Position numbers and translations under genes: made by a program | From: a virus | Length of the DNA stretch: 33,965 nucleotides | Strand: one strand, 5' to 3' | Virus record (IMG/VR): IMGVR_UViG_3300009108_000383 | Coordinates: 1-33,965 of that record | In this document: positions 1-33,965 of the stretch, in pieces | How positions within the stretch are numbered: position 1 is the stretch's first letter | How the letters are laid out: each line of letters opens with the position of its first letter | The notes under the pieces: model-generated | The model's input: only the letters and a program-made list of their open reading frames with translations | Told to the model about the DNA's origin: nothing | The model's database searches: none

Positions 1-48
1 ATTTATCCCGAAACTGTTAAAATATGGAGTGATGTATATTGGAAATGA
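1..48 (+). CDS. 3' end of an upstream gene (partial)
   Basis: The first 48 bases read as the last 15 codons of a gene that begins before the window, ending IWSDVYWK and a TGA stop at 46-48. A second frame is also open and stops at 62-64, where it would overlap the next GTG start as GTGA. I prefer the first frame because its third codon positions are more AT-rich, as in the rest of the window. The product cannot be identified from so short a tail. Confidence 0.35.
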   Translation: MYPETVKIWSDVYWK

Positions 49-60
49 CAGGTTACATAA

Positions 61-1332
61 GTGATAATAATTGAGAATGATGTAGAATTTAAAAAGTTTT
101 TAGAACTCTATAAATCTACAATTCCTTCTATATATTATTTTTTAACAGATACTTTAAAACATCCACATCATAATGAGATATCATTCTTATATATTAAGAT
201 GGATGATGACTATGTTTTGCCTTTTAATCACAACGATTGTAAAAATTTAGATAAAAAATATATTGAATTATTAAAAACTGATAATAAAAAATATGTTTGG
301 GATGTAAAATCTTTAAAACATATTATAGATTTTAATAATATGGTTGATATAAATACTTTATATTATTTGAAATATAATAAAGAGATTGATTTATATGATT
401 TAGAAAATAATACAAGACAGTTTTATAATAGTAAATTTTACAATACAGAAGATTTAAATACTGTAATTCCTTTAATGAAACAAATCGAATTTTTAGAAAA
501 ACTTTCAAGTAGTTTAAATTTAGATTATAGTTTAGAGAATGATGAATATAATGAAATTTCAGAAGCATTATTTAATATAGAGGATGTTGGATTATATAAT
601 AATAATGATTTAGTATATACACAATACAATCCATTTACATCAACGGGTAGACCATCAAATAGATTTGGTGGAGTAAATTATGCGGCATTAAATAAAGAAG
701 ATGAAACTCGAAAAACCTATACAAGTAGATATGGTAATAATGGGAAGCTAATTGAGTTTGATTATGATGCATATCACTTAAGATTGATAGGTGAAGTGGT
801 AAATTATAAATTCCCAGAAAGTTCAGTACATGAACATATGTCTAAATTTTATGGATGTGATTATAAAGAATCTAAAAGAAGGTCATTTCAGTATTTATAT
901 GGACATATTCCAATAGAAGTAGTACAAATGAATCCATTTTTTGGTAAAGTACAAGATTTTATAAATGAGTTGTGGAAGTCGTATAAAAAAGATAAATATA
1001 TAGATACTAATATTTATAGTAGAAGAATATTTAGTCAGAATGTGTCTGATATGAATAAGAATAAACTATTTAATTATTTCATACAGAGTTTAGAAACGGA
1101 ATCTAATATGAAAATGTTGAGTAGTTTATTTAATATTATTAAAGATTATAAAAGTAAATTGGTATTGTATAATTACGATTCATTTTTATTTGATTTTAAT
1201 GTAGAGGATGGTGTAAATTATTTGAAGTTATTAAAAAAAGAAATTGAACAAAATGGTAAATTTCCAACAAGTATAAGTTGGGGATTAAATTATCACGAGA
1301 TGGAAGATATAACGGAGAAATTTGTTGGTTAA
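61..1332 (+). CDS. Divergent family A (Pol I-like) DNA polymerase-like protein
   Basis: This 423-residue protein carries the core motif series of family A DNA polymerases in the right order. STGRPSNRF (about 194-202) matches the TGRLSS-type substrate-binding segment. FDYDAYHLR (233-241) matches motif A, with the metal-binding Asp at 234. KRRSFQYLYG (272-281) matches the O-helix motif B, keeping Lys, Phe, Tyr and Gly in register with E. coli KAINFGLIYG. NYFIQSLETE (338-347) matches the N-x-P-x-Q-G segment. NYDSF (371-375) matches motif C, keeping the Asp (373) but with Ser where HDE has Glu. The first 180 residues resemble a worn-down exonuclease region and show no DxE exonuclease motif. The start is GTG at 61 with an AGG about 8 bases upstream. 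A full family B polymerase lies 15 kb downstream, so this is probably an accessory or specialised polymerase, or a non-catalytic relative. The family assignment is fairly firm; activity is not. Confidence 0.72.
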   Translation: MIIIENDVEFKKFLELYKSTIPSIYYFLTDTLKHPHHNEISFLYIKMDDDYVLPFNHNDCKNLDKKYIELLKTDNKKYVWDVKSLKHIIDFNNMVDINTLYYLKYNKEIDLYDLENNTRQFYNSKFYNTEDLNTVIPLMKQIEFLEKLSSSLNLDYSLENDEYNEISEALFNIEDVGLYNNNDLVYTQYNPFTSTGRPSNRFGGVNYAALNKEDETRKTYTSRYGNNGKLIEFDYDAYHLRLIGEVVNYKFPESSVHEHMSKFYGCDYKESKRRSFQYLYGHIPIEVVQMNPFFGKVQDFINELWKSYKKDKYIDTNIYSRRIFSQNVSDMNKNKLFNYFIQSLETESNMKMLSSLFNIIKDYKSKLVLYNYDSFLFDFNVEDGVNYLKLLKKEIEQNGKFPTSISWGLNYHEMEDITEKFVG

Positions 1333-1858
1333 ATTAAAACCGTATAAATATATTAGGTCTTATACAGAAGAAGAATTGGACGATGAAACTCAAGAATATT
1401 TTGGGAATGAATATACGAAAAAGGTGATGCCAAAACTTGGTAAAGATAAAGATGATTTATTGAGTTTATTTCAATTACCGAATAGAATAGAATTTCTATC
1501 ACACAAAGAATTAATGAGTTTACAAAATTCAGATGTACCAGAATTATTATCAATAGAAGATATACGAGAAAGAATTATGAGAATGAAAGAGTTGGGAGAT
1601 GAATATAAGAAACCTTGGCAAAGTGTATTAAAGGGAATGACTTCAATTCCACCAAATAAGTTTCCTACACCGTTTGTTGTGAAGGATTCTAAAGAAAATT
1701 TATATTTATTTGCAGGAAATACCCGACTAATGGTTGCAATCTCATTAGGTTATAACCTACCAGTTAAAGTATTACCATACAAATTTGAATTTGAAACCGA
1801 AGGCCTATCTACATTAGGAAGTCAAAATGTAGCAGCAGGTTCTTTATATAGGTGGTAA
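1325..1858 (+). CDS. ParB/sulfiredoxin-fold domain protein
   Basis: This protein has 177 residues from the preferred TTG at 1325. The TTG sits 7 bases after GGAG; another TTG lies at 1322. The C-terminal half holds PTPFVVKDSKENLYLFAGN and then TRLMVAISLGY, the G-N-T-R signature (about 131-134) of ParB-like nuclease and sulfiredoxin folds, preceded by the usual strand pair that sets up the pocket. The N-terminal 100 residues are charged and unassigned. The gene overlaps the end of the polymerase-like gene and leads straight into a Nudix gene, so the three are likely co-translated. ParB-fold proteins can bind CTP, cleave DNA or act as kinases; nothing here distinguishes these. A chromosome-partition role is unlikely because no ParA lies nearby. 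Confidence 0.68.
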   Translation: MVKLKPYKYIRSYTEEELDDETQEYFGNEYTKKVMPKLGKDKDDLLSLFQLPNRIEFLSHKELMSLQNSDVPELLSIEDIRERIMRMKELGDEYKKPWQSVLKGMTSIPPNKFPTPFVVKDSKENLYLFAGNTRLMVAISLGYNLPVKVLPYKFEFETEGLSTLGSQNVAAGSLYRW

Positions 1859-1860
1859 AT

Positions 1861-2265
1861 ATGATTAAATTAAAAGATTTATTATTTGAAAGAGACGAAA
1901 ATGACTCCAATGATGTTGGGGGAGTTTTGTATTATTGTTTTGATACAGTATTATTATGTTTGAGTTCAAATTCGGGTAAATGGCATATTCCTAAAGGACA
2001 CATACAAAAGGGGGAAGAACCATTACTTGGTGCAATTAGAGAATTTACAGAAGAAACACAAATAGCATTAAATGGTGTTCCAGAATTAGCAAACACTTAT
2101 AAGAAAGATAATGGTGGAAAATTTTATTTATATATAGTTAAAGGAAATCAAAAAGTTATTCCACGAATAAACCACGAACATTCAGATTGGGGATATTTTG
2201 ATATTGATAATTTACCAACTCCAATAAATAAGTGGGTTAAAGAAACTATTGAGAAACAAAAATGA
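1861..2265 (+). CDS. Nudix hydrolase
   Basis: This 134-residue protein contains a near-canonical Nudix box at residues 46-68: G-x5-E (Gly46, Glu52), then seven residues, then REFTEETQI. It departs from GX5EX7REUXEEXGU only at the Gly near the end, which is Gln67. The metal-binding glutamates of REFTEE are all present. Such enzymes hydrolyse nucleoside-diphosphate-linked substrates such as oxidised dNTPs, NAD-type dinucleotides, Ap4A or RNA caps; the substrate cannot be read from sequence. I chose ATG 1861 over GTG 1852 because AGGTGG lies at a good distance upstream. The start MIKLKDLLFE resembles short amphipathic N-termini seen on several T4-like phage proteins. The stop overlaps the next ATG (ATGA). 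Confidence 0.88.
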   Translation: MIKLKDLLFERDENDSNDVGGVLYYCFDTVLLCLSSNSGKWHIPKGHIQKGEEPLLGAIREFTEETQIALNGVPELANTYKKDNGGKFYLYIVKGNQKVIPRINHEHSDWGYFDIDNLPTPINKWVKETIEKQK

Positions 2266-4328
2266 TTACAGATTTAAATAAAATATTTGAAATTTGGAAA
2301 GGAAAAGTTGGTTCTAACAGAACACCCAATCCTAAGAATGCCGAACACCAATACCAATTAAGAGAAATTTTGAAAGATTTTAATTGGGATGAAGAAGTTA
2401 TAACTGAATTGTTATATAATTTATCGGAAGAGAAAAAATATGTAGATAATTCTAAAAATAGGGCTTTGGGTAGAGTGGGATTACCGTATGGTTCAGATGG
2501 AACTCCTCCTGAAAAAGAACCAAAAAAAGAAAAACCTTCATATGAACCAGATTTTGAAAAGGATTCAGAAGAAGAAATAGCTGAAAAATTAGGTGGTGGT
2601 GATTTTGAAGAAACATCTCCTGAACGGGCAGAGGAAGATTTAACAGAAAATAGAAAAGGGGCACTGTCAAGAAAACGTAAAGGTAAAGGTGGTTCAACTA
2701 CAACTCAACGAGAAGAATTAGCAACTATTTCAAGAGAAATAGCATTGAAACATCCAAAAGATACACCTGAAAAACATAAAGAAAGAGTTTTAGATCATAT
2801 TAGAGAACTTTATAAGGATGAACCAAACGAAGCTGAAAGAATAATAAAACAAATAGATAAACCACAAAAGGCAAAAAATTTAATTAATACAACATTATCT
2901 GGATTAAGTGCGGTGAAAATTCTTAGGGATAAAAAGAATGGGTTTGATATGGCAGAAGAACAACCAGAACCATATCCTCTAAATGTTACTTTTACAAAAG
3001 AAGCTACTCAAACAACACAAAATCTTTTAATCACAAAACTAAAAGAAGCAAAAACTCCCGAAGAAAGAAAACATTATCAGGCCGAATTAAAAGCATTTCA
3101 AAAAATGGCAACTTCATCTACAGGAACAGAGGGTGATGGTGATACTGCTATGGTATATACTGATAGTAAAGGTAGAATTCGAGTTGTATACTCATCTAAT
3201 AAACAATCACTTTCTGATGCATTTTCAAACGCAACTGTAAAATCAGCATCAGAAGTTATAAAGGCATCAAAAGTTGAAGGTGCTAATGCTGAAGCTTTGG
3301 CAAAACAGGTTGAAGATAGTGTAGCTGATGCCGTAGAGTTTAATAAAACGTATACAACAAGAAATAGAAAACTAATTGATGAAAATAGAGAAGAATTAAA
3401 TAACGCTCCTCTGACAAAAGTAGCAACAAAAGCTCTTACAGGTAGAGGTATTTATGAACCATCAACAGATAAATACATTAATAAAGCAAGACAATCACCA
3501 ACTATTAAAGATTGTATAGAAAGTAAAGGCTATGATATAAAAAATGATGAACACGTAGTTGAATGTGCTTTTGATGTTACGGGAAAACCACCTATTGATG
3601 AGATTAATGATTCACAAAAACAAGCTGCAAATAAACTTGTGATGAAAATATCACGAACTACATCTAAAGTTAGAGAAGTAATGAACAGAGAGATGAAGAA
3701 AAATCCAGAACTATCCGTTGAAGAGGCAGCCAAACTAGCAGCTACTCTTAATGGTGGTATTGGGGGCGGTGGATTATCAGCTAAAGATTGTTTAGATATT
3801 TATAACAATAAAGCTTTAGAAAAACTTGAAAAAAGTAAAAATGATAGAGATGATGCCATAAGTGAATCACACGCTGAAGTACATAGAAGTACTGTAGAAT
3901 TAGATGTTTCATATTATATGGAACAGGGTATGAGTGAAGAAGAGGCGAGAGAGAAATATGAAAATGAAGCAGGGCCTCACGAAAGAACGGTTAATAAAGC
4001 ATTTATGAAAAGAATGCATTGGGATAGATATGCTGATGGTACAGATGAAGGTAGAAAAATAATTGAAATAGGAGATAAAACATTTACTACAAAGACCTTT
4101 AAAGATTGTTTAGCTAAATTGTCAGAATGGGATGGTAAAGGAAAATTAAGTGACCATTTAGAAAAAAATATGAGAATAAAACCAGGAACACAAAAACTTA
4201 TGTTTGTAACTGGAGAGGGTAAAGAAATAGAGTTAGGAAATGATACTTGGAGAACTGCTGGAGATTTAAGTAAAATTGCAGGTAGTTTAGGAACAGATAT
4301 GGAAAATTGTTTAGGGAGTAAATCATAA
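2262..4328 (+). CDS. Large charged protein of unknown function
   Basis: I do not recognise this 688-residue protein. Its first 60 residues form a compact domain (PNPKNAEHQYQLREILKDF and then WDEEVITELLYNL), of a kind I associate with the N-termini of several T4-like phage proteins. A Pro/Glu/Lys-rich low-complexity linker follows (about 75-150). The middle is rich in Ala, Lys and Glu and probably helical. Three KDC[IL] motifs recur: TIKDCIESKG, SAKDCLDIYN and TFKDCLAKLS. A Gly-rich turn (GGIGGGG) sits near residue 500. There is no signal peptide or membrane segment. Size and composition would suit a virion or prohead-core protein, but that is inference only. It begins in an ATGA overlap with the Nudix gene and ends in a TAATG overlap with the next gene. 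Confidence 0.8.
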   Translation: MITDLNKIFEIWKGKVGSNRTPNPKNAEHQYQLREILKDFNWDEEVITELLYNLSEEKKYVDNSKNRALGRVGLPYGSDGTPPEKEPKKEKPSYEPDFEKDSEEEIAEKLGGGDFEETSPERAEEDLTENRKGALSRKRKGKGGSTTTQREELATISREIALKHPKDTPEKHKERVLDHIRELYKDEPNEAERIIKQIDKPQKAKNLINTTLSGLSAVKILRDKKNGFDMAEEQPEPYPLNVTFTKEATQTTQNLLITKLKEAKTPEERKHYQAELKAFQKMATSSTGTEGDGDTAMVYTDSKGRIRVVYSSNKQSLSDAFSNATVKSASEVIKASKVEGANAEALAKQVEDSVADAVEFNKTYTTRNRKLIDENREELNNAPLTKVATKALTGRGIYEPSTDKYINKARQSPTIKDCIESKGYDIKNDEHVVECAFDVTGKPPIDEINDSQKQAANKLVMKISRTTSKVREVMNREMKKNPELSVEEAAKLAATLNGGIGGGGLSAKDCLDIYNNKALEKLEKSKNDRDDAISESHAEVHRSTVELDVSYYMEQGMSEEEAREKYENEAGPHERTVNKAFMKRMHWDRYADGTDEGRKIIEIGDKTFTTKTFKDCLAKLSEWDGKGKLSDHLEKNMRIKPGTQKLMFVTGEGKEIELGNDTWRTAGDLSKIAGSLGTDMENCLGSKS

Positions 4329-4741
4329 TGAGAACACAATTACTTTGCACATTTACTAATATAAACGATTTAAATGAAATAATTGATATTATTATTTCGT
4401 GTAATACTATAATGTATGATAAAATATATGTATTTCAGAATGAAGAGGATAAAAATCAATTAGTATGTACATATAATGTAGAATACGATGATAATTTTAT
4501 GGAAGGTATTCCAGATACAATTTCTCTACATAGAAAGAAACAAACCAATACACTTTATACAATCAATGCATTGAACGATATCATTAGAGAATTAAATGAT
4601 GGAGTTTTAGATAAAACTTATATTGTACCTTGGGAGAATTATAGAAATTCAATTTTATTAAATAATGAAAAAGGTTTAGTGAGAATAAAAACAAAAATTT
4701 ATAAGATAGTGAATATTACAGAATGGGGAACAACAGAATAG
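4328..4741 (+). CDS. Small protein of unknown function
   Basis: This is a 137-residue unrecognised protein. It has a beta-alpha pattern at the N-terminus (LLCTFTNINDLNEIIDIII), then YDKIYVFQNEEDKNQLVCTY, then a conserved-looking middle with SLHRKKQTNTLYTINALND. The alternation of strands and helices suggests a small mixed fold, perhaps regulatory or binding rather than enzymatic; no catalytic motif is visible. It is translationally coupled to the large protein upstream (TAATG) and sits 12 bases before the GH6 gene. I give it no function. Confidence 0.78.
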   Translation: MRTQLLCTFTNINDLNEIIDIIISCNTIMYDKIYVFQNEEDKNQLVCTYNVEYDDNFMEGIPDTISLHRKKQTNTLYTINALNDIIRELNDGVLDKTYIVPWENYRNSILLNNEKGLVRIKTKIYKIVNITEWGTTE

Positions 4742-4753
4742 GTTATAGGAATT

Positions 4754-5602
4754 TTGACGGATTTATTTTATCCTGATTACATACAACATCAGAACTTAGT
4801 TAAAGAACACGGAGATTTGGGAAAAATCTATTCTCAACCGATGGCTATTTGGTTGGGTAGAGATAGATACCATAAATTAAAACGTGTGCCTTCACGAGTT
4901 CATCGGTTGTTAAAGAGAGCAAAAAATAAAACAGTTGTATTTGTAATCTATTCTATTCCGAATAGAGATATTAGTGGAAGACATTCTATGGGTGGAGAAA
5001 AAGATGAAGAGTCTTATTTAAAATTTATAAATGAGGTTATTGAAGGAATTGGAAATCATTCACCAATAATAATATACGAACCAGATGCATTGTGTGATGG
5101 TGTTAAACTAACTAAGAAAAAATCACAACAACGAATAAAGTTGATGCAAACTTCACTTAAATTATTAAGTAAAACAAATGCTAAAACTTATATAGATAGT
5201 GGGCATCCAAACTGGTTGAAAGTAAGTGAAGTATGTTCGTTACTAAAAAGGTTTAAAAAAATACCATATGAAGGATTTACATTGAATTGTTGTAACTTTG
5301 TAGATACAGATTCGTGTGTAGAATATGGTTCAGAGATAAGTAATTACATTGGTAAGAATTTTGTTATAGATACTTCAAGAAATGGGCTAGGATATACAGG
5401 AAATATATACAATCCTACAAATATAGCAATAGGAGAGTATCCTACATTGAATACAGAGATTAAAAATTGTGATGGTTTCTTATGGTTGAAACCATTAGGA
5501 GAGTCGGATGCAAAGGTTGATGGTACGCCGAAGGCAGGCCGATTCAATTTAGAGTATGCCTTAAAAATTATCGAAAATAGTAAAAAAATAAATGTATTTT
5601 AA
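4754..5602 (+). CDS. Glycoside hydrolase family 6 (cellulase-type) enzyme
   Basis: This 282-residue protein reads across its whole length as the GH6 barrel, the family of inverting endo- and exo-beta-1,4-glucanases. Landmarks appear in order: YSIPNRDISG with Asp72 (the position of the Cel6A Asp in the YDLPDRD loop), IYEPDAL with Asp111 (the proton-donor position of EPDSL), YIDSGHPNWL (146-155), GFTLNCCNF (174-182), FVIDTSRNG (203-211) and FLWLKPLGESD (242-252). It has no signal peptide, no linker and no carbohydrate-binding module, so it is either cytoplasmic until lysis or carried by the virion. The start is TTG at 4754 behind ATAGGA; no upstream in-frame ATG serves better. It closes the first operon, and promoter-like sequence follows. 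Likely substrates are bacterial cellulose or another beta-glucan. The family call is strong; the biological role is unknown. Confidence 0.88.
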   Translation: MTDLFYPDYIQHQNLVKEHGDLGKIYSQPMAIWLGRDRYHKLKRVPSRVHRLLKRAKNKTVVFVIYSIPNRDISGRHSMGGEKDEESYLKFINEVIEGIGNHSPIIIYEPDALCDGVKLTKKKSQQRIKLMQTSLKLLSKTNAKTYIDSGHPNWLKVSEVCSLLKRFKKIPYEGFTLNCCNFVDTDSCVEYGSEISNYIGKNFVIDTSRNGLGYTGNIYNPTNIAIGEYPTLNTEIKNCDGFLWLKPLGESDAKVDGTPKAGRFNLEYALKIIENSKKINVF

Positions 5603-5631
5603 TAATATACATGATATTTATATGTGAATAT
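5601..5631 (+). promoter_or_regulatory. AT-rich upstream element shared with 26284-26311
   Basis: AATAATATA is followed by TATTTATATGTGAATAT. The same two blocks, AATAATATA and then TATTTATATATATGAATAT, occur in the spacer before the gene at 26326. Both sit at the start of a new gene block, which suggests a promoter or activator site, but in DNA this AT-rich chance similarity is a real alternative. Confidence 0.3.
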
Positions 5632-5656
5632 GGTTACTTCGTTATTACGAATTACC
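5632..5656 (+). promoter_or_regulatory. Imperfect dyad beside the gp32 promoter
   Basis: TTCGT and ACGAA (5638-5642 and 5647-5651) form a 5-base-pair stem around a TATT loop, with further partial pairing outward (GGTTA against TTACC). It ends two bases before the TTGACA box. It could be an operator, or a weak terminator for the preceding operon; there is no clear U-tract, which argues against a terminator. Confidence 0.3.
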
Positions 5657-5657
5657 A

Positions 5658-5685
5658 TTGACAAATATAAAATAATAAATAAAAC
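5658..5685 (+). promoter_or_regulatory. Candidate sigma70-like promoter before gp32
   Basis: A perfect -35 box TTGACA lies at 5658-5663. A weak -10 candidate, TAAAAC (5680-5685), follows after a 16-base spacer. AATAAATA at 5674-5681 matches the T4 late consensus TATAAATA at 7 of 8 positions and is an alternative reading. A strong ribosome site (AGGAG, 5694-5698) precedes the gp32 ATG at 5707. The position at the head of the gp32-uvsX-rnh block supports a promoter; the -10 assignment is uncertain. Confidence 0.4.
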
Positions 5686-5706
5686 ATACATATAGGAGAT
5701 TAACAA

Positions 5707-6468
5707 ATGGACTTAGATAAAGTCAAGCGACGTTTAAATCAGTTACAAACATCAACACAAAGAACTTCAAATCTTTGGAAACCACAACCAGGAACACAAC
5801 AAATTAGATTAGTACCTTATAAATTCAATAAGGATAATCCGTTCATTGAATTGTTTTTCCATTATGATTTGGGAGGCAAATCCTATTTATCCCCAATTAG
5901 TTTTGGTCGTCCAGACCCTATTGAGGAGTTCGCACAGAAACTAAAGGCATCAGGTAATCGTGATGATTATCGTCTTGGTAAAAAACTCGAAGCCAAAATG
6001 AGAACTTTTGCACCAGTGATTGTTCGTGGTGAAGAATCACAAGGTACAAAGTTTTGGGGTTTTGGTAAGACAGTTTATCAAGAGATACTTTCTGTTATCG
6101 CAGATCCAGACTATGGTGATATTACAGACCCAGTAAGTGGTCGTGATGTTACAGTTGAATTTAAGACTGCAGAAGAAACAGGAGCATCGTTTCCATCTAC
6201 CGCAATCCGAGTTAAACCACTACAGACACCAATAAGTGAAGATAAGAATATTCTTGAAAAGGTAGCAGATACCCAAAAGGATATTACTGAGATTTATCAG
6301 GAAAAAACTTATGATGAACTTACGGAGATTCTGAATAATTGGTTGGAAGGACGAGAAGAGGAAACAGTAGAAAACACTACTGACTCAGTAACTACGGCAC
6401 AATCCGTAGAATCTGCTAAGAGTGTAGAGAATGTTTCAGAGGCCTTTAACGAACTTTTTGATAAGTAA
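5707..6468 (+). CDS. Single-stranded DNA-binding protein, T4 gp32-like
   Basis: This 253-residue protein starts with a basic, Gln-rich segment (MDLDKVKRRLNQL), as gp32-type proteins do for self-association. An OB-fold core follows, with QIRLVPYKFNKDNPFIELFF and GTKFWGFGKTVYQEI. It ends in an acidic tail (NWLEGREEETVENTTDS onward) that in T4 recruits replication partners. It would coat ssDNA at forks and recombination intermediates. T4 gp32 is 301 residues and holds zinc through His and three Cys; this protein has no cysteine at all, and the region corresponding to the zinc loop reads SYLSPISFGRPDP, so it is probably zinc-free. AGGAG lies upstream and uvsX follows 17 bases later, as expected for a recombination-replication block. 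Confidence 0.88.
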   Translation: MDLDKVKRRLNQLQTSTQRTSNLWKPQPGTQQIRLVPYKFNKDNPFIELFFHYDLGGKSYLSPISFGRPDPIEEFAQKLKASGNRDDYRLGKKLEAKMRTFAPVIVRGEESQGTKFWGFGKTVYQEILSVIADPDYGDITDPVSGRDVTVEFKTAEETGASFPSTAIRVKPLQTPISEDKNILEKVADTQKDITEIYQEKTYDELTEILNNWLEGREEETVENTTDSVTTAQSVESAKSVENVSEAFNELFDK

Positions 6469-6485
6469 AACTAATTGGAGAAACT

Positions 6486-7583
6486 ATGTCAGTTAGAGAC
6501 GAATTGGCAAATGTATTAGCCGATAGTTTAAATAAACAGTTCAAGGATATGAAAGTAGCATATTTCTTGGACGGGCATGATGCAACACCCACAGATATTA
6601 AAGAATTTATTTCGACAGGTTCGACTATGTTGGATTTGGCAATTGCTAATAAACCAAATGGTGGTATTGCGGTAGGTCGTATTACTGAAATTAATGGTTT
6701 AGAATCAAGTGGTAAATCTTTAATCGGTGCTCACATACTTGCAGAAACCCAAAAGAAAGGCGGAGTTGCTGTATATATCGATACAGAGAATGCCGTTAGT
6801 GAGGAGTTTTTAAAAGTATTGGGTATAGATACGGCACAGTTACTTTACTTACAATTACAAACTGTAGAAGAAATTTTCCAGGCAATCGAGGAGATTGTTC
6901 TTAAGGTGAGAGAGGCTGAAAAGGATAGGTTGGTTACAATATTAGTTGATAGTTTGGCTGCTGCTTCCACACAAGTAGAGATAGACGCAGATTTCGAAAA
7001 AGACGGATGGGCAACTTCCAAAGCGATTATTATATCAAAAGCTATGAGAAAGATTACCCAGTTGATTGGTCGTCAAAGAATAGCACTTGTCTTTACAAAT
7101 CAACTAAGGACGAAACTTGGAGTAATGTTCGGAGATCCTTGGACAACTTCAGGTGGGAAAGCTCTTCCTTTTCACGCTTCTACTCGTATTCGATTAAAGA
7201 ATAAAGGTAGAATAACAGATACCAAGAAAAATGTATTGGGAATGACAATACAGGCACAAGTTGTTAAGAATAGACTTGGGCCACCATTAAGACATGCCGA
7301 ATTCCCACTATATTTTGAAAGTGGAATTGATGATGTGGGTTCTTGGTTAGAAGTAATGAAAAAACATAAGTTGGTAAAGTCTGCAGGAGCTTGGTATACA
7401 TATACCGATGTTGCAGGTGAAGAATATAAATTTCAATCTAAAGATTTTCTTAAAATATTAGAAGAAAATTCTTTGAAGGATGAAGTTTATGATAGAATTT
7501 GTGAAAAAGTAATTCTTAAGTATGATATAAAAGATATGGACGAATCTGAACTCGTAAAAGAAGAAGTAGAGGGAGATGAATAA
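6486..7583 (+). CDS. uvsX: RecA-like recombinase, UvsX
   Basis: This 365-residue protein has the RecA core: Walker A GLESSGKS at 71-78, a Walker B strand LVTILVDSLAAAS (about 150-162), and FTNQLRTKLGVMFGDPWTTS, which holds the loop and Gln motif region that senses ATP and contacts DNA. T4 UvsX is about 390 residues, so the length is normal. It forms filaments on ssDNA for strand invasion and recombination-dependent replication, working with the gp32-like protein encoded just upstream. GGAG sits 6 bases before the ATG. It overlaps the next gene by 8 bases. Confidence 0.94.
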   Translation: MSVRDELANVLADSLNKQFKDMKVAYFLDGHDATPTDIKEFISTGSTMLDLAIANKPNGGIAVGRITEINGLESSGKSLIGAHILAETQKKGGVAVYIDTENAVSEEFLKVLGIDTAQLLYLQLQTVEEIFQAIEEIVLKVREAEKDRLVTILVDSLAAASTQVEIDADFEKDGWATSKAIIISKAMRKITQLIGRQRIALVFTNQLRTKLGVMFGDPWTTSGGKALPFHASTRIRLKNKGRITDTKKNVLGMTIQAQVVKNRLGPPLRHAEFPLYFESGIDDVGSWLEVMKKHKLVKSAGAWYTYTDVAGEEYKFQSKDFLKILEENSLKDEVYDRICEKVILKYDIKDMDESELVKEEVEGDE

Positions 7584-8640
7584 TCGATATTTTAGTATAC
7601 TTGAGGAAATTAAGAAAAAAGGCGGTAAATTAGATGATGGTCACTTCAATGATAAAGTACTAATCATAGATGGCCTAAATACTTTTATACGAGTATTTAG
7701 TGTTATGCCAACTCTCAATGATGACGGTGTTCACATTGGGGGAATAGTTGGCTTTCTGAAAAGTATAGGTTACGCAATTCATCTATTTAATCCCACCCGA
7801 GCCATTATAGTTTTTGATGGTAAGGGTGGGAGCACCCGCCGCCGTAAGTTATTTCCAGAGTATAAGGCAGGTCGTAAAGTTAAGAAAAAACTTGTTCGAG
7901 CGTATGATTTTAATACACAAGAAGAAGAACGGCAAAATATGCTTATGCAACTCAAAAGAATTGTTGAGTATTTGGAATTATTACCAGTTTCTACTTTATC
8001 AATAGATAATATTGAGGCCGATGACACTATTGGTTATTTATCTAAACAAGTTTTTGATGAAAGTAAGATTACTATAATGTCTACCGACAAGGACTTTCTA
8101 CAATTAGTCAATCACAGAATTAAAGTATATTCACCCACGAAAAAGAAAACTTACGATAGAGAATCCTTGATGGAAGAATATGGAATACCATCAAAGAATT
8201 TCCTAACATACAGAATATTAGAAGGGGATAAATCTGATAATATACCTGGGGTTAAGGGTGCAGGATTAACCACGATTAAAAAGAGATTTCCAGATATAAT
8301 AGATAAAGATAATCATGTTACATTGAAAGAAATTGTTGAATATTCTGAAAAGCATAAAGATGAATTAAAGTTATATGAGAGTGTTGTTGTTTGTAAAGAA
8401 CAATTAGAAATTAATGATAAATTAATGCAGTTAAAAAATGTAGATATTTCTGGAAATGCTAGAATGAAAATATTATCAGGTATAGAGAAACCAATTACTG
8501 AATTAGTAAAATATAAATTTGAAACCATGTTTATGGAAGATAGATTATTTACATCTTTACCAAATTTACAAGGTTGGTTGGCACAAAATTTTACTCAATT
8601 AAATAGATACGCTAGAATGAGTCATGGGAAGAAAGCGTAA
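7576..8640 (+). CDS. rnh: 5'-3' exonuclease / RNase H of the FEN family (T4 Rnh-like)
   Basis: The 354 residues hold the FEN/5'-3' exonuclease layout. VLIIDGLNTFIR has the first metal Asp (32). VFDGKGGSTRRRKLFPEYKAGR is the Asp plus arginine/lysine arch segment. NIEADDTIGYL (about 143-153) and STDKDFLQLV hold the central acidic cluster, and GDKSDNIPGVKGAGLTTIKK is the helix-3-turn-helix DNA-binding segment with its DxxD acids. In T4 this enzyme removes RNA primers from lagging-strand fragments and has flap activity. It begins inside the end of uvsX (ATG 7576) and its own end overlaps a small basic gene. Confidence 0.9.
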   Translation: MNNRYFSILEEIKKKGGKLDDGHFNDKVLIIDGLNTFIRVFSVMPTLNDDGVHIGGIVGFLKSIGYAIHLFNPTRAIIVFDGKGGSTRRRKLFPEYKAGRKVKKKLVRAYDFNTQEEERQNMLMQLKRIVEYLELLPVSTLSIDNIEADDTIGYLSKQVFDESKITIMSTDKDFLQLVNHRIKVYSPTKKKTYDRESLMEEYGIPSKNFLTYRILEGDKSDNIPGVKGAGLTTIKKRFPDIIDKDNHVTLKEIVEYSEKHKDELKLYESVVVCKEQLEINDKLMQLKNVDISGNARMKILSGIEKPITELVKYKFETMFMEDRLFTSLPNLQGWLAQNFTQLNRYARMSHGKKA

Positions 8641-8812
8641 ATATTTTACCACAAAAGAACAACACGATGCACAGAAACGCTGGCAAATGGAACACTATGA
8701 GCGTAATAAGGAAAAATTGCGAAAATTGGCCAGAGAACGGTATAAAAAGAAAAGACAATTAGAAATTGAAGAAAATTTAAGAAACGGGCTGTATGGCGAA
8801 GAAAAAATATAA
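8624..8812 (+). CDS. Small basic protein, paralogue of the ORF at 14779
   Basis: This protein has 62 residues, dominated by Lys, Arg and Glu and probably one long helix. Its start, MGRKRKYFTTKEQHDAQKRW, closely matches that of the 46-residue ORF at 14779 (MARPRKYFTKKEQIEARRAR). Both go on to a Y-x-x-N-[KR]-[ED] segment and then a Lys-rich tail. The RKRKYF/RPRKYF start and the basic helix suggest nucleic-acid binding. It overlaps the rnh-like gene by 17 bases and ends 2 bases before the next ATG. No function can be assigned. Confidence 0.7.
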   Translation: MGRKRKYFTTKEQHDAQKRWQMEHYERNKEKLRKLARERYKKKRQLEIEENLRNGLYGEEKI

Positions 8813-8814
8813 TA

Positions 8815-9885
8815 ATGGGTGTAGATTATAATGTATTAGAAAAGTTTGTGGATATAGATGATTTAGAATTAAATTACCATAGAGTTACACACAATATAAA
8901 TTCTATTGATATTGAAGACGGTATTAAATGGATTTTTAAATACTATAGAGAAAAGGGATTTCCACATTATATAGTACGAGAAGAAGAAAAGAACTCTCAT
9001 ATAAACTCATTAAGAAAATTTGATACGGATAGTATTTTCATAGATAATCAGATTCAACAAACAATGCATGGATTAAGATTGGCATGGAACTATTTTCCTC
9101 ATTGGGTAGATGTTAAATGTGGTAATTCTAAAATGCCACCCATTGGATATTTTAATGATGATGAGTTATTAAAGATTATAATTAAAAAAACTTGGAAGTA
9201 TGAAGAAAAACATGGTAATAATAAATTTACAGAAAACCGTTTTAGACAATCATTAAAATTATATCAAGGTTCTCAGGCAGTAAGTAACTTCAGACCAAGT
9301 GCAGCAAAAGTTATCTATGAGAAGTTTGGTGGAGATGGAGTGATACGAGATATGAGTTGTGGTTGGGGTGGAAGATTGATTGGGTTTTTAGCATCAAAAA
9401 ATACCAAACATTACATTGGTACAGAACCTTCAACTAAAACATATGAAGGTTTGTTAAAAATGAAAAAAGATTTTTCATATTTGGGAAAACAAATAGATAT
9501 ATATAAACAAGGAAGTGAAGATTTTATTCCAGAAAAAGAATCAATCGATTTATGTTTTACTTCACCACCTTATTTCGATACCGAAAAATATTCGAATGAA
9601 TCAACACAAAGTTTTAAAAAGTTTCCTACTCAAGATGAATGGGTTAATGGGTTTTTAAGAAAGACGATAGAACATTGTTATTATGGATTGAAAGAGAATG
9701 GTTATATGTTAATTAACATTGCAAATACACCAAAATATAAATTCATAGAGAAAGAAACCGTAAATATATCAAGTGAGATTGGGTTTATAAAAGAACCTAC
9801 TGTAGATTTGATATTATCAAGTGTGGCTGGTAAAGGAATAAAGACCGAACCAGTATTTGTTTTTAGAAAGGGAAATAGTGGATAG
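8815..9885 (+). CDS. SPPY-type DNA amino-methyltransferase
   Basis: This 356-residue protein has a Rossmann methyltransferase half in the C-terminal 200 residues: DMSCGWGGR at 179-187 (SAM-binding motif I position), YIGTEPS (motif II, with the Glu for the SAM ribose) and FTSPPYFDTEKY with the catalytic SPPY at 250-253. SPPY is typical of N4-cytosine and N6-adenine methyltransferases, with motif I before motif IV. The first 150 residues are unassigned and could recognise DNA. A paralogue with the same order (DFSMGWGDR, TSPPYF) is encoded at 20367. The gene ends with GGATAG, inside which the next methylase starts (GTG 9878). DNA is the likely substrate; the base and site are unknown. Confidence 0.8.
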   Translation: MGVDYNVLEKFVDIDDLELNYHRVTHNINSIDIEDGIKWIFKYYREKGFPHYIVREEEKNSHINSLRKFDTDSIFIDNQIQQTMHGLRLAWNYFPHWVDVKCGNSKMPPIGYFNDDELLKIIIKKTWKYEEKHGNNKFTENRFRQSLKLYQGSQAVSNFRPSAAKVIYEKFGGDGVIRDMSCGWGGRLIGFLASKNTKHYIGTEPSTKTYEGLLKMKKDFSYLGKQIDIYKQGSEDFIPEKESIDLCFTSPPYFDTEKYSNESTQSFKKFPTQDEWVNGFLRKTIEHCYYGLKENGYMLINIANTPKYKFIEKETVNISSEIGFIKEPTVDLILSSVAGKGIKTEPVFVFRKGNSG

Positions 9886-10779
9886 TAAACTAATTAATGG
9901 AGATAGTGCTGACGAACTAAAAAACTCGAAGATAATTCAGTAGATTTACTTTGCACAGACCCACCATATGGATATGGATTTATGGGTAAGGATTGGGATA
10001 AGATGTTACCACCTAAAGAAATATTTGAAGAATCCTTACGAGTATTAAAACCTGGTGCATTTGCATTCGTGATGAGTGCACCAAGAAGTGATGTTCAATA
10101 CAGAATGGTTCAAATGTTAGAGGAAGTTGGATTTAGAATTGGTTTCACACCAATCTATTGGGCATACGCTTGTCTATCAGAAGATACAGAAGTTTTTACA
10201 AAAAGTGGATGGAAACGGTTACATAAATCCAACTTATCTCTATTTATAGATAGACAAACGGAGATTTTAATTTATGATAAAGACAACGATGCTTATAGAT
10301 GGGAAGTTCCGGACAGATGGAATGTATATAACATCCAGGATACCATCTATAGAATTAAATCAGATTTTACAGACCAACTCGTCACCAAAGATCACCGTGT
10401 CCTTATTGAACAAAACGGAAAACTTGTATTTCAAAAAGTTCAAGAAATTGGACAAACGGCTAAAACCGTATATGTGGATGATGTGCATGGAGTGTGGAAT
10501 AGTTTATCTACGCCGATGGCCGAAAAGAAAACGAATGAAGAACTTTTGTGGTTTCAAATGCAATGGAATGGAGAGGGCGAGGCACAGAAACAAAGTTCTG
10601 AAAGAAAAGGATTGGTGGAACAAACATTGGCAAACGGAGTGGGGAACGAAACAGAAGAAGAAGTTTTCGGAAATGTTCAAAGGGGAAAACAATCCGTGTT
10701 GGCGTGGGGGAGTAACGATTTACAAGAACAATGGGCACAAGACGAATATCGAAGAAAATGGAAGCGAAAATTTAGGTAG
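9878..10779 (+). pseudogene. DPPY DNA methylase N-terminus, frameshifted, with an intein N-part and no C-terminus
   Basis: From GTG 9878 the reading MDSKLINGDSADEL is a typical methylase start. The frame stops at TAG 9941-9943 unless it slips by -1 at AAAAAAC (9919-9925). After the slip it gives LEDNSVDLLCTDPPYG, the catalytic DPPY at 9958-9969, then ESLRVLKPGAFAFVMSAPRS and TPIYWAYA. At that point, where related methylases continue S/T-GFPK, an intein begins. ATG 9982 is not a credible start because it lies after DPPY. The frame ends at 10779 without an intein C-terminus or the methylase C-terminal half. It is therefore either a decayed gene or one needing both a frameshift and a distant partner. 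A methylase-type C-terminus survives at about 13110-13264. The recognition of methylase and intein is strong; the cause of the breaks is open. Confidence 0.75.
10171..10779 (+). other. Intein N-terminal (Hint) segment in the methylase gene
   Basis: Cys1 at 10171 follows WAYA and opens CLSEDTEVFTKSGWKRL, the standard intein block A. QLVTKDHRVLIEQNGKL lies about 70 residues on and matches block B with its T-x-x-H. The frame stays open to 10779, but after about 10490 it becomes Gln/Glu/Arg-rich and unlike a folded Hint domain. That stretch overlaps an HNH-like reading in another frame. No block F/G (terminal His-Asn followed by Ser/Thr/Cys) is present, so splicing from this gene alone is not expected. 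Confidence 0.78.
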
Positions 10780-10807
10780 TTTTGGTAAATACAATGATAT
10801 TTATTAA
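10472..10807 (+). CDS. HNH homing-endonuclease-like ORF nested in the intein, out of frame
   Basis: From ATG 10472 this frame gives 111 residues. A four-cysteine zinc finger (C5-x2-C8 and C26-x4-C31: CMECG onward, FCGFKC) comes first, followed by a basic helix and EMFKGENNPCWRGGV. The N-N-P-x-W-[KR]-G-G segment is a hallmark of phage HNH homing nucleases. The catalytic HNH fold that normally follows is missing, because the frame ends 27 or so residues later, so the protein is probably inactive. The frame is +1 relative to the intein frame, and both are open together for more than 300 bases. The local GC content is visibly higher than in the flanks. The frame is also open further upstream (ATG 10274), but that part would be a shadow of the Hint domain. 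Confidence 0.6.
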   Translation: MWMMCMECGIVYLRRWPKRKRMKNFCGFKCNGMERARHRNKVLKEKDWWNKHWQTEWGTKQKKKFSEMFKGENNPCWRGGVTIYKNNGHKTNIEENGSENLGSFGKYNDIY

Positions 10808-12209
10808 ATATAAGGACTATTTTACACATCTATTAAGGGAAGCCTCTTTATCAGGATCGTCTCGTTCAGCTGGAATTCCAAATTGGGATTTATATATTGT
10901 AAATGATTTCGATAAAAAAAGAAAATATAATATCGAAAAAGATGGAAAGTTATATGATAAAAAATTCCAAGAAATTGGTGTTGTCAAAAAAGGTAATGTG
11001 ATTCAGATATTATCATCAAAATTAACTAAACATAAAGTAAGTAAATTTGCAAATATATCCATAGGTGGAAAAAAAGGGTTTGTAAGTATTTCTATGATTC
11101 AAAAACCAAAGCAAACCAAAGAGGGTGATATATTTGGTAGTAATTCTAAAGAGTTTACACCTGATAAATTAAAACTTCAAGGTATAAAATATTCCACTTC
11201 TTCCGCCATGATTTCGAAAATTAAATCTGGTTTGAATTCACAATATTCTGATTCTAAATATAATGAGGTAAAAAAGTATCTATCTGAATGTTTAAGTAAA
11301 GCATCTGGCACCAATATTTCACTTTATGAAAGTTTTGCAAAATCTTATTCTCTTAGTGGTAAGTATAATCTGAGTAACTCTGATATATCAACTCTAAGTA
11401 AAAACTTTGGTGAGGTACTGGCCGCATTATACATTCTCGTGACTAATAAAAAAGCACAATCGGTTGAATTTCCAAATATATCAGAAACACTTTATGATTT
11501 CACTATGACTAATGATAAAGGAATCAAACATTTTTATAGTGTTAAATCTATGGGTGGTAGTTCTACTGCACTTGGAAACATTAATTATGTTTTAGATAAG
11601 TTTTCTAAAGATAATAAAATGTTCTCGGACAGTAAAAAAGAAATAGAAGTAATACGAGGTTTGATAAATGATAAACAAAGTGGACGAACCACTATTATTA
11701 ATATTACAGATTTTTATAATAAAACTTTATCAACTAAAAATAAACAGATATTAAATTTGATAAAAAAAATATCAAAATATAAACCAAAAGATTTATCACA
11801 AACAGAACTTAGTAAGTGGTTTCCGAGTATGGTTGCAACTGCTAAAATAAATGATTTTATCAACACTATGAATGATATTTATATCAGAATACTTGATAAA
11901 TCTAAGGTTAGTGAGAAAAAACTAAGACAGATGTACAATGGAAAAAGTATTCCAAATGGAAATGGTTATCTTCTCTACCCAATGGGTTCGTATATTGTAA
12001 AATATCTGAATAGTGATAAAAAATATCTTGATTTACTAAATACCATTCTAAACTATGGTTCTTATGTTCACCAATTTACAGTAAATCTTTCTAAAAATAA
12101 CTTTCAGGTTAAGATATCACCTTTTAAAACAAGTAAATTTAGATATACTTACAACGCGGGTGGTGGGTATCCTGGTAATCGACCAATAGGGTTTAAGAAG
12201 GTTTCATAA
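10794..12209 (+). CDS. Putative PD-(D/E)XK nuclease-like protein, possible restriction partner
   Basis: This 471-residue protein is of uncertain family. Residues 60-105 look like an SH3-type barrel (IGVVKKGNVIQIL, then ISIGGKKGFVSISMI). Centrally, KNFGEVLAALYIL (Glu207), LYDF (Asp235) and HFYSVKSMGGSS (Lys251) fit the spacing of a PD-(D/E)XK core: Glu in a helix, Asp at the end of a strand, then x-V-K on the next strand. Similar FGE...D...SVK patterns occur in unnamed phage proteins. The C-terminus has MYNGKSIPNGNGYLLYP. An intact DPPY methyltransferase starts 20 bases downstream, the order of a type II restriction-modification pair. ATG 10794 is preferred over TTG 10782. It overlaps the end of the HNH-like frame. 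The nuclease assignment is inferred from pattern only. Confidence 0.6.
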   Translation: MIFIKYKDYFTHLLREASLSGSSRSAGIPNWDLYIVNDFDKKRKYNIEKDGKLYDKKFQEIGVVKKGNVIQILSSKLTKHKVSKFANISIGGKKGFVSISMIQKPKQTKEGDIFGSNSKEFTPDKLKLQGIKYSTSSAMISKIKSGLNSQYSDSKYNEVKKYLSECLSKASGTNISLYESFAKSYSLSGKYNLSNSDISTLSKNFGEVLAALYILVTNKKAQSVEFPNISETLYDFTMTNDKGIKHFYSVKSMGGSSTALGNINYVLDKFSKDNKMFSDSKKEIEVIRGLINDKQSGRTTIINITDFYNKTLSTKNKQILNLIKKISKYKPKDLSQTELSKWFPSMVATAKINDFINTMNDIYIRILDKSKVSEKKLRQMYNGKSIPNGNGYLLYPMGSYIVKYLNSDKKYLDLLNTILNYGSYVHQFTVNLSKNNFQVKISPFKTSKFRYTYNAGGGYPGNRPIGFKKVS

Positions 12210-12228
12210 ATAAAATAAGAGGTTATTA

Positions 12229-13059
12229 GTGAGTTTAATATTAGGAAACTCTCTTGACAAAATTAAAGACAAAATAGAAAATAAATCAATAGATTTAATT
12301 CTTACAGATCCACCATATATTATTTCGAGAGATAGTGGGATGGATCAATTTCACAAGTTTGTGCAGAATAAAGAAGAGTTTGTGAAAACTGAAAAAGATT
12401 GGTTAGAATATAAATTAAAAAATCCATTAAATTATTCAGAGTTACAAGAAGATAATTTTTTAAGATATGGAACAATCTATGGTGATAAGTATGCAATTAA
12501 AACAAAGTTTGGTTCTTGGGATAATGAATTTACTTTAGATGTTTTAGATCAGTATATTAAACTGTTTTATGAAAAATTGGTAGATGGTGGAACTTGTATT
12601 ATATTTTTCGATATATGGAAATTATCTTATTTGAAAGAGATAATGGAAAAGTATAAATTTAAACAGATAAGATTTTTAGAATGGATAAAAACGAATCCAC
12701 AACCACGAAATAGTAAAATAAATTATCTTACTAATTGTAGAGAAATAGCTTTATTGGGTATAAAGAAATCTAATCCAACATTTAATAGTCAGTATGATAA
12801 TGCTATATATAAATATCCTTTTCCAGGTGGTAAGGATAGAATTCATCCAACACAAAAGAGTTTACCATTATTTATAGATTTGGTAAAAAAACATTCAAAT
12901 GAAAATGATGTAGTATTAGATCCATTTGCAGGAAGTGGAACAACTTGTGTGGCAGCCAAAGAAACAAATCGTCAGTATATTGGTATTGAAAGAGATGAAA
13001 AATATTATAAGTTGGCTAAGAAAAGAATAGAGAGGTTACATGAAAACACGCTCAGCTAA
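12229..13059 (+). CDS. DPPY DNA methyltransferase, intact
   Basis: The 276 residues start at GTG 12229 behind AAGAGG. LTDPPY at 25-30 is the catalytic motif IV, placed near the N-terminus. LDPFAGSGTTCVAAKETNRQ (motif I, 230-249) and YIGIERDEKYY (motif II) come at the C-terminus, giving the beta-class order of N6-adenine or N4-cytosine methyltransferases. The 200 residues between, including HPTQK (206-210) just before motif X, would hold the target-recognition region. It follows a putative PD-(D/E)XK protein by 20 bases, so the pair may be a restriction-modification unit. Alternatively it is a stand-alone protective methylase. Its end overlaps the chimeric ORF at 13040. Confidence 0.88.
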   Translation: MSLILGNSLDKIKDKIENKSIDLILTDPPYIISRDSGMDQFHKFVQNKEEFVKTEKDWLEYKLKNPLNYSELQEDNFLRYGTIYGDKYAIKTKFGSWDNEFTLDVLDQYIKLFYEKLVDGGTCIIFFDIWKLSYLKEIMEKYKFKQIRFLEWIKTNPQPRNSKINYLTNCREIALLGIKKSNPTFNSQYDNAIYKYPFPGGKDRIHPTQKSLPLFIDLVKKHSNENDVVLDPFAGSGTTCVAAKETNRQYIGIERDEKYYKLAKKRIERLHENTLS

Positions 13060-13264
13060 GGCCAAAGGTCGAAGATTACAAAATAAAATACGAGATTTAC
13101 TTCTCGAAGAATTTATGGGAAGTGGCACTACACCAATTTCTTGTGTGACTTTAGATAGAAAATACTTGGGTATAGAGAAAGAAAAAGAATATTTTAAGAT
13201 TGCTGAAGCGAGAGTAGAGAAGGCAATCAATCCAGCAAACTTAGTAGAACACGACTTTTTTTAA
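13040..13264 (+). CDS. Chimeric ORF: nuclease-type N-terminus fused to a methylase C-terminus
   Basis: Its 74 residues divide into two unlike parts. Residues 1-23 (MKTRSAKAKGRRLQNKIRDL) match the start of a family of small phage proteins with a resolvase/VRR-type nuclease fold. From residue 26, FMGSGTTPISCVTLDRKYLG then IEKEKEYFKIAEARVEKA is motif I/II and the C-terminal helix of a beta-class DNA methylase, normally preceded by DP. The join is near 13110. It retains neither a nuclease active site nor DPPY. The most economical view is a recombination scar in which the methylase tail is what is left of a gene such as the broken one at 9878. AGAGG precedes ATG 13040, so it may still be translated. 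Confidence 0.72.
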   Translation: MKTRSAKAKGRRLQNKIRDLLLEEFMGSGTTPISCVTLDRKYLGIEKEKEYFKIAEARVEKAINPANLVEHDFF

Positions 13265-13265
13265 T

Positions 13266-14669
13266 ATGGCAGAAACATTAACACATTTCGGACATTCATT
13301 TCAAAAGAAAATAATAGTATTATTATTATTCAATCGTAGATTTTTGCAAACAATTAATGATATATTGGAACCAGATTATTTTGATTCCGATGCAGATAAA
13401 TGGTTGGTAAATTGTATAAAGAAGTATTATGAGAAGTATAAGGTAGAACCAACATTAGAAGCAATAAAAATACAAGTAGATGAACTTAGTTCAGAAGTTT
13501 TAAAGAAATCAGTAGTGGATAATTTAAGAGAGGCATTTCAACTTAGAGAGGCAACTGATTTAAATTTTGTAGAAGAAAAGTCCATAGAGTTTTGTAAAAA
13601 TCAAACATTAAAAACTGCAATAATGCAATCTGTAGATTTATTAGAACGTCACGATTATGATGGTATAAAAACTACAATTGATGCGGCAATGAAGGCTGGA
13701 ACTACAAAAGATTTAGGACATGATTATATAAAGGGATTGGAAGAAAGATTAACACATTCAACACGAGATACTGTTGCTACAGGTTGGGATATTATAGATG
13801 AAGTTATGGATGGTGGTTTAGGAAAAGGAGAGTTAGGTGTTATTGTGGCACCAGCTGGTATTGGTAAAACTTGGTGTTTACAGAGATTGGTATCAGAGAC
13901 TATAAAAAGAGGTAATACCGCAATACATTACACATTAGAATTAAACCAATCTTATGTTGGATTAAGATATGATACTATATTTTCAGGAATACCCACAGGA
14001 GAAATTAAGTTTCAACAAGAAACTGTTAAGAAATCATTAGAGAAAGTAAAGGGAAAACTATTAATAAAATATTTTCCAACAAGGTCAGCATCAGTACAAA
14101 CTATAAATGCACATTTAAAACAAGTAGAATTAAGTGGGTTTAGACCAGATATCGTTATAGTAGATTATGCAGATATTATGAGAGATATTAGTGGTGGTAG
14201 AGAGTTAAGACATCAATTAGGAAACATTTATGAAGACCTACGAGGATTAGCTGGAGAGATGGATATACCAATATGGACTGCCTCTCAAGCAAATCGTTCA
14301 TCATTAGACGAAGATGTGATTGATGCCAGTAAAGTTGCAGAAGCATATAGTAAAGTGATGACTTCAGATTTTGTAGTTAGTGTTAGTAGAAAGATTGAGG
14401 ATAAGGTAGGGAATACGGCAAGATTCCACGTGATTAAAAATAGGTTTGGTGTGGATGGAATTACCTATCCTGCTACTATGAATACTAATATTGGTAGGAT
14501 TGATGTACATAGACCATCATCATTAAGTGGGAAAGAAACAACGAAAAAAATGGTAAATTCTGAAGATTTTTTGAAACAAACATTGAGGAATAAATATAAA
14601 GATTATAAAAGTAGTGAAGAAATTGGAGAAGAAAAAACTTCTAAAAAAAACTTAACTGATTTTGGATAA
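13266..14669 (+). CDS. Replicative DNA helicase, T4 gp41 / DnaB-like
   Basis: This protein has 467 residues, close to T4 gp41 (475). The N-terminal 150 residues are the helical DnaB-type domain (FNRRFLQTINDILEPDYFD). The RecA-type motor follows, with GWDIIDEVMDGGLGKGELGV, Walker A APAGIGKT (195-202), Walker B PDIVIVDYADIM and IWTASQANRSS, the helicase Gln motif region that couples DNA binding to hydrolysis. It forms a hexamer that unwinds DNA 5'-3' on the lagging strand. The C-terminal tail (KYKDYKSSEEIGEEKT) is polar and probably flexible. No primase gene is recognisable in this window. It begins one base after the chimeric ORF stops. Confidence 0.93.
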   Translation: MAETLTHFGHSFQKKIIVLLLFNRRFLQTINDILEPDYFDSDADKWLVNCIKKYYEKYKVEPTLEAIKIQVDELSSEVLKKSVVDNLREAFQLREATDLNFVEEKSIEFCKNQTLKTAIMQSVDLLERHDYDGIKTTIDAAMKAGTTKDLGHDYIKGLEERLTHSTRDTVATGWDIIDEVMDGGLGKGELGVIVAPAGIGKTWCLQRLVSETIKRGNTAIHYTLELNQSYVGLRYDTIFSGIPTGEIKFQQETVKKSLEKVKGKLLIKYFPTRSASVQTINAHLKQVELSGFRPDIVIVDYADIMRDISGGRELRHQLGNIYEDLRGLAGEMDIPIWTASQANRSSLDEDVIDASKVAEAYSKVMTSDFVVSVSRKIEDKVGNTARFHVIKNRFGVDGITYPATMNTNIGRIDVHRPSSLSGKETTKKMVNSEDFLKQTLRNKYKDYKSSEEIGEEKTSKKNLTDFG

Positions 14670-14778
14670 ACTTTAAAATATTCGGGATAGAACTGAATAT
14701 ATATAGTATTTATTTATGGTTGGGAAAGTAAATTGGAAATAAAAAAGATTTTCTCTCTACTTTTATTAAGGATTGGGT
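14670..14778 (+). other. Intergenic spacer between helicase and small ORF
   Basis: This is 109 bases of AT-rich sequence. ATATTC and GAATAT form a short inverted repeat around an 11-base loop (about 14677-14700), followed by ATATATAGTATTTATTTATGG, similar in kind to the AT-rich elements before gp32 and before 26326. I see no convincing -35/-10 pair and no coding potential. Confidence 0.35.
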
Positions 14779-14919
14779 ATGGCTAGACCTAGAAAATATT
14801 TTACTAAAAAAGAGCAAATTGAAGCTCGTAGGGCACGACAACGGAAGTATTATTATAAGAATAGGGATACAATTCTTAATAAAAAAATTAAGAAATATTG
14901 GGAAAATAAATATAAATAG
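14779..14919 (+). CDS. Very small basic protein, paralogue of the ORF at 8624
   Basis: ATG 14779 (AAGGA ends 9 bases before it) opens a 46-residue frame ending at TAG 14917-14919. The product begins MARPRKYFTKKEQIEARRAR and continues QRKYYYKNRDTILNKK. The first 30 residues align without gaps to the 62-residue protein encoded at 8624. It is almost entirely Lys, Arg, Tyr and Asn, probably a basic helix that binds nucleic acid. The shared sequence at two distant sites is the main evidence that both are real genes. It lies between the helicase and reductase genes. Confidence 0.68.
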   Translation: MARPRKYFTKKEQIEARRARQRKYYYKNRDTILNKKIKKYWENKYK

Positions 14920-14940
14920 TTTTTAGAAGGGATGTTACAC

Positions 14941-16929
14941 GTGGAATTTAAGTTATCGGAAAATTTTATAAATAAGTACAAGAGGAAAAGACCACCTTTT
15001 GGTTTTAACGGTTTAGGTGAATTAGTTTATATGAGAACATATTCTCGTATTAAAGAAGATGGAAAAAATGAAAGATGGTGGGAAACAGTTCGTAGGGTTG
15101 TAGAAGGTACTTATTCCATGCAAAAGAATTGGATTGATCAACATCAACTTGGTTGGAATGCCTGGCAAGCTCAGGCATCAGCTCAAGAGATGTATGATAG
15201 AATATTTAATATGAAATTCTTACCACCAGGGCGTGGTTTGTGGGCGATGGGAACTCCAATCACCGAAGAAAAGAAGTTATATGCAGCATTAAATAATTGT
15301 GCCTTTGTGTCTACTTCAACAATAAAGGACGATTACTCGAAACCATTTTGTTTTTTAATGGATGCATCAATGTTAGGTGTTGGAGTTGGTTTTGATACAA
15401 AGGGGGCCGGCCATGTACTTATAAAAGGCCCTAACAACGACAGACAAGAAGAAGTTTATGAGATTCCAGATACACGAGAAGGATGGGTAGAAAGTTTGAG
15501 ATTGTTGTTAGAGTCATATTTTCATGGAACGGCCCCAGTTACTTTTGATTACAAAAAGATTAGAGCAGAAGGAGAGCCAATTAAAGGATTTGGTGGTGTG
15601 TCAAGTGGACATGAACCATTACAAGAAGTTCACGAAGATATTAGAAAAGTATTGGATAATAATACAAATAGTCCAATTACAGTAACTACAATTGTAGATA
15701 TAATGAACCTAATTGGTAAATGTGTCGTAGCAGGGAACGTAAGACGGACAGCAGAGATTGTGTTCGGTGACCCGTATGATGACGAGTATTTGGATTTAAA
15801 AAACTATGAAGTAAATCCTCACAGAGATCAATATGGTTGGACTTCAAACAACTCAATATTTGCAGAACTCGGTATGGATTATACTGATGTGTGTAAAAGA
15901 ATTAATGATAATGGAGAACCTGGATTTGCATGGTTAGAGAATATGAGACAATTTTCTCGTATGCAAAATGGTGGTGATAATAAAGACCATAGGGTAGCAG
16001 GTGGAAATCCCTGTTTAGAGCAATCATTGGAGAGTTACGAATTGTGCTGCTTGGTAGAAACGTTTCCATCCAATCATGATTCATTAGAGGATTATCAAAG
16101 GACACTTAAATATGCCTATTTGTATGCAAAGACGGTAACACTTGGTAAAACACATTGGAGTGATACAAACAGAGTTATGTTGAGAAATAGAAGAATTGGA
16201 TGTAGTGTTAGTGGAGTAGCACAATTCATTACTAAACATGGAATGGAAGAATTAAGAAAATGGTTAGAGAGTGGATATGATACTATTCAAGAATGGGATT
16301 GTATGTATTCAGATTGGTTTGCAGTACCGAAGTCTATAAAAACGACTTCAGTAAAACCAAGTGGTACTGTTTCATTATTAGTAGGAGCAACACCAGGAAT
16401 GCATTATCCAGAAAGTAGATTTTATATTCGTAGAATTAGAGCATCTAAACATTCAGAATTATTAGACCCGTTGAAACGGGCAGGTTATACGGTAGAACCA
16501 GCTTTTGGTTCAGAAGACAGTACGGTAGTGGTAGAAGTTCCAGTAGATGTAGGTGAGGGGATTAGAACTGCGGCTGAACTTTCGATTTGGGAACAATTCA
16601 GTTTAGCCGCGTTCTTACAACGACATTGGGCAGATAACCAAGTAAGTTGTACAGCAACATTCGACCCCGAAACCGAAGCAGATGAACTACCACACGTTTT
16701 AAATTATTTCCAATATAGATTAAAAGGTATATCACTTTTACCAAGACATGAGTTAGGTGCTTACAAACAAATGCCATATGAAGCAATTGATGAGAAAACT
16801 TATAATAAAAAATTAAAAAAATTAAGTAGGTTGAGTTTTGTAGGTATTGAAGGTGAAGAAGCAGAAATAGACAAATTCTGTAATTCTGATCAATGTGAGA
16901 TTCCAGGAGAAATGATAAAAAGTACTTGA
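14941..16929 (+). CDS. nrdJ: Class II (adenosylcobalamin-dependent) ribonucleotide reductase, monomeric type
   Basis: This 662-residue protein starts at GTG 14941, which lies 10 bases after AGAAGG; ATG 14932 would be only 1 base after it. The layout matches the monomeric B12-dependent reductase typified by Lactobacillus leichmannii (739 residues). PPFGFNGLGELVY is the N-terminal signature and NNCAFVSTS has the first redox Cys (about 120). VAGNVRRTAEI comes next. GGNPCLEQSLESYELCCLVE holds the catalytic Asn-Pro-Cys-x-Glu and the partner Cys, and SVKPSGTVSLLVGATPG is the phosphate-binding segment. The C-terminal CNSDQC is the shuttle cysteine pair. It makes deoxynucleotides without oxygen or a second subunit, but needs host or scavenged B12. 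It sits between helicase and polymerase, supplying the replisome. Confidence 0.93.
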   Translation: MEFKLSENFINKYKRKRPPFGFNGLGELVYMRTYSRIKEDGKNERWWETVRRVVEGTYSMQKNWIDQHQLGWNAWQAQASAQEMYDRIFNMKFLPPGRGLWAMGTPITEEKKLYAALNNCAFVSTSTIKDDYSKPFCFLMDASMLGVGVGFDTKGAGHVLIKGPNNDRQEEVYEIPDTREGWVESLRLLLESYFHGTAPVTFDYKKIRAEGEPIKGFGGVSSGHEPLQEVHEDIRKVLDNNTNSPITVTTIVDIMNLIGKCVVAGNVRRTAEIVFGDPYDDEYLDLKNYEVNPHRDQYGWTSNNSIFAELGMDYTDVCKRINDNGEPGFAWLENMRQFSRMQNGGDNKDHRVAGGNPCLEQSLESYELCCLVETFPSNHDSLEDYQRTLKYAYLYAKTVTLGKTHWSDTNRVMLRNRRIGCSVSGVAQFITKHGMEELRKWLESGYDTIQEWDCMYSDWFAVPKSIKTTSVKPSGTVSLLVGATPGMHYPESRFYIRRIRASKHSELLDPLKRAGYTVEPAFGSEDSTVVVEVPVDVGEGIRTAAELSIWEQFSLAAFLQRHWADNQVSCTATFDPETEADELPHVLNYFQYRLKGISLLPRHELGAYKQMPYEAIDEKTYNKKLKKLSRLSFVGIEGEEAEIDKFCNSDQCEIPGEMIKST

Positions 16930-16955
16930 CTTGTATAGGTTTTTATTCGTATATT
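16926..16955 (+). promoter_or_regulatory. Candidate sigma70-like promoter before DNA polymerase
   Basis: TTGACT (16926-16931), then 18 bases, then TATATT (16950-16955): each box matches the sigma70 consensus at 5 of 6 positions. It overlaps the stop of the reductase gene, and its start site would lie about 25 bases before the polymerase ATG at 16988. A ribosome site (GGAAAG, 16971-16976) falls between. Confidence 0.45.
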
Positions 16956-16987
16956 CACATATGTTAAATTGGAAAGTTATAATATAA

Positions 16988-19552
16988 ATGTATCAAAATA
17001 TCTATTTTGATGGAAGATCAATTCATATATGGGATGATAAATTAGGTTATAGAAAAACACCATATAAAAGGTATGCTTATTTACAAGATAAGAACGGTAA
17101 ATTTACTGCACTTGATGGAACTCGACTAAAAAAGGTTTTTAGATATGATAAAGATGATGAAAATTTATATGAATCTGATGTAATAGCAACTACAAGAACT
17201 TTAGTAGACCAATATACAGATTCAGATGAACCATCGGTAGGTCATAGAACTATGGTTTTTGATATCGAGGTAGAGGTTACACAAGGATTTCCATCACCAT
17301 CAAAGGCAGAGAATAAAATAACTTCTATTGCATTATGGGATAGTCTTACAGACGAATATTATTGTTATGTTTTAGACCCAGAGAATAAACTTGAGATTAA
17401 ATCAGAAGATGGTATATTGAAAAATGGAAATAATACTGTACTTAGATTTAAATCAGAAATTGAGATGTTAAATGCATTTTTGGGTAAATATTGTGAGATA
17501 AGACCTACAATTATTACAGGCTGGAATACAGATAATTTTGATATTCCGTATTTGTATAATAGAATACTTCAATTATTAGGTCAAGAGTTTGCGGGGTTAT
17601 TATCACCAATAGGAGTTGTTAAATATTCAGATTATAGACAGAGATTTGAAATAGCTGGAGTTAGTTGTTTAGATTATTTAGCATTATATAAAAAGTTTAC
17701 ACCGAGTTTGAAACCATCTTATAGATTAGATTCAGTAGGTGAAGATGAGATAGGAATAACAAAAGTATTTTATGAGGGAACACTTAATGAGTTATATGAG
17801 AATGATAGAAAACGGTTTGTAGCATATAACTTAAATGATGTTCATATAGTTGTAGAGTTAGATAAGAAATTAGATTATATTGAAATATCACGAGGTATAT
17901 GTCATATTGGTCATGTATCATATGAAGATATTTACGCAAGTTCTCGTTATTTAGAAGGAGCAATTTTAGTTTATTGTAAGAAAATAGATGTGGTTGTACC
18001 AAATAAAAACAAAAAGGCTAGAGCTTTGATGAACAAACGGAAAAGTAGTGATAAATTTGCAGGAGCTTATGTTCAAGACCCAATACAAGGAAGACATGAG
18101 TGGGTTTATGATTTAGATATTACATCAATGTATCCAAGTGTTATTCGTTCATTGAATATATCTCCAGATACTAAAATTGGTAAAGTTGTTGGTTGGAATT
18201 CCGAAGAATTTGTTAAAAAAGATAATAAAAAAACATATACAATAACGGTAGGAGATAAAGAAAAAGGAAAGTTGACAGAAACAGAATTAAAAGAGTATTT
18301 TGAAAAAACTAAAGTTTCAATTAGTTCTAATGGGATATTATATAGAATGGATAAAGTAGGACTAATTCCAGCAATTCTTGGTAAATGGTTTGACGATAGA
18401 GTACAATTTAGAAAATTAGCTAAACAATTTAACGAAGATGGGAATGATAAAAAGTTTCAATATTTTAATAGACGACAATATCTACAGAAAATTTTGTTAA
18501 ATTCATTGTATGGTGTATTGGGATTACCTGTTTTTAGGTTTTATGATATTGATAATGCAGAGGCAACTACAATGACAGGACAATCTTTGATTAAATTTAG
18601 TAAGAAGATTACAAATCATTATTATAATAAGGAACTTGGTACAAATGAAGATTATGTGATTTACATAGATACAGATAGTATTTTCGCATCAGCCACACCG
18701 TTGGTTAAAGCAAGACATAAAGGAATTGATACTAGTGCTGAAGCAACGATGACTCAACATATTATTAATATTGCGGATGAGATTCAAGCGTATTTGAATC
18801 AGAGTTATGATTTATTTGCCAAGAGATTTTTAAATTTAGATAAACATTATTTTGAAATTAAACAAGAGGTTATTGCAAAGAGTTCATTATTCATTACCAA
18901 GAAACGATATGGAATGAAAATTATTAACGAGGAAGGTAGAAAAGTTAATAAAACTCACGTTAAAGGATTGGATACAGTTAGAAGTTCTTTTGCTAAAGGA
19001 ATGAAGACTTTATTATCAGAAGTATTGGATGATTTATTGGCAAATGTACCTAAAGAAAAGATTGATGAAAGAATTTTTACATTTAAAAAGGGTATGAAGG
19101 CGATGAGTTATGATGATATAGCTTCACCCACAGGAGTTAAACGATTAGGTAAATTTATTAAAAATGTAGATGAGAGAAATTTTCAACATAAAGATACTAC
19201 AGTAGGTGGTAAATTAATATCAACATATTATGCTAAGGCCACACCAGTTCATGTAAAGGCATCTTTAGCATATAATGATATGATAGATTATTATGATAAG
19301 AAAAGATATTCTAAAATAGTGGGTGGAGAAAAAATTAAGTGGGTTTATTTAAAACAAAATCCTCTTAGTTTATCAGTTTTAGCATATAAAGGGGATGAAG
19401 ATCCACCAGAAGTTTTAGATTATATCAAAAAATATATAGATGTTGATAAGTTATATACTCAAGCACTTAAAAAGAAGATTAAAATGTTTTATGATGCTAT
19501 GGGATATGGTTTACCTGTAGATGAACGATATACTTTAGAAAGATTTTTTTGA
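16988..19552 (+). CDS. Family B DNA polymerase, T4 gp43-like
   Basis: This protein has 854 residues (T4 gp43 has 898), uninterrupted. The proofreading exonuclease motifs are present: FDIEVEV (Exo I, Asp92/Glu94), GWNTDNFDIPYLYNR (Exo II, 178-192) and YNLNDVHIV (Exo III). Polymerase motifs follow in order: DLDITSMYPSVI (motif A), LLNSLYGVLG (motif B) and YIDTDSI (motif C with both catalytic Asp). KKRYGMKI matches the KKRY segment that contacts the primer. The C-terminal end (ALKKKIKMFYDAMGY) may carry the clamp-binding tail. It replicates the phage genome with the clamp encoded next. In some distant T4-like phages gp43 is split; here it is whole. Confidence 0.95.
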   Translation: MYQNIYFDGRSIHIWDDKLGYRKTPYKRYAYLQDKNGKFTALDGTRLKKVFRYDKDDENLYESDVIATTRTLVDQYTDSDEPSVGHRTMVFDIEVEVTQGFPSPSKAENKITSIALWDSLTDEYYCYVLDPENKLEIKSEDGILKNGNNTVLRFKSEIEMLNAFLGKYCEIRPTIITGWNTDNFDIPYLYNRILQLLGQEFAGLLSPIGVVKYSDYRQRFEIAGVSCLDYLALYKKFTPSLKPSYRLDSVGEDEIGITKVFYEGTLNELYENDRKRFVAYNLNDVHIVVELDKKLDYIEISRGICHIGHVSYEDIYASSRYLEGAILVYCKKIDVVVPNKNKKARALMNKRKSSDKFAGAYVQDPIQGRHEWVYDLDITSMYPSVIRSLNISPDTKIGKVVGWNSEEFVKKDNKKTYTITVGDKEKGKLTETELKEYFEKTKVSISSNGILYRMDKVGLIPAILGKWFDDRVQFRKLAKQFNEDGNDKKFQYFNRRQYLQKILLNSLYGVLGLPVFRFYDIDNAEATTMTGQSLIKFSKKITNHYYNKELGTNEDYVIYIDTDSIFASATPLVKARHKGIDTSAEATMTQHIINIADEIQAYLNQSYDLFAKRFLNLDKHYFEIKQEVIAKSSLFITKKRYGMKIINEEGRKVNKTHVKGLDTVRSSFAKGMKTLLSEVLDDLLANVPKEKIDERIFTFKKGMKAMSYDDIASPTGVKRLGKFIKNVDERNFQHKDTTVGGKLISTYYAKATPVHVKASLAYNDMIDYYDKKRYSKIVGGEKIKWVYLKQNPLSLSVLAYKGDEDPPEVLDYIKKYIDVDKLYTQALKKKIKMFYDAMGYGLPVDERYTLERFF

Positions 19553-19569
19553 TTTTGGAAGATAAAATA

Positions 19570-19593
19570 GATATATATATATATGTATATATC
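19570..19593 (+). repeat. Near-palindromic AT tract before the clamp gene
   Basis: A 24-base stretch beginning GATATATATATA and ending GTATATATC is self-complementary except for one mismatched pair. It lies in the 74-base spacer between polymerase and clamp. It could be an easily melted promoter region, a protein-binding dyad or simple AT expansion. A strong AGGAG follows at 19615-19619 before the clamp ATG. Confidence 0.5.
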
Positions 19594-19626
19594 AACAATT
19601 AATAAATGTAATATAGGAGATACAAA

Positions 19627-20352
19627 ATGAATAAAGCTTATTTGGATAGGTTTATAAGTAAATATTCGCTTGGAGATAGTGTGAATTCGGTTGTTTGGAA
19701 TGTAAATGATGAAGTTTTAACTACTGAATTTATTACTTTGGATAAGTCTTTACTTGGAAAGGTTACTTTAGATACTTTTCAATTTGAAGATGTTCAGTTG
19801 GGAATTTATGATACAAAACAACTTGCTAGTTTATTAGGTGTTTTAAATGATGATATTAATTTAACAGTAGTTAAATCACAAGATAAAGTGGTTTCTGTTA
19901 AATTTGAAGATTCATATGCATCAGTAAATTATATGTTGAGTGATTTATCGGTCATTCCTGATGTTCCTCAAATGAAAAGTGTTCCAGAGTTTGAATTGTC
20001 GTTAAAAATAGATAGTTTATTTATTGCGAAATTTATTTCTGGTAAAAACGCTTTAGCAGAATCTGAAACTTTTACAGTTTTGACGGATGCAAATACAAAT
20101 AGTTGTAAATTTGTTATTAATTATTCTGCTATTAATACTAATAGGGTTAATTTACCTGTATCGGTTGATACCTTTAGTGATGTAGGGCCATTATCCTTTA
20201 ATGCGGAACTGTTCTCAAAAGTTTTACAGGCTAATAAAGAATGTGAAAGTGCGAGTATGGAAATTTCGAGTAAAGGATTGGCAAGAGCCTCGTTTAAAGT
20301 AGATAATTATGAGGCAATTTATAATTTAGTTGCTAGTCAAAGTGTAGATTAA
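19627..20352 (+). CDS. Sliding clamp, T4 gp45-like
   Basis: This protein has 241 residues (T4 gp45 has 228). It is mostly beta strands with short helices, in the duplicated clamp pattern: LDRFISKYSLGDSVNSVVW at the start, FEDVQLGIYDTKQLASLLGV, SVNYMLSDLSVIPDVPQ, then SFNAELFSKVLQANKECES and ASFKVDNYEAIYNLVAS at the end. The trimeric ring holds polymerase on DNA and in T4 also activates late transcription. Its place directly after the polymerase and before the clamp-loader gene supports the call, since motifs in this family are weak. Confidence 0.85.
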   Translation: MNKAYLDRFISKYSLGDSVNSVVWNVNDEVLTTEFITLDKSLLGKVTLDTFQFEDVQLGIYDTKQLASLLGVLNDDINLTVVKSQDKVVSVKFEDSYASVNYMLSDLSVIPDVPQMKSVPEFELSLKIDSLFIAKFISGKNALAESETFTVLTDANTNSCKFVINYSAINTNRVNLPVSVDTFSDVGPLSFNAELFSKVLQANKECESASMEISSKGLARASFKVDNYEAIYNLVASQSVD

Positions 20353-20366
20353 TCAAATAGTTATCA

Positions 20367-21575
20367 ATGTATTTAGATTACTTTGATAAGTTTAAAAATA
20401 TGGAGCCTTACCTTAAAATAGATAAAAAGGAATGGGCGTACATAAAAGAAACTTTTGATAGACCAGATATTCAGGAAACTCTCGTAGAGATTTTGAAAGA
20501 ATATGAATTACCTACTCAAGAGTTGACCATAAAAGATGCATATAAAGATTTTATGAAGTTAAAAGGTATTCAATGGCCCGATTATTTAAAAGAATCTAAA
20601 TGGTATGCAAGGTCAGAGTATAAATGGCCGTTAACTAAGAAAATTATACGAAGGATAAATAGAGGAAATGACGCTAGTAATTATTTCCAACAGTATAATA
20701 GGTGGTCAGTAGATGGAACTATTTCTCCAGGTCCAGTTAGGACTTGGGGAAATCCAAAGTTTATGTATACTTTGTTAGGTTCATTATTCACACTTGAGGT
20801 TGAGAAGGTAGATAGGGGAACATTAAGGTCTTGTATTGGACTTCGTAAGTATATATGTTCTCAATTCAAACCAAATGTAGCAAAATCAATTTATGATATG
20901 TTTAAGGCAGAGAATATACTTGATTTTTCTATGGGTTGGGGTGATAGATTGGCAGGATTTTACGCGAGTGATTATGGGAAACATTATGTGGGAATAGACC
21001 CAAGAAAAGAAAATCATCCTATTTACAACGAACAATCAGAGTTTTATGAGAAACACTTGGGATTTTTCGAACACGAGAGGAAATCAGAATTTCATTGTTC
21101 ACCAGCAGAGGAGTTTGATTTTTCTCAATATGATGATTATTTTGATTTAGTATTTACTTCACCACCATATTTTAATGTGGAGAGATACAGTTATGATGAT
21201 ACACAAAGTTGGGTTAGATATAAGTCTATTGAAGATTGGAATACAGATTTCTTACAGAAGACATTGAAAAATTTATGGAGTAGTATTAAAACTGGTGGAT
21301 ATTTATTAGTGAATATAAGTGATGTAAATGCATCGAGTAAAGGTAAGAAAACAAAGGGATGGTTATCTATTTGTGATCCTATGAACGACTTTTTAGATAC
21401 ATTTAAAGATAGTGAATATAAAGGTTGTATTGGTTATGAGATGGCAAAAAGACCTAATTCAATAGGAGCTGGAACTGCTAAAGTAACAGAAGAAACTAAT
21501 AGAAAACCAGAATATATCTTACCAGTAAAAGAAGGATTATTTGCTGAACCAATTTGGATTTGGAAAAAAATATGA
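20367..21575 (+). CDS. SPPY-type DNA amino-methyltransferase, second copy
   Basis: In this 402-residue protein the C-terminal half holds DFSMGWGDR (186-194, SAM-binding motif I), YVGIDPRKEN (motif II) and LVFTSPPYFNVERYSYDDTQ with the catalytic SPPY at 265-268, then GGYLLVNISD. The order and wording parallel the protein encoded at 8815, so the two are paralogues, but the first 160 residues differ and may set different targets. ATG 20367 has no clear ribosome site; ATG 20400 is an alternative start. It interrupts the usual clamp to clamp-loader order and ends in an ATGA overlap with the loader gene, so the two are probably translated together. Confidence 0.8.
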   Translation: MYLDYFDKFKNMEPYLKIDKKEWAYIKETFDRPDIQETLVEILKEYELPTQELTIKDAYKDFMKLKGIQWPDYLKESKWYARSEYKWPLTKKIIRRINRGNDASNYFQQYNRWSVDGTISPGPVRTWGNPKFMYTLLGSLFTLEVEKVDRGTLRSCIGLRKYICSQFKPNVAKSIYDMFKAENILDFSMGWGDRLAGFYASDYGKHYVGIDPRKENHPIYNEQSEFYEKHLGFFEHERKSEFHCSPAEEFDFSQYDDYFDLVFTSPPYFNVERYSYDDTQSWVRYKSIEDWNTDFLQKTLKNLWSSIKTGGYLLVNISDVNASSKGKKTKGWLSICDPMNDFLDTFKDSEYKGCIGYEMAKRPNSIGAGTAKVTEETNRKPEYILPVKEGLFAEPIWIWKKI

Positions 21576-22504
21576 TTATAAAAGAAGATCACGGGTTATG
21601 GGTAGAAAGATACCGACCTTCAACAATGGAAACTTACATTGGGAACGAACATCTAAAAAGTAAGGTATCCATTTACTTGGAGAGTGGAGATTTACCACAT
21701 CTATTATTATATGGAAGAGCTGGTACAGGTAAGACCACATTAGCCAAATTACTTGTGAAGAATATAGATTGTGATTATCTGTATATCAATGCATCAGACG
21801 AGAATAATGTAGATACCGTTAGAACTAAAGTGAAGACCTTTGCATCCACTATGGGATTTAAGGATATGAAAGTGATTATTTTGGACGAGTGTGATTACAT
21901 TACACCTAATGCGCAGGCAGCTCTTCGTAACTTAATGGAAACATTCTCAAAACATTGTAGGTTTATTCTAACTTGTAATTATGTTGAGAGAATAATAGAC
22001 CCAATACAATCACGGTGCCAATCATTTCAGATTATACCACCATCAAAGAAAGAAGTAGCGGTACATTTATCAAATATATTAAAGAATGAGAATGTAACTT
22101 TTAAGGTAGATGATATAGCAACTATTATTAATGGTGGATATCCTGATATACGAAAAGTTATAAATACCTCACAAAGACAAGTTGTAAAAGGAGAACTTAA
22201 ATTAGATGCTCAAGAAATTATATTGAGTGATTATAAATTAAAGTTATTAAAAGTATTACAAACTAAAAGTAAAACAAGAAAGGAAATATTTACAGAAATA
22301 AGACAAATACTGGCAGATGCAAAGGTTACAGACTTTGCAGATTTTTTCAGATTATTATATGATGAAGTAGATACGTATGGGAAGGGTCATATAGCAGAAT
22401 GTATTTTGATTATTGCTAGATATGAATCATCTGATACCCATGTAGTAGATAAAGAAATAAACGCAATGGCAATGTTAATAGAATTATTAGGAGTAATTAC
22501 ATAA
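21572..22504 (+). CDS. Clamp-loader large subunit, T4 gp44-like AAA+ ATPase
   Basis: This protein has 310 residues (T4 gp44 has 319). LWVERYRPSTMETYIGNEHL is the RFC-type opening. GRAGTGKT (48-55) is Walker A, IILDECDYITPNAQAALRNL is Walker B plus the DEAD-box-like acid and helix, and PIQSRCQSF carries the SRC arginine finger. It loads the clamp with the small subunit encoded at 23750. ATG 21572 overlaps the upstream stop as ATGA, which decides it over TTG 21554. It ends in a TAATG overlap with the protease gene. Confidence 0.93.
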   Translation: MIIKEDHGLWVERYRPSTMETYIGNEHLKSKVSIYLESGDLPHLLLYGRAGTGKTTLAKLLVKNIDCDYLYINASDENNVDTVRTKVKTFASTMGFKDMKVIILDECDYITPNAQAALRNLMETFSKHCRFILTCNYVERIIDPIQSRCQSFQIIPPSKKEVAVHLSNILKNENVTFKVDDIATIINGGYPDIRKVINTSQRQVVKGELKLDAQEIILSDYKLKLLKVLQTKSKTRKEIFTEIRQILADAKVTDFADFFRLLYDEVDTYGKGHIAECILIIARYESSDTHVVDKEINAMAMLIELLGVIT

Positions 22505-23106
22505 TGGAAGAAAAGTATTGGGGAGAGAAAAAACCTCCTGTGAAGAAAGCAATAAATAAAGAAACTACAGAAAAACATATAGGAGTACATGAAAATAAGA
22601 TTTATTATTATTCTGGAGTACATAGAGATGGTGCTGTAGAATTAAATAAGAAGATAGGTGAATTACAAGTAAGAAGTTTTACAATGGCAAATAATTTAGA
22701 TGTAGAACCTTACCCAATTCATTTATATATAAATTCAGGTGGTGGCTCAATCACTTCAGGTATTTCATCAATGGATACAATATTGAGATGTAAAGTTCCA
22801 GTTTATACTTATGTTGATGGTTTTGCTGCAAGTGCAGCAACATTCCTTTCAGTAGTGGGTAGTAAAAGATACATTTCAAGAAATTCATATATGTTAATAC
22901 ACCAATTATCTTCAAACTTTTGGGGAAAATATTCAGAGTTTCAAGATGAAAAACAAAATTTAGATTTGATGATGGATACAATTGTAAATGTATATAAGGA
23001 ATATACAAAAGTTCCAGTCAGAAAATTAAACGAAATATTAAAACACGATTTGATGTGGGATGCTAAAACGTGTTTGAAATACGGATTAGTGGACGAAATC
23101 ATTTAA
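22504..23106 (+). CDS. ClpP-like serine protease
   Basis: This protein has 200 residues, about the length of bacterial ClpP. It has YPIHLYINSGGGSITSG (70-86, the oxyanion-side Gly-rich strand), GFAASAATF with catalytic Ser110 (GQAASMGAF in E. coli), MLIHQLSS with His133, and a likely Asp182 in ILKHDLMWDAKTCLKYGLVDE. ClpP tetradecamers degrade proteins fed by an AAA+ unfoldase. None is encoded in the window, so it may borrow a host ClpX/ClpA, act alone, or process a phage protein. The N-terminal 25 residues are charged and replace the normal N-terminal loop. It is coupled to the clamp-loader gene. Confidence 0.9.
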   Translation: MEEKYWGEKKPPVKKAINKETTEKHIGVHENKIYYYSGVHRDGAVELNKKIGELQVRSFTMANNLDVEPYPIHLYINSGGGSITSGISSMDTILRCKVPVYTYVDGFAASAATFLSVVGSKRYISRNSYMLIHQLSSNFWGKYSEFQDEKQNLDLMMDTIVNVYKEYTKVPVRKLNEILKHDLMWDAKTCLKYGLVDEII

Positions 23107-23128
23107 ATAAAATAACAGGAGAAGAAAA

Positions 23129-23311
23129 ATGGCATCAGCTAAAGAACTACACGCAAAAATCAAAGAACACTTCGAGGAATTTGATATAAATCACGAAGCA
23201 CACGTTGAAAAGGGCAATAAAGCCGCAGGTGGTAGAGCTAGAAAACATATTGGAGAGATTAAGAAACTGGTTACAGATTATCGTAAAGCTTCAATATCAG
23301 AATCAAAATAA
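23129..23311 (+). CDS. Hc1-like histone H1-type protein
   Basis: This 60-residue basic helical protein has KGNKAAGGRARKHIGEIKK and VTDYRKASISES. That is the pattern of the chlamydial histone H1-like Hc1 N-terminal domain (EKGNKAA...R...KL...YRKESI). It lacks the long Lys/Ala/Pro tail of Hc1. Such small proteins bind DNA and could compact replicating or packaged phage DNA, or interfere with the host nucleoid. AGGAG lies 13 bases before the ATG, and the gene is followed by two small genes in the same block. Confidence 0.78.
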   Translation: MASAKELHAKIKEHFEEFDINHEAHVEKGNKAAGGRARKHIGEIKKLVTDYRKASISESK

Positions 23312-23323
23312 TACGGAGATAAT

Positions 23324-23518
23324 ATGAAATTATCAAACATGAATGACCTTAAACCAATAGAACGAGATGACTTCATTTGGAACAAGGAGAACGAGTTATT
23401 CAATTTGTTGGGAGTTACAGATAAACAAAAATCGAAAAAAATAAGAGGACTCTTTAATGAGATTGTACAACATTTGATTGTAAGAACAGATAATGTATTT
23501 TCAGAGGAAGTAAAATGA
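23324..23518 (+). CDS. Small protein of unknown function
   Basis: This 64-residue, largely helical protein (FIWNKENELFNLLGVTDKQK, then IRGLFNEIVQHLIVR) has no recognisable motif. ACGGAG stands 6 bases before the ATG. Its stop overlaps the next ATG (ATGA), which places it in the replication-accessory operon. Confidence 0.65.
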   Translation: MKLSNMNDLKPIERDDFIWNKENELFNLLGVTDKQKSKKIRGLFNEIVQHLIVRTDNVFSEEVK

Positions 23519-23760
23519 GCACTAAACCAATGAAACCTTTATCTAAACCTAAAGAAACTGTAGATTTATCAAAGGCAGATACTTTACAATGTGAGGAATG
23601 TGATAATTATTTGTTTATTACTTCATATGTTATCAAACGAGTTTCTGCAATTTTATCACCATCTGGACAAGAAGGATTAGTTCCAATTCAAGTCTATAGT
23701 TGTGGTAATTGTGGTACAGTTCCAAAAAAGTTGTTAGAAGGTAGCGGACTTGAAACCTAA
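23515..23760 (+). CDS. Small zinc-ribbon protein
   Basis: This 81-residue protein has two cysteine knuckles: C26-x2-C29 (CEEC) and C63-x2-C66 (CGNC), 33 residues apart. They frame a beta-rich insert (VIKRVSAILSPSGQEGLVPI), a zinc ribbon with a long loop. Such ribbons bind nucleic acid or polymerase subunits. Its position right before the clamp-loader small subunit, which starts within its last codons, suggests a replication or late-transcription accessory, but that is inference. Confidence 0.75.
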   Translation: MSTKPMKPLSKPKETVDLSKADTLQCEECDNYLFITSYVIKRVSAILSPSGQEGLVPIQVYSCGNCGTVPKKLLEGSGLET

Positions 23761-24175
23761 AGGTTTATTTGATCATATTAATCAAATAACAACTAATCAA
23801 ACAAAAGATTATTGGAACACACTAACAGAATCAGATAAGAAAACCTGGTCTAATTATATGATTAATAGGTTTCTTTCTATGAAAATGGATTGGACTGATT
23901 TTGTTAATGAAATACAGAAATTAAAGCTGGCACCGCGCCAGCTTTATTTGGTGTATTCTAATGTATTACCAAAAGGTAAACAGTATTTAAAATATATTAA
24001 GAAGAAAAAAGACCCTATTTATAATACACAAGTTGTTCAGAAAATTTCTGAATATTTCGAAATCAGTCAATCCGAATCGGAAGACTATTTACAACTATTA
24101 TCAAAAAAACAAATTAGAGAACTGGTATCCAAATATGGATATACAGATAAAGAATTAAAACAAATGGGATTATAA
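23750..24175 (+). CDS. Clamp-loader small subunit, T4 gp62-like
   Basis: This protein has 141 residues (T4 gp62 has 187). The opening GLFDHINQITTNQTKDYW and WSNYMINRFLSMKMDW (33-48) match the gp62 signature in T4-like phages, and YSNVLPKGKQYLKYIKKKK continues it. It has no ATPase motif, as expected for the subunit that completes the gp44 ring. TTG 23750 is the start: AGAAGG lies about 10 bases upstream, and the sequence before it belongs to the zinc-ribbon gene, overlapped by 11 bases. In T4, genes 44 and 62 are adjacent; here five genes separate them. Confidence 0.86.
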   Translation: MKPKGLFDHINQITTNQTKDYWNTLTESDKKTWSNYMINRFLSMKMDWTDFVNEIQKLKLAPRQLYLVYSNVLPKGKQYLKYIKKKKDPIYNTQVVQKISEYFEISQSESEDYLQLLSKKQIRELVSKYGYTDKELKQMGL

Positions 24176-24176
24176 A

Positions 24177-24584
24177 ATGAAAAAAGCAAAAGTTATAAGA
24201 GAATCTAGCACAAAAAAAGAAATAAATTCGTATTTAACAGGCGATGGTGGTGATGTTGTAGCATTGATGGAAGAAGAATGGCCTGAAATGACCAATGAGT
24301 TTAAGAAGATCCAAAGAGAACAATACGAATTGTTCTTACACAAACAGCATGATTACGGGCCTGGTAATATAAGTGTTGGAACACAATTACAAACACCCGA
24401 AGAAGTCAAACTATCACTTACAGGACTTTGGTTCAGGATTAATGACAAATGCCAGAGATTAAAAACCTTATTGATGGGTGATAAACAATCAGCCGTAGAT
24501 GAACCTTTAGAAGATGCATATTTAGACATTTCTAATTATGGAATTATGGCAACTATTGTTAAGAATGGTAAATGGGGAAAATAG
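24177..24584 (+). CDS. Nmad1-type nucleotide-modification-associated protein
   Basis: In this 135-residue protein the core YELFLHKQHDYGPGNIS (50-66) and LSLTGLWFRINDKCQRLKTL (79-98), ending SNYGIMATIVKNGKWGK, match the Nmad1 (DUF1599) family found in phages and linked by gene neighbourhood to DNA base modification. The biochemical activity of the family is not established as far as I know. The first 40 residues are a loosely conserved extension. It lies one base after gp62, in the same window as several DNA methyltransferases and glycosyltransferases. Confidence 0.78.
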   Translation: MKKAKVIRESSTKKEINSYLTGDGGDVVALMEEEWPEMTNEFKKIQREQYELFLHKQHDYGPGNISVGTQLQTPEEVKLSLTGLWFRINDKCQRLKTLLMGDKQSAVDEPLEDAYLDISNYGIMATIVKNGKWGK

Positions 24585-24585
24585 T

Positions 24586-25458
24586 TTGTCAGACAAATTA
24601 AAAGTTAGTTATTCTCAATATTCTATGTGGTCACAATGTCCTCATAGATGGAAATTAAATTATATTGATAGATTATCTACCTTTACAGATAGTATTCATA
24701 CTTTGTTTGGTACAGCAATGCACGAAACGATGCAAACTTGGATACATTGTATTTATAATAAGACAGCTAAGTTAGCAAATGAATTAGATTTGGAAGATTT
24801 ATTACTTTCTCGAATGAAGACACTTTACCACGAGAAAATGGAATTAGAAGGTGCAGAACATTTTACCACACCTGAAGAATTGACAGAGTTTTGGAAAGAT
24901 GGTTGTGCAATTTTAGATTTTCTTAAAAAACGTAGAGGTGATTATTTTTCTAAAAAGGGATATGAATTGTTGGGAGTGGAAACTGAAATAAATTATCCAC
25001 TACAAGATGGAATTATGTTTAGGGGACTTATAGATTTAGTTATTAAAAATAAAATAACTCAAAAAATAAAAATTATAGATATCAAAACTTCCACAATGGG
25101 TTGGAATAAATGGATGAAAACTGATAAGAATAAAACAGATCAAGTTTTATTATATAAACAGTTTTATTCAAAAATGTATGACTACCCAATAGATAAAATT
25201 GATGTAGAATATTTTATTGTTAAACGTAGATTGTATGAGAATGTAGATTGGCCTCAAAAGAGAGTTCAATATTTTTCGCCGGCAAGTGGTGTACCTTCTA
25301 TGAATAAAGTAATACTTAATTTAAAGAATTTTGTTAAAGAGGGATTTGTAAATGGGAAACACAATACAAAACATAACTTTAGAAAAGAAGCATCTAAGAA
25401 AAACTGTAAATGGTGTGAATTTAATCAGACAGAACATTGTGATGCGGGAGTGAAATAA
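24586..25458 (+). CDS. Cas4/RecB-like PD-(D/E)XK exonuclease with Fe-S cluster
   Basis: This protein has 290 residues from TTG 24586, two bases after the Nmad1-like stop and behind GGGGAAAA. SYSQYSMWSQCPHRW is the family's opening and supplies the first Cys (18). GTAMHE has His46. FRGLIDLVI (Asp150) and IKIIDIKTS (Asp165, Lys167) make the PD-(D/E)XK active site. CKWCEFNQTEHC gives Cys274, 277 and 285, completing the four-Cys Fe-S site of Cas4, AddB and RecB-type nucleases. It probably trims DNA ends during recombination or degrades host DNA. It has no helicase domain and no CRISPR context. The upstream in-frame reading from 24538 lies inside the previous gene and is rejected. Confidence 0.87.
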   Translation: MSDKLKVSYSQYSMWSQCPHRWKLNYIDRLSTFTDSIHTLFGTAMHETMQTWIHCIYNKTAKLANELDLEDLLLSRMKTLYHEKMELEGAEHFTTPEELTEFWKDGCAILDFLKKRRGDYFSKKGYELLGVETEINYPLQDGIMFRGLIDLVIKNKITQKIKIIDIKTSTMGWNKWMKTDKNKTDQVLLYKQFYSKMYDYPIDKIDVEYFIVKRRLYENVDWPQKRVQYFSPASGVPSMNKVILNLKNFVKEGFVNGKHNTKHNFRKEASKKNCKWCEFNQTEHCDAGVK

Positions 25459-25901
25459 TGGGATTACAAAGAATTAGTTTAAGAATATATCTACCACATT
25501 TATTGGAAAATAAAAAGACATTAGAATTTTTAACAGCCACATATGAAGAATTAATAAATCCAACTACATTATATTTGTGGTATGATAAGAAAAACGATGT
25601 AGTTGAACCAAAAGAACTTAAATCTTTTATAGATACTTGGGAACGTAGGGATCATTATAGAACTTTTATACATACCAAACTGGTTTCAGGCTCACAAAAT
25701 TTTATATGGTTTGATATTGTGCCTACTGGAGTTAATACATCCGAGGTATCTGGTAGGTTTCAGTATCATTATTATAATTCGGATAAGTTAGTGGATGGTA
25801 TTAAACAATTTAAAGAAATTGTAGATTTTTGTTCACATAATAAAACAATTAAAAAACAAAAAAGAACTGATAGTAAAAATGAAGATAGGTATCGTAGGTA
25901 G
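25458..25901 (+). CDS. Protein of unknown function
   Basis: This 147-residue protein is unrecognised. It begins MGLQRISLRIYLPHLLENKK, is rich in aromatic residues (SQNFIWFDIVPTG, GRFQYHYYNSD) and ends in a basic tail (KKQKRTDSKNEDRYRR). It probably has a mixed alpha-beta fold. It is coupled by TAATG to the nuclease gene, and the SLOG gene starts inside its last 23 bases. Confidence 0.72.
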   Translation: MGLQRISLRIYLPHLLENKKTLEFLTATYEELINPTTLYLWYDKKNDVVEPKELKSFIDTWERRDHYRTFIHTKLVSGSQNFIWFDIVPTGVNTSEVSGRFQYHYYNSDKLVDGIKQFKEIVDFCSHNKTIKKQKRTDSKNEDRYRR

Positions 25902-26280
25902 TAGAGAATACGAGAATAAGTTAAAAATAAAGGAATTCATTTTTGAATTGAGACAAAAATTTGGAGATGAGTTAGTAATAGTAAGTGGTGGTCAAAAAGA
26001 AGGGGCTGATGGTTACGCTAAAAAAACAGCCTTAGGTTTTGATATCAAATATGCTGAATTTCCACCAGTACATTATCAATATAATCAACATTGTGTATTA
26101 AAGCGAGGAAGATACGGAAAAAAATATTATGTTGGAAACTTTTTCGCTAGAAATAAACAGATTGCAGAGTATAGTGATTTGGTGGTAGGTTTCATACCAG
26201 AAGGAGCTGTATCTAATGGTACAAGGCATACTTTAAGTGAGGCAAAGAAGTTAGGGAAAAAAATATTAATAATTAATTAA
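25879..26280 (+). CDS. SLOG-fold (YpsA/DprA-related) nucleotide-binding protein
   Basis: The 133 residues follow the SLOG Rossmann pattern: KIGIVGSREY (2-11), VIVSGGQKEGADGYAKKTA (about 37-55, the Gly-rich nucleotide-binding loop), ARNKQIAEYSDLVVGFIPEG and SNGTRHTLSEAKKLGKKILI. Relatives include the YspA/DUF2493 group, lonely-guy enzymes and sensor domains of nucleotide-based immune systems. It may bind or cleave a nucleotide-derived ligand. It closes this operon; AT-rich promoter-like sequence follows. Confidence 0.82.
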   Translation: MKIGIVGSREYENKLKIKEFIFELRQKFGDELVIVSGGQKEGADGYAKKTALGFDIKYAEFPPVHYQYNQHCVLKRGRYGKKYYVGNFFARNKQIAEYSDLVVGFIPEGAVSNGTRHTLSEAKKLGKKILIIN

Positions 26281-26283
26281 TGA

Positions 26284-26311
26284 AATAATATATATTTATA
26301 TATATGAATAT
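26284..26311 (+). promoter_or_regulatory. AT-rich element before the glycosyltransferase block
   Basis: AATAATATA and TATTTATATATATGAATAT repeat, with small changes, the element at 5601-5631. It lies in the 45-base spacer after the SLOG gene and before the gene at 26326, which has AAAAGGATG as ribosome site. It is a plausible promoter for the downstream block; no clear -35 box is visible. Confidence 0.3.
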
Positions 26312-26325
26312 ATTAAAAGGATGTT

Positions 26326-26520
26326 ATGGATAAGTTACACTTAACATCGGTAAAGATATTAAAAAGTATCCATTTAAAATTTAAACGTAAATGTTTAGAA
26401 GATGAATTTACATTACAAAAATTTGTAAATAGGGCACTTGATATATATAACACCGATGAAGAATTTAAAGAAAAAATAAAAAACTATAAGGATTTAGAAA
26501 AATCAGGTAGTATGATATGA
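26326..26520 (+). CDS. Small ribbon-helix-helix-like protein
   Basis: The 64 residues comprise LHLTSVKILKSIHLKFKRKC as strand and first helix, FTLQKFVNRALDIYN as second helix, then a charged tail. This matches the Arc/MetJ-type ribbon-helix-helix spacing seen in small phage repressors. It is the first gene after a promoter-like spacer and could regulate the glycosyltransferase block, though that is inference. Its stop overlaps the next ATG (ATGA). Confidence 0.6.
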   Translation: MDKLHLTSVKILKSIHLKFKRKCLEDEFTLQKFVNRALDIYNTDEEFKEKIKNYKDLEKSGSMI

Positions 26521-27899
26521 AGAAAAAGAAAATATTATTGCTCTCAGATGATTTAAGAATGTCATCTGGAGTAGGAACGGTTTCAAAAGAATTTGTTTTA
26601 GGAACTATAAATCATTATGATTGGGCCCAAATTGGAGGGGCTATAAAGCATCCGGATGAAGGTAAAGTGATAGATATGAATGATGCTTTAAAAGAAGATT
26701 ATGGAGTAGAAGAGGGATATTTAAAAATATATCCTTCAAGTGGTTATGGTAATCCAGATATGTTAAGATCAGTTTTAAGGTTGGAAAAACCAGATGCGAT
26801 AATGATTTATACAGACCCGCGGTTTTGGTTGTGGTTATATCAGATGGAAAGAGAGATTAGGTCACAAATACCTATTTTCTATTACAACATTTGGGATGAT
26901 TTACCATATCCAATGTGGAATCAGCCATTTTATGAGAGTTGTGATTTACTTATGAACATTTCTAAACAGACGGTTAATATTGTAAAAAATGTAAGACAAA
27001 ATAAACCAGTAGAAGATTGGCAATGTACATATGTTCCACACGGAATTAATTCTGAAGATTTTAAACCAGTAGATGAAACAGATGCTAAGTTCGTACAGTT
27101 TAAAGATGAGTTATATCAAGGTAATGAATATTCTTTTATTGTTTATTTTAATAATAGAAATATTAGACGGAAAAATCCTGGTGATGTTTTATTGGCATTT
27201 AAAACTTTTACAGATAAATTATCTGAAGAAGAAAGAAAAGAATGTGCATTGGTAATGCATACACACCCAGTAGATAATAATGGAACGGATTTACCAGCAG
27301 TAGCAGATGCCTTGATGCCAGATTTAAATGTAATATTTTCTGGAGCAAAATTGGATACCGACCAGATGAATTTTTTATATAATATAGCAGATATTACTGT
27401 TAATATAGCATCGAATGAAGGATTTGGATTAGGAACTGCAGAATCTGTTATGGCAGGAACTCCGATAGTTGTAAATGTTACAGGTGGGATGCAAGACCAA
27501 TGTGGATTTAGATACAAGGGTAAGTTATTAACAGCTAAAGATTATGAATGGGTACATTCTTTACATAATAGAAAAGAATGGAAAGATAATGATGATTTGA
27601 CTTGGGGTGAATGGGTAAAACCTGTTTGGCCAGCATGTCGTTCATTACAGGGTTCAGTACCCACACCATATATCTTTGACGATAGAAGTGATTATGAAGA
27701 AGTAGCAGACCAAATACATGAGTGGTATAAAGTACCAAAAGAAGAACGAGATGAAAGAGCCTTAAAGGGCAGAGAATATATGATGAGAGATGATACATAT
27801 CTTTCAGCTAAAGGAATGTGTGATAGATTTATAGAAGATATGGATACCGCATTTGAGAAATGGACACCAAGAAATAATTTTGATTTAGTAGAGGCGTAA
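26517..27899 (+). CDS. GT4-type glycosyltransferase (GT-B fold)
   Basis: In this 460-residue protein the C-terminal half has the GT4 donor-site signature NIASNEGFGLGTAESVMAGT, the E-x7-E region that grips the nucleotide sugar, followed by PIVVNVTGGMQDQ. The N-terminal half opens KKKILLLSDDLRMSSGVGTV, a Gly-rich acceptor loop. An insertion with many Trp (about 345-385: EWVHSL, WKDNDDLTWGEWVKPVW) is unusual. It has no signal peptide or membrane anchor. It starts the glycosyltransferase run and abuts a second GT4 gene. Donor and acceptor cannot be read from sequence. Confidence 0.85.
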   Translation: MKKKKILLLSDDLRMSSGVGTVSKEFVLGTINHYDWAQIGGAIKHPDEGKVIDMNDALKEDYGVEEGYLKIYPSSGYGNPDMLRSVLRLEKPDAIMIYTDPRFWLWLYQMEREIRSQIPIFYYNIWDDLPYPMWNQPFYESCDLLMNISKQTVNIVKNVRQNKPVEDWQCTYVPHGINSEDFKPVDETDAKFVQFKDELYQGNEYSFIVYFNNRNIRRKNPGDVLLAFKTFTDKLSEEERKECALVMHTHPVDNNGTDLPAVADALMPDLNVIFSGAKLDTDQMNFLYNIADITVNIASNEGFGLGTAESVMAGTPIVVNVTGGMQDQCGFRYKGKLLTAKDYEWVHSLHNRKEWKDNDDLTWGEWVKPVWPACRSLQGSVPTPYIFDDRSDYEEVADQIHEWYKVPKEERDERALKGREYMMRDDTYLSAKGMCDRFIEDMDTAFEKWTPRNNFDLVEA

Positions 27900-29222
27900 A
27901 TGAGTAATAAACCAAGGATGCTAGTTACAGCACCAGTTACAACAAGAAGTGGTTATGGGGCACATGCAAGAGATATAGTTTTATCATTGTTAGATTTAGA
28001 CAAATATGATGTTTCAGTTTTTCCAGTTAGGTGGGGAAATACAGCAATGGATTATTTAGATGAAAATGATAAACAACATAAACGAATTTTGGATGTATTG
28101 ATTTATGAATTGACTGAAAAGACTTATCCACAACCTGATTATCATGTTCATATAGTAATTCCAAATGAATTTCAACAATGGGGAAAAACGTATAATATAG
28201 GAATTACTGCTGGTACAGAATTTACTGCTATTCCAGGAGAATGGATTGAAGGATTGAATAAAATGGATATGAATATTGTTCCTTCACATTTTACAAAAAA
28301 TGTATGCTTAAATACAAAATTTGATAAATTAAATGAGCAAACAAATGAAAAAATTGGTGAGGCAATGGTTGAAAAACCAATGGAAGTTTTGTTTGAAGGT
28401 TATGATGATAAGTTATATTCTCCAAGTAAAGTAGTAAAAAGTGATTTAACCACAGAATTGAATACAATTAAAGAAGATTTTTGTTTTTTAGTATGTGGTC
28501 ATTGGTTACAAGGTGAATTTGGTCATGATAGAAAAGATATTTCAAGTACTGTTAAGTTATTCTTTGATACATTTAAAAATGTTCTTAAAAAACCAGCACT
28601 GATTTTAAAAACAAGTGGGGCAACCACCGCGGTAGTGGATAGATATGATATTTTAAAGAAGATACATCATATTAAAAAATCGTGTGGTGGTGATATTCAG
28701 AAATTACCTCCAGTTTATCTTTTACACGGAGATTTAGACGATGCCCAAATGAATGAATTGTATAATCATAATAAAATAAAAGCAATGGTAAGTTTAACTC
28801 ACGGAGAAGGTTTTGGAAGACCTTTATTGGAATTCGCCACAACAGGAAAACCAATTATGGCATCTGATTGGAGTGGACAAGTAGATTTTTTAAATAAAGG
28901 ATATACTACATTATTACCAGGAGATTTAAAAAATGTACCAAAGGATTCTTTTCCAAAAAATATTTGGGTTAAAGAATCTAAATGGTTTGTAGTTAATTAC
29001 GGTGTTGTAAGAAGTATGTTAAAAAATATAACAAAAAATTATAAAAAGTTTAAGAAGAAGGCACTTAAACAACAAATATACGCTAAGAAATTTACACGAG
29101 ATAAGATGACAGAAAAGTTGGGAGAAATATTAGATACATATTTGCCCAAACCAGTAGAGAATGTAGATTTAAAATTACCAAAGTTAAAAAAAGTTAAACT
29201 ACCTAAATTGAAGAAGTTATAA
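27900..29222 (+). CDS. GT4-type glycosyltransferase with a Lys-Leu-Pro C-terminal repeat
   Basis: In this 440-residue protein, LVTAPVTTRSGYGAHARDI is the N-terminal acceptor loop, GTEFTAIPGEWIEGLN and MNIVPSHFTKNV lie mid-protein, and SLTHGEGFGRPLLEFATTGK is the C-terminal donor motif. The last 20 residues hold two copies of KLPKLKK (LKLPKLKK, VKLPKLKK), a cationic tail that may bind membrane, nucleic acid or another protein. It starts directly after the TAA of the previous gene and ends in a TAATG overlap. It probably acts in sequence with its neighbours on one glycan. Confidence 0.85.
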   Translation: MSNKPRMLVTAPVTTRSGYGAHARDIVLSLLDLDKYDVSVFPVRWGNTAMDYLDENDKQHKRILDVLIYELTEKTYPQPDYHVHIVIPNEFQQWGKTYNIGITAGTEFTAIPGEWIEGLNKMDMNIVPSHFTKNVCLNTKFDKLNEQTNEKIGEAMVEKPMEVLFEGYDDKLYSPSKVVKSDLTTELNTIKEDFCFLVCGHWLQGEFGHDRKDISSTVKLFFDTFKNVLKKPALILKTSGATTAVVDRYDILKKIHHIKKSCGGDIQKLPPVYLLHGDLDDAQMNELYNHNKIKAMVSLTHGEGFGRPLLEFATTGKPIMASDWSGQVDFLNKGYTTLLPGDLKNVPKDSFPKNIWVKESKWFVVNYGVVRSMLKNITKNYKKFKKKALKQQIYAKKFTRDKMTEKLGEILDTYLPKPVENVDLKLPKLKKVKLPKLKKL

Positions 29223-29650
29223 TGGAAAGGAATATAAAATGTCCACATTGTTATTCTAAAAAAATGTGTTTTGAAACTGAAGTGGAAGACTATTCGAGTT
29301 TTCTATGTTTCAGATGTGGGTTTATGAGTGATACTCGATTAATCCCAGAATCAGAATTTTTAGAAAAACATTTAGAAAATACTCCGTACTTGGTTGAATC
29401 TTTATCTCACTATGATATTAATAGAAAAATATATTGGTATCCTTCGGTAATGAATATGGGCCCAAGAGGAGTAGTGTTTCCTATAAGACATAAAAAAACA
29501 TATAAATGGAAAGCTTGTAAGTATATTGAGACCGATAAAGATAATTATAATAAAGAGTTAGATGTAGAGAATGGTGTGGAAGTTGATAAATTTGATTTTC
29601 TTAAAACATTAGACTTTTTGGAGATAATAATTAATAAAAACTTTAGTTGA
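29222..29650 (+). CDS. Zinc-ribbon protein of unknown function
   Basis: This 142-residue protein has C7-x2-C10 (CPHC) and C29-x2-C32 (CFRC), which make an N-terminal zinc ribbon. A charged helix and a segment YWYPSVMNMGPRGVVFPIRH follow, which reads like a beta-rich binding surface. The fold of the rest is unknown. It is coupled to the GT4 gene by TAATG. Confidence 0.72.
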   Translation: MERNIKCPHCYSKKMCFETEVEDYSSFLCFRCGFMSDTRLIPESEFLEKHLENTPYLVESLSHYDINRKIYWYPSVMNMGPRGVVFPIRHKKTYKWKACKYIETDKDNYNKELDVENGVEVDKFDFLKTLDFLEIIINKNFS

Positions 29651-29655
29651 GTTAA

Positions 29656-30123
29656 ATGGCAAAAATATTAACAAGATGGAATCAAGTACGAGCTGGAGAT
29701 ATAGTATCTTTCAGATATCTTTCAGGAACTACTAATAAGACTTTAACACATACTTTGTTGGTATTGGCTAAACCAGGTCGGAAATCAGTAGGTAAAAGTG
29801 GAAAAAAGTATGTTGTTGGTTTAAAATTAGAAGAATCAAATAGACCAACAGTTGTAAATACTAAAATGATAACTGATGTACTTTTGAAATATGGTGAAGT
29901 TGTAGTGTTTGATGCTAAAAAGAAAATATTTAAATTAGATTTTCACAAAAAGGCAAATAGAAGAAACTTGGAAGCCGTATACAGTAAATTAAAAAATAAA
30001 ATAAAATCTCTAAACATATATAGAACTTATGATTTTGAAAAGGCACGGAAAAGCCAAGTATTTTTAGAATCGGTTAAGATAGATAGAGAATTAAGTAAAA
30101 TGTTATTGGAACAATATGAATGA
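29656..30123 (+). CDS. Protein of unknown function
   Basis: This 155-residue basic protein begins ILTRWNQVRAGDIVSFRYLS, a beta-barrel-like opening with a Gly-Asp turn. A strand-rich middle (VVGLKLEESNRPTVVNTKM) and a helical C-terminus (YSKLKNKIKSLNIYRTYDFE) follow. No catalytic motif is visible. It overlaps the next gene by 4 bases (ATGA). Confidence 0.7.
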   Translation: MAKILTRWNQVRAGDIVSFRYLSGTTNKTLTHTLLVLAKPGRKSVGKSGKKYVVGLKLEESNRPTVVNTKMITDVLLKYGEVVVFDAKKKIFKLDFHKKANRRNLEAVYSKLKNKIKSLNIYRTYDFEKARKSQVFLESVKIDRELSKMLLEQYE

Positions 30124-30749
30124 AAATTAGTTATGCAATAACTGTTTGTAATGAAGAAGTAGAGTTACAAAAATTAGTTACATTTTTATTAAAACATAAA
30201 GAGTTACAAGACGAAATAGTAATCACTTACGATTCTAAAAATGGTTCTAAAGGTGTTGAAGATTATCTAAGAACACATTCAGTAAATGGAGAATTTAGTT
30301 GGCATCCATTTGAGTTTGAGGGTAATTTTTCAGATTTAAAAAATTATACAAAGTCAATGTGTAGTGGTGATTACATATTTCACTTAGATGCCGATGAAAT
30401 TCCACATGAAGTATTGATGGAACAAATACATACTATATTGGAAATGAACGAGGTTGATTTGATATGGATCCCGAGAGTAAATACAGTAGAGGGATTAACT
30501 CAAGAACATATTCAAAAGTGGGGATGGAAAGTTGCAGAAAAGGGTTGGGTAAATTATCCTGATTATCAGGCAAGAGTATTTAGAAATAGTGAAGATATTA
30601 AGTGGACTAAAAAAGTACATGAACATATTACTGGACATACCACACAAGCACATCTACCACCACACGAAGAATTGTCATTATATCATCCAAAGACTATAAA
30701 AAAACAGGAAAAACAAAATGAGTTATACGAAAAAATCCAAAGAGCGTAA
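30120..30749 (+). CDS. GT2-type glycosyltransferase (GT-A fold)
   Basis: The 209 residues have KISYAITVCNEEVELQKLV as the GT2 opening, DEIVITYDSKNGS as the nucleotide-binding strand, and YIFHLDADEIPHE with the metal-binding Asp-x-Asp. KWTKKVHEHITGH follows as an acceptor-side segment with the likely base. The C-terminus is short. Translation of the next gene starts inside its last 32 bases. Confidence 0.86.
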   Translation: MKISYAITVCNEEVELQKLVTFLLKHKELQDEIVITYDSKNGSKGVEDYLRTHSVNGEFSWHPFEFEGNFSDLKNYTKSMCSGDYIFHLDADEIPHEVLMEQIHTILEMNEVDLIWIPRVNTVEGLTQEHIQKWGWKVAEKGWVNYPDYQARVFRNSEDIKWTKKVHEHITGHTTQAHLPPHEELSLYHPKTIKKQEKQNELYEKIQRA

Positions 30750-31143
30750 ATTTTTACCAACTTTAGGTGAATTAATAGATAGACTTAGTATTCATCAGTT
30801 AAAGGAAGTGTTTATACCAGAGAATAAGAAAAATTATGCTGAAGAAATGAAGGATATTGTTCATGATATAGATTTAATTTTAAAAGAAAAAGATGTTAAT
30901 TTAGACGGAGATATTATCAGAGCAATAATTGTTCTATCTCAAATGAATGCACATATTTGGTATAATGAATCACAAGTTCGTAAAGGTGAAAAAGGTTCAG
31001 ATAATCTTATGTTAACACATGGACTGAATGGTATAAGAAATACTGCTATTAATAAGATTATGGAAGTAGTTGGTGGAAGAAAAGATTATAAGATAGATTG
31101 TATTGCATCTGATTTTAAGGATTGGGAAGTTAGTTGGCAATGA
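30718..31143 (+). CDS. Helical protein associated with the glycosyltransferase run
   Basis: In this 141-residue protein, LPTLGELIDRLSIHQLKEVF leads a mainly helical sequence ending CIASDFKDWEVSWQ. The LGELIDRLSI-x-x-LK pattern recalls small proteins encoded beside glycosyltransferases, but I cannot name the family with certainty. It overlaps genes on both sides, so it is likely made in step with the enzymes. Confidence 0.68.
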   Translation: MSYTKKSKERKFLPTLGELIDRLSIHQLKEVFIPENKKNYAEEMKDIVHDIDLILKEKDVNLDGDIIRAIIVLSQMNAHIWYNESQVRKGEKGSDNLMLTHGLNGIRNTAINKIMEVVGGRKDYKIDCIASDFKDWEVSWQ

Positions 31144-31913
31144 GTAAAAATGTAGTTTTTATTCCCAATATAGATTTGGGAGATGGTAGAAATAAATCAT
31201 ATAGTTATTCAATTAATAGTTGGAAACATTTCTGTGATAAGTATGATTGTGAATTAGTTGTATGGGAAGATTTATTATTGCCTGTAGAACAAATGAAGAT
31301 AACTTGGCAACGATATTATATGTTTGATATTTTAGAGGCAAATAATATTGATTACGACCAAATATTGATAGTTGATGCAGATACAATAGTTCATCCTGAT
31401 TGTCCTAATTTCTTTACAGAGACAAATGGTAAGTATAGTGCAGTTAGAAATAATGGAAGTTTTGAGTGGGTTAGAAGGTCAATGGATGGATTTTCTAAAT
31501 TGTTATTTCCAGGAGATATTACTTTTAATGTGTGGGATTATATAAATTGTGGATTTCAGATTGTTAATAAAAATCATAAAGAATTTTTTGAATATGTGAG
31601 AAATTATTATTTAGATAATCAACAACCTGTACAAAATGCTATAGCACACGTTAGGGCAGGTACAGACCAAACAATAATTAATTTTTTATTACGATTACAA
31701 AATATAGAAATAAATTATTTACCAATTTGTTATAATTTACAAGACTTACATTCTAAACAATTATTATTTTTACATCCTAAAATGTGGTTTAAAGATGAAT
31801 TAATATTTAAAAATTGTGGTTATGTATTTCATTTTAATGCAATTCCCCCCAATGAAATGAATAGGGATGCCAATTATTGGATAAAGAGAGCCTATGAGGA
31901 GTTTTATAAATGA
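31140..31913 (+). CDS. Glycosyltransferase-like protein (GT-A fold, GT8-like)
   Basis: This protein has 257 residues from ATG 31140 (ATGA overlap; TTG 31134 is less likely). KITWQRYYMFDILE and YDQILIVDADTIVHPDCPNF hold the Asp-x-Asp of GT-A enzymes. YINCGFQIVNKNHKEFF matches the 'N-x-G' segment of glycogenin/GT8-type proteins, and VRAGTDQTIINFLL is the D-Q motif that follows it. It probably adds a sugar to a glycan or protein. Confidence 0.82.
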   Translation: MSKNVVFIPNIDLGDGRNKSYSYSINSWKHFCDKYDCELVVWEDLLLPVEQMKITWQRYYMFDILEANNIDYDQILIVDADTIVHPDCPNFFTETNGKYSAVRNNGSFEWVRRSMDGFSKLLFPGDITFNVWDYINCGFQIVNKNHKEFFEYVRNYYLDNQQPVQNAIAHVRAGTDQTIINFLLRLQNIEINYLPICYNLQDLHSKQLLFLHPKMWFKDELIFKNCGYVFHFNAIPPNEMNRDANYWIKRAYEEFYK

Positions 31914-32824
31914 AAGCAGTATTCTTTTCAGAATCCCAAGTTACTGGTCATCCACCAAGAACTTTTGAGAATGCTCGTACAGAATATGCGTGGATGATGG
32001 CGTTAGAAGCACCACATTATAATATAAACAATATACCAACGGAACATTTTGATTTAGGTATAGTGATTATACCTAAAAATAATCCTCAAATAGATTTAGA
32101 TAAATATAGAAAAGTTTGTGATAAAGTAGCGGTAATGCAAGAAGGCCCACATTGGTACTTTCAAGATTATGATATAGAAAAACAATTTTATTATTATAAT
32201 ACATTGATGGATGCAGATTGGGTGTATTGTCATAATGAAAGTGATGTAAATTATTATTTGGGTTTAGGTTGTAAAGATGTAAGGGTGATGCGGAGTCTTA
32301 TGATACCAGAAGGATTAGTACCAAGAAATGAATGGGGTGATGCCACAATGATAGGTGGCAATTTTGTTTCTTGGTATGGTGGATTTGATTCTTATATAGT
32401 GGCGAGAGAAATTGGTGATCCAATAAGTGCACCTTCAATGGGTAGAAAACAAGAACAAGAAGATGCAATAGAAGATATAAATTATTTACCATATATGAGT
32501 TGGAGAGAATGGATAAATTGTTTATCTCAATTTAATATAGGAATTCATTTAATGAGAACACACGCAGCAGGAACATTCGCTCTCAACTGCAGTTTTCACG
32601 GAATACCTTGTATTGGGTATAGGGGATTAGACACACAAGAGATATGTCATCCATTAACTTCAGTAGAGGTTGGTGATTTAGAAACAGCTAAAGAAATGGC
32701 ATTAAAGTTAAAGACTGATGATGAATTTTATAAATCATGTAGTGAGACTTCATTAGAAATGTTTGAGAAGTTTTACACAGAAAGGGCTTGGAAAGAAAAT
32801 TGGAATACTCAATGGATAAAATAA
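31910..32824 (+). CDS. Glycosyltransferase-like protein (GT-B fold)
   Basis: In this 304-residue protein, KAVFFSESQVTGHPPRTFEN opens the N-terminal domain and YCHNESDVNYYLGLGCKDV ends it. The C-terminal domain has LSQFNIGIHLMRTHAAGTFA, SFHGIPCIGYRGLD and HPLTSVEVGDLETAKEMALK, the layout of a GT-B donor domain, although the usual E-x7-E is not evident. It may be a divergent transferase or an inactive partner. It overlaps its neighbours by 4 and 13 bases. Confidence 0.72.
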   Translation: MKAVFFSESQVTGHPPRTFENARTEYAWMMALEAPHYNINNIPTEHFDLGIVIIPKNNPQIDLDKYRKVCDKVAVMQEGPHWYFQDYDIEKQFYYYNTLMDADWVYCHNESDVNYYLGLGCKDVRVMRSLMIPEGLVPRNEWGDATMIGGNFVSWYGGFDSYIVAREIGDPISAPSMGRKQEQEDAIEDINYLPYMSWREWINCLSQFNIGIHLMRTHAAGTFALNCSFHGIPCIGYRGLDTQEICHPLTSVEVGDLETAKEMALKLKTDDEFYKSCSETSLEMFEKFYTERAWKENWNTQWIK

Positions 32825-33965
32825 TAAGTTTTATACAACCGAGTAGAAGCAATCTAAAATATCTAAAGTGGTCTTACAATAGTATCCGTAAGAACTTAGG
32901 ATACAGACACGAGATTTGTTGGGCAGATGATTTCTCTGATGACGGAACATGGGAATGGATGAAAGAGATTGCCGACAAGGATAAGAATGTAAAGATACAT
33001 AGAAACGAAGGGCCTGAAAGATTAGGTCATACAATTTTATATGATACATTAGTGGATATGGCAACAAATGATATAGTGATGATTTTTCACGCTGATATGT
33101 ATGCTTGTCCAAAGATGGATGAAGAAGTCTTAAAACATTTAGAAAGAGGAAAGGTAGTAAGTGCTACAAGAATAGAACCACCACTACATCCTGACGGGCC
33201 CGAAAAGATATTACAAGATTTTGGTATAGAACCTGAAGAATTTGATGAATTAGGACTTATGAAGTTTTTAGAAGAGAAAACTCCTTGGACAAATATTATT
33301 AAACAAGAAGTGAAAGAAACTACTGAAGGTATATTTGCACCTTGGGCAATATACAAAGAAGATTTTCAATCTATTGGTGGACACGACCCATTATACGCCC
33401 CACAATCAAAAGAAGATTCAGATATATTCAATCGGTTTGTATTGAATGGATATGAATTAATACAAACTTGGCAAGGATTTGTATATCATATGACATCCAG
33501 AGGTTCGAGATTTAAAGATGGGGCAATGAGAAATCCTGCGGGACAAGTGTTTATGAAAGGTAGAGAGAGTAGTGAGTGGTTGAAGCAAAACCTTCGTAGC
33601 ACCCGTAATTTCATCCGTAAATGGGGACATATGGTACGACATGATGAATTGATGTATCCTATCATTCCACCCAAATATGATGTAGGATTTGTGGTTCATA
33701 ATTGTAATACTGAAATGTTAAGAGAATTAGAGCCGTGGTGTAGTGATATTTATGGAGATTGGGTAGGACATAAAGGATTAGGTGCCAATGATTATATTAA
33801 GAAAGAACAACCAGACACACAATTTGATTTGAGTAAAAAGATTCATTCACAACATACAGAACCTAAAAATGATGTGGTGGTTGAATTTGACTGTAACCTT
33901 TTAACACCACAGAATTTTCAGATATTAGTGAACTTATCAGATATACTTAAAGATTCAGGTGAAGT
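32812..33965 (+). CDS. GT2-type glycosyltransferase with a second C-terminal domain (partial at window end)
   Basis: ATG 32812 opens a frame that runs off the window after 384 residues. MDKIISFIQPSRSNLKYLKW and HEICWADDFSDDGTWEWM are the GT2 opening and nucleotide-binding DDxSxDxT pattern. ATNDIVMIFHADMYACP holds the His-Ala-Asp at the metal site. GGHDPLYAPQSKEDSDIFNR is the acceptor-side loop with the ED motif. A further domain starts near residue 285 (MYPIIPPKYDVGFVVHNCNT) and includes VVVEFDCNLLTPQNFQIL; it is unidentified. It is the last gene visible and continues the same operon. Confidence 0.85.
   Translation, partial: MDKIISFIQPSRSNLKYLKWSYNSIRKNLGYRHEICWADDFSDDGTWEWMKEIADKDKNVKIHRNEGPERLGHTILYDTLVDMATNDIVMIFHADMYACPKMDEEVLKHLERGKVVSATRIEPPLHPDGPEKILQDFGIEPEEFDELGLMKFLEEKTPWTNIIKQEVKETTEGIFAPWAIYKEDFQSIGGHDPLYAPQSKEDSDIFNRFVLNGYELIQTWQGFVYHMTSRGSRFKDGAMRNPAGQVFMKGRESSEWLKQNLRSTRNFIRKWGHMVRHDELMYPIIPPKYDVGFVVHNCNTEMLRELEPWCSDIYGDWVGHKGLGANDYIKKEQPDTQFDLSKKIHSQHTEPKNDVVVEFDCNLLTPQNFQILVNLSDILKDSGE

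Follow-up and report, generated by a model that had tools for sequence, protein, structure and literature searches.

The window, a stretch of 33,965 nucleotides from a virus (IMG/VR record IMGVR_UViG_3300009108_000383), ends in ten plus-strand genes that run from 26326 to the record end with intergenic gaps of −32 to +5 bases, and we interpret this block as the constant left part and a short slot version of a larger, variable glycan-assembly island. Six coupled glycosyltransferases (GTs) were confirmed between 26517 and 33963, namely, B and C of the GT4 type, F and J of the GT2 type, H as GT8-like and I as GT-B (the ten genes are lettered A to J in order). The stepwise assembly of a multi-sugar glycan, as put forward in the original prediction, is well supported, and sugar-nucleotide genes were found in two near relatives. 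With evenly balanced confidence, we propose a phage-encoded island for a lineage-specific glycan that soluble enzymes would assemble in the cytoplasm, the most likely carrier being a virion protein.

Gene B (26517..27899), a GT4-type GT-B glycosyltransferase of the constant core, matched Glycos_transf_1 in Pfam (PF00534) above the cut-off (E 4.6e-9) and the phage GT family phrog_2170 in PHROGs (E 2.1e-18), and its best solved relative was chlorovirus B736L (3oy2, E 2e-16). Gene C (27900..29222), the second GT4-type GT-B enzyme of the constant core, is a distant paralogue of B: the two profiles align with an hhalign probability of 98.2, and C matched phrog_2170 (E 1.1e-13), 3oy2 (E 2.6e-4) and, below the cut-off, PF00534 (E 1.7e-5). 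The GT2-type GT-A enzymes F (30120..30749) and J (32812..33963, truncated by the record end) both matched Glycos_transf_2 (PF00535) above the cut-off, with E values of 1.4e-6 and 4.3e-14, respectively, and the DxDE motif of F was invariant in 23 of 23 aligned rows. No family match above the cut-off, solved structure at E 1 or phage-record match at E 0.01 was obtained for H itself (31140..31913); of the 40 sequences in its alignment, nine matched Glyco_transf_8 (PF01501) at E ≤ 0.01 (best 1.3e-8). Gene I (31910..32824) has relatives at 79 loci in IMG/VR and also lacked a family match above the cut-off, and its AlphaFold model (pLDDT 92.6) aligns to GT-B enzymes, with BshA as the best structural match (6d9t; Z 22.6, 286 residues, 3.0 Å). 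Many GT-B enzymes of unlike function were returned by the fold search with this model, T4 alpha-glucosyltransferase (E 5.1e-7) being one of them; thus, the fold of I can be assigned but its substrate cannot. Family and fold matches together therefore give three GT-B (B, C and I) and three GT-A enzymes (F, H and J), with H assigned via its relatives and I via its model, and this agrees with the six tightly coupled GT-type genes and the split between the two folds that had been read from the letters alone. Chance open reading frames (ORFs) were considered as an account of the GT genes and rejected.

The small proteins were less readily classified. Gene A (26326..26520), the 64-aa constant leader of the core block, shares 45% identity with its relative in Immutovirus and had no match above the cut-off in Pfam, PHROGs or NCBIfam; its supposed ribbon-helix-helix character was confirmed by none of these libraries and is only a possibility. 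Gene D (29222..29650) is a constant core protein with a zinc-ribbon-like N-terminus, and the zinc ribbon claimed for it is borne out in that such matches exist, but all of them are sub-threshold. Gene E (29656..30123) is found in most, not all, relatives and is basic, as had been noted (a simple K+R−D−E count puts its net charge at +19); it matched no family above the cut-off in the three libraries. Gene G (30718..31143), a slot gene, was modelled as all-helical, as anticipated, but at low confidence (pLDDT 56). In the same libraries, G gave no match above the cut-off; phage records yielded no relative at E 0.01, and solved structures gave three chance-level matches (E 0.8 to 1). The conservation of G is unusual: its identity to aligned relatives is 82–98% in nine of ten cases and 69% in the other, compared with 57–77% for I in eight related loci. 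At four-fold sites, the window's G differs from eight divergent copies at 27–54% and from the near relative L008 at 19%, with 38–59% for I and J as the comparison. Recent transfer or strong constraint may explain this conservation.

The layout of the island was examined in 50 related contigs, picked mostly for length among those behind 89 loci (L003–L091). F is present in 49 of them (absent from contig G040), with stop codons in the reading of two copies (contigs G036 and G051). In all 49 contigs that carry both genes, F precedes I on the same strand; this number overstates independent phages because near-duplicates are included (e.g. G012/G027, G021/G031 and G042/G044). The slot between F and I ranges from 1169 to 33128 bp in these 49 contigs (median 10338) and holds only G and H in the window. 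In all 17 uncultured loci that have 4.4 kb or more of sequence ahead of F, genes A, B, C and D precede it, and E does so in 12 of the 17; same-contig repeats were removed from this count, near-duplicates were kept and the three cultured phages were left out. The framework consists of A, B, C, D, usually E, and F, followed by I and J, with F as the left and I as the right bookend around the slot. The gene caller took the longest ORF with a floor of 60 aa and favours the plus strand, so the eight minus-strand ORFs and the coding density of 0.98 lean to one strand.

The 49 slots yielded 687 called plus-strand proteins in 199 single-linkage clusters (97 singletons), with up to 34 genes per slot. 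The family name of each cluster rests on one representative, and the family scan covered 150 representatives of the 199 clusters, corresponding to 637 of the 687 proteins. H belongs to the commonest slot family, whose 68 relatives, joined by single linkage, are spread over 40 of the 49 slots. Across 80 loci, a count that includes same-contig pairs (e.g. L003/L016, L009/L015 and L006/L045), an epimerase family occurs between F and J in 49 and a DegT aminotransferase family in 23 (one representative identified each), and G is found in 23. NeuB-family matches were detected in 10 of the 50 contigs; in the nine with a defined slot, all 12 matches fall inside it. A CMP-sugar synthetase cluster is present in 16 of the 49 contigs (representative to PF02348, E 4e-15), single slot representatives match sulfotransferase, GT29 (sialyltransferase), PIG-L, WbqC and UDP-sugar dehydrogenase families, and methyltransferases and hexapeptide transferases are among the 25 listed of 103 slot families. 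A hydropathy script predicted one or more membrane helices in 15 of the 687 proteins, two in 2 and three or more in none, and found six in the Escherichia coli polymerase WbbH and nine in the flippase RfbX, used as controls. The script is not fully sensitive, since it did not flag a small recurring slot protein (cluster 21) that we take to be of the two-helix DUF2061 type. A canonical Wzx/Wzy O-antigen or capsule locus was rejected on these counts (0 of 687 slot proteins with at least three predicted helices, controls 9 and 6).

Two near relatives (L015 and L045) continue past J with further sugar genes, as revealed for L045 by a Pfam scan of its ORFs, and a GDP-mannose dehydratase (E 5.1e-116, Pfam) follows J in a near relative; the more distant L027 has only one epimerase-like gene there, judged by eye. 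The sugar-nucleotide genes that the original prediction had proposed to look for beyond 33965 are thus found in the two near relatives. Replication genes border the locus on its upstream side, and no structural gene turned up next to it. At 24177 the window has a gene with DUF1599, a 'nucleotide modification associated domain', and three other genes in the window resemble N4/N6 methyltransferases, not those of the C5 type. Promoter-like sites number 50 (below the shuffled mean of 59.1) and terminator-like sites 5 (slightly above the shuffled mean of 2.8). TATAAAT was counted 50 times where 34.4 occurrences would be expected, and 1 of 100 shuffled sequences reached that number.

Relatives of B occur in nine phage records in all, including Immutovirus (Flavobacterium phage vB_FspM_immuto), Microcystis phage Mel-JY01 and Rhodothermus phage RM378, and the hosts infected include Rhodothermus, Flavobacterium and Microcystis. 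The best match among the cultured relatives is Immutovirus, in which homologues of A, B, C, D, F, I (23%) and J are present; its cluster includes aminotransferases, an epimerase and a methyltransferase among the GT relatives. Mel-JY01 carries B (split in two ORFs), C and F; RM378 carries B, an F-like gene not adjacent to B and, by profile, C (gp14, probability 92.6). These three phages are cultured and annotated gene by gene, whereas the window belongs to an uncultured marine phage. A Gp23-type major capsid protein is encoded by all three complete relatives and by 2 of 36 fragments, the window itself stopping short of the structural genes; by kinship, its phage would belong to the T4 superfamily. 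No near DNA match to positions 12001–33965 was found in 50,697 phage records. The 10 loci returned by a scan of a genome collection all come from metagenome bins; the labels of these bins are a mixture of bacterial and archaeal (three of ten flavobacterial) and so point to no reliable host.

We propose that B and C, perhaps with F, start a chain on a fixed phage-encoded acceptor, most likely a virion protein such as a capsid, decoration or tail protein. The slot enzymes would then make and add the lineage-specific parts, such as amino-deoxy sugars, nonulosonic-acid-like sugars and methyl, acetyl or sulfate substituents. Extending or capping the chain would fall to I and J. Because the enzymes look soluble, the chain would be built in the cytoplasm, and the outcome would be exchangeable, serotype-like phage coats. 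The target had previously been left open among virion protein, DNA and host envelope; a virion protein is now favoured, not proven, because the slots encode no polytopic proteins, the thymidylate synthase/hydroxymethylase family is missing in two of three complete relatives and the core is common to phages of very different hosts. Some observations run against this reading. Lipid carriers at the inner face of the host membrane, lipid A-core among them, could also serve as substrates for soluble GTs. B resembles B736L only remotely and has matches to ordinary GT4 enzymes too, the hydropathy script misses some helices, the F-like gene of RM378 lies apart from B, and the locus is preceded by replication genes, with no structural gene found next to it.

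Remodelling of the lipopolysaccharide (LPS) or surface glycan of the host during infection, serving to block superinfection or change the receptor, is the alternative that survives best, and we consider it unlikely. The slot content resembles that of bacterial O-antigen loci, host-envelope remodelling is the published reading of GT-rich pelagimyophage islands, and the GT8-like enzymes common in the slots belong to a class assigned mainly to LPS synthesis (both in the accessible text of PMC7029224). However, the 49 slots contain no flippase- or polymerase-like protein with at least three predicted helices, and a lytic infection would presumably need the chain to be exported before lysis. The B–C core, moreover, is shared by phages of Rhodothermus, Flavobacterium and Microcystis, whose envelopes are very different.

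A T4-like role, with sugars attached to hypermodified bases in the phage's own DNA, appears improbable. It would fit the adjoining replication genes, the DUF1599 and methyltransferase-like genes of the window, the thymidylate synthase/hydroxymethylase family gene of Immutovirus and the presence of T4 alpha-glucosyltransferase among the fold matches of I, and viral GTs can reportedly attach varied glycans to DNA (Pyle 2024). However, that synthase/hydroxymethylase family is missing in the complete RM378 and Mel-JY01 and was found in 4 of 39 records, many of them fragments, and the methyltransferases of the window are of the N4/N6 type, not C5. DNA as the target is also hard to square with sulfation, NeuB-type synthesis and slots of as many as 34 genes, and we know of no DNA modification on this scale. 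The TET/JBP dioxygenase (PF12851) was matched in 0 of 43 records and in no control either, so this search is one without a positive control. A free or lipid-linked glycan, or a glycosylated non-virion phage protein such as a decoy or secreted product, is very improbable: the constant or recurring proteins D and G would leave room for it, but no export machinery was seen in the slots and no positive evidence favours it.

Soluble assembly on a virion protein can be set beside several known systems. Bacterial O-antigen and capsule loci have constant ends around highly variable sugar and GT genes; the island shares the constant ends and changing middle, but its slots contain no Wzx/Wzy-like polytopic proteins. 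The glycosylation genes of chloroviruses are not known to lie in one island, and the virion glycosylation of mycobacteriophages involves, to our knowledge, few GTs and no sugar-nucleotide island. Mycobacteriophages carry glycans on capsid and tail tube subunits (Freeman 2023, as reported in the accessible part of PMC12619734), and glycosylation of phage proteins is the feature they share with the virion reading. In chloroviruses, the capsid protein is glycosylated in the cytoplasm by GTs without a membrane anchor and a GDP-mannose dehydratase is encoded (PMC7019647, accessible text), and B736L of the chlorovirus NY-2A bound GDP-mannose best (PMC4691112, accessible text). The window's phage resembles them in that B736L is the best solved relative of B and a GDP-mannose dehydratase follows J in a near relative; however, chloroviruses are algal viruses with a known acceptor, whereas the acceptor here is one that we infer. 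The hypervariable host-recognition cluster of pelagimyophages and cyanomyophages is a large non-syntenic island with GT8 as the most represented GT and with deoxy-sugar genes; it includes tail fibres and sits among structural genes, between VrlC and gp14 (PMC7029224, accessible text). Both cases concern a large GT-rich island, in phages of the T4 superfamily there and, by kinship, probably here, but the window's block has constant GT genes of its own at its borders, follows replication genes and ends, with the sequence, in J. No match to B, C or I came from Pelagibacter phage HTVC008M, which is in the searched collection.

Islands of GT genes in T4-like phages have been published before, and the lineage, layout and scale described here look new. 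A literature search with few subscription journals and partial article texts found no paper on this layout in this lineage, only parallels (PMC12619734, PMC7029224, PMC12906663, PMC13216743, PMC7019647 and PMC4691112). It likewise found none on the GT loci of Immutovirus, Mel-JY01 or RM378, and the name immuto is absent from the accessible text of a paper on Baltic Flavobacterium phages (PMC7077304).

We tentatively suggest, at slightly less than even confidence, that a family of T4-superfamily phages has an exchangeable island resembling an O-antigen locus, which supplies its own activated sugars, some of the nonulosonic-acid type, that soluble enzymes assemble these on a constant virion acceptor and that related phages come to differ in coat serotype by swapping the slot between two constant GT genes. 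The slots are a source of soluble GTs and sugar-nucleotide enzymes. A chain that coats the virion would mean that these phages change their surface sugars in bacterial style, by cassette exchange, with consequences at sea for adsorption, neutralisation and the stability of the particle. Because relatives with the core are in culture (Immutovirus, Mel-JY01 and RM378), it would also make possible a direct test of what the many 'auxiliary' sugar genes of marine phages do.

The window is a linear virus fragment of 33,965 bases, and its GT-rich block comprises ten tightly packed plus-strand genes running from 26326 to the record end: A (26326), B (26517), C (27900), D (29222), E (29656), F (30120), G (30718), H (31140), I (31910) and J (32812, cut by the record end). 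The original prediction that six of these encode glycosyltransferases (GTs) was supported throughout, albeit unequally. B (GT4-type), F and J (both GT2) exceeded Pfam cut-offs; C (GT4-type) fell below the cut-off, yet matched the phage GT family phrog_2170; and H was GT8-like by way of its relatives, 9 of 40 of which matched. For I, no sequence match rose above the cut-off, and its confident model (pLDDT 92.6) matched GT-B folds, with Z 22.6 to BshA, thereby supporting I as a predicted GT-B glycosyltransferase. No membrane helix was predicted in the ten genes by simple hydropathy.

Searching IMG/VR revealed 79 distinct loci for I and 11 for B, and a constant framework enclosing a variable slot. 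In each of the 17 uncultured loci whose flank was long enough, A, B, C and D lay upstream of F; E did so in 12. F was present in 49 of the 50 contigs searched, in all 49 upstream of I and on the same strand, and the F–I gap across these contigs ranged from 1169 to 33128 bp (median 10338 bp). The gap in the window is 1160 bp and contains G and H only, so this slot lies at the short end of the range. The longest slot, in contig G016 (loci L113, L114 and L055), was 33,128 bp long, and 34 genes were called in it. A second variable stretch separates I and J (811–8443 bp from start to start in 71 loci, below 1100 bp in 30). G (30718–31143, plus strand), which matched no known family, was 82–98% identical in nine of ten aligned relatives, whereas I reached only 57–77% in eight related loci.

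The 49 slots (580 kb, coding density 0.98) encoded 687 plus-strand proteins and 8 opposite-strand ORFs, as called by a procedure favouring the plus strand, and the 687 proteins formed 199 clusters, 97 of them singletons. In an earlier count between F and J (80 loci, 634 proteins, some contigs counted twice), 49 loci carried an epimerase cluster and 23 carried one of DegT aminotransferases. Cluster representatives matched UDP-sugar dehydrogenase, SIS isomerase, PIG-L deacetylase, WbqC, sulfotransferase, GT29 sialyltransferase, DAHP-synthase-like, NeuB, asparagine-synthase-like, TOD1, methyltransferase, hexapeptide transferase, radical SAM and cytidylyltransferase-like families. A protein of approximately 338 aa (cluster 3; L051, 8318–9331) recurred in 30 of 49 slots, its representative having no Pfam match at E 0.001. 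The GT29 family is known mainly from eukaryotes, and its match here lies in a phage contig (L035, 2523–3296; PF00777, E 2.5e-17). NeuB-family matches were detected in 10 of 50 contigs; two of them, at 26 bits, are weak and probably represent the DAHP-synthase type. Nine of these contigs have a defined slot, and their 12 matches all fell inside it. A further cluster, comprising 21 proteins from 16 of 49 contigs, has a CMP-sugar synthetase as its representative (PF02348, E 4e-15). Judged from these two sets of sequence matches, the family, taken across its phages together, includes at least two gene types predicted to serve nonulosonic-acid sugars.

Sugar-nucleotide genes, which the original prediction proposed to seek past 33965, were present in the nearest relatives. 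Contig 3300007513_001480, with B 100% identical, breaks off within J at the same position; two near relatives (B 96–97% and 92% identical) extend further. The genes following J in locus L045 encode one protein without assignment, a TOD1-type GT, an NAD epimerase (E 7.3e-46), a DegT aminotransferase (E 1.6e-64), a GDP-mannose 4,6-dehydratase (E 5.1e-116), other proteins that likewise could not be assigned, and a CMP-sugar synthetase (E 1.1e-23). By eye, the ORFs after J in L015 were colinear with these, with near-identical starts to the end of the available stretch, and the more distant L027 carried different genes after J, with only a single epimerase-like ORF.

Upstream of the GT block are genes for a single-strand binding protein, UvsX, an exonuclease, a DnaB-like helicase and ribonucleotide reductase, and also a DNA polymerase (phrog_262; its relative in the Microcystis phage Mel-JY01 carries the annotation PolB), subunits of the clamp loader, a ClpP-like protease and a further exonuclease, a gene set that appears T4-superfamily-like. 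The Gp23-type capsid family was found in 3 of 3 complete relatives and 2 of 36 larger fragments, and a search of 50,697 phage records with positions 12001–33965 yielded no close DNA relative. The ClpP-like protease (22504–23106, plus strand), among the replication genes, matches head-maturation protease families (phrog_94, E 2.1e-37). Also within the replication region is a glycoside hydrolase family 6 (cellulase-type) gene (4754–5602, plus strand; PF01341, E 4.6e-37), with relatives in only 3 of the 50,697 records. Three N4/N6 DNA methyltransferase-like genes (8815–9885, 12229–13059 and 20367–21575, plus strand) were present, the domain being only partly matched in two. A DUF1599 'nucleotide modification associated domain 1' gene (24177–24584, plus strand; E 2.8e-8) has relatives in Mel-JY01 and many related loci, there upstream of the core.

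GT-rich hypervariable islands have been described in pelagimyophages; these lie between VrlC and gp14, include tail fibres and were interpreted as modifying the host O-chain (PMC7029224). The island in the window has different borders and follows replication genes, and pelagimyophage HTVC008M, although present in the searched collection, was absent from the records matched by B, C or I, placing this island by sequence in another lineage. It is therefore a variant differing from the published ones in borders, setting and lineage.

Among the targets originally proposed (virion protein, DNA or host envelope), a glycan on a virion protein is the best explanation, to which we give an even chance. 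Soluble enzymes might build a host-envelope glycan at the inner membrane, using lipid-linked acceptors, a route compatible with the absence of slot proteins with three or more hydrophobic segments (0 of 687); the same absence argues against a Wzx/Wzy-type envelope polymer, since the hydropathy script detected 6 segments in the O-antigen polymerase of E. coli K-12 and 9 in its flippase. Phages infecting Flavobacterium, Microcystis and Rhodothermus, hosts whose envelopes are unlike one another, carry relatives of B and C, and a phage-encoded acceptor would thus fit better than a host acceptor. DNA is retained as a rival target because the DUF1599 gene (24177) lies near the GT block and the TET/JBP search was run without a positive control; against it, the hydroxymethylase/thymidylate synthase family was not found in complete RM378 (Rhodothermus) or Mel-JY01, although found in Immutovirus (Flavobacterium), and the DNA methyltransferases of the window are of N4/N6 type.

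The proposed virion-protein glycosylation has a parallel in chloroviruses. The best solved relative of both B (E 2e-16) and C (E 2.6e-4) was B736L of chlorovirus NY-2A, described as binding GDP-mannose best and possibly transferring D-rhamnose (PMC4691112). The chlorovirus capsid protein is described as glycosylated in the cytoplasm by virus-encoded GTs, with GDP-fucose, and in PBCV-1 also GDP-rhamnose, made by viral enzymes (PMC7019647); a GDP-mannose dehydratase likewise occurs in a near relative of the window. The parallel with chloroviruses is one of possible mechanism rather than of membership.
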